A DNA stretch of 37,975 nt from NCBI GenBank assembly GCA_022775765.1, contig JALFKC010000039.1, positions 1 through 37,975 of the forward strand. The letters are read 5' to 3'. Within the stretch, counting starts at the first letter, position 1; each line of letters begins with the position of its first letter. Origin of the DNA: Campylobacter sp. (GTDB taxonomy: Bacteria > Campylobacterota > Campylobacteria > Campylobacterales > Campylobacteraceae). The translations under genes were made by a program, and so were the position numbers. Positions 1-37,975 of the stretch are shown here, in pieces. The notes beneath the pieces are model-generated. The model was not told where the DNA came from. It did no database searches and saw nothing but the letters and a program-made list of their open reading frames with translations.

Positions 1-42
1 CTTTTTATATCTAAACAAAAGTACTTCAAAATTTCTCTAAAT

Positions 43-219
43 TTAGCTTCTTAAATTCTTAAACGGATAATATATTTGTTTTTCATCATTGTAATCATAA
101 TTTATTGCTACTTTAATAGAGGTTAAGTTGTCTTGAGGCAATTTAATTATATCATTTAATACAACAAAACCTCTAAATTTAACTAAAAAATCTATAAATT
201 TTCTCTTGTTCGTTTGCAA
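43..219 (-). CDS. Possible small ORF (58 codons) overlapping the 3' end of the FUSC gene
   Basis: Reading the minus strand, an open frame from a TTG at 217-219 runs to a TAA at 43-45. Its product has a protein-like composition, ending in a charged and aromatic stretch (DYNDEKQIYYPFKNLRS). It overlaps the last 41 bases of the FUSC gene in another frame. No ribosome binding site is visible before the TTG and no ATG is available. It could be the tail of a decayed gene rather than a true small protein. I do not recognise a family. Confidence 0.2.
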   Translation of the reverse strand: MQTNKRKFIDFLVKFRGFVVLNDIIKLPQDNLTSIKVAINYDYNDEKQIYYPFKNLRS

Positions 220-2071
220 TGTTTTTTAATAAAAAAAGCACTTTTTCATCTTTACTTACAAAAATTTCGCCACTGTTGCTATAAAAGTAGCTAGGAAGTG
301 AATTTATCTCTTTTGATATCATATCAAATCGCCTTGAAATGGCACTTATATCACTTCTTAAAAAGTTAGGTTGGGGTGAATATTTTTTAGAATATAGATA
401 TAAATTTAGCGAGTTTAGATTTATTTTTTCAAAGCTTAGCAAAACCTCATCAAAATCCTTACTTTTACTAGATATTAAACTCTCTTTTAGAGCATTGATT
501 CCAGCCAAAATCTGCTCTCTTAGTTCGCTGTGATCGCTATTAATCTCAAAATAAAGACCAAATTTATCGAGTAAATTTAAGATATTTGGAATTATCTCAT
601 CCTTGCTTGATTTTCGCCAAATCATCACAGAAACCAAAACTGCAATCACAAATCCCACAAACATATCGCTAAATCTCACCATTAAAAGGTGAAAAAAATT
701 ATCACTAATTAGGCCAAACATCACGCAAAGCGAACCCATCAAACTCGCACTCCACACCAAATATCCAAAAACCTTCGTATAAAACACCAAAAATATAGCC
801 ACAAATATCAGCGTATAATAAAGCTCACTTCCCCTTAAAATAAATACAAGCAAAGCGGTCACAGCCACTCCCAAAATACTTCCTATTATTCCTTGTTTTA
901 ATGCAATTCCGGTGATAGTTGAGTTGGCCTTCATCACACCCATTACGCCTAGAGCTAGCCAAACGCCGTGATCTACTTCGAAAAACCGCCCCACAAACAC
1001 AGCTCCAGCTGCTGCAAATGCAAACTTAAAACAAAACTGAAAATATGGATTTTTTATATCAAATAGACTTAAATATTCACGCAATTTAAAGCCACTCTTT
1101 GCTACTTTTAGTGGCACAAAACCGCCTTTTACCATCAAAAAGACATTATGATACAAGATATCAAGACCAGCACTAATCATAGCAAATTTATAGTCATCTT
1201 TTACACTTTTATAAACGCTCTCACGCAAATTTATCTCTTTTTGGCTAAAGATATTTTGAAGCTCATTGATATTGTGAGAGATCTCGTGCTGGATAGCTTT
1301 AAGTTCGGCGTTGCCCCTATTTTCTTTGAAAAACATACTAAGAGAATTTAAAGAGTGCAAAATTTCATCACATTTGTAGAGATAAAAAAGCACCCTTTCT
1401 TGGTGTTTTACAAGGATTGGGTCGCTATAATTTGCACTTTTAAAAGACATTACAAGCTTGATTTCAGTGATTTTGTCAAATGATTTTTGTAACCAAAAGT
1501 TAAATTTATCATCAAAAAGAGCATTTACAGCTAAACTCATCTCATTTAAAAGCACCCTAAACTCGCCACGCGTATAAACCCCATACTTCTTAAAACTCAA
1601 AGTCCTAAACGCTATCCCTACAACCCCACCAATGATATAACCCTCAAGCATCGTTATAAGTGGGCTATTCATCGCCTCAGCTGCTACAACAGCAATCAAA
1701 ATGCTAAGAGATTGCGTCATCAAAACCTTGGATAAATTCTGGCTAACCTTAGCAATACTTAGGGCAAAAAATAGCCAAATAAACACCAAAATACTAAAAT
1801 ACACCCCCAAATTTATAAACCACCACACCAAAAATAACCCCAAAATACAAGTTAGTGCGTAGATACAAATAAATATAAATCTATCTTTTCTAAAACCATT
1901 TATATTGTTTAAGAAAAATACTCCAGAACAGGTCGTAACCGACCAAATAGCCACCTGTGCATTTAAAAAATAGTAACTTATCAAAACGCTTACAATCAAA
2001 GCACAAGTCGCCTTTAGTGAGTAAATAAGCGAGAAAAATCCGGGGTCATATTTGTGAAAAAACTCTCTCAT
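179..2071 (-). CDS. FUSC-family (YccS-like) inner membrane protein
   Basis: This 630-residue protein has two blocks of membrane helices, roughly residues 10-165 and 345-480. A long soluble, helical region lies between them and a soluble tail follows. That duplicated layout, with W-x-A-L-G followed by a small-residue helix in the second block (VWLALGVMGVMKANSTITG), is typical of the FUSC/YccS/aromatic-acid-exporter superfamily. Members are inner membrane proteins thought to export aromatic or other toxic organic acids; the substrate here is unknown. The frame is open to 2104, but I chose the ATG at 2069-2071 because it overlaps the pcm stop as ATGA, which suggests translational coupling. It is the last gene of a minus-strand group with pcm. 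Confidence 0.8.
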   Translation of the reverse strand: MREFFHKYDPGFFSLIYSLKATCALIVSVLISYYFLNAQVAIWSVTTCSGVFFLNNINGFRKDRFIFICIYALTCILGLFLVWWFINLGVYFSILVFIWLFFALSIAKVSQNLSKVLMTQSLSILIAVVAAEAMNSPLITMLEGYIIGGVVGIAFRTLSFKKYGVYTRGEFRVLLNEMSLAVNALFDDKFNFWLQKSFDKITEIKLVMSFKSANYSDPILVKHQERVLFYLYKCDEILHSLNSLSMFFKENRGNAELKAIQHEISHNINELQNIFSQKEINLRESVYKSVKDDYKFAMISAGLDILYHNVFLMVKGGFVPLKVAKSGFKLREYLSLFDIKNPYFQFCFKFAFAAAGAVFVGRFFEVDHGVWLALGVMGVMKANSTITGIALKQGIIGSILGVAVTALLVFILRGSELYYTLIFVAIFLVFYTKVFGYLVWSASLMGSLCVMFGLISDNFFHLLMVRFSDMFVGFVIAVLVSVMIWRKSSKDEIIPNILNLLDKFGLYFEINSDHSELREQILAGINALKESLISSKSKDFDEVLLSFEKINLNSLNLYLYSKKYSPQPNFLRSDISAISRRFDMISKEINSLPSYFYSNSGEIFVSKDEKVLFLLKNIANEQEKIYRFFS

Positions 2072-2700
2072 TCTTTGCCGTCCAAAAGTGGGATAAAATC
2101 GCACTTTTCAAGAAGTTCTTCTTGTATTTGATTGTCGCTAAATTTGGTAAATTTGGTTATAAATTGAGTTCCATCTTTGACAAAAGGTGCTACTAAAATT
2201 CCACCGATTTCAAGCTGATTAAATAGCCTTTCATTAATCTTTGGTGTGGCAGCTGAGAGCAAAATCCGCTCAAATGGTGCGTAGCTTTTCCAGCCGTAAT
2301 TTCCATCGTCGTGTCGGACATAAATATTTGTGATATTTAATTTTTCAAAGCTTTTTTTGGCGTCTTGAGAGAGTTTTAAGATCCGCTCAACGCTAAAAAC
2401 TCGCCTTACGATTTTGCTTAAAATCGCTGCTTGATAGCCACTTCCACACCCTATTTCTAGGATTTTATCCACACCATCAAGCTCTAGAGCCATTGTCATT
2501 TTTGCCACTGTTAGGGGCGAACTGATCCACTGCGAAGAGGCTAACGGTTGGGGGTTTAGCTCAAAGGCGTACTCTTTAATTGGCACAAACTCACTCCTAT
2601 CAACCCCCAAAAAAGCACTATACACCGTAGGCGAGAGATTTACCATATCAGCGATATTATCAGCTAAGTTTTGGCATTTTTTTTGCGTTAAAATATCCAT
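2068..2700 (-). CDS. pcm: Protein-L-isoaspartate O-methyltransferase
   Basis: Pcm transfers a methyl group from S-adenosylmethionine to L-isoaspartyl residues in aged cytoplasmic proteins and so starts their repair. The 210-residue product has the class I methyltransferase glycine motif LEIGCGSGYQAAIL, the Pcm-typical QPLASSQWISSPLTVAKM segment upstream of it, and the FERILLSAATP strand downstream. The frame is open to 2733, but the ATG at 2698-2700 is preceded by AGGAA at a good distance, so I use that start. The stop overlaps the ATG of the FUSC gene, and a membrane protein gene lies 38 bases upstream. The length is normal for the family. Confidence 0.92.
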   Translation of the reverse strand: MDILTQKKCQNLADNIADMVNLSPTVYSAFLGVDRSEFVPIKEYAFELNPQPLASSQWISSPLTVAKMTMALELDGVDKILEIGCGSGYQAAILSKIVRRVFSVERILKLSQDAKKSFEKLNITNIYVRHDDGNYGWKSYAPFERILLSAATPKINERLFNQLEIGGILVAPFVKDGTQFITKFTKFSDNQIQEELLEKCDFIPLLDGKE

Positions 2701-2738
2701 CAAATTTCCTAAATTTTTGGGTAATTTTAACACAAATT

Positions 2739-3401
2739 TTAGATTTTTCTAAATTCCCCAACCTTTATCCACGCAATTATTTGCGATAAAAATGATATTA
2801 CAAAGGCGATATTGCTATAATTTTCAAAGTTTTCAGCTCTGCTAAATTTCCAAGCTTGCTCACTATAACCACTATAAATTTGAAGTAAAATGCTAATTAT
2901 CAAAAACCCTATATAAAACACAAAAAATAGCTCTTTGCTTGATTTGTAAAGCTCAAATATAACTCTTACATATTTGTAAAATGCGTAAATTATGCCAAGA
3001 AACATAACTATCAAAATTATTAAAGATAAAATATCTGACCCTGTGTTAAAAACAACTATATAAAAACAAACGAGAATTCCCGCCAAAATCGCAATAACTT
3101 TCACAAATGAAGAGTAGTATTCATAAACATAAGAATTTGTATAGTCGCTGATGGTTTTAAATATGCCAAACCAATTAGAAATAAAAAATACAAAAATAAG
3201 AATTCCTATAACTATAAATATCTCATTAAGCCCACCAAATAGATTTTTACACAACCACATAGTCCCAACTGGCAAAGCAAACCCTACCAAAATTATATTC
3301 ATAAGGGCTTTGATTTTTACTCTTTTTAGAGTTTTTTTATCCATATTTTGTGGGGCGTCGCTGTTTTGAAAATCATCATTTTGAGCTAAATCTGTTTGCA
3401 T
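2739..3401 (-). CDS. Hypothetical protein with six predicted membrane helices
   Basis: I do not recognise the family. The 220-residue product has a polar N-terminus of about 30 residues rich in Asp, Asn, Gln and Lys. It is followed by six hydrophobic segments at about 33-50, 58-77, 97-116, 121-142, 157-175 and 198-216. Several helix ends carry Tyr and Lys. There is no signal peptide, no metal motif and no obvious catalytic residue. A GGGA ribosome binding site precedes the ATG. It lies between the glutathione fusion gene and pcm on the same strand and may be cotranscribed with them. The regular hydrophobic pattern and clean start make it a real gene. Confidence 0.75.
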   Translation of the reverse strand: MQTDLAQNDDFQNSDAPQNMDKKTLKRVKIKALMNIILVGFALPVGTMWLCKNLFGGLNEIFIVIGILIFVFFISNWFGIFKTISDYTNSYVYEYYSSFVKVIAILAGILVCFYIVVFNTGSDILSLIILIVMFLGIIYAFYKYVRVIFELYKSSKELFFVFYIGFLIISILLQIYSGYSEQAWKFSRAENFENYSNIAFVISFLSQIIAWIKVGEFRKI

Positions 3402-3468
3402 AATTTTCCCTTTTGTAATTTTGTAAGCTACAAAATTATATCAAATTTTGCTTAGTCTGACTGTAAAT

Positions 3469-6114
3469 TTACTCATAAATTTTCAAATCATCAAACAAAA
3501 ATCCCAAAAACGCCTTTCCTAGCTCTCTTTTTTTGCCAACACCAAAAAGATGAATTAGCATTGCAGGGTTAAAGTTCGCCTCAATCACAGCGTAATCGCC
3601 GTGCTTTTTATAATCTTTGATGATGATATCCACCCCACACACTTTCGCCCCAAGAGAGTGTGCGACTTTAGTAGCCACACTTTTGTAAAACTCATCAACT
3701 TCGTCGGTTAAATCATAGGCAATCCCACCTGTTGAGATATTGCTATTGCGTCTTAGTCTGGCTTTTTGATCTTTTGCTAAGATAGAATCAAAGCTAAGAT
3801 TTTGAAGGGCTAATTCAAGTCTTTCTAGTTCGCCTTTTTTGATTTTGATAAGTGGGGTTTTGTGATTTTCACCACGCAACGGATTTAGATTTTCTTTGTC
3901 AATTAGCTGCGAGATAGTACTTTTGCCATCCCCAATCACGTTTGCTGGCTCTCTTTTGCAAACTGCCAAAACTACGCCATCTTGCACATAAAATCTAAGC
4001 TCATCACCGCTTACAAACTCTTCAATTATCACGCTACTATCTTCTTTAAAGGCTAAATTTAGTGCGTTTTCAAACTCACCGAAACTTGGACGCTTCTCAA
4101 AAATAGTAATCCCAAGCCCATAATTTGTGCTTTTTGGCTTGATAACAAAGCTCTCAAACATTTCATAATACTCAAGTGCGTCTTCTAAGCTCTCAAAACT
4201 CTTGCCATCAGGGATTTTTATGCCAGCTTTGTTTAAAATAGCTTTAGTTGCGACTTTGTTTTCCATCAAAAAATAGCTTATTAGGCTATCTTTTGAGCTC
4301 ATATTTGCGTTTTTAACAAACTCGCTTTTGCCACCATAACTTAGCTTTAAAAGGTTGTCTTTTTTGTCAATTATTTCCACGCTCACACCATAAGAGATAG
4401 CGTTTTTAAGCAGATCTTGAGTAGAAATCTCAAGCCCTTCAAAGCCGTGAAGATTATACCCTCTTTGCAAATAGAGCTCTTTGTGTTTTCTAGCCAAATC
4501 AAGCCCAAACTCGCTAAATTCATCCAAATTTTTACAAATTTGAGTGATTTTAGCACTCAAGGTTTTAGCTGGATTAGAAATCATCTTAAGCTTTTCTTTT
4601 ATTGTGTTTTTAAGATTAGTATCTTTTAGATTGGATGAGATTTTAAGCATAAATTCCAAAATTTTAGTAGCTTTTTGCGGATTAGGACAAGGCGAAATTT
4701 GGCTTGAATTTGCAACTTCTAGGCTGAGTTTATCGCCTAAAGCTTCGCTATATTCATCATCTTCATCAATCAAAAGCATAGCGATAATAAAAAGCTTAAT
4801 AAAATCCAAATCATCTTTTAATATCCCATAAGGTGCAAATGGATTAAGATCAAAATTTCTAAACTCAAGATAGCTGATATGCTCTCCATCAAACTTAAGC
4901 CTTACAGGTTTATAAAGCTCTTTTGGGCTTATGAGTTCTCCACTATTTACAGCATTTGCTATATCATTTTTATATCTTTCAAACGTTAAATATGAGACCG
5001 AAATCTCACTTGGATTTTTGTAACCAAAACTACTTTGACGAATTGATTTTAGCGGTATTTTTATTAAATTACTATTTGGATAATCTTTACTAATATAAGG
5101 ACTAGCTCCATATAAATAGGTCAAAATATAGCGGTATTTTAGATAATTTCTAGCAAGTTTTAGATAAAAAGTGTCTTTAAGCCTTGGGCTAAAGTGCTTT
5201 GCTAGAGAGCTTGCTAAACTAAAATTGTAGTGAATTCCGCATATCAACTGGGGCTCTTTGCCATACTTTTTGATTAAATATTTGCGGTAGTTTAATGCCT
5301 CAGCGTCATCAAACTGTGCTATTTTGATATTGCTAATTTTTGCAGGTGTGCTAAATGGCCAAAAAAACTCGTCTTTGTATAAATTTGCAGCGATTTGATG
5401 GGTGGCTTTGAGATAGTTTATCACCTCATCTGAGCTTTCGCAAGGCGGGGTGATAAACTCAAGTTGATTTTCAGCAAAATCCATCTTAATATAGGGATTT
5501 TGACTTGGGCTTCCAAAGCTTTTGTGATGGGGAATTTGACTAAACTCGCCATCTTTGCTCACCCTTAAACTCTCTTTTTCAATACCAACTGGACTTTTAA
5601 ACAAAGCTTTGATTTTGGTAGATAAAAAATCCCTATAAACTCCATCTTTTTGTGGAAATGGCAAATTCTCAAGCACTGCTTTTTGAAAATTTTCTTTGAA
5701 TTTAGCAGGATAATTGTACTTTTTTAGCCCATCTTGTATGACTTTGATATACCTTGATGGTATGACGCCGCAAACTTCTTGTTTCTTGGTCGCTCCAAAG
5801 GCAAAAAGTGGCTCTTTGTAGCCATTAAGGGATAAAATTTCATAGCCTTTTTCTCTTTTGATTAACCTTTCAAACTCATCTTCGCTAACTTTAATCACCA
5901 CGCCGTAAGCTTTTGAGTTTTTGTCTGCTATGAGATTTAAAAATAGCGTATCATAGTCCCCATCAGCGTAGCTTAAAAGTGCCGAAATTCCCCAAAACTG
6001 CTTGTATCCAGCTAGCTCTATTGGGATAACTTCACTTGATTTGACTTCTCTGCCGATAGTTTTAGCTAGACTTTTTAAGTTTATTAGCGAACCATAGCCA
6101 AAGACATTTATCAT
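3469..6114 (-). CDS. gshAB: Three-domain protein: gamma-glutamylcyclotransferase-like + glutamate-cysteine ligase + glutathione synthetase
   Basis: The 881-residue chain has three parts. Residues 1 to about 155 look like a gamma-glutamylcyclotransferase/AIG2-type domain: the substrate-loop motif YGSL is at 7-10, and a candidate catalytic Glu88 sits in REKGYE. From about 165 to 600 follows a GshA-type glutamate-cysteine ligase, starting with GIEKESLRV and MDFAENQLEFITPP. The C-terminal 280 residues form an ATP-grasp domain (FVIKPKSTNYGLGITIFEK; VIEANFNPAM) as in bifunctional GshAB/GshF. GshA and GshB make glutathione in two ATP-dependent steps; cyclotransferases cleave gamma-glutamyl bonds to 5-oxoproline. 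Having both on one chain is unusual. The start is ambiguous: the ATG at 6112-6114, one base after the nrdB stop, is preferred over upstream ATG/TTG codons inside nrdB. Ligase assignments are firm; the activity of the first domain is inferred. Confidence 0.88.
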   Translation of the reverse strand: MINVFGYGSLINLKSLAKTIGREVKSSEVIPIELAGYKQFWGISALLSYADGDYDTLFLNLIADKNSKAYGVVIKVSEDEFERLIKREKGYEILSLNGYKEPLFAFGATKKQEVCGVIPSRYIKVIQDGLKKYNYPAKFKENFQKAVLENLPFPQKDGVYRDFLSTKIKALFKSPVGIEKESLRVSKDGEFSQIPHHKSFGSPSQNPYIKMDFAENQLEFITPPCESSDEVINYLKATHQIAANLYKDEFFWPFSTPAKISNIKIAQFDDAEALNYRKYLIKKYGKEPQLICGIHYNFSLASSLAKHFSPRLKDTFYLKLARNYLKYRYILTYLYGASPYISKDYPNSNLIKIPLKSIRQSSFGYKNPSEISVSYLTFERYKNDIANAVNSGELISPKELYKPVRLKFDGEHISYLEFRNFDLNPFAPYGILKDDLDFIKLFIIAMLLIDEDDEYSEALGDKLSLEVANSSQISPCPNPQKATKILEFMLKISSNLKDTNLKNTIKEKLKMISNPAKTLSAKITQICKNLDEFSEFGLDLARKHKELYLQRGYNLHGFEGLEISTQDLLKNAISYGVSVEIIDKKDNLLKLSYGGKSEFVKNANMSSKDSLISYFLMENKVATKAILNKAGIKIPDGKSFESLEDALEYYEMFESFVIKPKSTNYGLGITIFEKRPSFGEFENALNLAFKEDSSVIIEEFVSGDELRFYVQDGVVLAVCKREPANVIGDGKSTISQLIDKENLNPLRGENHKTPLIKIKKGELERLELALQNLSFDSILAKDQKARLRRNSNISTGGIAYDLTDEVDEFYKSVATKVAHSLGAKVCGVDIIIKDYKKHGDYAVIEANFNPAMLIHLFGVGKKRELGKAFLGFLFDDLKIYE

Positions 6115-6115
6115 C

Positions 6116-7138
6116 TTAGAAGTCATCAAAACTTAGGCTTCCTTTGCTATAATTTGTCACTTTACTCTCAAAGAAATTTGACTTTTGATCGTTAAATTTG
6201 GCAAAATCATCGACCCATTTTATAGGGTGTTTGGCACCATAGACTCTTTTTAGCCCAATAGCTACTAGGCGTTGATCTACAAGATAGTGAATGTATTCGG
6301 TGATAATATCATCTGTAAAGCCCATAATTTGGTTATTTGTGATATATTTGCCCCACTTAATCTCAAGCTCGCCCGCCTTTTTAAACATATCGTAAATTCT
6401 ATCTTCTATCTCTTTAGTGAAAAGATCGGCTCTTTCTTTACGCACTGAGTTTATCATATTTTGGAAAAGTAGTAAGTGAGTGATCTCATCTCTTTGAATA
6501 AAGCGGATCATTTGGGCAGAACCTAGCATTTTCCCAGCCCTAGCCAAGGCATAAATCGCGGTAAATCCGCTATAAAAATAGATCCCTTCTAAGATTTGAT
6601 TAGCCACCATTGCAAGAAGTAGCTTCTCTTCAGTGACATCACCTGCTAACTCTTCATAAAGACTTGAAATATAGTCGTTTTTCTCTCTTAAAACATCGTC
6701 ATGTTTTTCCATCTCATAGATAAGATCGGTATTTTCACAGATCGCTTCCACCATCACAGCGTAACTTTTTGAGTGATTTGCCTCTTCGTAGGCTTGCCTT
6801 GTAAGAACCGCATTGATTTCAGGGGCGGTAATATAGGGATTTATGTTATCTGCTAAGTTGTTGGTTTGAAAACTATCCATCGAAATAAGCTGACTCCAAA
6901 CCAAATCATACATTCTTTTTTCAGCTATAGTAAGGTTAAAATTGTAGTCGCGGACATCATCAGTCGTATCGACCTCTTTTGGAAACCAAGTGTTTGCCTC
7001 CATCAAATCCCAAAGCTTTAAAGCCCACTGATATTTGGCTTTGGTGAAGTTTAAAATCCCTTGTGGATTGCCACCAAAAATTCTCCTCTCACCTAGAGTT
7101 TCGTTAGAATTTGGGTTATAGATTTTTTTTCTTTGCAT
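6116..7138 (-). CDS. nrdB: Ribonucleoside-diphosphate reductase class Ia, beta subunit
   Basis: NrdB holds the diiron-tyrosyl radical cofactor that drives reduction of ribonucleotides by NrdA in the cytoplasm. The 340-residue protein keeps the full set of residues known from E. coli NrdB with a shift of four: Asp88, Glu119 and His122 in EEANHSKSY, the radical Tyr126, the [11 protein letters not shown] segment with the next Glu, and RDEITH carrying the last Glu and His. AGGAA precedes the ATG. It opens a minus-strand group; the glutathione fusion gene starts one base after its stop. No nrdA is in the window, so the two subunits are encoded apart. Confidence 0.95.
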
Positions 7139-7222
7139 ATAAATTTCCTTAGATAAATAAGAGTAATTGTATCTAAATTTTGCTTTATTATGATTGAGAC
7201 TATTTAGATTAAAATATGCAAA

Positions 7223-7849
7223 TTATTCATCATTTTCTTTGCTAGGAAAAACAAAACTAGCGATAATTCCAAGTGATAAAATTCCTATAATCGTGTAAAG
7301 GCTAACAATAACCGAGATTTCAAATCCGTGGGCAAAAATTTCATTAGTTGCATTTAAAATAAGCTTAAAGCAATGAAAAATAGTAGAGCGATTACCGTTT
7401 TTTCCAAATGCACCAAATATTTTTTTAAAACTTCCAAAACAAAATACAAAGTTCTAAGCCCCAAAATAGCAAATATCATCGCTGAATAGATAATAAATGG
7501 CTCTTTTAAGACAGCAATTACCGCTGGGACACTATCAAATGCAAACATCACATTGCTAAATTCTATCACGCAAAGACATAAAAAGAGATGTAGCTATAAA
7601 TTTTCATAGAGCTTCTTTGCTTAAAAACCCCATACATGTTCCAAACAAAAAGCCAAAAATTTTGTATTTAAATTTAACTTTTATAAATTTGATATCTTGC
7701 TTTACAGTGTATTTGATTGTGGCAAAATAAAATAGAGTTGATACTAATATTGGCAAATAAAAGTAAATCCTAAAAAATACAAGAGTTAATAGAAATGCAT
7801 AAATATCATTTCCAATTGCACTTGCAATATACAAGAGAGAAAATAACAT
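7223..7849 (-). pseudogene. Decayed terC-family membrane protein gene
   Basis: Three minus-strand frames add up to a TerC/Alx-like integral membrane protein. The clearest part (7354-7569) carries the family signature IEFSNVMFAFDSVPAVIAV and FAILGLRTLYF. A different frame after 7354 gives the C-terminal helix ending in FVFPSKENDE at 7223. A one-base indel near 7360-7370 separates the two. Upstream, KFIATSLFM is in yet another frame, so a second indel lies near 7580. The part at 7604-7849 (GNDIYAFLLTLVFFRI, KIFGFLFGT) resembles the earlier TerC helices, and roughly 35 codons seem deleted between it and KFIATS. Remnants may reach 8007. TerC proteins are linked to metal or tellurite handling. It is not expected to be functional. 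Confidence 0.7.
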
Positions 7850-8092
7850 AAAAAAGGTAAAAAATTTCCAATTAAATAGTAAAAATTAATCAGATTTTTC
7901 AAAAATTTAACTTTGAAAGTTATAGTAAAAATATAGAATGGATTATAAAAATTAGTGAAAATGAATCGGTTAATTATAGTTATTCCCATCATATTAAAAT
8001 CACTCATTTAATTTATCTCCTTACTTGACTTTTTGGAGCTTATATCTGTTATAGAAAATAAATAAAGTTATTTTGCAAAAATGAAAAATATA

Positions 8093-8120
8093 ATTACCAC
8101 TTTAATAAATTAGTGGTAAT
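8093..8120 (-). terminator. Hairpin terminator of the leuC-to-glycerate-kinase operon
   Basis: A perfect 9-base inverted repeat (attaccact / agtggtaat) with a 10-base loop lies about 45 bases after the stop of the glycerate kinase gene. On the minus strand it is followed by a T-rich stretch, as expected of a rho-independent terminator. The stem is AT-rich, so strength is uncertain. Confidence 0.5.
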
Positions 8121-8165
8121 ATGGACATTAACTCCTAGTTGCAAATAATAAAATCAATAAATAAA

Positions 8166-9290
8166 TTATACCTCACTCAATCTCAAAAGTCTCATAACTT
8201 GATTTGCAGTTTTTTGTAAATTCTTCCGGGCTATATTTTTATCCACTGCATTTTCAAGGCTAATAGGGCCTTGTTGGATACAAAAATAGGCGTCAATATG
8301 TGAGTTTAAGCTTGCATTTTCATCAATACTTCCACCAAAAGCTATAACTTTTGAACCATATTTTTTGGCTAAATTTGCTACTTTTGTAGGGGTTTTGCCC
8401 ATCAAGCTTTGGTGATCTAGCTTACCTTCTCCGGTGATTACGAGATTCGCATTAACTAAGCTTTTTTCAAGTTCTACAACTTCAGAGATAATATCAAAGC
8501 CACTTTTTAAACTAGCATTCAAAAAGCTTATAAAGCCAAATCCAAGCCCACCGGCCGCTCCCGCTCCACTCATAGAGCTAAAATCACTACCATTAAACTC
8601 AGCTGTAACTTTAGCAAAATTTCTAAGCCCCATATCTAGGCTTAATATCATATTTTCATCTGCACCTTTTTGAGGTCCGTATATATGGGCTGCACCATTT
8701 AATCCAAACAAAGGATTATTGACATCGCACGCTACGCTAAATTTGCACTCTTTTAACTGTGGCAAAGTGTTATTAGAAGATATTTTTCTTACGCTGTTTA
8801 AATTTGCCCCATTCATCTTAAGTTTTTTGCCGTTTTCATCGAAAAACTCAAATCCAAGTGCTTGAAGCATACCGCTTCCAGCGTCATTTGTAGCACTTCC
8901 ACCAATTCCTATTATAAACTCTCTTGCACCCCTAATAATGGCGTCTTTTATCATCAGACCAAAGCCATAAGTTGAAGTTAAATTTGGATTTTTTTCACTC
9001 TGCTTTAAAAGGGTTAGCCCGCTTGAACTAGCCATCTCCATAATTGCCAAATTATCCTTTATAGCGTAGCTAGCCACGATCTCTTTGCTAAGTGGATCAA
9101 GGGTTTTAATCTCTACAATCTTAGCCCCAAGAGCATCAAACATAGCCTCCACGCTTCCTTCTCCGCCATCAGCAATCGGAACTACCACCACTTCATCACA
9201 AAACTCACTAATGCCATCTTTTATAGCAAGCCCGGCTTCAAGTGAGCTTAAGCTTCCTTTAAACGAATCAATCGCAATTACAACCTTCAT
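8166..9290 (-). CDS. Glycerate kinase (GarK/GlxK family)
   Basis: This 374-residue cytoplasmic kinase phosphorylates D-glycerate, in most members of this family to 2-phosphoglycerate. All four conserved blocks are present: IDSFKGSLSSLEAG at the N-terminus, GIGGSATNDAGSGMLQALG, SGAGAAGGLGFG and ITGEGKLDHQSLMGKTP. Length is normal. The gene starts 7 bases after the stop of the GntP-type permease, so uptake and phosphorylation of glycerate are likely made together. It is the last gene of the minus-strand operon. The exact product isomer (2- or 3-phosphoglycerate) cannot be told from sequence alone. Confidence 0.92.
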   Translation of the reverse strand: MKVVIAIDSFKGSLSSLEAGLAIKDGISEFCDEVVVVPIADGGEGSVEAMFDALGAKIVEIKTLDPLSKEIVASYAIKDNLAIMEMASSSGLTLLKQSEKNPNLTSTYGFGLMIKDAIIRGAREFIIGIGGSATNDAGSGMLQALGFEFFDENGKKLKMNGANLNSVRKISSNNTLPQLKECKFSVACDVNNPLFGLNGAAHIYGPQKGADENMILSLDMGLRNFAKVTAEFNGSDFSSMSGAGAAGGLGFGFISFLNASLKSGFDIISEVVELEKSLVNANLVITGEGKLDHQSLMGKTPTKVANLAKKYGSKVIAFGGSIDENASLNSHIDAYFCIQQGPISLENAVDKNIARKNLQKTANQVMRLLRLSEV

Positions 9291-9297
9291 AACCTAC

Positions 9298-10671
9298 CTA
9301 AACCAAAAATAGCCACAGCAAAAATATAGAAAATATACCAGCCAAAGCGATAACAAATGTCATCAGTGTTTGAGTTTTATAACCTTTAGTTGCGTCCATT
9401 CCGCTAAAATTTGTCACAACCCAAAAATAGCTATCATTTGCGTGTGAAACACACATCGCACCACAACCTATTGCCATCACACAAAGCGAAGCAGCAAAAG
9501 GTGTGGTAAGGGATAACGCACTCATTAATGAGACAGGATCGCTATAAGCACCCATTATAGAAGCAGTTGTCACAATAGCAACAGTTGATGAGCCTTGAGC
9601 TGTTTTTAGGATGGCTGCGATAATAAAAGGGAAAAATATTCCCATATTTTTGACCACTTCAGCGTTTTGTTTGATAAACTCTACAAAGCCAGCCTCAGTT
9701 ATAACCTTGCCTAACACACCACCAGCTGCGGTGATAAAGATAATAGGACCTACAATTTTGAGGCTCTCTTCGGTTATAGCACTAAACTCACTCATCTTAT
9801 TTGCAACTTTTAGTTGATATACGCCAAAAAGCACGCCTATGCTAAGAGCAATAATAGGTGCTCCCAAAAACATCAAAATTTCGCCCAAAAACCCATCAAG
9901 CTTTAAAAACGTTGCAGTTGATCCAAGTGCCATAAAGCATATTGGTGCTAGGATAGGAAGTATCGCCACAGCACCATTTGGAAGCTCTCCAAACTCCATC
10001 TTCAACTCTTCATAAGTTTTAACAAGCTCATCTTTGTCTTCGTCTAAAAAAACATTTTTATCTATAAATTTAGAAAAAATATAAAGCACAATTAGGATAG
10101 GAATGCTAACTAAAACCCCAACTCCTATAACAAGTATAAGGTGATCTGCCATTCCAAGAGCACCAGCTGCTGCAATTGGTCCTGGGGTTGGTGGAATAAG
10201 CACATGTGATATATAAAGCCCACCGCTTAATGCAACCGCCATACCGATAGGATTAGCCGATAGTATCTTTTTGGATAGAGCTTTTCTGATAGGATTAAGC
10301 ACTACATATCCGCTATCGCAAAACACAGGAATTCCAACTATCCAGCCCATTATCATCATTGCTAGATTTGGATATTTGCTACCCACAGCATTAATTACCA
10401 TATCAGCTAGCTTTAGGGCCGCACCAGTTCTTTCAAGTATTGTGCCGATAAATGTTCCAAAAATTATGACTATTCCGATACTTGAAAATATCCCACTAAA
10501 GCCACTTCCTATAATGCTTGGAATCTTAGGAAGTGGAATTTCAACTACTATCGCAAGAAGCAAACTCACGCTCATTAGCGATAAAAATGCGTGAATTTTA
10601 AGTTTGGCTATCATAAAAATTATAAGCCCTATTGCAACACAAAGTGCAATTAACAAAAATCCTCCACTCAT
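9298..10671 (-). CDS. GntP-family permease, probably for glycerate or a sugar acid
   Basis: The 457-residue protein is hydrophobic throughout, with about 12-14 membrane helices. It shows GntP-family blocks: FGTFIGTILERTGAA, GIPVFCDSGYVVL, HVLIPPTPGPIAAAG near the middle, and KTAQGSSTVAIVTTASI with AMCVSHANDSYFWV towards the end. GntP permeases bring in gluconate and related acids by proton symport across the inner membrane. Because the next gene, 7 bases downstream, encodes a glycerate kinase, glycerate is the likeliest substrate; this is inference from context. It starts 10 bases after the pldA stop. Length is normal. Confidence 0.9.
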   Translation of the reverse strand: MSGGFLLIALCVAIGLIIFMIAKLKIHAFLSLMSVSLLLAIVVEIPLPKIPSIIGSGFSGIFSSIGIVIIFGTFIGTILERTGAALKLADMVINAVGSKYPNLAMMIMGWIVGIPVFCDSGYVVLNPIRKALSKKILSANPIGMAVALSGGLYISHVLIPPTPGPIAAAGALGMADHLILVIGVGVLVSIPILIVLYIFSKFIDKNVFLDEDKDELVKTYEELKMEFGELPNGAVAILPILAPICFMALGSTATFLKLDGFLGEILMFLGAPIIALSIGVLFGVYQLKVANKMSEFSAITEESLKIVGPIIFITAAGGVLGKVITEAGFVEFIKQNAEVVKNMGIFFPFIIAAILKTAQGSSTVAIVTTASIMGAYSDPVSLMSALSLTTPFAASLCVMAIGCGAMCVSHANDSYFWVVTNFSGMDATKGYKTQTLMTFVIALAGIFSIFLLWLFLV

Positions 10672-10681
10672 CTTAAACCCC

Positions 10682-11713
10682 TTATTTAGTTATGGCTACA
10701 CCGATTGAGATTTTATCAACACTTTTGTCATAGTCTGCTAAACTCTCGCCATAGCCTGTAAAATACTGTGCGTAGATATTAAAGCCATTATATATTGGAT
10801 ACATCCACACAAACTCAAATGCTCCGTGATTATCATCAAAATTAAAGTTATTTCTTAAAAGTGCACTAAATTCGTGCTTGTATAGTTTGTATTTGAGTTT
10901 TAGATCCCCATAACCCATATAATTTCTTATATTCTCATTGTATTTATCAAGCCCAAAAGAGTGCCAAATTCTAGGATTTATCTCAAAGTTACCAAACTTA
11001 AAGTTTAGCCCAGCATAGACTTTGTTCCAAGACCTTGATTCTATGCCATCTTCACCATTTGATTCGTGCAAAAATCCAAGCGTAACCTTATCCATATAGC
11101 CATAATCCGTAGGCACATCCACAAAAATTTCAGGTCTATAGTTTGTCTCTCTAAATGGCGAAGAATCCTCAGTAACTTGCCACCAAGAAGTTTGAGTGTA
11201 ACCAAAATAATACATCTCATCAAACCCTAGCAAATCTTCAATTATAGGCTTTTTAAAGCTAATTTGGAATTTAGTTTCGTTGCTTTTGCGGTCACTTTTA
11301 TCATTTATATCATAAGAGTAGGCAAAATACATCGGTTCATAAAACCTAAGTCCCAAAAAATTATCATTGGTTTCTTCTTCGGTTTTTTGGCTTGTGCTAT
11401 AAACTCTATTTTCGACAGGCGGTGGGGTTTTATCGACTATATTATCTGAAGAGCTAAAGTCAAGCTTGGTTATTGTTACGGCGTCATTTTGATAAATTTG
11501 CTCTACGCTAATGTTTTGGGAAAGCACAGTCTTTAGCTCACTATCGCTAAGTGCTATATCAAGCGAAGTTTTTGCGGCCAACTTATAATATATCATAGCT
11601 TTTGCAAGATCGCCATTTTTCTCAAACTCTTCGCCTTTTTGGAAAAGCTCTAAACTCTCATCCGCCATTAAAATGACGCCAAGACCTATAATTAGACATA
11701 TAAATTTTTTCAT
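10682..11713 (-). CDS. pldA: Outer membrane phospholipase A
   Basis: OMPLA hydrolyses phospholipids in the outer membrane. The 343-residue product begins with a signal peptide ending near residue 17. A helical, repeat-like stretch of about 100 residues follows, then a beta-barrel domain from about 120 ending in a C-terminal membrane strand. The catalytic residues are visible: His216 and Ser218 in GFLHESNG and Asn230, with the same spacing as His142, Ser144 and Asn156 of the E. coli enzyme. Its ATG overlaps the mobA stop by 4 bases. The mobA-pldA order is also what I recall from Campylobacter jejuni. In that genus PldA contributes to haemolysis. Confidence 0.93.
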   Translation of the reverse strand: MKKFICLIIGLGVILMADESLELFQKGEEFEKNGDLAKAMIYYKLAAKTSLDIALSDSELKTVLSQNISVEQIYQNDAVTITKLDFSSSDNIVDKTPPPVENRVYSTSQKTEEETNDNFLGLRFYEPMYFAYSYDINDKSDRKSNETKFQISFKKPIIEDLLGFDEMYYFGYTQTSWWQVTEDSSPFRETNYRPEIFVDVPTDYGYMDKVTLGFLHESNGEDGIESRSWNKVYAGLNFKFGNFEINPRIWHSFGLDKYNENIRNYMGYGDLKLKYKLYKHEFSALLRNNFNFDDNHGAFEFVWMYPIYNGFNIYAQYFTGYGESLADYDKSVDKISIGVAITK

Positions 11714-12288
11714 TTTCTCTCTTTATAAATTTGCAAAGCTTTTTCGTAATCGCTTATATAATTAAGGTTTATAAACTGCTCTTTATCCTTAAATTCCACA
11801 CTTTGAAACTCAACCATCTCAAAAAGATTTAAAATTTTATGCTGATTTTTTTCAATCAACTCATCCGCCGCCCAAAGTACGCTAGTATCGTAAAATCCGC
11901 ACAGACTATGCACTCTATTTTCATCCCTTGCTACGCAAATTTGGGCTTTATCACTAGAATTAAAAAGAGTTTTAATACACTCACTGCTTACAAAAGGCAT
12001 ATCAGCAGGAATTATAAAAATTTTGTTATCTTTGGAAGTTGTTTTAAAATTTAAAAGTATAGATTTTAAAGCAACCATAGGTGAAAAGTCATCTCCGCTA
12101 TCTTTGATAAGTGGCATTGGTGGGGAAAATTTATCCACCTTAGCACTCACAAAAACATCGCTAAAAATATCGCTCATCCTATCAAAAACAAAGTGCGTAA
12201 GCGTGGGAAATTCGCCAAATTTAAGCATTGTTTTGTCTCGCCCCATTCGGCTACTTTTGCCACCTGCTAATATCACGCAATTTCTCAA
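11710..12288 (-). CDS. mobA: Molybdenum cofactor guanylyltransferase
   Basis: MobA joins GMP to molybdopterin to make the bis-MGD cofactor used by formate dehydrogenase, nitrate reductase and similar enzymes. The 192-residue protein starts with the nucleotidyltransferase signature ILAGGKSSRMGRDK. It has a metal-binding segment FIIPADMPFVSSECI in the middle and RVHSLCGFYD further on. Length is normal. It lies 12 bases after the leuC stop and overlaps pldA by 4 bases, so it sits inside the leuC operon although the functions are unrelated. Confidence 0.92.
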   Translation of the reverse strand: MRNCVILAGGKSSRMGRDKTMLKFGEFPTLTHFVFDRMSDIFSDVFVSAKVDKFSPPMPLIKDSGDDFSPMVALKSILLNFKTTSKDNKIFIIPADMPFVSSECIKTLFNSSDKAQICVARDENRVHSLCGFYDTSVLWAADELIEKNQHKILNLFEMVEFQSVEFKDKEQFINLNYISDYEKALQIYKERK

Positions 12289-12300
12289 ATTTATCCTTTA

Positions 12301-13566
12301 TTAAATTTCTCTAGGATCTACAATTTTGCCGGCTACTGCACTCGCAGCTGCAACGGCTGAGTTTGCTAGATAAACTTCGCTATTTCTATCGCCCATCCTG
12401 CCTACAAAGTTTCTATTTGTAGTAGATATACACTTTTCGCCACTTCCTAAAATCCCCATATATCCACCAAGACACGCCCCACAAGTTGGATTGCTAAACA
12501 CAGCTCCAGCTTTTATAAATATATCTACAAGCCCCTCTTTTTGTGCTTGTAGTGCGATTTTTTGAGTGGCGGGAGTTATAATAAGCCTTGTTTTTTTAGC
12601 TACTTTTTTGCCTTTTAAAATCCTAGCAGCAATTCTAAGGTCGCTTAAACGTCCATTAGTGCAACTTCCTATAAATGCTTGATCAATTGCGATATCATCT
12701 TTGACGGCACTACTTATACTTTTACCATTGCTTGGCAAAAATGGATAAGCCACAACCGGCTCAAGCTTATCAAGATCAATTTCTAAAACCCTTTCGTAAT
12801 TTGCACCATCATCGCTATGATAATACTTAGGCTCTCTTTGTAAGTTTTTGTCTTTTAAAAACTCTTTGGTAATCTCATCGACTGCAATTATGCCGTTTTT
12901 GGCCCCAGCTTCTATTGCCATATTACACAAGCTAAATCTGCTATCCATATCAAGGTATTTTATCCCCTCACCACAAAACTCTAACGCTTTATATCTAGCA
13001 CCATCCACGCCTAAAATTCTAATCACCTCAAGTATGAGATCCTTGCCATATACGCACTCTTTAGGCTTTCCTTTAAAGACTACCTTGATAGTTTCAGGGA
13101 TTTTAAACCAGTTGCCACCTGTTATCATCGCATAAGCTAAATCCGTGCTTCCCATACCAGTTGAAAACGCTCCAAGAGCCCCGTGCGTACAGGTGTGAGA
13201 ATCAGCCCCTATAATAACATCGCCTGGTCCAACTAGGCCTTTTTCAGGCAAAAGTGCGTGTTCTATCCCCATATCTTTTTCGTCAAAAAAATATTTAAGG
13301 TCGTGTTCGTAAGCAAAATCTCTTGAAATCTTAGCTTGATTAGCACTAGCTATATCTTTTGCTGGGATGTAGTGATCCATAACAATTGCAAAGCCATCTG
13401 GATTGGCTAGCTTTTTGGCCCCTGAGGCTCTAAACTGCTTAATTGAAATCGGAGTAGTGATATCGTTACCTATAACCATATCGATTTTGGTTTGGATAAT
13501 CTGCCCTGCATAAACTTCTTTGCCAACATGAGCTGAGAAAATTTTCTCTGTAATAGTTTGTTTCAT
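12301..13566 (-). CDS. leuC: 3-isopropylmalate dehydratase large subunit (aconitase family)
   Basis: The 421-residue protein belongs to the LeuC/HacA branch of the aconitase family. It isomerises 2- to 3-isopropylmalate in leucine synthesis using a 4Fe-4S cluster. The active-site block GADSHTCTHGALGAFSTGMG is present, and cluster cysteines are seen in GSCTNGRLSDL and NPTCGACLGGYMG. Its length of about 420 fits the short, archaeal-type LeuC rather than the 470-residue enterobacterial form. A relative such as homoaconitase large subunit cannot be excluded. No leuD follows: the next gene is mobA, so the small subunit must lie elsewhere. It heads a five-gene minus-strand operon and is divergent from the NFACT gene, with a 78-base shared upstream region. 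Confidence 0.9.
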   Translation of the reverse strand: MKQTITEKIFSAHVGKEVYAGQIIQTKIDMVIGNDITTPISIKQFRASGAKKLANPDGFAIVMDHYIPAKDIASANQAKISRDFAYEHDLKYFFDEKDMGIEHALLPEKGLVGPGDVIIGADSHTCTHGALGAFSTGMGSTDLAYAMITGGNWFKIPETIKVVFKGKPKECVYGKDLILEVIRILGVDGARYKALEFCGEGIKYLDMDSRFSLCNMAIEAGAKNGIIAVDEITKEFLKDKNLQREPKYYHSDDGANYERVLEIDLDKLEPVVAYPFLPSNGKSISSAVKDDIAIDQAFIGSCTNGRLSDLRIAARILKGKKVAKKTRLIITPATQKIALQAQKEGLVDIFIKAGAVFSNPTCGACLGGYMGILGSGEKCISTTNRNFVGRMGDRNSEVYLANSAVAAASAVAGKIVDPREI

Positions 13567-13644
13567 AGCTTTCCTTGTAAATTTTTGCTAGATTTTAGCA
13601 AAATATGGTAGAATTTTCACTTAAGTTAATTATAAAGTGAAGCT

Positions 13645-14958
13645 ATGAAATATGGTAATCTAATACAAATCTGCGACTATTTACAAAAATTCAAAAAGTT
13701 AAATTCTATCTCTAGGGTTGGCGATAGGCTGTTTTTGGTGAAATTTGGCAAGAGTGAGCTTTTTTTTGATATGGATAAAAGCACTTCAAATATTCATACA
13801 AATTCTAATTTTAAAAAGAGTAAATTTTATGAAGCCCCATTTGATATTGCACTTGAAAAACGCTTCAAAAACTCAGAAATTTTAGAGATCAAAGTCCCTA
13901 AAAACAACAGAGTTTTAGCTATCACCACTAGCAGGCAAAACTCATACAAAACTCTAAAAAGTGTGATTTATTTTGAATTTACAGGGCGATTTACAAATGT
14001 GATAATAACTGATGAAAATGGCGTTATAATTGAGGCCCTAAGACACTACGAAAATGAAAAAAGAGTTATAAAAACTGGCAAAAAACTTGCCCTATTAGAT
14101 CCGATCAAGATAAAAGAGAAAAATGTCTTAAAAATTACAAATTTTGATGAGTTTTTCTCTAAAACTTTTGATGAGCTAAACTCGCGTGAAATAAGCTTAA
14201 TTAAAGCCACAAAAATAGCAAATATCGACAAAAAGATAAATTCACTAAAAGAGAGTTTAAACTCTCTTCCAAAAGAGAGTGAGCTCTTAAAAGAAGCTAG
14301 GATTTTAAACCAAAACGCACAATTAATCACTGCAAATTTATATAGATTAAATGATTACGATAAAGAGTTTGAGTTAGCAAATTTCAGTGGCGAGATAGTT
14401 AAGTTTAAACTCGATGAAAGCCCCAAAAAAAGTGCTTTGAGCTTTTTTAATGAGAGCAAAAAACTCAAGCAAAAGGCTGAGGGTTTAAATATAGAAAGAG
14501 AGAATTTACTCTCAAAACTAAACTACAATCTAGGGCTAAAAGAGCTAGTTTTAAACTCTTTTAGCAAAGAAGAGATAGAGATTTTGCTTCCTAAAAAATC
14601 AGTCAAAAAAGATACTCAAAATTATGGCGATAACACCCAAAATTTCTACATCGGCAAGTTTAAAATCTCAGTTGGCAAAAACGAAAATGGCAATATCTCA
14701 CTGCTTCAAAACGCCAAAAAAAATGACTTTTGGTTCCATCTAAAAGATCGCCCATCAGCCCATGTCATCGTAAAAACTGGCAAAGAAAAGCTAAGCGATG
14801 AGATTATAGAGTTTGCAGCTAAGCTTTGCGTGAATATGAGCGTAAAAGAGGCTGGAAAATACGAAGTTAATTACACTAAAAAAGAGAATGTTAAGGTGGT
14901 AAGTGGGGCTTTTGTAAACTATACAAACTACAAAACAATTAGTGTCTTAAAGCCATAA
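13645..14958 (+). CDS. rqcH: NFACT-family protein (RqcH-like)
   Basis: The 437-residue protein has an NFACT-N domain (to about 170), a Lys/Glu-rich coiled-coil region (about 175-300) and an NFACT-R domain with the signature DFWFHLKDRPSAHVIV near 365-380. Bacterial RqcH proteins bind stalled 50S subunits with peptidyl-tRNA and add C-terminal alanine tails; older annotations call them fibronectin-binding proteins. The coiled coil is short compared with B. subtilis. Where that protein has the Asp-Arg pair needed for tRNA contact, my alignment by eye gives Asn-Arg (NNRVLAI). A weak AGTGAAG ribosome binding site precedes the ATG. It is the first gene of a long plus-strand group and is divergent from leuC. 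Confidence 0.85.
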   Translation: MKYGNLIQICDYLQKFKKLNSISRVGDRLFLVKFGKSELFFDMDKSTSNIHTNSNFKKSKFYEAPFDIALEKRFKNSEILEIKVPKNNRVLAITTSRQNSYKTLKSVIYFEFTGRFTNVIITDENGVIIEALRHYENEKRVIKTGKKLALLDPIKIKEKNVLKITNFDEFFSKTFDELNSREISLIKATKIANIDKKINSLKESLNSLPKESELLKEARILNQNAQLITANLYRLNDYDKEFELANFSGEIVKFKLDESPKKSALSFFNESKKLKQKAEGLNIERENLLSKLNYNLGLKELVLNSFSKEEIEILLPKKSVKKDTQNYGDNTQNFYIGKFKISVGKNENGNISLLQNAKKNDFWFHLKDRPSAHVIVKTGKEKLSDEIIEFAAKLCVNMSVKEAGKYEVNYTKKENVKVVSGAFVNYTNYKTISVLKP

Positions 14959-14996
14959 TAAGCAAATTTGAAGTAAAATTCACAAAAAGGAAATTT

Positions 14997-15749
14997 ATGA
15001 AAACAAGAATAATCACCGCTTTAGTTTTGATTGCAATTTTTGCAGTTTTGATGTGGCTAGATATTTTTTGGCTAAACTACGCACTATTTGGCGTGGTTTT
15101 TGTGGCTGGAACTTATGAGAGCCTTAAACTTTACGGCCTTGAAGACAAAGAAGAGCTTTTAGCTGTGGGCGTGGCCCTGTATTTGGGAGCGTATTTTTGT
15201 TCTGGCGAAAATGGCGTGGGGATGATGAAATACCTGCTTTTTATTATCACTATGATAGCTGGATATTTAGCTTACATAAAAGCAGAAAATTTAAGCGTTT
15301 TGAAGCCATTTTTATACCCTTGCGTTCCGCTAATTTTAATGCTTTGGGTCTATAAGGATTTAAGCAATATCCATCTGATTTGGCTAATTGTCATTGTTGC
15401 AAGTTGCGATAGTGGGGCGTATTTTATCGGCAAAGCAATCGGCAAAAACAAATTCAGCCCAACTTCACCTAATAAAACCTTAGAGGGTGTATTTGGTGGG
15501 CTTGCGTGCGGCGTGATAATAGGTGGTTTGTTTGGGCTATTTTTTACAAATTTTACCTTTAAATTTAGCATAATGTTAAGCGTGATAGTTGGAATATTTG
15601 GTGTGTTTGGGGATCTTTTTGAGAGTTACCTTAAAAGAGAGGCTGGGGTCAAAGACTCAGGCAATATTTTGCCAGGTCACGGCGGAATACTAGATAGACT
15701 TGATGGGTATATGTTTGGTGCGGTTGCGATGTTTGTGGTGTTTGCATGA
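14997..15749 (+). CDS. cdsA: Phosphatidate cytidylyltransferase
   Basis: CdsA is an integral membrane enzyme that makes CDP-diacylglycerol from phosphatidate and CTP, the branch point for all phospholipids. The 250-residue chain has about seven or eight membrane helices and the family signature near the C-terminus: SYLKREAGVKDSGNILPGHG followed by GILDRLDG, with the Lys-Arg, Lys-Asp and PGHGG residues intact. DSGAYFIGKAIGK and SPNKTLEG are also as expected. AAGGAAA precedes the ATG. Its stop overlaps the start of dxr. Length is normal for the campylobacters. Confidence 0.94.
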   Translation: MKTRIITALVLIAIFAVLMWLDIFWLNYALFGVVFVAGTYESLKLYGLEDKEELLAVGVALYLGAYFCSGENGVGMMKYLLFIITMIAGYLAYIKAENLSVLKPFLYPCVPLILMLWVYKDLSNIHLIWLIVIVASCDSGAYFIGKAIGKNKFSPTSPNKTLEGVFGGLACGVIIGGLFGLFFTNFTFKFSIMLSVIVGIFGVFGDLFESYLKREAGVKDSGNILPGHGGILDRLDGYMFGAVAMFVVFA

Positions 15750-16828
15750 TAGTTTTAGGCTCAACTGGAAGTATCGGGGTTAATTCGCTTGATATTGCAA
15801 GGCGGTTTGGTATAGAGATAGAAGCACTTAGTTGCAACAAAAATTATAAACTTCTAAACGAGCAAATAACTGAGTTTAAGCCAAAGTTTGTCTGTATTGT
15901 TGATGAGAGTTTAAAATCTTTTGTAGAGCATAAATTTGTCTATAGCGGCGAAGATGGTATCTTAAAAATGCTTGAAAACTCTCAAAGCAAAACCGTAGTA
16001 AATGCCCTTGTTGGCTTTGCTGGGCTAGTTCCTAGTATAAAAACTCAAGCTCTAAATAAAACCCTATGTCTAGCAAACAAAGAGAGCCTTGTAGTAGGTG
16101 GCAAATTCCTTAAAACTAGCGAAATAAGGCCGATTGATAGTGAGCATTTTGGGCTTAAATTTTTGCTAAAAGATAGCGTTCCTATCCACAAACTCATCAT
16201 CACAGCAAGCGGTGGCGCGTTTAGAGACACCCCAATTAGTGAGCTTAGCAAAGTAACGCCAAATCAGGCCCTAAAGCACCCCAACTGGAAAATGGGTGCC
16301 AAAATCACTATCGATAGTGCTTCAATGGCAAATAAGCTTTTTGAGATTATTGAGACTTACTGGCTTTATGGTTGCAAAAATATTGACGCTTTGATTGAAA
16401 GAAGTTCAGCCATTCACGCCTTAATTGAGTTTGCAGACGGCTCAACTACAGCCCATATTTCAGCTACTGATATGCGTTTAGCTATCGCCCACGCGGTGGT
16501 TAAAAATCTCAAAACCAATATAACCCCACACGCAAATTTAACCACCCTAAGTGCTATCAAATTTGAGCCGATTTCATCTCAAAAATACCCAGTTTTCGCA
16601 CTAAAAGATGAGCTTATAGCAAATCCAAATATAGGCGTGATAATAAATGCAGCAAATGAGGTCTTTGTTGAGAAATTTTTAAATAATGAGTGTAAATTTA
16701 CTGATATTAAAGCTATAATTTATAAAAGTTTGGATAAATTTATCGGTTTGCAAAAATTTTCGCCATCTTCAGTTGAAGAGATTTGCGAGATAGACAGACA
16801 AGTTAGAATTTATGCAAAAGGTTTATAA
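15746..16828 (+). CDS. dxr: 1-deoxy-D-xylulose 5-phosphate reductoisomerase
   Basis: Dxr performs the NADPH-dependent rearrangement of DXP to MEP, the committed step of the MEP isoprenoid pathway, in the cytoplasm. The 360-residue protein begins with the nucleotide-binding loop VLGSTGSIG and carries ANKESLVVGG, PIDSEHFGLKF and NWKMGAKITIDSASMANK, which hold the metal and substrate ligands. It is about 30 residues shorter than the E. coli enzyme, mainly through loss in the N-terminal domain. The ATG overlaps the cdsA stop (ATGA) and the stop abuts the uraA ATG. Confidence 0.94.
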   Translation: MIVLGSTGSIGVNSLDIARRFGIEIEALSCNKNYKLLNEQITEFKPKFVCIVDESLKSFVEHKFVYSGEDGILKMLENSQSKTVVNALVGFAGLVPSIKTQALNKTLCLANKESLVVGGKFLKTSEIRPIDSEHFGLKFLLKDSVPIHKLIITASGGAFRDTPISELSKVTPNQALKHPNWKMGAKITIDSASMANKLFEIIETYWLYGCKNIDALIERSSAIHALIEFADGSTTAHISATDMRLAIAHAVVKNLKTNITPHANLTTLSAIKFEPISSQKYPVFALKDELIANPNIGVIINAANEVFVEKFLNNECKFTDIKAIIYKSLDKFIGLQKFSPSSVEEICEIDRQVRIYAKGL

Positions 16829-18109
16829 ATGGAAAAGCTGTCCAACTCAAACGACGATATCTCGGTGTATAGCGGATATCATTTTAGACTCAAAGATAGC
16901 GTTTTAGGCGCTCAATTTCTGTTTGTTGCATTTGGTGCACTCGTGCTAATGCCAATCCTTACAGGTATCGATACAAATGTCGCACTTTTTACCGCTGGAA
17001 TCGGCACACTGATTTTTCAGCTCTGCACTAGAAAAAAAGTTGTCCCTATATTTTTGGCAAGCTCGTTTGCCTTTATTGCCCCCATAAACTACAGCGTTCA
17101 GCAGTGGGGAATGGCTGCTACGATGGGTGGGATAGTTTTTGCAGGGCTATTTTATGTCGTGCTTAGTTTTTTGGTTAGATTTAAGGGGGAAGCGTTTATT
17201 CACAAGCTTTTGCCAGCTATCGTGGTTGGACCTGTGATAATGACAATAGGGCTAATTTTAAGCCCAAGTGCAGTAAATATGGCTCTAGGCAAAGGGGCCC
17301 AGTATTCACCAAACACTAGCCTAATTATCGCTATGATAACCTTAGTAGCTACCATCCTAGCCATAATGTTTGGGCGTGGGATTTTTAGGCTCATACCGAT
17401 ATTTTTTGGGCTTGGGGTTGGATATATAGTCTCGCTTTGTTTTGGGATAGTGGATTTTACCCCCATCAAAGAGGCTTCGTGGTTTGCTATTCCATCATTT
17501 AGCACGCCTAAATTTGAGCTAAATGCTATTCTTTATATGCTTCCAGTTGCCATTGCACCCACAATAGAGCATATCGGAAACATTATCGCTATTGGCAATG
17601 TTACCAAACAGGACTTTCTAAAAAGCCCTGGGCTTAAAAACACGCTTCTAGGCGATGGGCTTGCTACGAGTGCTGCAGCACTATTTGGTGGCCCACCAAA
17701 TACGACTTACTCTGAAGTTACGGGTGCAGTTAGGATTACTAGGGCATTTAACCCAGGCATAATGACTTGGACTGCGATAGTTGCGATACTTTTAGCCTTT
17801 GTTGGCAAGCTTGGGGCGTTTATAGCTACAATTCCATCGTGCGTAATAGGTGGAATAATGCTTCTACTTTTTGGTATAATCGCTTCAGTTGGGCTTGAAA
17901 CTCTAATCAAAAACCAAACCGATATGAGCGATCCACGCAATATCATCATCATCTCTTTAATACTTGTGTTCGCACTTGGTGGAATGGTGTTTGATTTTGG
18001 CTTTGCAAGCTTTAGCGGTATTGGGCTTGGTGCGTTAGTTGGGGTGATACTTAATCTTTCTTTGCCACAAATGAGAAATTTAAAGGATGGTTTTGATACT
18101 AGGGATTGA
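16829..18109 (+). CDS. uraA: Uracil-xanthine permease (UraA-like)
   Basis: This 426-residue inner membrane protein of the nucleobase-ascorbate transporter family has about 14 hydrophobic helices. Family features include FLASSFAFIAP in TM3, the acidic residue in ATIEHIG... region (VAIAPTIEHIGNI) that contacts the base, and PPNTTYSEVTGAVRIT in TM10. These point to UraA-type uracil/proton symport; xanthine cannot be strictly excluded. The ATG follows the dxr stop without a gap, and its last 23 bases overlap tsaD. It is probably expressed as part of the same transcript despite having no link to isoprenoid synthesis. Confidence 0.9.
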   Translation: MEKLSNSNDDISVYSGYHFRLKDSVLGAQFLFVAFGALVLMPILTGIDTNVALFTAGIGTLIFQLCTRKKVVPIFLASSFAFIAPINYSVQQWGMAATMGGIVFAGLFYVVLSFLVRFKGEAFIHKLLPAIVVGPVIMTIGLILSPSAVNMALGKGAQYSPNTSLIIAMITLVATILAIMFGRGIFRLIPIFFGLGVGYIVSLCFGIVDFTPIKEASWFAIPSFSTPKFELNAILYMLPVAIAPTIEHIGNIIAIGNVTKQDFLKSPGLKNTLLGDGLATSAAALFGGPPNTTYSEVTGAVRITRAFNPGIMTWTAIVAILLAFVGKLGAFIATIPSCVIGGIMLLLFGIIASVGLETLIKNQTDMSDPRNIIIISLILVFALGGMVFDFGFASFSGIGLGALVGVILNLSLPQMRNLKDGFDTRD

Positions 18110-19091
18110 AAGTAGCTGTGATGATAGTTCGGTTGCCTTAATTGACGCCAACACTTTTGAATGTAAATTTTACAAAAAAATCTCTCAAGAGTTGGACCAC
18201 GCTAAATTTGGCGGCGTGGTGCCTGAACTTGCCGCTAGGCTTCACACTGCTGCATTTCCAAATCTGCTTAAAGAGATAGAGCCATTTTTTGGCTCTATTA
18301 AGGCTGTGTGTGTGACAAATGAACCTGGTCTTAGCGTGAGCCTAATAACTGGGGTTAGTATGGCAAAAAGCATTAGTGTGGCTTTAGATATTCCACTAAT
18401 TGCCATAAATCACCTAATCGGCCATATCTATTCGCTATTTTTAAACTCACCTGCTAAATTTCCACTCGGTGTGCTTTTGGTGAGTGGTGGGCACACAATG
18501 GTTCTTGATGTTAAAAATAAAGATGAGATAAGAGTTATTGCTCAAACTAGCGATGATAGCTTTGGCGAGAGCTTTGATAAGGTTGCTAAAATGCTAAATT
18601 TACCATATCCAGGTGGTGTGCAGATTCAATCAAAGGCTAAATTTGGCGATGAAAATCGCTATAAATTTACTACCCCATTGCTTCACTCAAACCGCCTAGA
18701 ATACAGCTTTTCAGGGCTTAAAAATCAAGTTCGCCTAGCCATAGAAGAGCTTGATCCAATCAGTGAAAATGAGATTTGTGATATCTGTGCAAGCTTTGAA
18801 AAGACCGCTTGTTTGCATATCCTTGACAAACTATCCAAAATTTTTAAAACTCATAAATTTGAAAACTTTGGCGTAGTTGGTGGGGCGAGTGCAAATCTTA
18901 GGCTTAGAAAAGGCATAGTAGATCTTTGCCAAAAACACAGTATTACGCCGCTTTTTGCACCGCTTGAGTTTTGTTCGGATAACGCTTTGATGATCGCTAG
19001 AATGGGTGTTGATAAATTTAAAGATAGAGAATTTACCCCGCTTAATGAGATGAAAATCAATCCAAAAGTAAATTTTGCAAATGCTTTTTAA
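18087..19091 (+). CDS. tsaD: tRNA N6-adenosine threonylcarbamoyltransferase
   Basis: TsaD moves the threonylcarbamoyl group onto A37 of ANN-decoding tRNAs and is essential in most bacteria. The 334-residue protein starts with GIESSCDDSSVAL, followed by HAKFGGVVPELAARLH. The metal-binding HxxxH motif is in NHLIGH, and the nucleotide-binding blocks VSGGHTM and VVGGASANLRLR are present. The start is not certain: the ATG at 18087 is inside uraA, and a TTG two codons later (18093) lies after an AGGATGG sequence. The reading frame overlaps uraA by up to 23 bases, so coupling is likely. Length is normal. Confidence 0.94.
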   Translation: MVLILGIESSCDDSSVALIDANTFECKFYKKISQELDHAKFGGVVPELAARLHTAAFPNLLKEIEPFFGSIKAVCVTNEPGLSVSLITGVSMAKSISVALDIPLIAINHLIGHIYSLFLNSPAKFPLGVLLVSGGHTMVLDVKNKDEIRVIAQTSDDSFGESFDKVAKMLNLPYPGGVQIQSKAKFGDENRYKFTTPLLHSNRLEYSFSGLKNQVRLAIEELDPISENEICDICASFEKTACLHILDKLSKIFKTHKFENFGVVGGASANLRLRKGIVDLCQKHSITPLFAPLEFCSDNALMIARMGVDKFKDREFTPLNEMKINPKVNFANAF

Positions 19092-19137
19092 ATTTATCAA
19101 AAAAACATATAATACAAAGCAAAAAAAAGGACGAGGA

Positions 19138-19929
19138 TTGAAACGGATAATTTTTTTGATTATTACTACTTTTGTGTGGCTAAATGCTCAAAATGAGCTT
19201 GAAATTTATTGCAAAAAAGGTAATCCCAAGGCCTGCCACAATCTAGCTGTGAACTATCTAAATGGCATAGAGGGCGATCAAAACTTAAGTAAAGCTTATA
19301 CACTTTTTAAAAAGGCGTGCGATGATAAGTTTTTAAAAAGTTGCTACAACCTAGCCTTGATGAGCGAAAGTGGCATAGGCACTAATCCTGATGAGTTTGT
19401 AGCGTTTGAAAATTACCAAAAAACCTGCGTTTTATCCAAGAAAAAAACCTACGAAGAGAGCATTGGGTGTGCTAGCCTTGCAAAGATGTATATGGATGGC
19501 AGGGGCACTCGCCAAGATACCAAAAAAGGGCTTGAAATTCTAAATGACACTTGCAAAAAAGGCGTGCTTGAAAACTGCACAATTTTGGCTGAAATTTACC
19601 AAAACGGCTACTCTTTGGTGCCAAAAGATATCAATAAAACCAAAGAGATATTAGAATACGCCTGCAAAAAAGACTCATCCAAATCTTGCGTGAGCTTAAG
19701 CGAAATTTATCTAAATAGTAGTGAAAAAAAGGGTGTGGAGTTTTTAAAAGAGGCGTGCAAGCTAAAAGATGATGAGTCGTGCTTAAAAATCGCTATATTT
19801 TATACAAATGGTGAATTTGTGGATCAAAATCTAAGCATTGCCAAAGAGTTTTTTGGCAAGGCGTGTGACCTTAAAAATAGCACCGGTTGCCAAAGCTACA
19901 AACTTTTAAACGAAGAGGGGATAAGATGA
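19138..19929 (+). CDS. Sel1-repeat (Hcp-like) cysteine-rich secreted protein
   Basis: The 263-residue product starts with a signal peptide (KRIIFLIITTFVWLNAQ). It then consists of Sel1-like helical repeats of about 36 residues, each with paired cysteines such as CKKGNPKACHNLAV and FKKACDDKFLKSCYNLAL. This pattern is that of the Helicobacter cysteine-rich proteins (Hcp), periplasmic or secreted solenoids held by disulfides. The function is unknown; members bind other proteins or cell wall. I choose the TTG at 19138-19140 because AAAGGACGAGG lies just upstream and the signal peptide then begins correctly. The frame itself is open from 19075, inside tsaD. The stop overlaps the ATG of the next gene. 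Confidence 0.83.
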   Translation: MKRIIFLIITTFVWLNAQNELEIYCKKGNPKACHNLAVNYLNGIEGDQNLSKAYTLFKKACDDKFLKSCYNLALMSESGIGTNPDEFVAFENYQKTCVLSKKKTYEESIGCASLAKMYMDGRGTRQDTKKGLEILNDTCKKGVLENCTILAEIYQNGYSLVPKDINKTKEILEYACKKDSSKSCVSLSEIYLNSSEKKGVEFLKEACKLKDDESCLKIAIFYTNGEFVDQNLSIAKEFFGKACDLKNSTGCQSYKLLNEEGIR

Positions 19930-20441
19930 ATTTACTTGTTGTAGTCGATATGCAAAACGACTTCATAGATGGAGCGCTTGGCTTTGATGGAGCAGATGAG
20001 ATTGTGCCACTAATTGCTAATAAAATATTAGAATATAAACAAAATGGTGACGCTGTAGTTTTCACGCTTGATACACACACAGATGACTATTTAAAGAGTA
20101 TCGAAGGGCAAAATTTACCCATAAAACACTGCATAAAAGGCACTTTGGGGCATGAGATTCATCCAAATTTAAAAGAGCTTGCAAAATCGTGTAAAATTTT
20201 TGAAAAGCCTACATTTGGCTCGTGGGAGTTAGGCGAGTTTGTTAGGGGCAAATGTTTTGAGAAGATCGAACTTGTGGGAATTGTAAGCAATATCTGCGTG
20301 ATATCAAATGCTGTAGTTTTAAAATCAGCTAGCCCAAACTCTCGTATTATTATCAATGCCAAAATGTCAGCTTCAAATGATAAATCTATGCAAGAAAAAG
20401 CTTACGCCGTGGCTAAAAATTTGCATATTGAAGTGCTTTAA
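19926..20441 (+). CDS. Isochorismatase-fold cysteine hydrolase, nicotinamidase-like
   Basis: The 171-residue enzyme has the isochorismatase-fold catalytic triad: Asp8 in VVVDMQNDF, Lys94 in FEKPTFGSW and Cys124 in GIVSNICVISNA. The nicotinamidase-type metal residues Asp49 and His51 (TLDTH) and the PIKHCIKGTLG block are present. Nicotinamidase converts nicotinamide to nicotinate for NAD salvage; that is the likeliest role, but related hydrolases share these features. The ATG at 19926 has GAGGGG just upstream and overlaps the Sel1 gene stop (ATGA), so it is preferred to the longer frame beginning at 19887. Confidence 0.85.
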   Translation: MNLLVVVDMQNDFIDGALGFDGADEIVPLIANKILEYKQNGDAVVFTLDTHTDDYLKSIEGQNLPIKHCIKGTLGHEIHPNLKELAKSCKIFEKPTFGSWELGEFVRGKCFEKIELVGIVSNICVISNAVVLKSASPNSRIIINAKMSASNDKSMQEKAYAVAKNLHIEVL

Positions 20442-20510
20442 TGGTTGTGGCTTGTTGTGGCTGATTTAAATTTACTATTTTGGTGTTGGCTTAAGCGGAT
20501 TTAATGCTAA

Positions 20511-21700
20511 TTAAAACCGGGTGTTTTGCGTAACAATCCACCTTTCCGCCCACTCAAATTCTTCTAAATTCATAAGCATATCATAAAGCTTATTTTGATT
20601 TTGCAAACTACTTGTGAGCGAGTAAAATTTAGCCTTTAGCTCATCATTTGATAGTGGATTATTAGGGGTGCCTTTTGCAAATAAGTGACTACCTTTTATC
20701 TGTTTTTTATCATTTAAAGTTATAGTAATTTTTACAGGTGAGTTACCTATAAAGCATAGTTTTGCAAACTCATCATCAACGCTAATATCAATCTTTTTCA
20801 TCAAATCTTGAACTCTTTTATCCCTAACAAACTCATCACTAAAGTGCTTAATTTCAACATTTTTATAAATAATCATAGTAGCTACTGCATAACGCATACA
20901 AAACTTACCCTTTAAGCCAGTTTTAGCAAACTCAATATTTAGCTCTTTTTTGGCTAGAAGCGAACAACCAATATGAATGTTTGCTATATTTTGAAAATTT
21001 ATACTATATTTTACCAACTCTTTGGTTAAATCCAAAACAGGATGGGTGCCACTACAGCACGGATATTGTTTGAAAGTAAGTGGATTTTGAAGCATTTCCC
21101 AAGAAGAGTTTAAATTTAGATCTAAATTTAGTGAGTTTTGGGCTTAATTCTAGCATAAATTTGCAAAAATCCCTGATCTTTTTAAAACTATCACTACTAC
21201 TTTCAAGGCCAAATTTAGCTAAATTTAAAGCTTCAAAACTTCCCAGGTAGCTCATTCTTGCGTGGTAGGCTTTGGTTAAAAAGCCAAAATTCGCCCTTAT
21301 ACCACTAGCTTTTGAAGTAGCGATATTAAGGACGTTTATGATTGTTTGATTGTCTAAAATTAGAAGTTTTGCACCAGCTACCACACCAGCAAATATCCCA
21401 TAAACGCGCTAGTTGTATGCCAACCTTTTTGAGAAATCATAGGCATAGTCGCAAGGGCAATTTTATCCATCACTTGAGTGCTAATTGCGTAAGCAAGGAT
21501 GATATCTTTGCCGCTGAGTTTTAAATATTGGGCCACAGCAAAACAAATAGGGGCAATAACTACACTTAGATGGGTGATACTTGTCATACTCAATCATCAA
21601 AATCAAGACTATGAGCAGATATGGCATTGATAAATGTAGCAAATTGAGCCCAGCTTTTTTCATTAGTTCCAAAAATTATAGTCTCTTTTTTGTTAGTCAT
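20511..21700 (-). pseudogene. Broken MmgE/PrpD-family gene
   Basis: Five minus-strand pieces in changing frames reconstruct an MmgE/PrpD protein (the family of 2-methylcitrate dehydratase PrpD and relatives). From the 5' side they are: a piece with FINAISAHSLDFDD from an ATG at 21698-21700; then SVVIAPICFAVAQYLKLSG and QKGWHTTSAF; then AGAKLLILDN with FLTKAYHARMSYLGSFEALN; and finally FKQYPCCSGTHPVLD with LKGKFCMRYAVA to the stop at 20511. Frame changes lie near 21595, 21384 and 21060-21090. The first 50 or so residues of the family are missing. The gene is not expected to make an active enzyme. Confidence 0.8.
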
Positions 21701-21827
21701 AAAATTGCATATTTTTTAGCAATTTTTGTGCTTTTTTCGTTTTAGTCAGCTATGCAGACTAATTCTGGGGGTAAATTTTCAAACTTAGTATCTAAAATAA
21801 GCTCACTTATTTAGGTGCTAAAACTCA

Positions 21828-22450
21828 CTATTTATCCTTTAATTTTTTATACTTTGCTATCATCAAAGCACACTTTTTAGGTGAAGTTATAATTTTTGGA
21901 TCAAGGATCTCATCTGCTTCATTTTGATTTAATATTCCCATCTCTAGGGCTACTTCTTTGACGCTTTTGTTTTCTTTGAAAACTTTAATAGCTACTTTTG
22001 TGCCAATTTTATAGCCAAAATAGCTGAAATTGTAGTCGATAGTGCGGTGCTATTTTTGGCAAATTTAAAAGAGGTTTCTTCATTTACGCTAAGTCCAACT
22101 ATACATTTATCAGCAAAAATTCTCATTGAATTTATCAAAAGCTTAAATGATTCGTCTAAATTTTTAATTATCACCGCCTCCCAAACATTCAGATCGAGTT
22201 CGCCATCTTCTACAGCCATCGTAATCGCAGTATCATTGCCACAAATTTGATAAGCGATTTGATTGATCAACTCAGGGATTACTGGATTTACCTTGCGTTG
22301 AGGTGTCGCCATCACCTTGAAACGCATCAATACCAAAATCATCACTAAATTTACCCACTACTACTTCATCGCTTGTCTTGCAGATGGCATCACAAATCTC
22401 TATTTTTATCGATATAATTAGTTTAGATAGTTCAATTTTTATCAAAAACT
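21828..22450 (-). pseudogene. aspA: Remnant of aspartate ammonia-lyase gene
   Basis: The minus strand encodes scattered parts of an AspA/fumarase-superfamily protein. An N-terminal part, DEVVVGKFSDDFGIDAFQGD followed by GDTST, is joined almost directly to the C-terminal part KVNPVIPELINQIAYQICGN. In intact AspA these lie about 220 residues apart, so a large internal deletion has occurred. A further frame change near 22010 leads to SVKEVALEMGILNQNEADEI and the stop at 21828-21830. The usual GSSxMPxKxN signature loop is lost except for KVNP. The enzyme would convert aspartate to fumarate and ammonia. The 5' end is not clearly defined. It lies in a run of dead genes. Confidence 0.72.
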
Positions 22451-22573
22451 TTTAAAGTGGCTAAAAAATAGGAAGCAAACCCATTAAATTTAAAATAATT
22501 AGAAATTTTACTGTATTTTGGCAAGCGTTACAAGTTATGAAAATTATTTATTATCTAATTATTGGGTGTTTTG

Positions 22574-22621
22574 TATAGACGGCTTATTGCTTGCTTAGAA
22601 TAATTACACTTGCCGTCTATA
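22574..22621. repeat. 10-base perfect inverted repeat, 28-base loop
   Basis: The arms are tatagacggc (22574-22583) and gccgtctata (22612-22621). They are GC-richer than the surroundings and lie between the aspA remnant and the end of the DUF1643 remnant. No run of T follows on either strand, so a normal terminator is unlikely. Its origin is unknown. Confidence 0.4.
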
Positions 22622-22629
22622 GTTAAACT

Positions 22630-23194
22630 TTATAAATTTTTCAAATATTTTTCTATATCAAAATCTTCAAATTTGTCATCTGATGATAAACGAGACGGAT
22701 GACGCGGATGTCCGTATTTTGTTAATCTTGCATTCTTCCATTGCACTTTATAGTTTTTATTAAGCTTGTAAATATCAAGCAAACATTGTTTAAAATAATC
22801 TCTTATATATATGTATTCCCCACGCTGCCCATATTGTGATTGGCTTTTTTACTGTTTCGAAAACATAAGAAAATGCTTTGAGATTTTCTTGGTGTAAATT
22901 TATATCAAGCTCACATTCTAGCTCATTAATTTTTGTTTTGCGTCTAGCATAATCATTTAGCATTATATAGGAGTCAAAGTCGTTATTATATACTATTTTC
23001 TTGACTCTTTTCATAGTATTGTCTAATTTATTTGCTTTTGCTAGAGATGGATTTATACCGATTACGATAAGTGGATTTAAGCCTTTTGTGCCTAGTATAT
23101 ATCTATATGATTCATCCTCGCACGGCACCCAAAGCCACTCTTTTGCAATTTCGCTTTTTTTATATTTTAAGAGATCATCGTCAAAACTTCTCAT
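22630..23194 (-). pseudogene. DUF1643-family gene with a frameshift in a TA tract
   Basis: The first 134 codons (start 23194) read as a DUF1643 protein, with RYILGTKGLNPLIVIGINPS and WAAWG. They run into a stop at 22790. A different frame continues from a short (TA) tract at 22804-22812 and carries the expected C-terminus, GHPRHPSRL, to a stop at 22630-22632. Adding one TA dinucleotide to the tract would join both parts into one frame of about 188 codons. The start has an excellent AAGGAG site that lies inside the end of the macrodomain gene, 2 bases upstream. DUF1643 has no known function to me. It may be dead, or off because of repeat slippage. Confidence 0.75.
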
Positions 23195-23196
23195 TT

Positions 23197-23748
23197 TTAC
23201 TCCTTGTTTAAAAAATTAATCAAATTATAATTGTCTTTTGTATAAGCAAACACCATAACATCGCAACTTTTATCAAAATTTTGCTTTGATTGAAAATATT
23301 TTTTATAGATTTCAAATACATCTTTTATATCAAGTCCACCCACGCCACAACCTATCATTGGAATAGCTAAATTTAGGTGTTTTCGCTCATCATTTAATAA
23401 AATTTGTTCTACATTTTGAAGTATTGCTTCGATTGTATTTAGATTTTGGCTTTGATTTAATCGGTGTAATTCATAACTGCAACGTGTAAAATTTTGCCGA
23501 TATGTTCGCAATTTGAGCTGGTTATTATCACATCGCCTTGCAATATCGATCTACTTGTTTGTCGTCAAACTCTTTTAAGGTGCATTTCATTTGGTACTCT
23601 AACTCCATACCATCACAATTTCTAGCAAAGCCATCGAAACTCCACTTCTTAAAATCATTTCGGTATTTGATGGGTTTAAAGAGTAGTCGACTCTTTGCTT
23701 TACTATATCACCAAGTTTTATAATCATATTATTAAGATATTTTTTCAT
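23197..23748 (-). pseudogene. Broken macrodomain gene
   Basis: From an ATG at 23746-23748 the minus strand encodes a macrodomain N-terminus: IIKLGDIVKQRVDYSLNPSN and SGVSMALLE. The reading then changes frame three times. The next parts are CDGMELEYQMKCTLKEFDD, then QGDVIITSSNCEHIGKILHV, and then the C-terminal half with AIPMIGCGVGGLDIKDVF to the stop at 23197. Indels lie near 23640, 23540 and 23465. Macrodomains bind or remove ADP-ribose. In its intact form this gene was evidently in an operon with the DUF1643 gene, whose ribosome binding site lies in its last codons. The present gene cannot make a full protein. Confidence 0.72.
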
Positions 23749-23812
23749 AATAAATTTATAGCATAAATATGCTTAAAGGTAAATTTGCTAAAATACCTAA
23801 AAAAGGAAATTT

Positions 23813-24286
23813 ATGCACAAGACAAATGCAGCTAGGATTTTAGATACTTTTAATATAAAATATGAAATTTTAGAGTATGAATTTGATGAAGAGCACCTTG
23901 ATGCGATATCTGCAAGCAAGAAGTCTCATCTTAATATCACAAAAGTTTATAAAACTATAGTTTGTGTCAGCGAAAATGGGTATTTGGTGGCGTGTTTAAG
24001 GGGCGATATGAAGCTTAATCTAAAGGCTTTGGCAAAATTTGCTGGTGTAAAAAGATGTGAGCTTTTAGAGCTTAAAAATTTAACCAAAATCACCGGATAT
24101 CTGCGTGGAGGGTGTTCGCCCATTGGGATGAAAAAGCAGTTTGATACCTTTATAGATAGCAAAGTTTTAGAAAATGATTTTATTTTTGTGAGTGCTGGAG
24201 TTAGGGGCAAACAGCTCAAAATCTCGCCCAAAGATTTGGTGTATGCAACTAATGCCAAAGTTTGTCAAATTGCTCATCAAATTTAA
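23813..24286 (+). CDS. ybaK: Cys-tRNA(Pro)/Cys-tRNA(Cys) deacylase
   Basis: YbaK-type enzymes hydrolyse mischarged Cys-tRNA(Pro) in the cytoplasm. The 157-residue protein matches the family in length and motifs: the catalytic lysine in VYKTIV, RGDMKLNLKALAKFAG, and the substrate loop GYLRGGCSPIGMKKQF near the middle, with a C-terminal VFVSAGxRGxQL-like strand (FVSAGVRGKQLKISP). AAAGGAAA precedes the ATG. The radical SAM gene begins 3 bases after its stop, so the two are probably cotranscribed. The assignment is solid; proline-editing relatives such as ProX are shorter or differ in the loop. Confidence 0.92.
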   Translation: MHKTNAARILDTFNIKYEILEYEFDEEHLDAISASKKSHLNITKVYKTIVCVSENGYLVACLRGDMKLNLKALAKFAGVKRCELLELKNLTKITGYLRGGCSPIGMKKQFDTFIDSKVLENDFIFVSAGVRGKQLKISPKDLVYATNAKVCQIAHQI

Positions 24287-24289
24287 GAC

Positions 24290-25144
24290 ATGAAATTTAA
24301 AAAAGTCTATATTGAGTTAAGCGATAGGTGTGGGTTGAAGTGCAAATTTTGTCCCATCAGCAAAAACAGCCGTCCTATTATGAGTGTGGATGAGTTCAAA
24401 AGAGTGCTTGATGAGTTTGATGGCAAGAGCGAAATCTTTGTTTTGCATGTTTTGGGTGATCCTTTGATTATTAAAAATCTTAGCGAATATCTAAAAATTG
24501 CAGACGAAAAAGGGGCAAACTTAGAGTTGACAACTAGTGGGGTTTGGCTAAATAAAACTAAAGCTGATATGGTTTTAAATGCTAGAGCTATTAGGCAGAT
24601 TAATATCTCGCTTACTAGTTTTTTTTGGCAAAACAGTGTGAGTTTGGATGAGTATTTAGACGAGATATTTTATCTTTGTGATGAGTTTGAGCCCCAGTCA
24701 AAAAGGTTTGTAAATTTAAGGCTTTGGAATTTTGATGATAAATTTAATCCGCTTAATAATAATGAAATTTTTTACAACAAACTAACAAAACATTTTGGTG
24801 TTAGCGTCGAAGAAAATTCCCCTAAAATCAGGCTCAAAGACCATATAATACTAACCAAAGCTATGAGTTTTAATTGGCCTGTTATTAGTCCTACTAGTTT
24901 TAAAAAAGGGACTTGCCACGCTCTAAAGCATCAAATCGCGGTGCTAAGCGATGGGCGAGTGGTGCCGTGTTGTATGGACGCTGTGGGGATTATAAATCTT
25001 GGCAATATCTTTGAAAATAGTCTAGATGAGATTTTAAGCTCAAAGCGTGCAAAAGAGATGAGAAGTGGCTTTGATAGAGGGGAATTGGTTGAGAGACTTT
25101 GTCAAAGCTGCGAATTTGCAAAGCTAAAGGTTAGAAAGGTTTAA
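24290..25144 (+). CDS. Radical SAM protein with SPASM-like C-terminus
   Basis: The 284-residue protein has the radical SAM cluster motif Cys14, Cys18 and Cys21 (CGLKCKFC). The C-terminal region has further cysteines (KKGTCHAL, GRVVPCCMDA, LCQSC) as in SPASM domains, which hold one or two extra Fe-S clusters. The NLGNIFENSLDEILSS segment before the last cysteines is also typical. Such enzymes modify peptides or small molecules by radical chemistry. No precursor peptide gene was recognised beside it, so the substrate is unknown. It follows ybaK by 3 bases. Confidence 0.85.
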   Translation: MKFKKVYIELSDRCGLKCKFCPISKNSRPIMSVDEFKRVLDEFDGKSEIFVLHVLGDPLIIKNLSEYLKIADEKGANLELTTSGVWLNKTKADMVLNARAIRQINISLTSFFWQNSVSLDEYLDEIFYLCDEFEPQSKRFVNLRLWNFDDKFNPLNNNEIFYNKLTKHFGVSVEENSPKIRLKDHIILTKAMSFNWPVISPTSFKKGTCHALKHQIAVLSDGRVVPCCMDAVGIINLGNIFENSLDEILSSKRAKEMRSGFDRGELVERLCQSCEFAKLKVRKV

Positions 25145-25461
25145 GTTGCAATATCTTTAGTATGATAATTTAAAAATATTTTATCTTATTTATGATGCAA
25201 GCATTTTGCTGTAAATTTACGCTTTGAACTGTAAAAATGCAGCTTAATAGCTCAATTAAAAAATTATAATTACTGATTAAAAAACAGATTTAGCATAATT
25301 TTAGTGGTGCTAAAATCAAGCATATAATTATATTAGCAAAACCAAAAGAGATTTTAGTAGTTTCAATAATTTTTAAAATAGATTATAACTGTGATGCAAT
25401 TAATTCACCATATTTTTTAAATAATCATAATTTTAATTATTAGAGATTTAAGCACTTAATG
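25145..25461. other. AT-rich non-coding gap between convergent genes
   Basis: This 317-base gap separates the radical SAM gene from the convergent winged-helix gene. It is very AT-rich and no frame looks coding. A small hairpin (attttag / ctaaaat, 5-base loop) lies at 25298-25316. No T-run follows it and no clear terminator is visible. I see nothing else in it. Confidence 0.5.
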
Positions 25462-25701
25462 TTAAATCTCCAGTCTATAAACCCCATTTTTGATTCTTTT
25501 TAGTATGTTTTTGTCTTTTAGAAGATTAAAGGTATCTATCACAGTTGGTTTGCTTACATCAAGGGCGGTGCAAATTTCATCAATAGTTGTAATCACAAGA
25601 GAGTTTTTGTCAGCATTTTTGCACAAAAACTCTATAATTTCTACCTTTTTTTCGCCTAAAATTTGTTTGTAAATATCTTTGGGGCTGATGATTTTACTCA
25701 T
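25462..25701 (-). CDS. Small winged-helix DNA-binding protein (RepL-like)
   Basis: The 79-residue product has a helix-turn-helix core: [20 protein letters not shown] as recognition helices, followed by a wing ([14 protein letters not shown]). The layout, with [13 protein letters not shown] before it, resembles the DNA-binding part of plasmid RepL proteins and of small winged-helix regulators. Whether it is a regulator or a domesticated replication protein is open. The ATG at 25699-25701 lies within the end of prfA (8-base overlap), which suggests coupling; a GTG 9 bases upstream is possible. It is the last gene of the rpsT-prfA group. Confidence 0.72.
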
Positions 25702-26761
25702 CGTTTCCACTTATTGCCTGAGCTTGATAATAAGCAATCAGTGGATCAATTATCTCATCAAAAAGCCCACTTTGCATTATCGCGTCAAGCCTATAAAGAG
25801 TTAAGTTTATCCTGTGATCTGAAATTCTATTTTGCGGATAGTTATATGTGCGGATTCGCCCACTTCTATCGCCGGTGCCGACTTGATCTTTTCTTTCTTG
25901 GCGTTCTTTTTCTAATCTAGCTTGTTCTTGCATATCATAAAGGCGTGCTTTTAATACCTTCATAGCTGCCTCTTTATTTTTGTGCTGATTTTTGCCATCT
26001 TGATTGGTTACAACTATTCCTGTTGGGATATGAGTTATTCTAACTGCACTATCTGTTGTATTTACTGATTGCCCACCGTGGCCTGAACTACGCATAACAT
26101 CGATTCTAAGGTCATTTTCGTTGATGATGATATCGCTATCTTCTACCTCAGGCATTACAGCTACAGTTATGGCACTAGTATGAACTCTTCCTTGACTTTC
26201 AGTTGTTGGAATTCTTTGAACTCTGTGCGTTCCACCCTCAAATTTAAGCCTAGAATACGCACCTTTGCCTTTTACTAGAAGTATGATCTCTTTGTAGCCA
26301 CCAGCCCCACCTTCACTTTGAGAGACGATTTCGTATTTGTAACCCTTTAGCTCAGCATATCTCATATACGCCCCTACTAGATCTCCTACAAAAAGTGCAG
26401 CCTCATCGCCACCTGTGCCAGCACGAAGTTCCAAAAATATATTTTTATCATCGTTTGGATCTTTTGGGATGAGTAGAAGTTTGATTTCATCTTCAAGTTT
26501 GAGTTTTTCATCTTCGAGATTTTTTATCTCATCTTTTGCAAGTTCTGCAAATTCGCTATCGCTTAGAAGCTCTTTATTTGCTTCTAAATCATCCAAAACC
26601 TTTTTGTATCTCAAAGACGCGTCTCTTATCTCTTCAATTGAGCTCTGCTCTTTGGAAAGTTTTGTCATATTTTCCAAATTGCTAGTGATACTTGGATCGC
26701 TAAGCTGGTGAGATATCTCATCGTAGCGATCCAAAAAGGGTTTGAGTTTGTCTATAAGCAT
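25694..26761 (-). CDS. prfA: Peptide chain release factor 1
   Basis: RF1 recognises UAA and UAG and releases finished proteins from the ribosome. The 355-residue protein has the catalytic GGQ motif in [19 protein letters not shown], and upstream the codon-recognition region with [14 protein letters not shown], where the RF1-type PxT tripeptide reads PTT. The [15 protein letters not shown]-like block ([15 protein letters not shown]) is also as expected. It begins 3 bases after the rpsT stop and its end overlaps the winged-helix gene. Length is normal. Confidence 0.96.
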
Positions 26762-26764
26762 ATA

Positions 26765-27037
26765 TTAGTTTTGAGTTTGTAGTGAATTTACAAGTCTATT
26801 TAAGCGACTTACACGGCGACTTGCGGTCTGTTTTTTGAGAAATCCTCTGCTTACAAAAGCGTGAATTTCTTTATTTGCTTTTTTAAAAGCTTCCAAAGCC
26901 TTCGCTTCGTCTTTTGCTTCAACACTCTCTCTAACCTCTCTAGTGAGATTTTTAAGCCTTGTTCTATAAAATCTATTTCTTATAGTTCTTTTTATAGTTT
27001 GTCTAGCTCTTTTTTCAGATGACTTATGATTTGCCAT
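26765..27037 (-). CDS. rpsT: 30S ribosomal protein S20
   Basis: S20 is a small, very basic helical protein that binds 16S rRNA early in 30S assembly. The 90-residue product has the family N-terminus [17 protein letters not shown] and the C-terminal helix with KNxASRRxSRL-like residues ([16 protein letters not shown]). A likely -10 element is at 27075-27080. The gene is followed by prfA after 3 bases, an arrangement common in this group of bacteria. Confidence 0.96.
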
Positions 27038-27074
27038 ATTTTTACCTTTTAAAATTGATATAATTAAGTCTGTG

Positions 27075-27080
27075 ATTATA
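27075..27080 (-). promoter_or_regulatory. Probable -10 element upstream of rpsT
   Basis: On the minus strand a TATAAT hexamer preceded by TTG lies 38 bases before the rpsT ATG. It is a perfect sigma70 consensus -10 in the right place. As in other campylobacters, no clear -35 is seen. Confidence 0.5.
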
Positions 27081-27188
27081 CAAGGAATTATTTTAAATAT
27101 TGCTTAATTTAAGCCTATATTAAAATAAATTTGAGTATTAATCAATTTTGGCTAAAATTGCAAAATTTTATAAATTTAAGGAAAAGTA

Positions 27189-28526
27189 ATGAAGCTTTTT
27201 GGAACTGATGGCGTTAGGGGAAAAGCAGGTGAGTTTTTGAGTGCTGAGCTGGCACTTAGACTTGCGATGGCGGCTGGGATCTATTTTAGAAAAACCTCAA
27301 CTGCAAATTTAATAGTAGTTGGCAAAGACACAAGAAGAAGCGGATATATGATAGAAACGGCTATTGTTGCAGGTCTTACCTCAGTTGGCTACAATGTCAG
27401 GCAAATCGGACCTATGCCAACGCCAGCGATTGCGTTTTTGAGCGAAGATATGCGGTGCGATGGTGGAATAATGATAAGTGCTTCACACAACCCTTACTAT
27501 GATAATGGGATTAAATTTTTTGATAAATTTGGCTTTAAGCTTGATGTAAATGAAGAAGAAGAGATAGAGAAAATTTTCTACGATGAAGCCTTAATCAAAA
27601 AATCTCAACAAATTTGTATGCAAATCGGCTCTGCTAAAAGAGTTGATGATGTCATCGGCAGATACATTGTGCATATTAAAAACTCATTTCCGAAGTCAAT
27701 GACCTTGCACGGCCTAAGAGTGGTACTAGATACGGCAAATGGTGCTGGATACAAGGTCGCTCCGACTGTTTTTAAAGAGCTTGGGGCTGAGGTTATACTG
27801 ATAAATGCTGAGCCAAATGGCGAAAATATCAATGATAATTGCGGTGCACTCTATCCAGCTGGACTTTGTGACAAGGTTAAGGCTTTAAGGGCTGATGTGG
27901 GCTTTGCATTTGATGGGGACGCTGATAGGCTTGTGGTTGTGGGTGATGATGGCAAGGTCATTGATGGGGATAAATTGCTTGGAATTTTAGCAATGTTTCT
28001 AAAGAAAAATGGCCAACTCAAAAATGACAAAATCGTGGCAACTGTGATGAGTAATTCATCTCTTGATGAGTTTTTAAAACGCCATAAGATAGAGGTGTTA
28101 AGAAGCAAAGTTGGGGATAAATTTGTCCTTGAGATGATGAAAGAGAGCGGGGCAAATTTTGGTGGTGAACAAAGCGGACATGTGATATTTGCTGATTATG
28201 CTAAAACAGGCGATGGCATAACAAGTGCACTTCAGTTTAGTGCGTGTATGATTCAAGAAAATCTTAGCTCTTCAAAGCTCGCCTCTAGCTTTGAGCTTTT
28301 TCCACAAATTTTGCTAAATTTAAAGGTAAAAACCAAAAAGCCACTTGATGAGATTGATGGGCTAAAAGAGCTTGAAAATTCTCTCAAAAAGCTCAATATT
28401 CGCACTCTATTTAGGTATTCGGGCACTGAGAATTTGATACGCCTTTTGCTTGAGGGCAAAGACGCTGACTTGCTTAAGGCAAAGATGGGCGAAGTTGAAG
28501 AGTTTTTCAAAAAAGCCCTAGATTAA
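27189..28526 (+). CDS. glmM: Phosphoglucosamine mutase
   Basis: GlmM converts glucosamine-6-phosphate to glucosamine-1-phosphate for UDP-GlcNAc, needed for peptidoglycan and lipopolysaccharide. The 445-residue protein starts with LFGTDGVRG. It has the phosphoserine loop [16 protein letters not shown] (active Ser99), the metal loop FDGDADRLV, the sugar-binding [10 protein letters not shown] and the phosphate-binding [10 protein letters not shown] at the end. AAGGAAAA precedes the ATG. It is divergent from rpsT, and lspA starts 4 bases after its stop. Confidence 0.96.
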
Positions 28527-28530
28527 AAAT

Positions 28531-28986
28531 ATGAATAAAATAGTCGCTAAATTTATCATTGCGTTTTTAGGAATTTTGTTTGTAGATCAGCTCATTAAGC
28601 TTATTTTTTTGGATGGATTTTCGTGGAAGGGTGAGTATTTTTCGCTGATTTTGACATACAATAGAGGCGTTGCGTTTTCTATGTTTGCATTTTTGGGAGA
28701 TAATCTTAAGTTTATTCAATTAGGGCTAATTTTGATAGTGCTTTTTTATCTTTTTTATGAGAGTAAATTTCTTAGCAAGTATGCGATTTGTCTTGGCGTA
28801 ATTTTGGGGGCAGGGAGTTCAAATTTGCTCGATAGATTTGTGCATGGTGGTGTGGTGGATTATGTGTTTTGGCACAAGTGGTTTGAGTTTGCAGTATTTA
28901 ATCTAGCAGATGCTGCGATAAATTTAAGTGTAGCGTGGATACTTATAAGCGAGATTTTTTTACATAAAAAAAGGAAAAAATTATGA
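28531..28986 (+). CDS. lspA: Lipoprotein signal peptidase
   Basis: LspA is an inner membrane aspartyl protease that removes signal peptides from prolipoproteins after diacylglyceryl modification. The 151-residue protein has four hydrophobic helices. The catalytic Asp residues are in GSSNLLDRFVHGGVVDYV and FAVFNLADAAINLSV, and the TYNRGVAFSM block (N, G, A) is also conserved. It starts 4 bases after glmM and its stop overlaps the ATG of the TM2 gene. Length is normal. Confidence 0.95.
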   Translation: MNKIVAKFIIAFLGILFVDQLIKLIFLDGFSWKGEYFSLILTYNRGVAFSMFAFLGDNLKFIQLGLILIVLFYLFYESKFLSKYAICLGVILGAGSSNLLDRFVHGGVVDYVFWHKWFEFAVFNLADAAINLSVAWILISEIFLHKKRKKL

Positions 28987-29336
28987 AAAGAGAGCCTTTG
29001 ATAGCGTATTTGCTGTGGTTTTTTGGCGGATGGCTTGGACTTCATAGAATTTATTGTAGGCGATATATTAGTGGCTTTTTTATGATCGCGTGTTTTTTTG
29101 TAGGTCAGCTTACTTGGATGTTTTTTGTAGGAATTCCGTTTTTGATAGCGTGGGGAATTTGGTGGTTTATTGATCTATTTTTGATAATGGGTTGGATAGA
29201 AGAGATCAATAAAGATATAAGCCTAGATGGATATGACGCCAAAATCAAAGCTGTGAATGACCTATATGAACTCTACAAAAGCGGGGCTATTACTCAAAGC
29301 GAATATGAAACAAGAAAGGATATTTTGCTAAAATGA
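28983..29336 (+). CDS. TM2-domain membrane protein with SHOCT-like tail
   Basis: The 117-residue protein has a TM2 domain: two helices (about 7-25 and 32-65) with the turn GGWLGLHRIYCRRYISGF, close to the family pattern G-x-x-G-x-H-x-F-Y. The last 30 residues (LYELYKSGAITQSEYETRKD followed by ILLK) resemble a SHOCT motif, a short oligomerising tail common in small membrane proteins. Function is unknown. The ATG overlaps the lspA stop and its stop overlaps the next ATG, so it sits inside a coupled operon. Confidence 0.8.
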   Translation: MKREPLIAYLLWFFGGWLGLHRIYCRRYISGFFMIACFFVGQLTWMFFVGIPFLIAWGIWWFIDLFLIMGWIEEINKDISLDGYDAKIKAVNDLYELYKSGAITQSEYETRKDILLK

Positions 29337-29806
29337 AAAAGATTTTGATCGCTCTAGCGGTGATTTTGGTTGTTGTGGGAGCTGTTTTGGTGAAATTTAA
29401 CACCAAAAACTATCTCGCCCTAGAAACAGACGCAGTAAATATCTATGAATACGCAAGCTATTCGGTTCCGATTATGTTAGATTTTGGAGCGGATGAGTGC
29501 ATACCTTGCAAGGCTATGAAGGGCGATTTAGAACAAATTTATAAACTTAGCCAAAACAAGGCTGTGATAAAATATATCGATATTTTCAAAAATCCATCAG
29601 CTGTGAGCGATTTTGAAGTTGAAGCTTTGCCAACGCAGTTTTTTATAAATGCCGATCTTTCACCATACAAACCTAGCAAAGATATCGGTGTAGAGTTTGT
29701 TTTGCATACAAACTCTAGTGGCGAGCACATCTATACTTCGCATATCGGACCTTTGAGCTTTGATGAGATGAAGACTATACTCGCGGATATGGGGACTAAA
29801 TTTTAA
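29333..29806 (+). CDS. Membrane-anchored thioredoxin-like protein
   Basis: The 157-residue product has an N-terminal membrane anchor or uncleaved signal (residues 3-20) and a thioredoxin fold. The active site is ECIPCK with Cys56 and Cys59, and the cis-proline is in ALPTQFF. It is probably periplasmic, facing an oxidising or reducing pathway such as disulfide handling or cytochrome c maturation; the exact partner cannot be told. The ATG overlaps the TM2 gene stop. It is the last gene of the glmM group before hemJ, which has a 73-base spacer. Confidence 0.85.
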   Translation: MKKILIALAVILVVVGAVLVKFNTKNYLALETDAVNIYEYASYSVPIMLDFGADECIPCKAMKGDLEQIYKLSQNKAVIKYIDIFKNPSAVSDFEVEALPTQFFINADLSPYKPSKDIGVEFVLHTNSSGEHIYTSHIGPLSFDEMKTILADMGTKF

Positions 29807-29879
29807 AATTAGTTAAGTTTTTAGTGGTATTTAATCTCTTTTTAGTAAAATGTCACAAATTTTATTCGAAGGAGAATTG

Positions 29880-30323
29880 ATGAGTTATGATGCTTATCTT
29901 TGGCTTAAATTTTTACACTTTGCGGCCTTTATATCGTGGATGGCGGTGCTGTTTTATTTGCCAAGGCTCTATGTTTATCACGCTGAAAATTTAGACAAAA
30001 AAGAGTTTGTTGGCGTGGTTAAATATATGGAAAAGATGCTTTTTCACGCCATTGGCTGGATTGCGATGGGGCTTACTATACTTTCTGCGGTTTTGATAAT
30101 TGTGGGCTGTAAGCCTGAGCTTATGCAAATGGGGTATTTTCACCTTAAGCTTTTGGCGGCAGTTTTGATGGTCGGGTATCATTTTTGGCTGTTTTATTAC
30201 CTTAAGAAATTTGAAAAAGATGAGGTTAAGAAAAGTGGCAAATTCTTTAGGGCATTAAATGAAGTGCCGACGATATTAATGCTTGTGATTTTATACGCAA
30301 TGCTTATAATGCCTTTTAAATAG
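29880..30323 (+). CDS. hemJ: Protoporphyrinogen IX oxidase HemJ (UPF0093)
   Basis: HemJ oxidises protoporphyrinogen IX to protoporphyrin IX in haem synthesis in bacteria that lack HemG and HemY. The 147-residue membrane protein has four helices. Conserved features include His13 in KFLHFAAFISW, the FYLPRLYVYH segment, LKLLAAVLMVGYHFW, and FFRALNEVPTILML close to the end. The ATG at 29880 is preceded by GAAGGAGAATTG, a strong site, so it is preferred to the ATG at 29850. It is separated from the upstream gene by 73 bases and is followed by nhaA. Confidence 0.88.
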   Translation: MSYDAYLWLKFLHFAAFISWMAVLFYLPRLYVYHAENLDKKEFVGVVKYMEKMLFHAIGWIAMGLTILSAVLIIVGCKPELMQMGYFHLKLLAAVLMVGYHFWLFYYLKKFEKDEVKKSGKFFRALNEVPTILMLVILYAMLIMPFK

Positions 30324-30398
30324 TGTTACTTATTGGATAATTTTTGGTAAATTTGGCATAAATAACTGCTTTTTTATCCAAATTTTATCTGAATTTAC

Positions 30399-30404
30399 TA
30401 CAAT
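30399..30404 (+). promoter_or_regulatory. Probable -10 element for nhaA
   Basis: TACAAT lies 31 bases before the TTG start of nhaA, within an AT-rich stretch. The sequence agrees with a sigma70 -10 element. No -35 is evident, which is usual for Campylobacter promoters. Confidence 0.35.
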
Positions 30405-30435
30405 TGTAAATTAAATACAAAAATAAGGATGAAAT

Positions 30436-31614
30436 TTGTTAGAAAGAATTAAGCTTATCTTAAAGGGTGAAAGTGGCTCAGGAATGTTACTGCTGTTTGC
30501 GGCGTTCTTAGCTTTGGTGTTTTCAAATTTTGAATTTTTAAAATCCTTGTATGATCAAATTTTGCATTTTCATATAGTTATTGGCGTTGGAAGCTTGAAG
30601 CTTGATGAGAGTTTCCATTTTTGGGTAAATGACGCTTTGATGGCACTTTTTTTCTTTACTATTGGGCTTGAACTCAAAAAAGAGATGCTTGAGGGACAGC
30701 TTAGACATCTTTCACAGGTTTTGCTTCCTTGTGTCGCGGCCCTTGGTGGAGTTATGTTTCCTGCGATAATTTTTACTCTGTTTAATTACGGCGATGAGTT
30801 TGCTATCCGTGGTTGGGCGATACCAACAGCTACTGATATCGCTTTTGCGGTTGGAGTTATTGCACTTCTTGGCAAAAAAGTCCCAAATGCACTTAAAATT
30901 TTTGTGCTAACTTTGGCGATAGTCGATGACCTTGCAGCGATTGTGATAATCGCACTTTTCTACTCATCAACGCTAAATTTTGTATTTTTACTACTTGCGG
31001 CGGTTGGAGTTGGGCTTTTAGTGTTTTGTAACAAACTTGGTGTTAATAAAAAATATCCTTATGTAATCATTACAATATTTGTTTGGGCTTGCGTGCTAAA
31101 CTCAGGTATTCACGCGACAATCGCTGGGGTGGTGTGTGCATTTACCATACCGCTTAGACTAAAAGATGGAAGTTCGATGAGTGAAGAGTTTGGTGAAATG
31201 CTTGGCGGATTTGTGAATTATGTAATTTTGCCACTCTTTGCTTTCACAAATGCCGGAGTGAGCTTTAAAGGGATGGAGATTTCACACCTTTTAGGAAGTG
31301 TTCCGATGGGTATAATGTGTGGCCTATTTTTTGGTAAGCAAATTGGTATATTCTTATTTAGTTTTATTTTGATAAAGCTCAAACTTGCCTATCTGCCAGA
31401 CCGTGTTACTTGGTTTCAATTATATGCAGTTTGTATAATATGTGGAATTGGCTTTACAATGAGCCTTTTTGTGGGTGCTTTGGCTTATGGTGGAAGCGAT
31501 ATTTTCCATCACACAGACAAGCTTGCGATACTTCTTGGATCAATAATCTCAGGCGTAGTTGGATATTTTGTAGCCAAATTAGCTTACAAAAAAGCTCACC
31601 CAGAACTAGCCTAA
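30436..31614 (+). CDS. nhaA: Na+/H+ antiporter NhaA
   Basis: NhaA exchanges sodium for protons across the inner membrane and helps sodium and pH tolerance. The 392-residue protein has about 12 helices and the conserved ion-binding pair Asp164-Asp165 in LTLAIVDDLAAIVII, which corresponds to Asp163-Asp164 of E. coli. IPTATDIAFAVGVIALLG and IGLELKKEMLEGQL are also typical. The start is TTG at 30436-30438, supported by AAGGA seven bases upstream; the nearby ATG at 30429 is out of frame and soon hits a stop. A strong hairpin follows the stop. Length is normal. Confidence 0.95.
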   Translation: MLERIKLILKGESGSGMLLLFAAFLALVFSNFEFLKSLYDQILHFHIVIGVGSLKLDESFHFWVNDALMALFFFTIGLELKKEMLEGQLRHLSQVLLPCVAALGGVMFPAIIFTLFNYGDEFAIRGWAIPTATDIAFAVGVIALLGKKVPNALKIFVLTLAIVDDLAAIVIIALFYSSTLNFVFLLLAAVGVGLLVFCNKLGVNKKYPYVIITIFVWACVLNSGIHATIAGVVCAFTIPLRLKDGSSMSEEFGEMLGGFVNYVILPLFAFTNAGVSFKGMEISHLLGSVPMGIMCGLFFGKQIGIFLFSFILIKLKLAYLPDRVTWFQLYAVCIICGIGFTMSLFVGALAYGGSDIFHHTDKLAILLGSIISGVVGYFVAKLAYKKAHPELA

Positions 31615-31623
31615 ATTTAGCAG

Positions 31624-31653
31624 TTTGGCAAGCTTTTTAAGTTTGCCAAATTT
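31624..31653 (+). terminator. Rho-independent terminator after nhaA
   Basis: Twelve-base arms (31624-31635 and 31639-31650), with one G-T wobble and a TTT loop, start 9 bases after the nhaA stop. They are followed by TTTGCATTTA. The stem has a GC-rich centre (ggc/gcc). Confidence 0.7.
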
Positions 31654-31673
31654 GCATTTAAGCTTAAATTTGA

Positions 31674-31679
31674 TATAAT
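31674..31679 (+). promoter_or_regulatory. -10 element for tRNA-Val
   Basis: A perfect TATAAT preceded by GA ends 16 bases before the first base of the tRNA. It is the expected place for a tRNA promoter with a short leader. Confidence 0.55.
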
Positions 31680-31695
31680 CACCATCTTAATTTTT

Positions 31696-31770
31696 GATCC
31701 CGTAACTCAGTGGTAGAGTGTCACCTTGACATGGTGGAAGTCGTTGGTTCAAGTCCAATCGGGGTCACCA
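31696..31770 (+). tRNA. tRNA-Val (anticodon GAC)
   Basis: The 75-base gene folds into a full cloverleaf. The acceptor stem is gatcccg paired with cggggtc (one T-G pair). The D-arm is followed by the anticodon stem cacc/ggtg around the loop TTGACAT, so the anticodon is GAC, which reads valine GUC/GUU. The T-loop is ggttcaagtcc-like. The discriminator A and the CCA end (31768-31770) are encoded. It has its own -10 element and no neighbouring tRNA genes. Confidence 0.95.
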
Positions 31771-32017
31771 TAGATTAAACCATTAGCTTTTAATCACTTC
31801 AAAATTTATCTTTTAAATATCCATTTTAGCGAAGTTTGATACTCTTATTTACTCATTATATTTTTAATCACTTTCACCAAAGCCGATGATTTTAAGTAGT
31901 ATTTTATACAATTTGCAAGATAAGAATCTGAAAAATACTACATTTTCAGAAATCTTAAAATTATCTACCATTTCTTGATTTTATGCTACAATACCTAAAA
32001 TTCTAAAAGGACAAACT
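31771..32017. other. Non-coding gap with imperfect hairpin and TA-operon promoter
   Basis: No gene is seen between the tRNA and the antitoxin. An imperfect inverted repeat lies at 31921-31957, with an 8-base core tctgaaaa/ttttcaga and a further 5 bases (taaga/tctta) beyond bulges. No T-run follows. A TACAAT -10 element is at 31987-31992, and AAAAGG is at 32005-32010. Confidence 0.45.
31987..31992 (+). promoter_or_regulatory. Probable -10 element of the toxin-antitoxin operon
   Basis: TACAAT lies 25 bases before the expected antitoxin start and 12 bases before the AAAAGG ribosome binding site. The upstream region is T-rich, as seen at Campylobacter sigma70 promoters. Confidence 0.45.
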
Positions 32018-32218
32018 ATACAAACCATCACCATCACAGCTAGTAAGCCAACCATCGACAAAATCAAAGAAATTCTCAAATCAGACAAAGACGCTAAATT
32101 TATAGATGATTATATTAGTAGATTTGATGAATACAAAGACGATATCAAAGCGTATTATAATGGCACTCTCAAAACCTACACCCAAGATGAGCTTGACAAA
32201 GAGCTATCCAAATGGTAA
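32018..32218 (+). pseudogene. Antitoxin gene of a RelE/ParE-type locus, start codon reads ATA
   Basis: The frame encodes 66 residues with a basic, beta-rich N-terminus (TITITASKPTIDKIKEIL) and a long acidic helical tail ending in TQDELDKELSKW, typical of an antitoxin that wraps its toxin. AAAAGG lies at the right distance from codon 32018-32020, but that codon is ATA, not ATG. No other in-frame ATG, GTG or TTG occurs nearby. Either the start has been lost by a G-to-A change or ATA is used inefficiently. The stop overlaps the toxin ATG (ATGGTAA), as usual in such pairs. The toxin gene downstream is broken by an insertion, which would relax selection on the antitoxin. Confidence 0.65.
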
Positions 32219-32438
32219 TAATTTATTCCAAACGCTTCAAAGACGAGCTAAAAGCAGTATTTGACTATATTGCAAAAGATAGCAAAATAAGGGCAAAAAA
32301 TTTCCTGAAAGACCTTTATAATAAATTAAAAAATCTCATAGATTATCCATATATAGGTAGAATAGCCGATGGGCTTTCATCAGCAACCTAAAATCTATAA
32401 TTTTCTATAAAATAATATAAATAATTTATATAATTAAC

Positions 32439-33101
32439 TTGACACAAAAATCTAAATTTAGTATAAGTAAACTATTATCAATAGGACAAGCTGCAAAAGC
32501 TTTAGGTGTTACTATTCAAACCCTTAGAAACTGGGATAAAAAAGACTTATTAAAACCTGATGAACTAACTCGTGGTGGAGAGCGTAGATATAAACTTGAA
32601 ACTTTAAAAAATATAAATAAAAATATAGTTTTTAGAAACGATAACTTAAAAACTATAGCTTATGCAAGAGTTAGTTCAAATGACCAAAAAGATGATTTAA
32701 TTAGGCAAGTTCAAGTATTAGAGTTATACTGTTCTAAACAAGGCTTTGATTATGAAATTATCCAAGATTTAGGTAGTGGGATGAATTACTATAAAAAAGG
32801 ACTTACTAAGCTTTTAAACTTAATACTTGAAGGAGAGGTTAAAAGACTTGTTTTAACTCATAAAGATAGATTATTAAGATTTGGAGCTGAATTAGTATTT
32901 ACAATATGTGAAGCTAAAGAAGTTGAAGTAATAATTATTAATAAAGGCGATGAAAATATTAAATTTGAAGAAGAGTTAGCTGAAGATGTTTTAGAAATAA
33001 TAACAGTTTTTTCAGCTAGGCTTTATGGAAGTAGAAGTAAAAAGAATAAAAAGCTAATAGATGAGATGAAAGAAGTAGTAAATAATAGTGCTAAAAACTA
33101 A
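32439..33101 (+). CDS. tnpA: IS607-family serine recombinase TnpA
   Basis: The 220-residue protein has an N-terminal MerR-like helix-turn-helix (SIGQAAKALGVTIQTLRNWD) and a serine recombinase domain. The catalytic Ser79 is in AYARVSSNDQ, with LTHKDRLLRFG, which carries the conserved arginines, further on. The C-terminal helix is lysine-rich. IS607 transposases of this order, with the DNA-binding domain first, move the element through a circular intermediate. The start is TTG at 32439 with no visible ribosome binding site, so an internal start just before SIGQAAK cannot be excluded. Length is as usual. Confidence 0.92.
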   Translation: MTQKSKFSISKLLSIGQAAKALGVTIQTLRNWDKKDLLKPDELTRGGERRYKLETLKNINKNIVFRNDNLKTIAYARVSSNDQKDDLIRQVQVLELYCSKQGFDYEIIQDLGSGMNYYKKGLTKLLNLILEGEVKRLVLTHKDRLLRFGAELVFTICEAKEVEVIIINKGDENIKFEEELAEDVLEIITVFSARLYGSRSKKNKKLIDEMKEVVNNSAKN

Positions 33102-34386
33102 TCAATCAAACTTAATATCAATCTCGCATAAAATAGAATTAAAGCCTAATAATAAAGCAATTACACATTTTAAAAAAGCTTTTGGTTGTTCTAGACTAGC
33201 TTATAACTGGGGACTTGCTAGATGGCAAGAGTATTATAAAGAAGGTATTAAGGTAAGCCACTATGATCTTAAAAAAGAGTTTAACTCTATTAAAAAGGAT
33301 ATTTTTCCATTCGTTTATGAAGTAAGTAAATACGCAACCCAACAACCATTTTTAAATCTAAATTTAGCTTTTAATAAATTTTTCAAAGATTTAAAAAAAG
33401 GTAGAGTAAGCTATCCTAAATTTAAAAAGAAAAAAGATAACTTTGGAAGCTATTACATAGGTGGCGACCAAGTCATTATTAAAGATAATAAATACTTAAA
33501 AGTTCCAAATTTAGGACTTGTAAAAATGAGAGAAAAGCTTAGATTTAATGGTAAAATAAATAGTGTAACAATTTCACAAAAAGCTAATAAATTTTATGCT
33601 AGTTTTAATATGCAAATATCTCAAGATGAATATAATAAAACTCATAAAATTAAAAACTCAAACAATAAAAGTATAGGTATAGATTTAGGTATAAAAGAGT
33701 TTGTTTATTTATCTAATGGCTTAATGATAAAAGCACCAAAGCCCTTAAATAAGCTAACAAGACTTTTAGTTAAAAGACAAAGAAGGCTCTCTAAAAAGCA
33801 ACACGCAAAAACCAAGCAAGAGGCAATTAATGGAGTTAAAAAGTCAAATAATTATCTAAAAGAATCTAAAAAAACAGCTAAACTTCACTCTAAAATAGCA
33901 AATATTAGAAGTGATTTTTTACATAAGCTTTCTAGTATAACAATTAAAAATTATGATTATATAGGACTAGAAAATTTAAACACACAAGGGATGATGAAAA
34001 ATCATAAATTAGCTAAATCTCTTGCTGATGTTAGCTTTTATGAGTTTAATAGACAGCTTGAATATAAAGCTAATTATATGCAAAAACAGATTTATAAAGT
34101 TGATAAATTTTATCCAAGTTCTAAAACTTGTAGTGTGTGTGGAAATATTAAAAAAGAGCTAAAATTAAGCCAAAGAATTTATGAATGTGAAGTGTGTAAA
34201 AGTGTAATAGATAGAGATTTAAACGCAAGTATAAATTTACATAAATTTGTAAATAAATCAGTAGGATTAGTTCAATCCGAATTGACGCCTATGGACTTGA
34301 CGGCTCTGCAACAAGATTTAGCAATAAATCAAATAGCAACCAGCAAGGTTGAAGTAGGAATACAACAAAAATCATACAATTTATAG
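33088..34386 (+). CDS. tnpB: RNA-guided nuclease TnpB of the IS607 element
   Basis: The 432-residue protein is a TnpB with an N-terminal helix-turn-helix and wedge-like region and a split RuvC domain. The RuvC acidic residues are all present: Asp199 in IGIDLGIKEF, Glu295 in GLENLN and the DRDLNAS motif (Asp375/377). A zinc finger with Cys348, Cys351, Cys367 and Cys370 lies between the last two. TnpB proteins cut DNA guided by an omega RNA made from the 3' end of the element and help retain the transposon. It starts with GTG inside tnpA. All key residues are intact, so it could be active. Confidence 0.93.
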   Translation: MLKTNQSNLISISHKIELKPNNKAITHFKKAFGCSRLAYNWGLARWQEYYKEGIKVSHYDLKKEFNSIKKDIFPFVYEVSKYATQQPFLNLNLAFNKFFKDLKKGRVSYPKFKKKKDNFGSYYIGGDQVIIKDNKYLKVPNLGLVKMREKLRFNGKINSVTISQKANKFYASFNMQISQDEYNKTHKIKNSNNKSIGIDLGIKEFVYLSNGLMIKAPKPLNKLTRLLVKRQRRLSKKQHAKTKQEAINGVKKSNNYLKESKKTAKLHSKIANIRSDFLHKLSSITIKNYDYIGLENLNTQGMMKNHKLAKSLADVSFYEFNRQLEYKANYMQKQIYKVDKFYPSSKTCSVCGNIKKELKLSQRIYECEVCKSVIDRDLNASINLHKFVNKSVGLVQSELTPMDLTALQQDLAINQIATSKVEVGIQQKSYNL

Positions 34387-34430
34387 AAAATTATATAAAT
34401 TTATAAGATTTTATAGGTTTGTAGGAACGG
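34260..34430 (+). ncRNA. Predicted omega RNA (TnpB guide RNA) scaffold at the element's right end
   Basis: In TnpB elements the guide RNA scaffold overlaps the 3' end of tnpB and runs to the right border, with the guide taken from flanking DNA. Here the equivalent region holds a short hairpin (ggatt-agttc-aatcc, 34264-34278) inside tnpB and 44 bases of AT-rich DNA after the stop. The guide would begin at about 34431, in the toxin gene. This is inferred by analogy; the 5' limit is a guess. Confidence 0.35.
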
Positions 34431-34751
34431 TATTATAGTAGAGAATTTATCTACAAAGGCTACACCATCCCATATCTAATTGACGCAGGCACCATCATAA
34501 TACTGGGCATTTACAAACACAATATTTGGAAAGCTTAGGTTGCAAATTTAAAGTAAAATATAGCACAAATTTACTATCACCTCCCCATCGCCAACCACGC
34601 CATTTTAAATAATCAAACCCCATCCACGCAATCTATCCCCAAAAGAGTTCCAAACTCTCATCCGTACAAATCCACCAAAATACTTCAAATTTACCTACCG
34701 CTTAAAATTTCTCGCTACTATTACGCACTGAATTTAACTCAAAGGATCATT

Positions 34752-35183
34752 ATGCCAAAAACCAAACTTCCCATCTCTATTAGCGAAATGGGCGAAGCTA
34801 AAATCAAAGTAGTAGCTATGCCACGCGACACCAATCCATCAGGCAATGTCTTTGGTGGCTGGATACTTTCCAACATTGACCTAGCTGGTGCAGTTACCGC
34901 TAGAGAGCTCTCACCTGAACGCGTCGTAACTATCTCAATGAAAGAGGTTGTATTCAAAGAGCCTGTATTTAGGGGCGATCTCATCTCGTGCTATACCAAA
35001 ATCATTCGCATTGGTATTACATCTATCACTATCATAGTAGAAGTTATCGCAGAACGCATTAGCCCTGATGGCACTAAGATTTGCGTCCCAGTTACTACAG
35101 CTGAGGTTACATATGTCAGCGTTGATAAGGCTGGCAACAAAAAACCAATCGATCCCGCTCTCAAAAAATCTTATGGTTTTTAG
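34752..35183 (+). CDS. Acyl-CoA thioesterase, hotdog fold (YciA-like)
   Basis: The 143-residue protein is a single hotdog domain with the thioesterase motif NPSGNVFGGWILSNIDLAGA, carrying the Asn and Asp residues of the YciA/BACH group. The later strand has VVFKEPVFRGDLISCY. Such enzymes hydrolyse acyl-CoAs in the cytoplasm, often controlling membrane lipid or CoA balance. AAAGGA lies 8 bases before the ATG. The upstream 213 bases show no gene. A strong terminator follows about 90 bases after its stop. The specific chain-length preference is unknown. Confidence 0.9.
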   Translation: MPKTKLPISISEMGEAKIKVVAMPRDTNPSGNVFGGWILSNIDLAGAVTARELSPERVVTISMKEVVFKEPVFRGDLISCYTKIIRIGITSITIIVEVIAERISPDGTKICVPVTTAEVTYVSVDKAGNKKPIDPALKKSYGF

Positions 35184-35271
35184 TCATCATTACCGATCAT
35201 TTACCGATACTATATATAATTTCATCAGCTAAATTAAGTTAAGCTAATACACATAGACTCCTTTCGAAATC

Positions 35272-35298
35272 GCCTTGCTTCTTAGCAAGGCTTTTTTT
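35272..35298 (+). terminator. Strong rho-independent terminator after the thioesterase gene
   Basis: A perfect 8-base stem (gccttgct / agcaaggc) with a TCTT loop is followed by seven T. It separates the thioesterase gene from the porin. Confidence 0.9.
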
Positions 35299-35464
35299 AT
35301 CTCAAATTCTTATTTAAACTTCGCTAAAATACCATTTTTTGGCTATTTTTGGTTAATGCTCGGTAAAGATTTGGCAATATTACAGTAAATTTTATAAATT
35401 TTTAAGCTAAATATATAGCTTTTTATGTTAAGATTACACCATCATTTCAATAAAGGAGATTCAA

Positions 35465-36670
35465 ATGAAATTAGTTAAACTTAGTTTAGTAGCTGCTTTA
35501 GCTGCTGGTGCTCTTAGCACTACCGCTTTTGCTGCTCCTATGGATGAGGTTATCAAAGATATCGATGTATCTGGTTACACAAGACTTAGATATACAAGCG
35601 ATTCTTATGATGATTGGGAAGGAAAAACAAATAAAAATAACTCTAAATGGAATTTCAGAGGTGTATTAAATTTCCAAGCTAAAATCGATGACAACTTTTT
35701 CTCTGTTATCAGCCTAAGATACCAAGATGACGACAACGCACAAAGCAGAAGTGGTTTTAAAGTTGGAACAAACGATAGCAATGATGGTGAGATAGAGCTA
35801 TACCAAGCTTTATTTGGATTTAACTACTATGGCACAACCGTTACCGTTGGTAGACAAGTCCTTGGCACATTCTTTACAGATGATATGGTGGGTGATGGTA
35901 TCAAGATACTAAATACCGATATTGAAGGCTTAACTCTAGCAGCATTGTGGATGGATTCACTTCAAGAAGATGATGAAGATGCTAGTGCAATACTTGTAGC
36001 TAATTCTTTCCAAAACAATAAAAGAGTTGTAGACCACAACCTTTATGGTGCAGCTATTATAGGTAGCTATGACCCAGTTAGCTTCCAACTATGGTATGCT
36101 TATCTTGAAGATGTTACCAGCCTATTTGCAGTTGAACTAGCGGGTAATTTTGATATCACTGATGATTTTAGTCTTGGCTTAAAAGGTCAATTTGCACTTT
36201 CAAGTATGGATAGCGATTGGGAAAAAATTGATGTAACTGATTCAACCTTCTGGGGAATTGAAGCGAGCACTAAAGTTAGTTGGTTTGACTTCTCTGCTGG
36301 TTATTTGAACTATGAAGCAGATCACGATACTGATCTTGGTCTAGTATCTCTTGAAGATCAAGGTAGTTTCCTAGATCCAGGCGAAGAGTTAAATGACTAC
36401 ACACTATTTAAAGGTGAAAACTGGTTTTGGTATGTTACAGCTGGCGTTACTATCCCTGATACTGGTGTAAGAATTGGTGTTGATTATGTAGATGGTGAGA
36501 GAACTTTGAAAGGCAAAGACTATGACGCATCTGAAATCGTGGGTAGAGTTGAATACGCTCACAGCAAAAAGCTTAAATTCAAAACATGGTATTCACATGT
36601 TGAAGATGAAATTTATGGCAAAGATGCTGAACATGATAGATTTAGATTTGAGGCTAAATACTCATTCTAA
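35465..36670 (+). CDS. porA: Major outer membrane protein (MOMP) porin
   Basis: This is the Campylobacter MOMP, a trimeric beta-barrel porin and usually the most abundant outer membrane protein. The 401-residue precursor has a 23-residue signal peptide ending in TTAFA, followed by APMDEVIKDIDVSGYTRLRY, close to the known MOMP N-terminus. GLTLAALWMDS and NLYGAAIIGSYDP match conserved strands, and the last residue is Phe (EAKYSF), as in outer membrane porins. Loops are Asp-rich. AAAGGAG precedes the ATG and a perfect terminator follows. It is transcribed alone; a TAAGAT at 35429-35434 may be its -10. Confidence 0.93.
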   Translation: MKLVKLSLVAALAAGALSTTAFAAPMDEVIKDIDVSGYTRLRYTSDSYDDWEGKTNKNNSKWNFRGVLNFQAKIDDNFFSVISLRYQDDDNAQSRSGFKVGTNDSNDGEIELYQALFGFNYYGTTVTVGRQVLGTFFTDDMVGDGIKILNTDIEGLTLAALWMDSLQEDDEDASAILVANSFQNNKRVVDHNLYGAAIIGSYDPVSFQLWYAYLEDVTSLFAVELAGNFDITDDFSLGLKGQFALSSMDSDWEKIDVTDSTFWGIEASTKVSWFDFSAGYLNYEADHDTDLGLVSLEDQGSFLDPGEELNDYTLFKGENWFWYVTAGVTIPDTGVRIGVDYVDGERTLKGKDYDASEIVGRVEYAHSKKLKFKTWYSHVEDEIYGKDAEHDRFRFEAKYSF

Positions 36671-36683
36671 TTACTCTTATTAT

Positions 36684-36708
36684 AAAGGCGGAGCTTTCCG
36701 CCTTTTTT
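36684..36708 (+). terminator. Rho-independent terminator after the porin gene
   Basis: A perfect 9-base stem (aaaggcgga / tccgccttt) with a GCTT loop runs into a T6 tract. It begins 13 bases after the porin stop. Confidence 0.92.
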
Positions 36709-36800
36709 AAATTTTATAACCTGAATTTTTATCTCACTTTAGTTAGTTGTTATCTATTTTATGCTAATATCTAATTTTATTTATTTGCTAGGAAATTTTT

Positions 36801-37343
36801 ATGAAAAAAACTCTATTTATGTCACTACTACTTATCTCATCTATATTTGCAGTAGATGACTATATCATAGAACTTAAGGGCAAAACCCCTGAAGAGATTG
36901 AAGCTATCACCAAAGAGTTAGAGACTAAAGACCCAAGTGCCACTATCAACAAAAAGGTGCAAAAAGATGGTAGATTTTTGGGTGTTGGACTTGACAAAAC
37001 TATTGATTATACCGCAGATACTGGTAAAAAGATCTATGACGCAGAGTGCAAAAGGTGCCATGGAGAAAATGGTGAAAAACGCTCATATCCAACTGCTGAA
37101 AGGTTATCTCAAATGAGTGCCAAAGACATCTATGACTCATTTAGACTATACGCAATTGACCCGAGTTATGGCGGAAGCTCAAGGATGGTTATGCAAACAA
37201 TTTCAAGTAAAATTATGTCAAAAGATTTGGGTTATATAATTGCCTATCTTAAGGGTGAAGAGTTTGCCACTATCGCAAACGATGAAGCGTATAATACAGA
37301 AATCCAAACCGAACCAACCGAACAAGGCTCATACATTAGATGA
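36801..37343 (+). CDS. Periplasmic mono-haem c-type cytochrome
   Basis: The 180-residue precursor has a signal peptide (KKTLFMSLLLISSIFA) and one haem-binding CKRCH motif near residue 95. Met residues further on, such as in SSRMVMQTISSKIMS, could provide the axial ligand. The region before the haem motif has an acidic helical stretch of unknown role. It is probably a soluble periplasmic electron carrier or a subunit of a terminal reductase; no partner gene is next to it. AGGAA lies before the ATG. A hairpin with gggg/cccc outer pairs follows at 37421-37455. Confidence 0.87.
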   Translation: MKKTLFMSLLLISSIFAVDDYIIELKGKTPEEIEAITKELETKDPSATINKKVQKDGRFLGVGLDKTIDYTADTGKKIYDAECKRCHGENGEKRSYPTAERLSQMSAKDIYDSFRLYAIDPSYGGSSRMVMQTISSKIMSKDLGYIIAYLKGEEFATIANDEAYNTEIQTEPTEQGSYIR

Positions 37344-37420
37344 ATTTAGCATTCCCAGCTCAGCTTGGATTTAAATTGTTTATCCTTCATTAATGACCTA
37401 TTTAAATAAAATATGGCTTA

Positions 37421-37455
37421 GGGGCTAACTCACATACTAAATAGTATGCTACCCC
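37421..37455 (+). terminator. Possible hairpin terminator after the cytochrome gene
   Basis: An inner perfect hairpin catact-aaat-agtatg (37433-37448) is enclosed by gggg (37421-37424) and cccc (37452-37455), with unequal side loops. A short T5 tract comes 8 bases later. It is a less regular terminator than the two around the porin gene. Confidence 0.35.
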
Positions 37456-37532
37456 AGTCACATTTTTGCTTAACTACGCTGATACTGTCTTGAATTGTTT
37501 ATTTGCAAAATAAGTTTTTATTTCAAACAATC

Positions 37533-37567
37533 GCGGATGTTTGCGTAAGCAAACTACTATCCGTCGC
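37533..37567. repeat. Imperfect inverted repeat upstream of the ribbon-helix-helix gene
   Basis: gtttgc (37539-37544) pairs with gcaaac (37549-37554) around gtaa. An outer cggat pairs with atccg (37559-37563) across a one-sided bulge. The segment is much richer in GC than its surroundings. It could be an operator or a remnant of an element; I cannot tell. Confidence 0.3.
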
Positions 37568-37584
37568 GTCGGTCGGGGTTAGAG

Positions 37585-37736
37585 GTTGGTCGTAAAATAC
37601 CAGAGCCTTATGATGAAAATAAAAAAGTGCGTGTAAATGTGAGCCTATCACAAAAAATCTAGATGCGATTGATAGTGTTAGCAAAAACCGCTCGGCATTT
37701 TTAGAAGAAGCTGTGAATATGACTTTAAAAAATTAA
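37585..37736 (+). pseudogene. Ribbon-helix-helix protein gene with a frameshift in an A6 tract
   Basis: The first part reads GRKIPEPYDENKKVRVNVSL and then SQK, and stops at a TAG after an A6 tract at 37652-37657. One more A would continue it as LDAIDSVSKNRSAFLEEAVN to the TAA at 37734-37736. Together they form a typical ribbon-helix-helix unit: a beta strand VRVNVSL, then two helices with RSAF at the turn. Such proteins are antitoxins or small regulators. No ATG is visible at the 5' end, which may also be damaged. No toxin gene is recognised beside it. Confidence 0.62.
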
Positions 37737-37852
37737 ACTATAATTAAGCAAGTAAAATTCACAAAATACTGAATTTGCTAATTTTCAATCTAATTTATTT
37801 ATTATAAGCTACTAAAATCATAAATGAATTTTAAAAATTTATCAACTCCAAG

Positions 37853-37888
37853 CAATTCATCTTCCGCTTCTATAAGCAAGATGAATTG
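37853..37888. repeat. Strong stem-loop with 11 + 4 paired bases
   Basis: caattcatctt (37853-37863) pairs perfectly with aagatgaattg (37878-37888). Inside it gctt pairs with aagc around a CTAT loop, leaving only a CC bulge. No T-run follows on either strand. The minus strand across it is open in two frames for about 20-35 codons without a good start, so it may also be the end of a remnant gene. Confidence 0.5.
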
Positions 37889-37975
37889 TCTCTGAATGTC
37901 TAATAGTATTAATTAGCATTTAGTTGAATTTGTTATAAACTCATTGTGCAAGCAGAATATGATAAAAATTTACAT

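Follow-up and report, generated by a model that had tools for sequence, protein, structure and literature searches.

In-frame fusion of a GGCT-fold domain and a complete GshAB in one Campylobacter genome

Results

Overview

In a Campylobacter sp. genome, a single gene encodes a GGCT-fold domain and a complete GshAB as one continuous frame, GshAB standing in the place of the domain's usual membrane/TPR partner. This anatomy is regarded as close to certain. The GshAB part would make gamma-Glu-Cys and then glutathione, and on the same chain the N-terminal domain would turn gamma-glutamyl compounds into 5-oxoproline by cyclisation. The likeliest role of this cyclisation would be to clear gamma-glutamyl side products at low flux, or else to trim gamma-Glu-Cys or glutathione for editing or level control. 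The explanation as a whole, the fusion anatomy together with the proposed dual gamma-glutamyl chemistry, is given a probability of about 0.5. Its functional part, on-chain cyclisation serving low-flux clearance or trimming, is put at slightly less than even odds.

The fusion gene

The gene lies on the minus strand of the window, by which we mean the whole stretch of 37,975 nucleotides that was analysed. The frame is open over 881 codons without a stop (window 3469-6114) and the protein begins MINVFGYGSL. The GshAB model NF002688 scored 806.1 bits against a cut-off of 425, covering residues 169-877 and profile positions 14-755 of 756. The open frame and this match bear out the initial annotation, which had described a cyclotransferase-like domain, GshA and GshB as one chain in one frame.

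The listed frame reaches back to a TTG at 6129. An alternative start, ATG 6126, would give a protein of 885 aa and sits within the 3' end of nrdB. A Shine-Dalgarno-like AAGGAAG is found 11 nt upstream of this ATG. Furthermore, the free homologue of the domain in another Campylobacteraceae genome (G117) has the identical start position behind its own nrdB, with no later ATG close by. For these reasons ATG 6126 appears the likelier start, as judged from sequence, than ATG 6114. The 14-base overlap between the listed frames of nrdB and the cyclotransferase-like gene is the same in the window and in G117. Residue numbers throughout refer to the 881-aa protein from ATG 6114. The features are as follows.

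3469..6126, minus strand: whole fusion gene; likely start ATG 6126 (885 aa), ATG 6114 giving 881 aa
5632..6114, minus strand: N-terminal GGCT/ChaC-fold domain, residues 1 to about 161 (AlphaFold2 model, PDB fold matches, family alignment)
6085..6093, minus strand: Gly8-Ser9-Leu10 of YGSL, putative substrate-site loop motif by analogy with the GGCT superfamily; invariant in 26/26
5851..5853, minus strand: Glu88, candidate catalytic residue in R-E-K-G-Y; invariant in 26/26 and aligned with ChaC2 Glu83
5596..5637, minus strand: junction, residues 160-173 (YRDFLSTKIKALFK); the tail of the free homologues is gone and GshAB lacks its own ATG
4470..5613, minus strand: GshA (glutamate-cysteine ligase) domain, from about residue 168 (PF04262, 212 bits); boundary with GshB approximate
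3472..4469, minus strand: GshB ATP-grasp domain (NF002688 to residue 877, PF18419 ATP-grasp_6, alignment with 3LN7/3LN6); boundary approximate
6116..7138, minus strand: nrdB (ribonucleotide reductase small chain), upstream and overlapping the fusion gene (PF00268, 246 bits)
2068..2733, minus strand: pcm, downstream neighbour (PF01135, 183 bits)

The N-terminal domain

The search of the N-terminus for a cyclotransferase family, proposed in the initial annotation, gave a divided answer. ChaC (PF04752) reached 16.0 bits on the fusion protein, under its gathering cut-off of 21 bits, but an orthologue (L012) passed the cut-off with 23.9 bits and the predicted fold matched GGCT and ChaC2. ChaC was also the most frequent Pfam match of the N-domain family, being matched at E<=0.1 by 20 of the 26 members. 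Since a sequence profile of the domain gave only spurious weak matches to PDB sequences, fold comparison was employed. The AlphaFold2 model, built from 26 sequences, had a mean pLDDT of 93.4. Foldseek against the PDB placed human GGCT first (3cry, 2rbh), followed by ChaC2 (6k95), GGACT (3juc), YtfP and a related domain in allophanate hydrolase; there was no other match of weight. The probability was 1.00 for GGCT and ChaC2, and the TM-scores to the nearest structures were moderate, about 0.5-0.6.

Gly8, Ser9, Leu10, Arg87, Glu88, Tyr91 and Tyr122 are invariant in the family (26/26 for Gly-Ser-Leu and for Arg87-Glu88). The catalytic Glu83 of human ChaC2, located by means of the Glu83 mutant entry 6KY1, aligns with Glu88. 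The YGSL motif and Glu88, which had been singled out beforehand from the sequence, thus hold up, and invariance together with this alignment makes Glu88 a sound candidate for the catalytic residue. Model and sequence taken together assign the domain to the GGCT-like superfamily, and to no characterised subfamily within it.

Identity and origin of the GshAB part

Judged by its sequence, the region from about residue 168 to 877 is a complete GshAB. In addition to the NF002688 match, a second model (TIGR01435) scored 609, below its cut-off of 656, and Glu_cys_ligase (PF04262) matched the GshA part. Alignment with 3LN6, 3LN7 and the GshAB of the MAG Campylobacteraceae bacterium AS22ysBPME_266 (G011) showed that the GshA Glu/Asp/His and ATP-grasp Lys/Asp/Glu/Asn positions are invariant; these are the positions taken to form the metal and substrate sites.

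GshAB is rare in the Campylobacterota: among 397 genomes of the class, only the window genome and G011 scored above the family cut-off. In the tree the window enzyme is sister to that of G011 (100/99), and both fall in a clade with Aerococcaceae of the Bacillota (100/100). This fully supported grouping makes it likely that GshAB was gained by lateral transfer, with Bacillota (Aerococcaceae) affinity. The second, unfused Campylobacteraceae GshAB, which groups with Aerococcaceae enzymes, is present at L002:1483-3630 (plus strand; the same gene as L042:2953-5100).

The locus and the join

pcm follows nrdB immediately, or almost so, in 12 of 13 congeners. The window differs in having two genes between them, the fusion gene and, on the opposite strand, a small gene for a membrane protein. 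The latter (2739-3401, plus strand) encodes a multi-helix protein of 220 aa between the fusion gene and pcm. In one congener (L148) the gap between nrdB and pcm holds an unrelated-looking membrane protein, indicating that the gap takes up different genes. In G117 the free cyclotransferase-like gene occupies the same position behind nrdB. The N-domains of the window and G117 group together (93/54); as the tree joins two long branches here, the grouping rests mainly on gene position.

At the join, a short linker connects the halves, the tail of the N-domain and the start of GshAB both being gone. An assembly artefact is unlikely on this sequence evidence from one strain, since both flanks keep the native gene order of the genus. 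The single genome, in 93 contigs and from one strain, would be compatible with an assembly chimera or with a sequencing error that erased the stop between two genes, but this is very improbable because the start position and the nrdB overlap are those of G117, and a single-base error cannot delete a tail of about 20 residues plus the start of GshAB.

Rarity of the fusion

The window genome was alone in having a cyclotransferase-GshAB fusion among 153 genomes of the family, and likewise among 397 of the class. The conservation across Campylobacter that the initial annotation had considered is thereby refuted at the level of species representatives (1/153). The best 80 GshAB genes of the genome_contigs collection had no N-domain-like extension, a scan of the same collection with the N-domain gave no confirmed relative, and searches of plasmids and viral contigs gave no match. 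No openly licensed paper describing a cyclotransferase-GshAB fusion was found. The fusion is real but, so far, a single-genome event, and conservation consequently offers nothing in favour of function.

Free homologues and the membrane/TPR partner

The N-domain profile was positive in 32 of the 397 class genomes, a count that includes the window genome and distant matches. Most belong to one family (f9), which we read as Arcobacteraceae; the Campylobacteraceae genomes G117 and G074 are also among them. The 22 free members in the alignment carry a conserved tail, YxFxDPxQNxxAK, and in all 22 the gene that follows codes for a conserved membrane protein. The count takes in L019 and L020, whose tails escape the search pattern but are evident in their sequences. 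This partner, 691 aa in G117 and 758 aa in G074 at full length, has predicted membrane helices close to its N-terminus and a TPR-like C-terminal half. The members scanned gave no Pfam match above cut-off and no NCBIfam match. Modelled with AlphaFold, the partner reached medium confidence (pLDDT 73), and its structural matches were to generic TPR proteins and point to no particular function. Examples of the partner are L133:766-2841 and L132:772-3048 (both minus strand), together with the genes 3' of the free domain in L012-L038.

The free cyclotransferase-like gene and the membrane/TPR protein are likely a functional pair. Four members have no tail, namely the window protein, L039, L040 and L041, and in all four the partner is absent nearby; it was not found anywhere in the window genome. 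The coincidence suggests a tail that works for the partner and that disappeared once GshAB took the partner's place, a suggestion that phylogeny confounds.

In L039 (1432-2496, minus strand) and L040 (1492-2496, minus strand), which come from two other Campylobacterota families, the domain forms the C-terminus of a longer protein that has a membrane helix at its N-terminus. Together with the GshAB fusion, these proteins indicate repeated fusion of the domain. An RraA-like gene (PF03737 in L027) lies directly 5' of the free cyclotransferase-like gene in most of L023-L038, which belong to f9.

Metabolic context

Eleven genomes that have the domain and no GshAB were sampled, nine with the free protein and two with the domain joined to a membrane domain. 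Glutamate-cysteine ligase PF04262 was found in none of the 11 and PF04107 in one (G369), leaving 10 without either known family of the ligase. The ancestral substrate of the domain family was therefore probably not glutathione made by the cell; it may have been glutathione taken up from outside or some other gamma-glutamyl compound. This also bears on the initial description of the domain as glutathione-degrading: membership of the GGCT-like superfamily stands, by fold and residues, but the breakdown of glutathione is not established. ChaC proteins degrade glutathione, whereas the majority of GGCT-fold proteins do not (PMC7340319).

Neither GGT, PxpA nor an OplAH-type 5-oxoprolinase was found in the window genome. 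No known route would thus recover 5-oxoproline released by the domain, and this argues against a large flux. The negative results for GGT and known 5-oxoprolinases also make complete recycling of glutathione less likely and weaken the cysteine-recovery cycle suggested at the outset.

Discussion

The possibility has to be weighed that the two halves are fused and not coupled. A laterally acquired gshAB may have inserted behind a cyclotransferase-like gene that was already there, and the resulting in-frame fusion may have been tolerated, the N-domain keeping an old substrate other than glutathione or being passive. This is a strong rival, although we hold it to be doubtful. The fusion occurs in one genome only, relatives of the domain occur in genomes without glutamate-cysteine ligase, and a free GshAB in the same genus has no such domain, all of which this reading would accommodate. 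However, the join is tidy, since the N-domain has lost its tail and GshAB its start with a short linker left between them, and the active-site residues are intact in both halves.

A more specific form of the coupled chemistry, held somewhat more tentatively still, is a self-editing glutathione synthase, in which the N-domain would clear wrongly made gamma-glutamyl amino acids, or a surplus of gamma-Glu-Cys or glutathione. Synthesis and clearance would then be set by one protein.

It is improbable that the same chain breaks down glutathione in the manner of ChaC, whether to brake the glutathione level or to supply Cys-Gly. Such a role would be consistent with the standing of ChaC as the most frequent Pfam match of the family, and with the E-K-G-Y motif common to the N-domain and ChaC2. 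Moreover, the ChaC of Francisella breaks down glutathione (PMC7340319), and a brake could be useful if GshF is free of product inhibition, as it is described in PMC12840475. On the other hand, the closest fold is GGCT and not ChaC2, most proteins of this fold leave glutathione uncleaved, and the window genome yielded no GGT or known 5-oxoprolinase. More improbable again is a non-catalytic N-domain that would sense gamma-glutamyl compounds or serve GshAB as a docking domain. The TPR-type partner of the family elsewhere hints at protein-protein roles, but the family, divergent as it is, keeps Gly8-Ser9-Leu10, Arg87-Glu88, Tyr91 and Tyr122 without exception.

The reading preferred here remains dual gamma-glutamyl chemistry with low-flux cyclisation. 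Should both halves be active, gamma-glutamyl bonds would be formed and broken by one and the same protein. Metabolite proofreading or level control in glutathione synthesis could then be studied in a natural example, which would also offer a first way into a widespread, uncharacterised cyclotransferase-like family of the Campylobacterota and its membrane/TPR partner.

Comparison with known systems

The GshAB part aligns over its full length with the nearest solved structures of GshAB/GshF, with 42% identity to 3LN7 and 40% to 3LN6. The fusion protein has approximately 165 extra N-terminal residues, against at most 43 in the 80 GshAB genes of genome_contigs closest to it. The closest GshAB, that of G011 in the same genus, is 54% identical, but it is a separate gene at another locus, with no N-domain and a 715-aa frame whose natural end is a TAG.

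The N-domain has the fold, the (F/Y)GSL loop and the E-K-G-Y motif with the catalytic Glu in common with ChaC (human ChaC2, 6K95; Francisella FTN_0599), whereas it scores under the Pfam gathering threshold and its 27% identity to ChaC2 extends over only 85 aligned columns. With GGCT and GGACT (3CRY, 2RBH, 3JUC) it shares the fold, GGCT being the best PDB match, yet the identity is just 10-14%. The free homologues in f9, G117 and G074 are the same domain, with 31-40% identity and the same invariant residues. They are proteins of about 190 aa that have the conserved tail, are followed by the gene of the membrane/TPR partner and lack GshAB, whereas the fusion has GshAB and neither tail nor partner.
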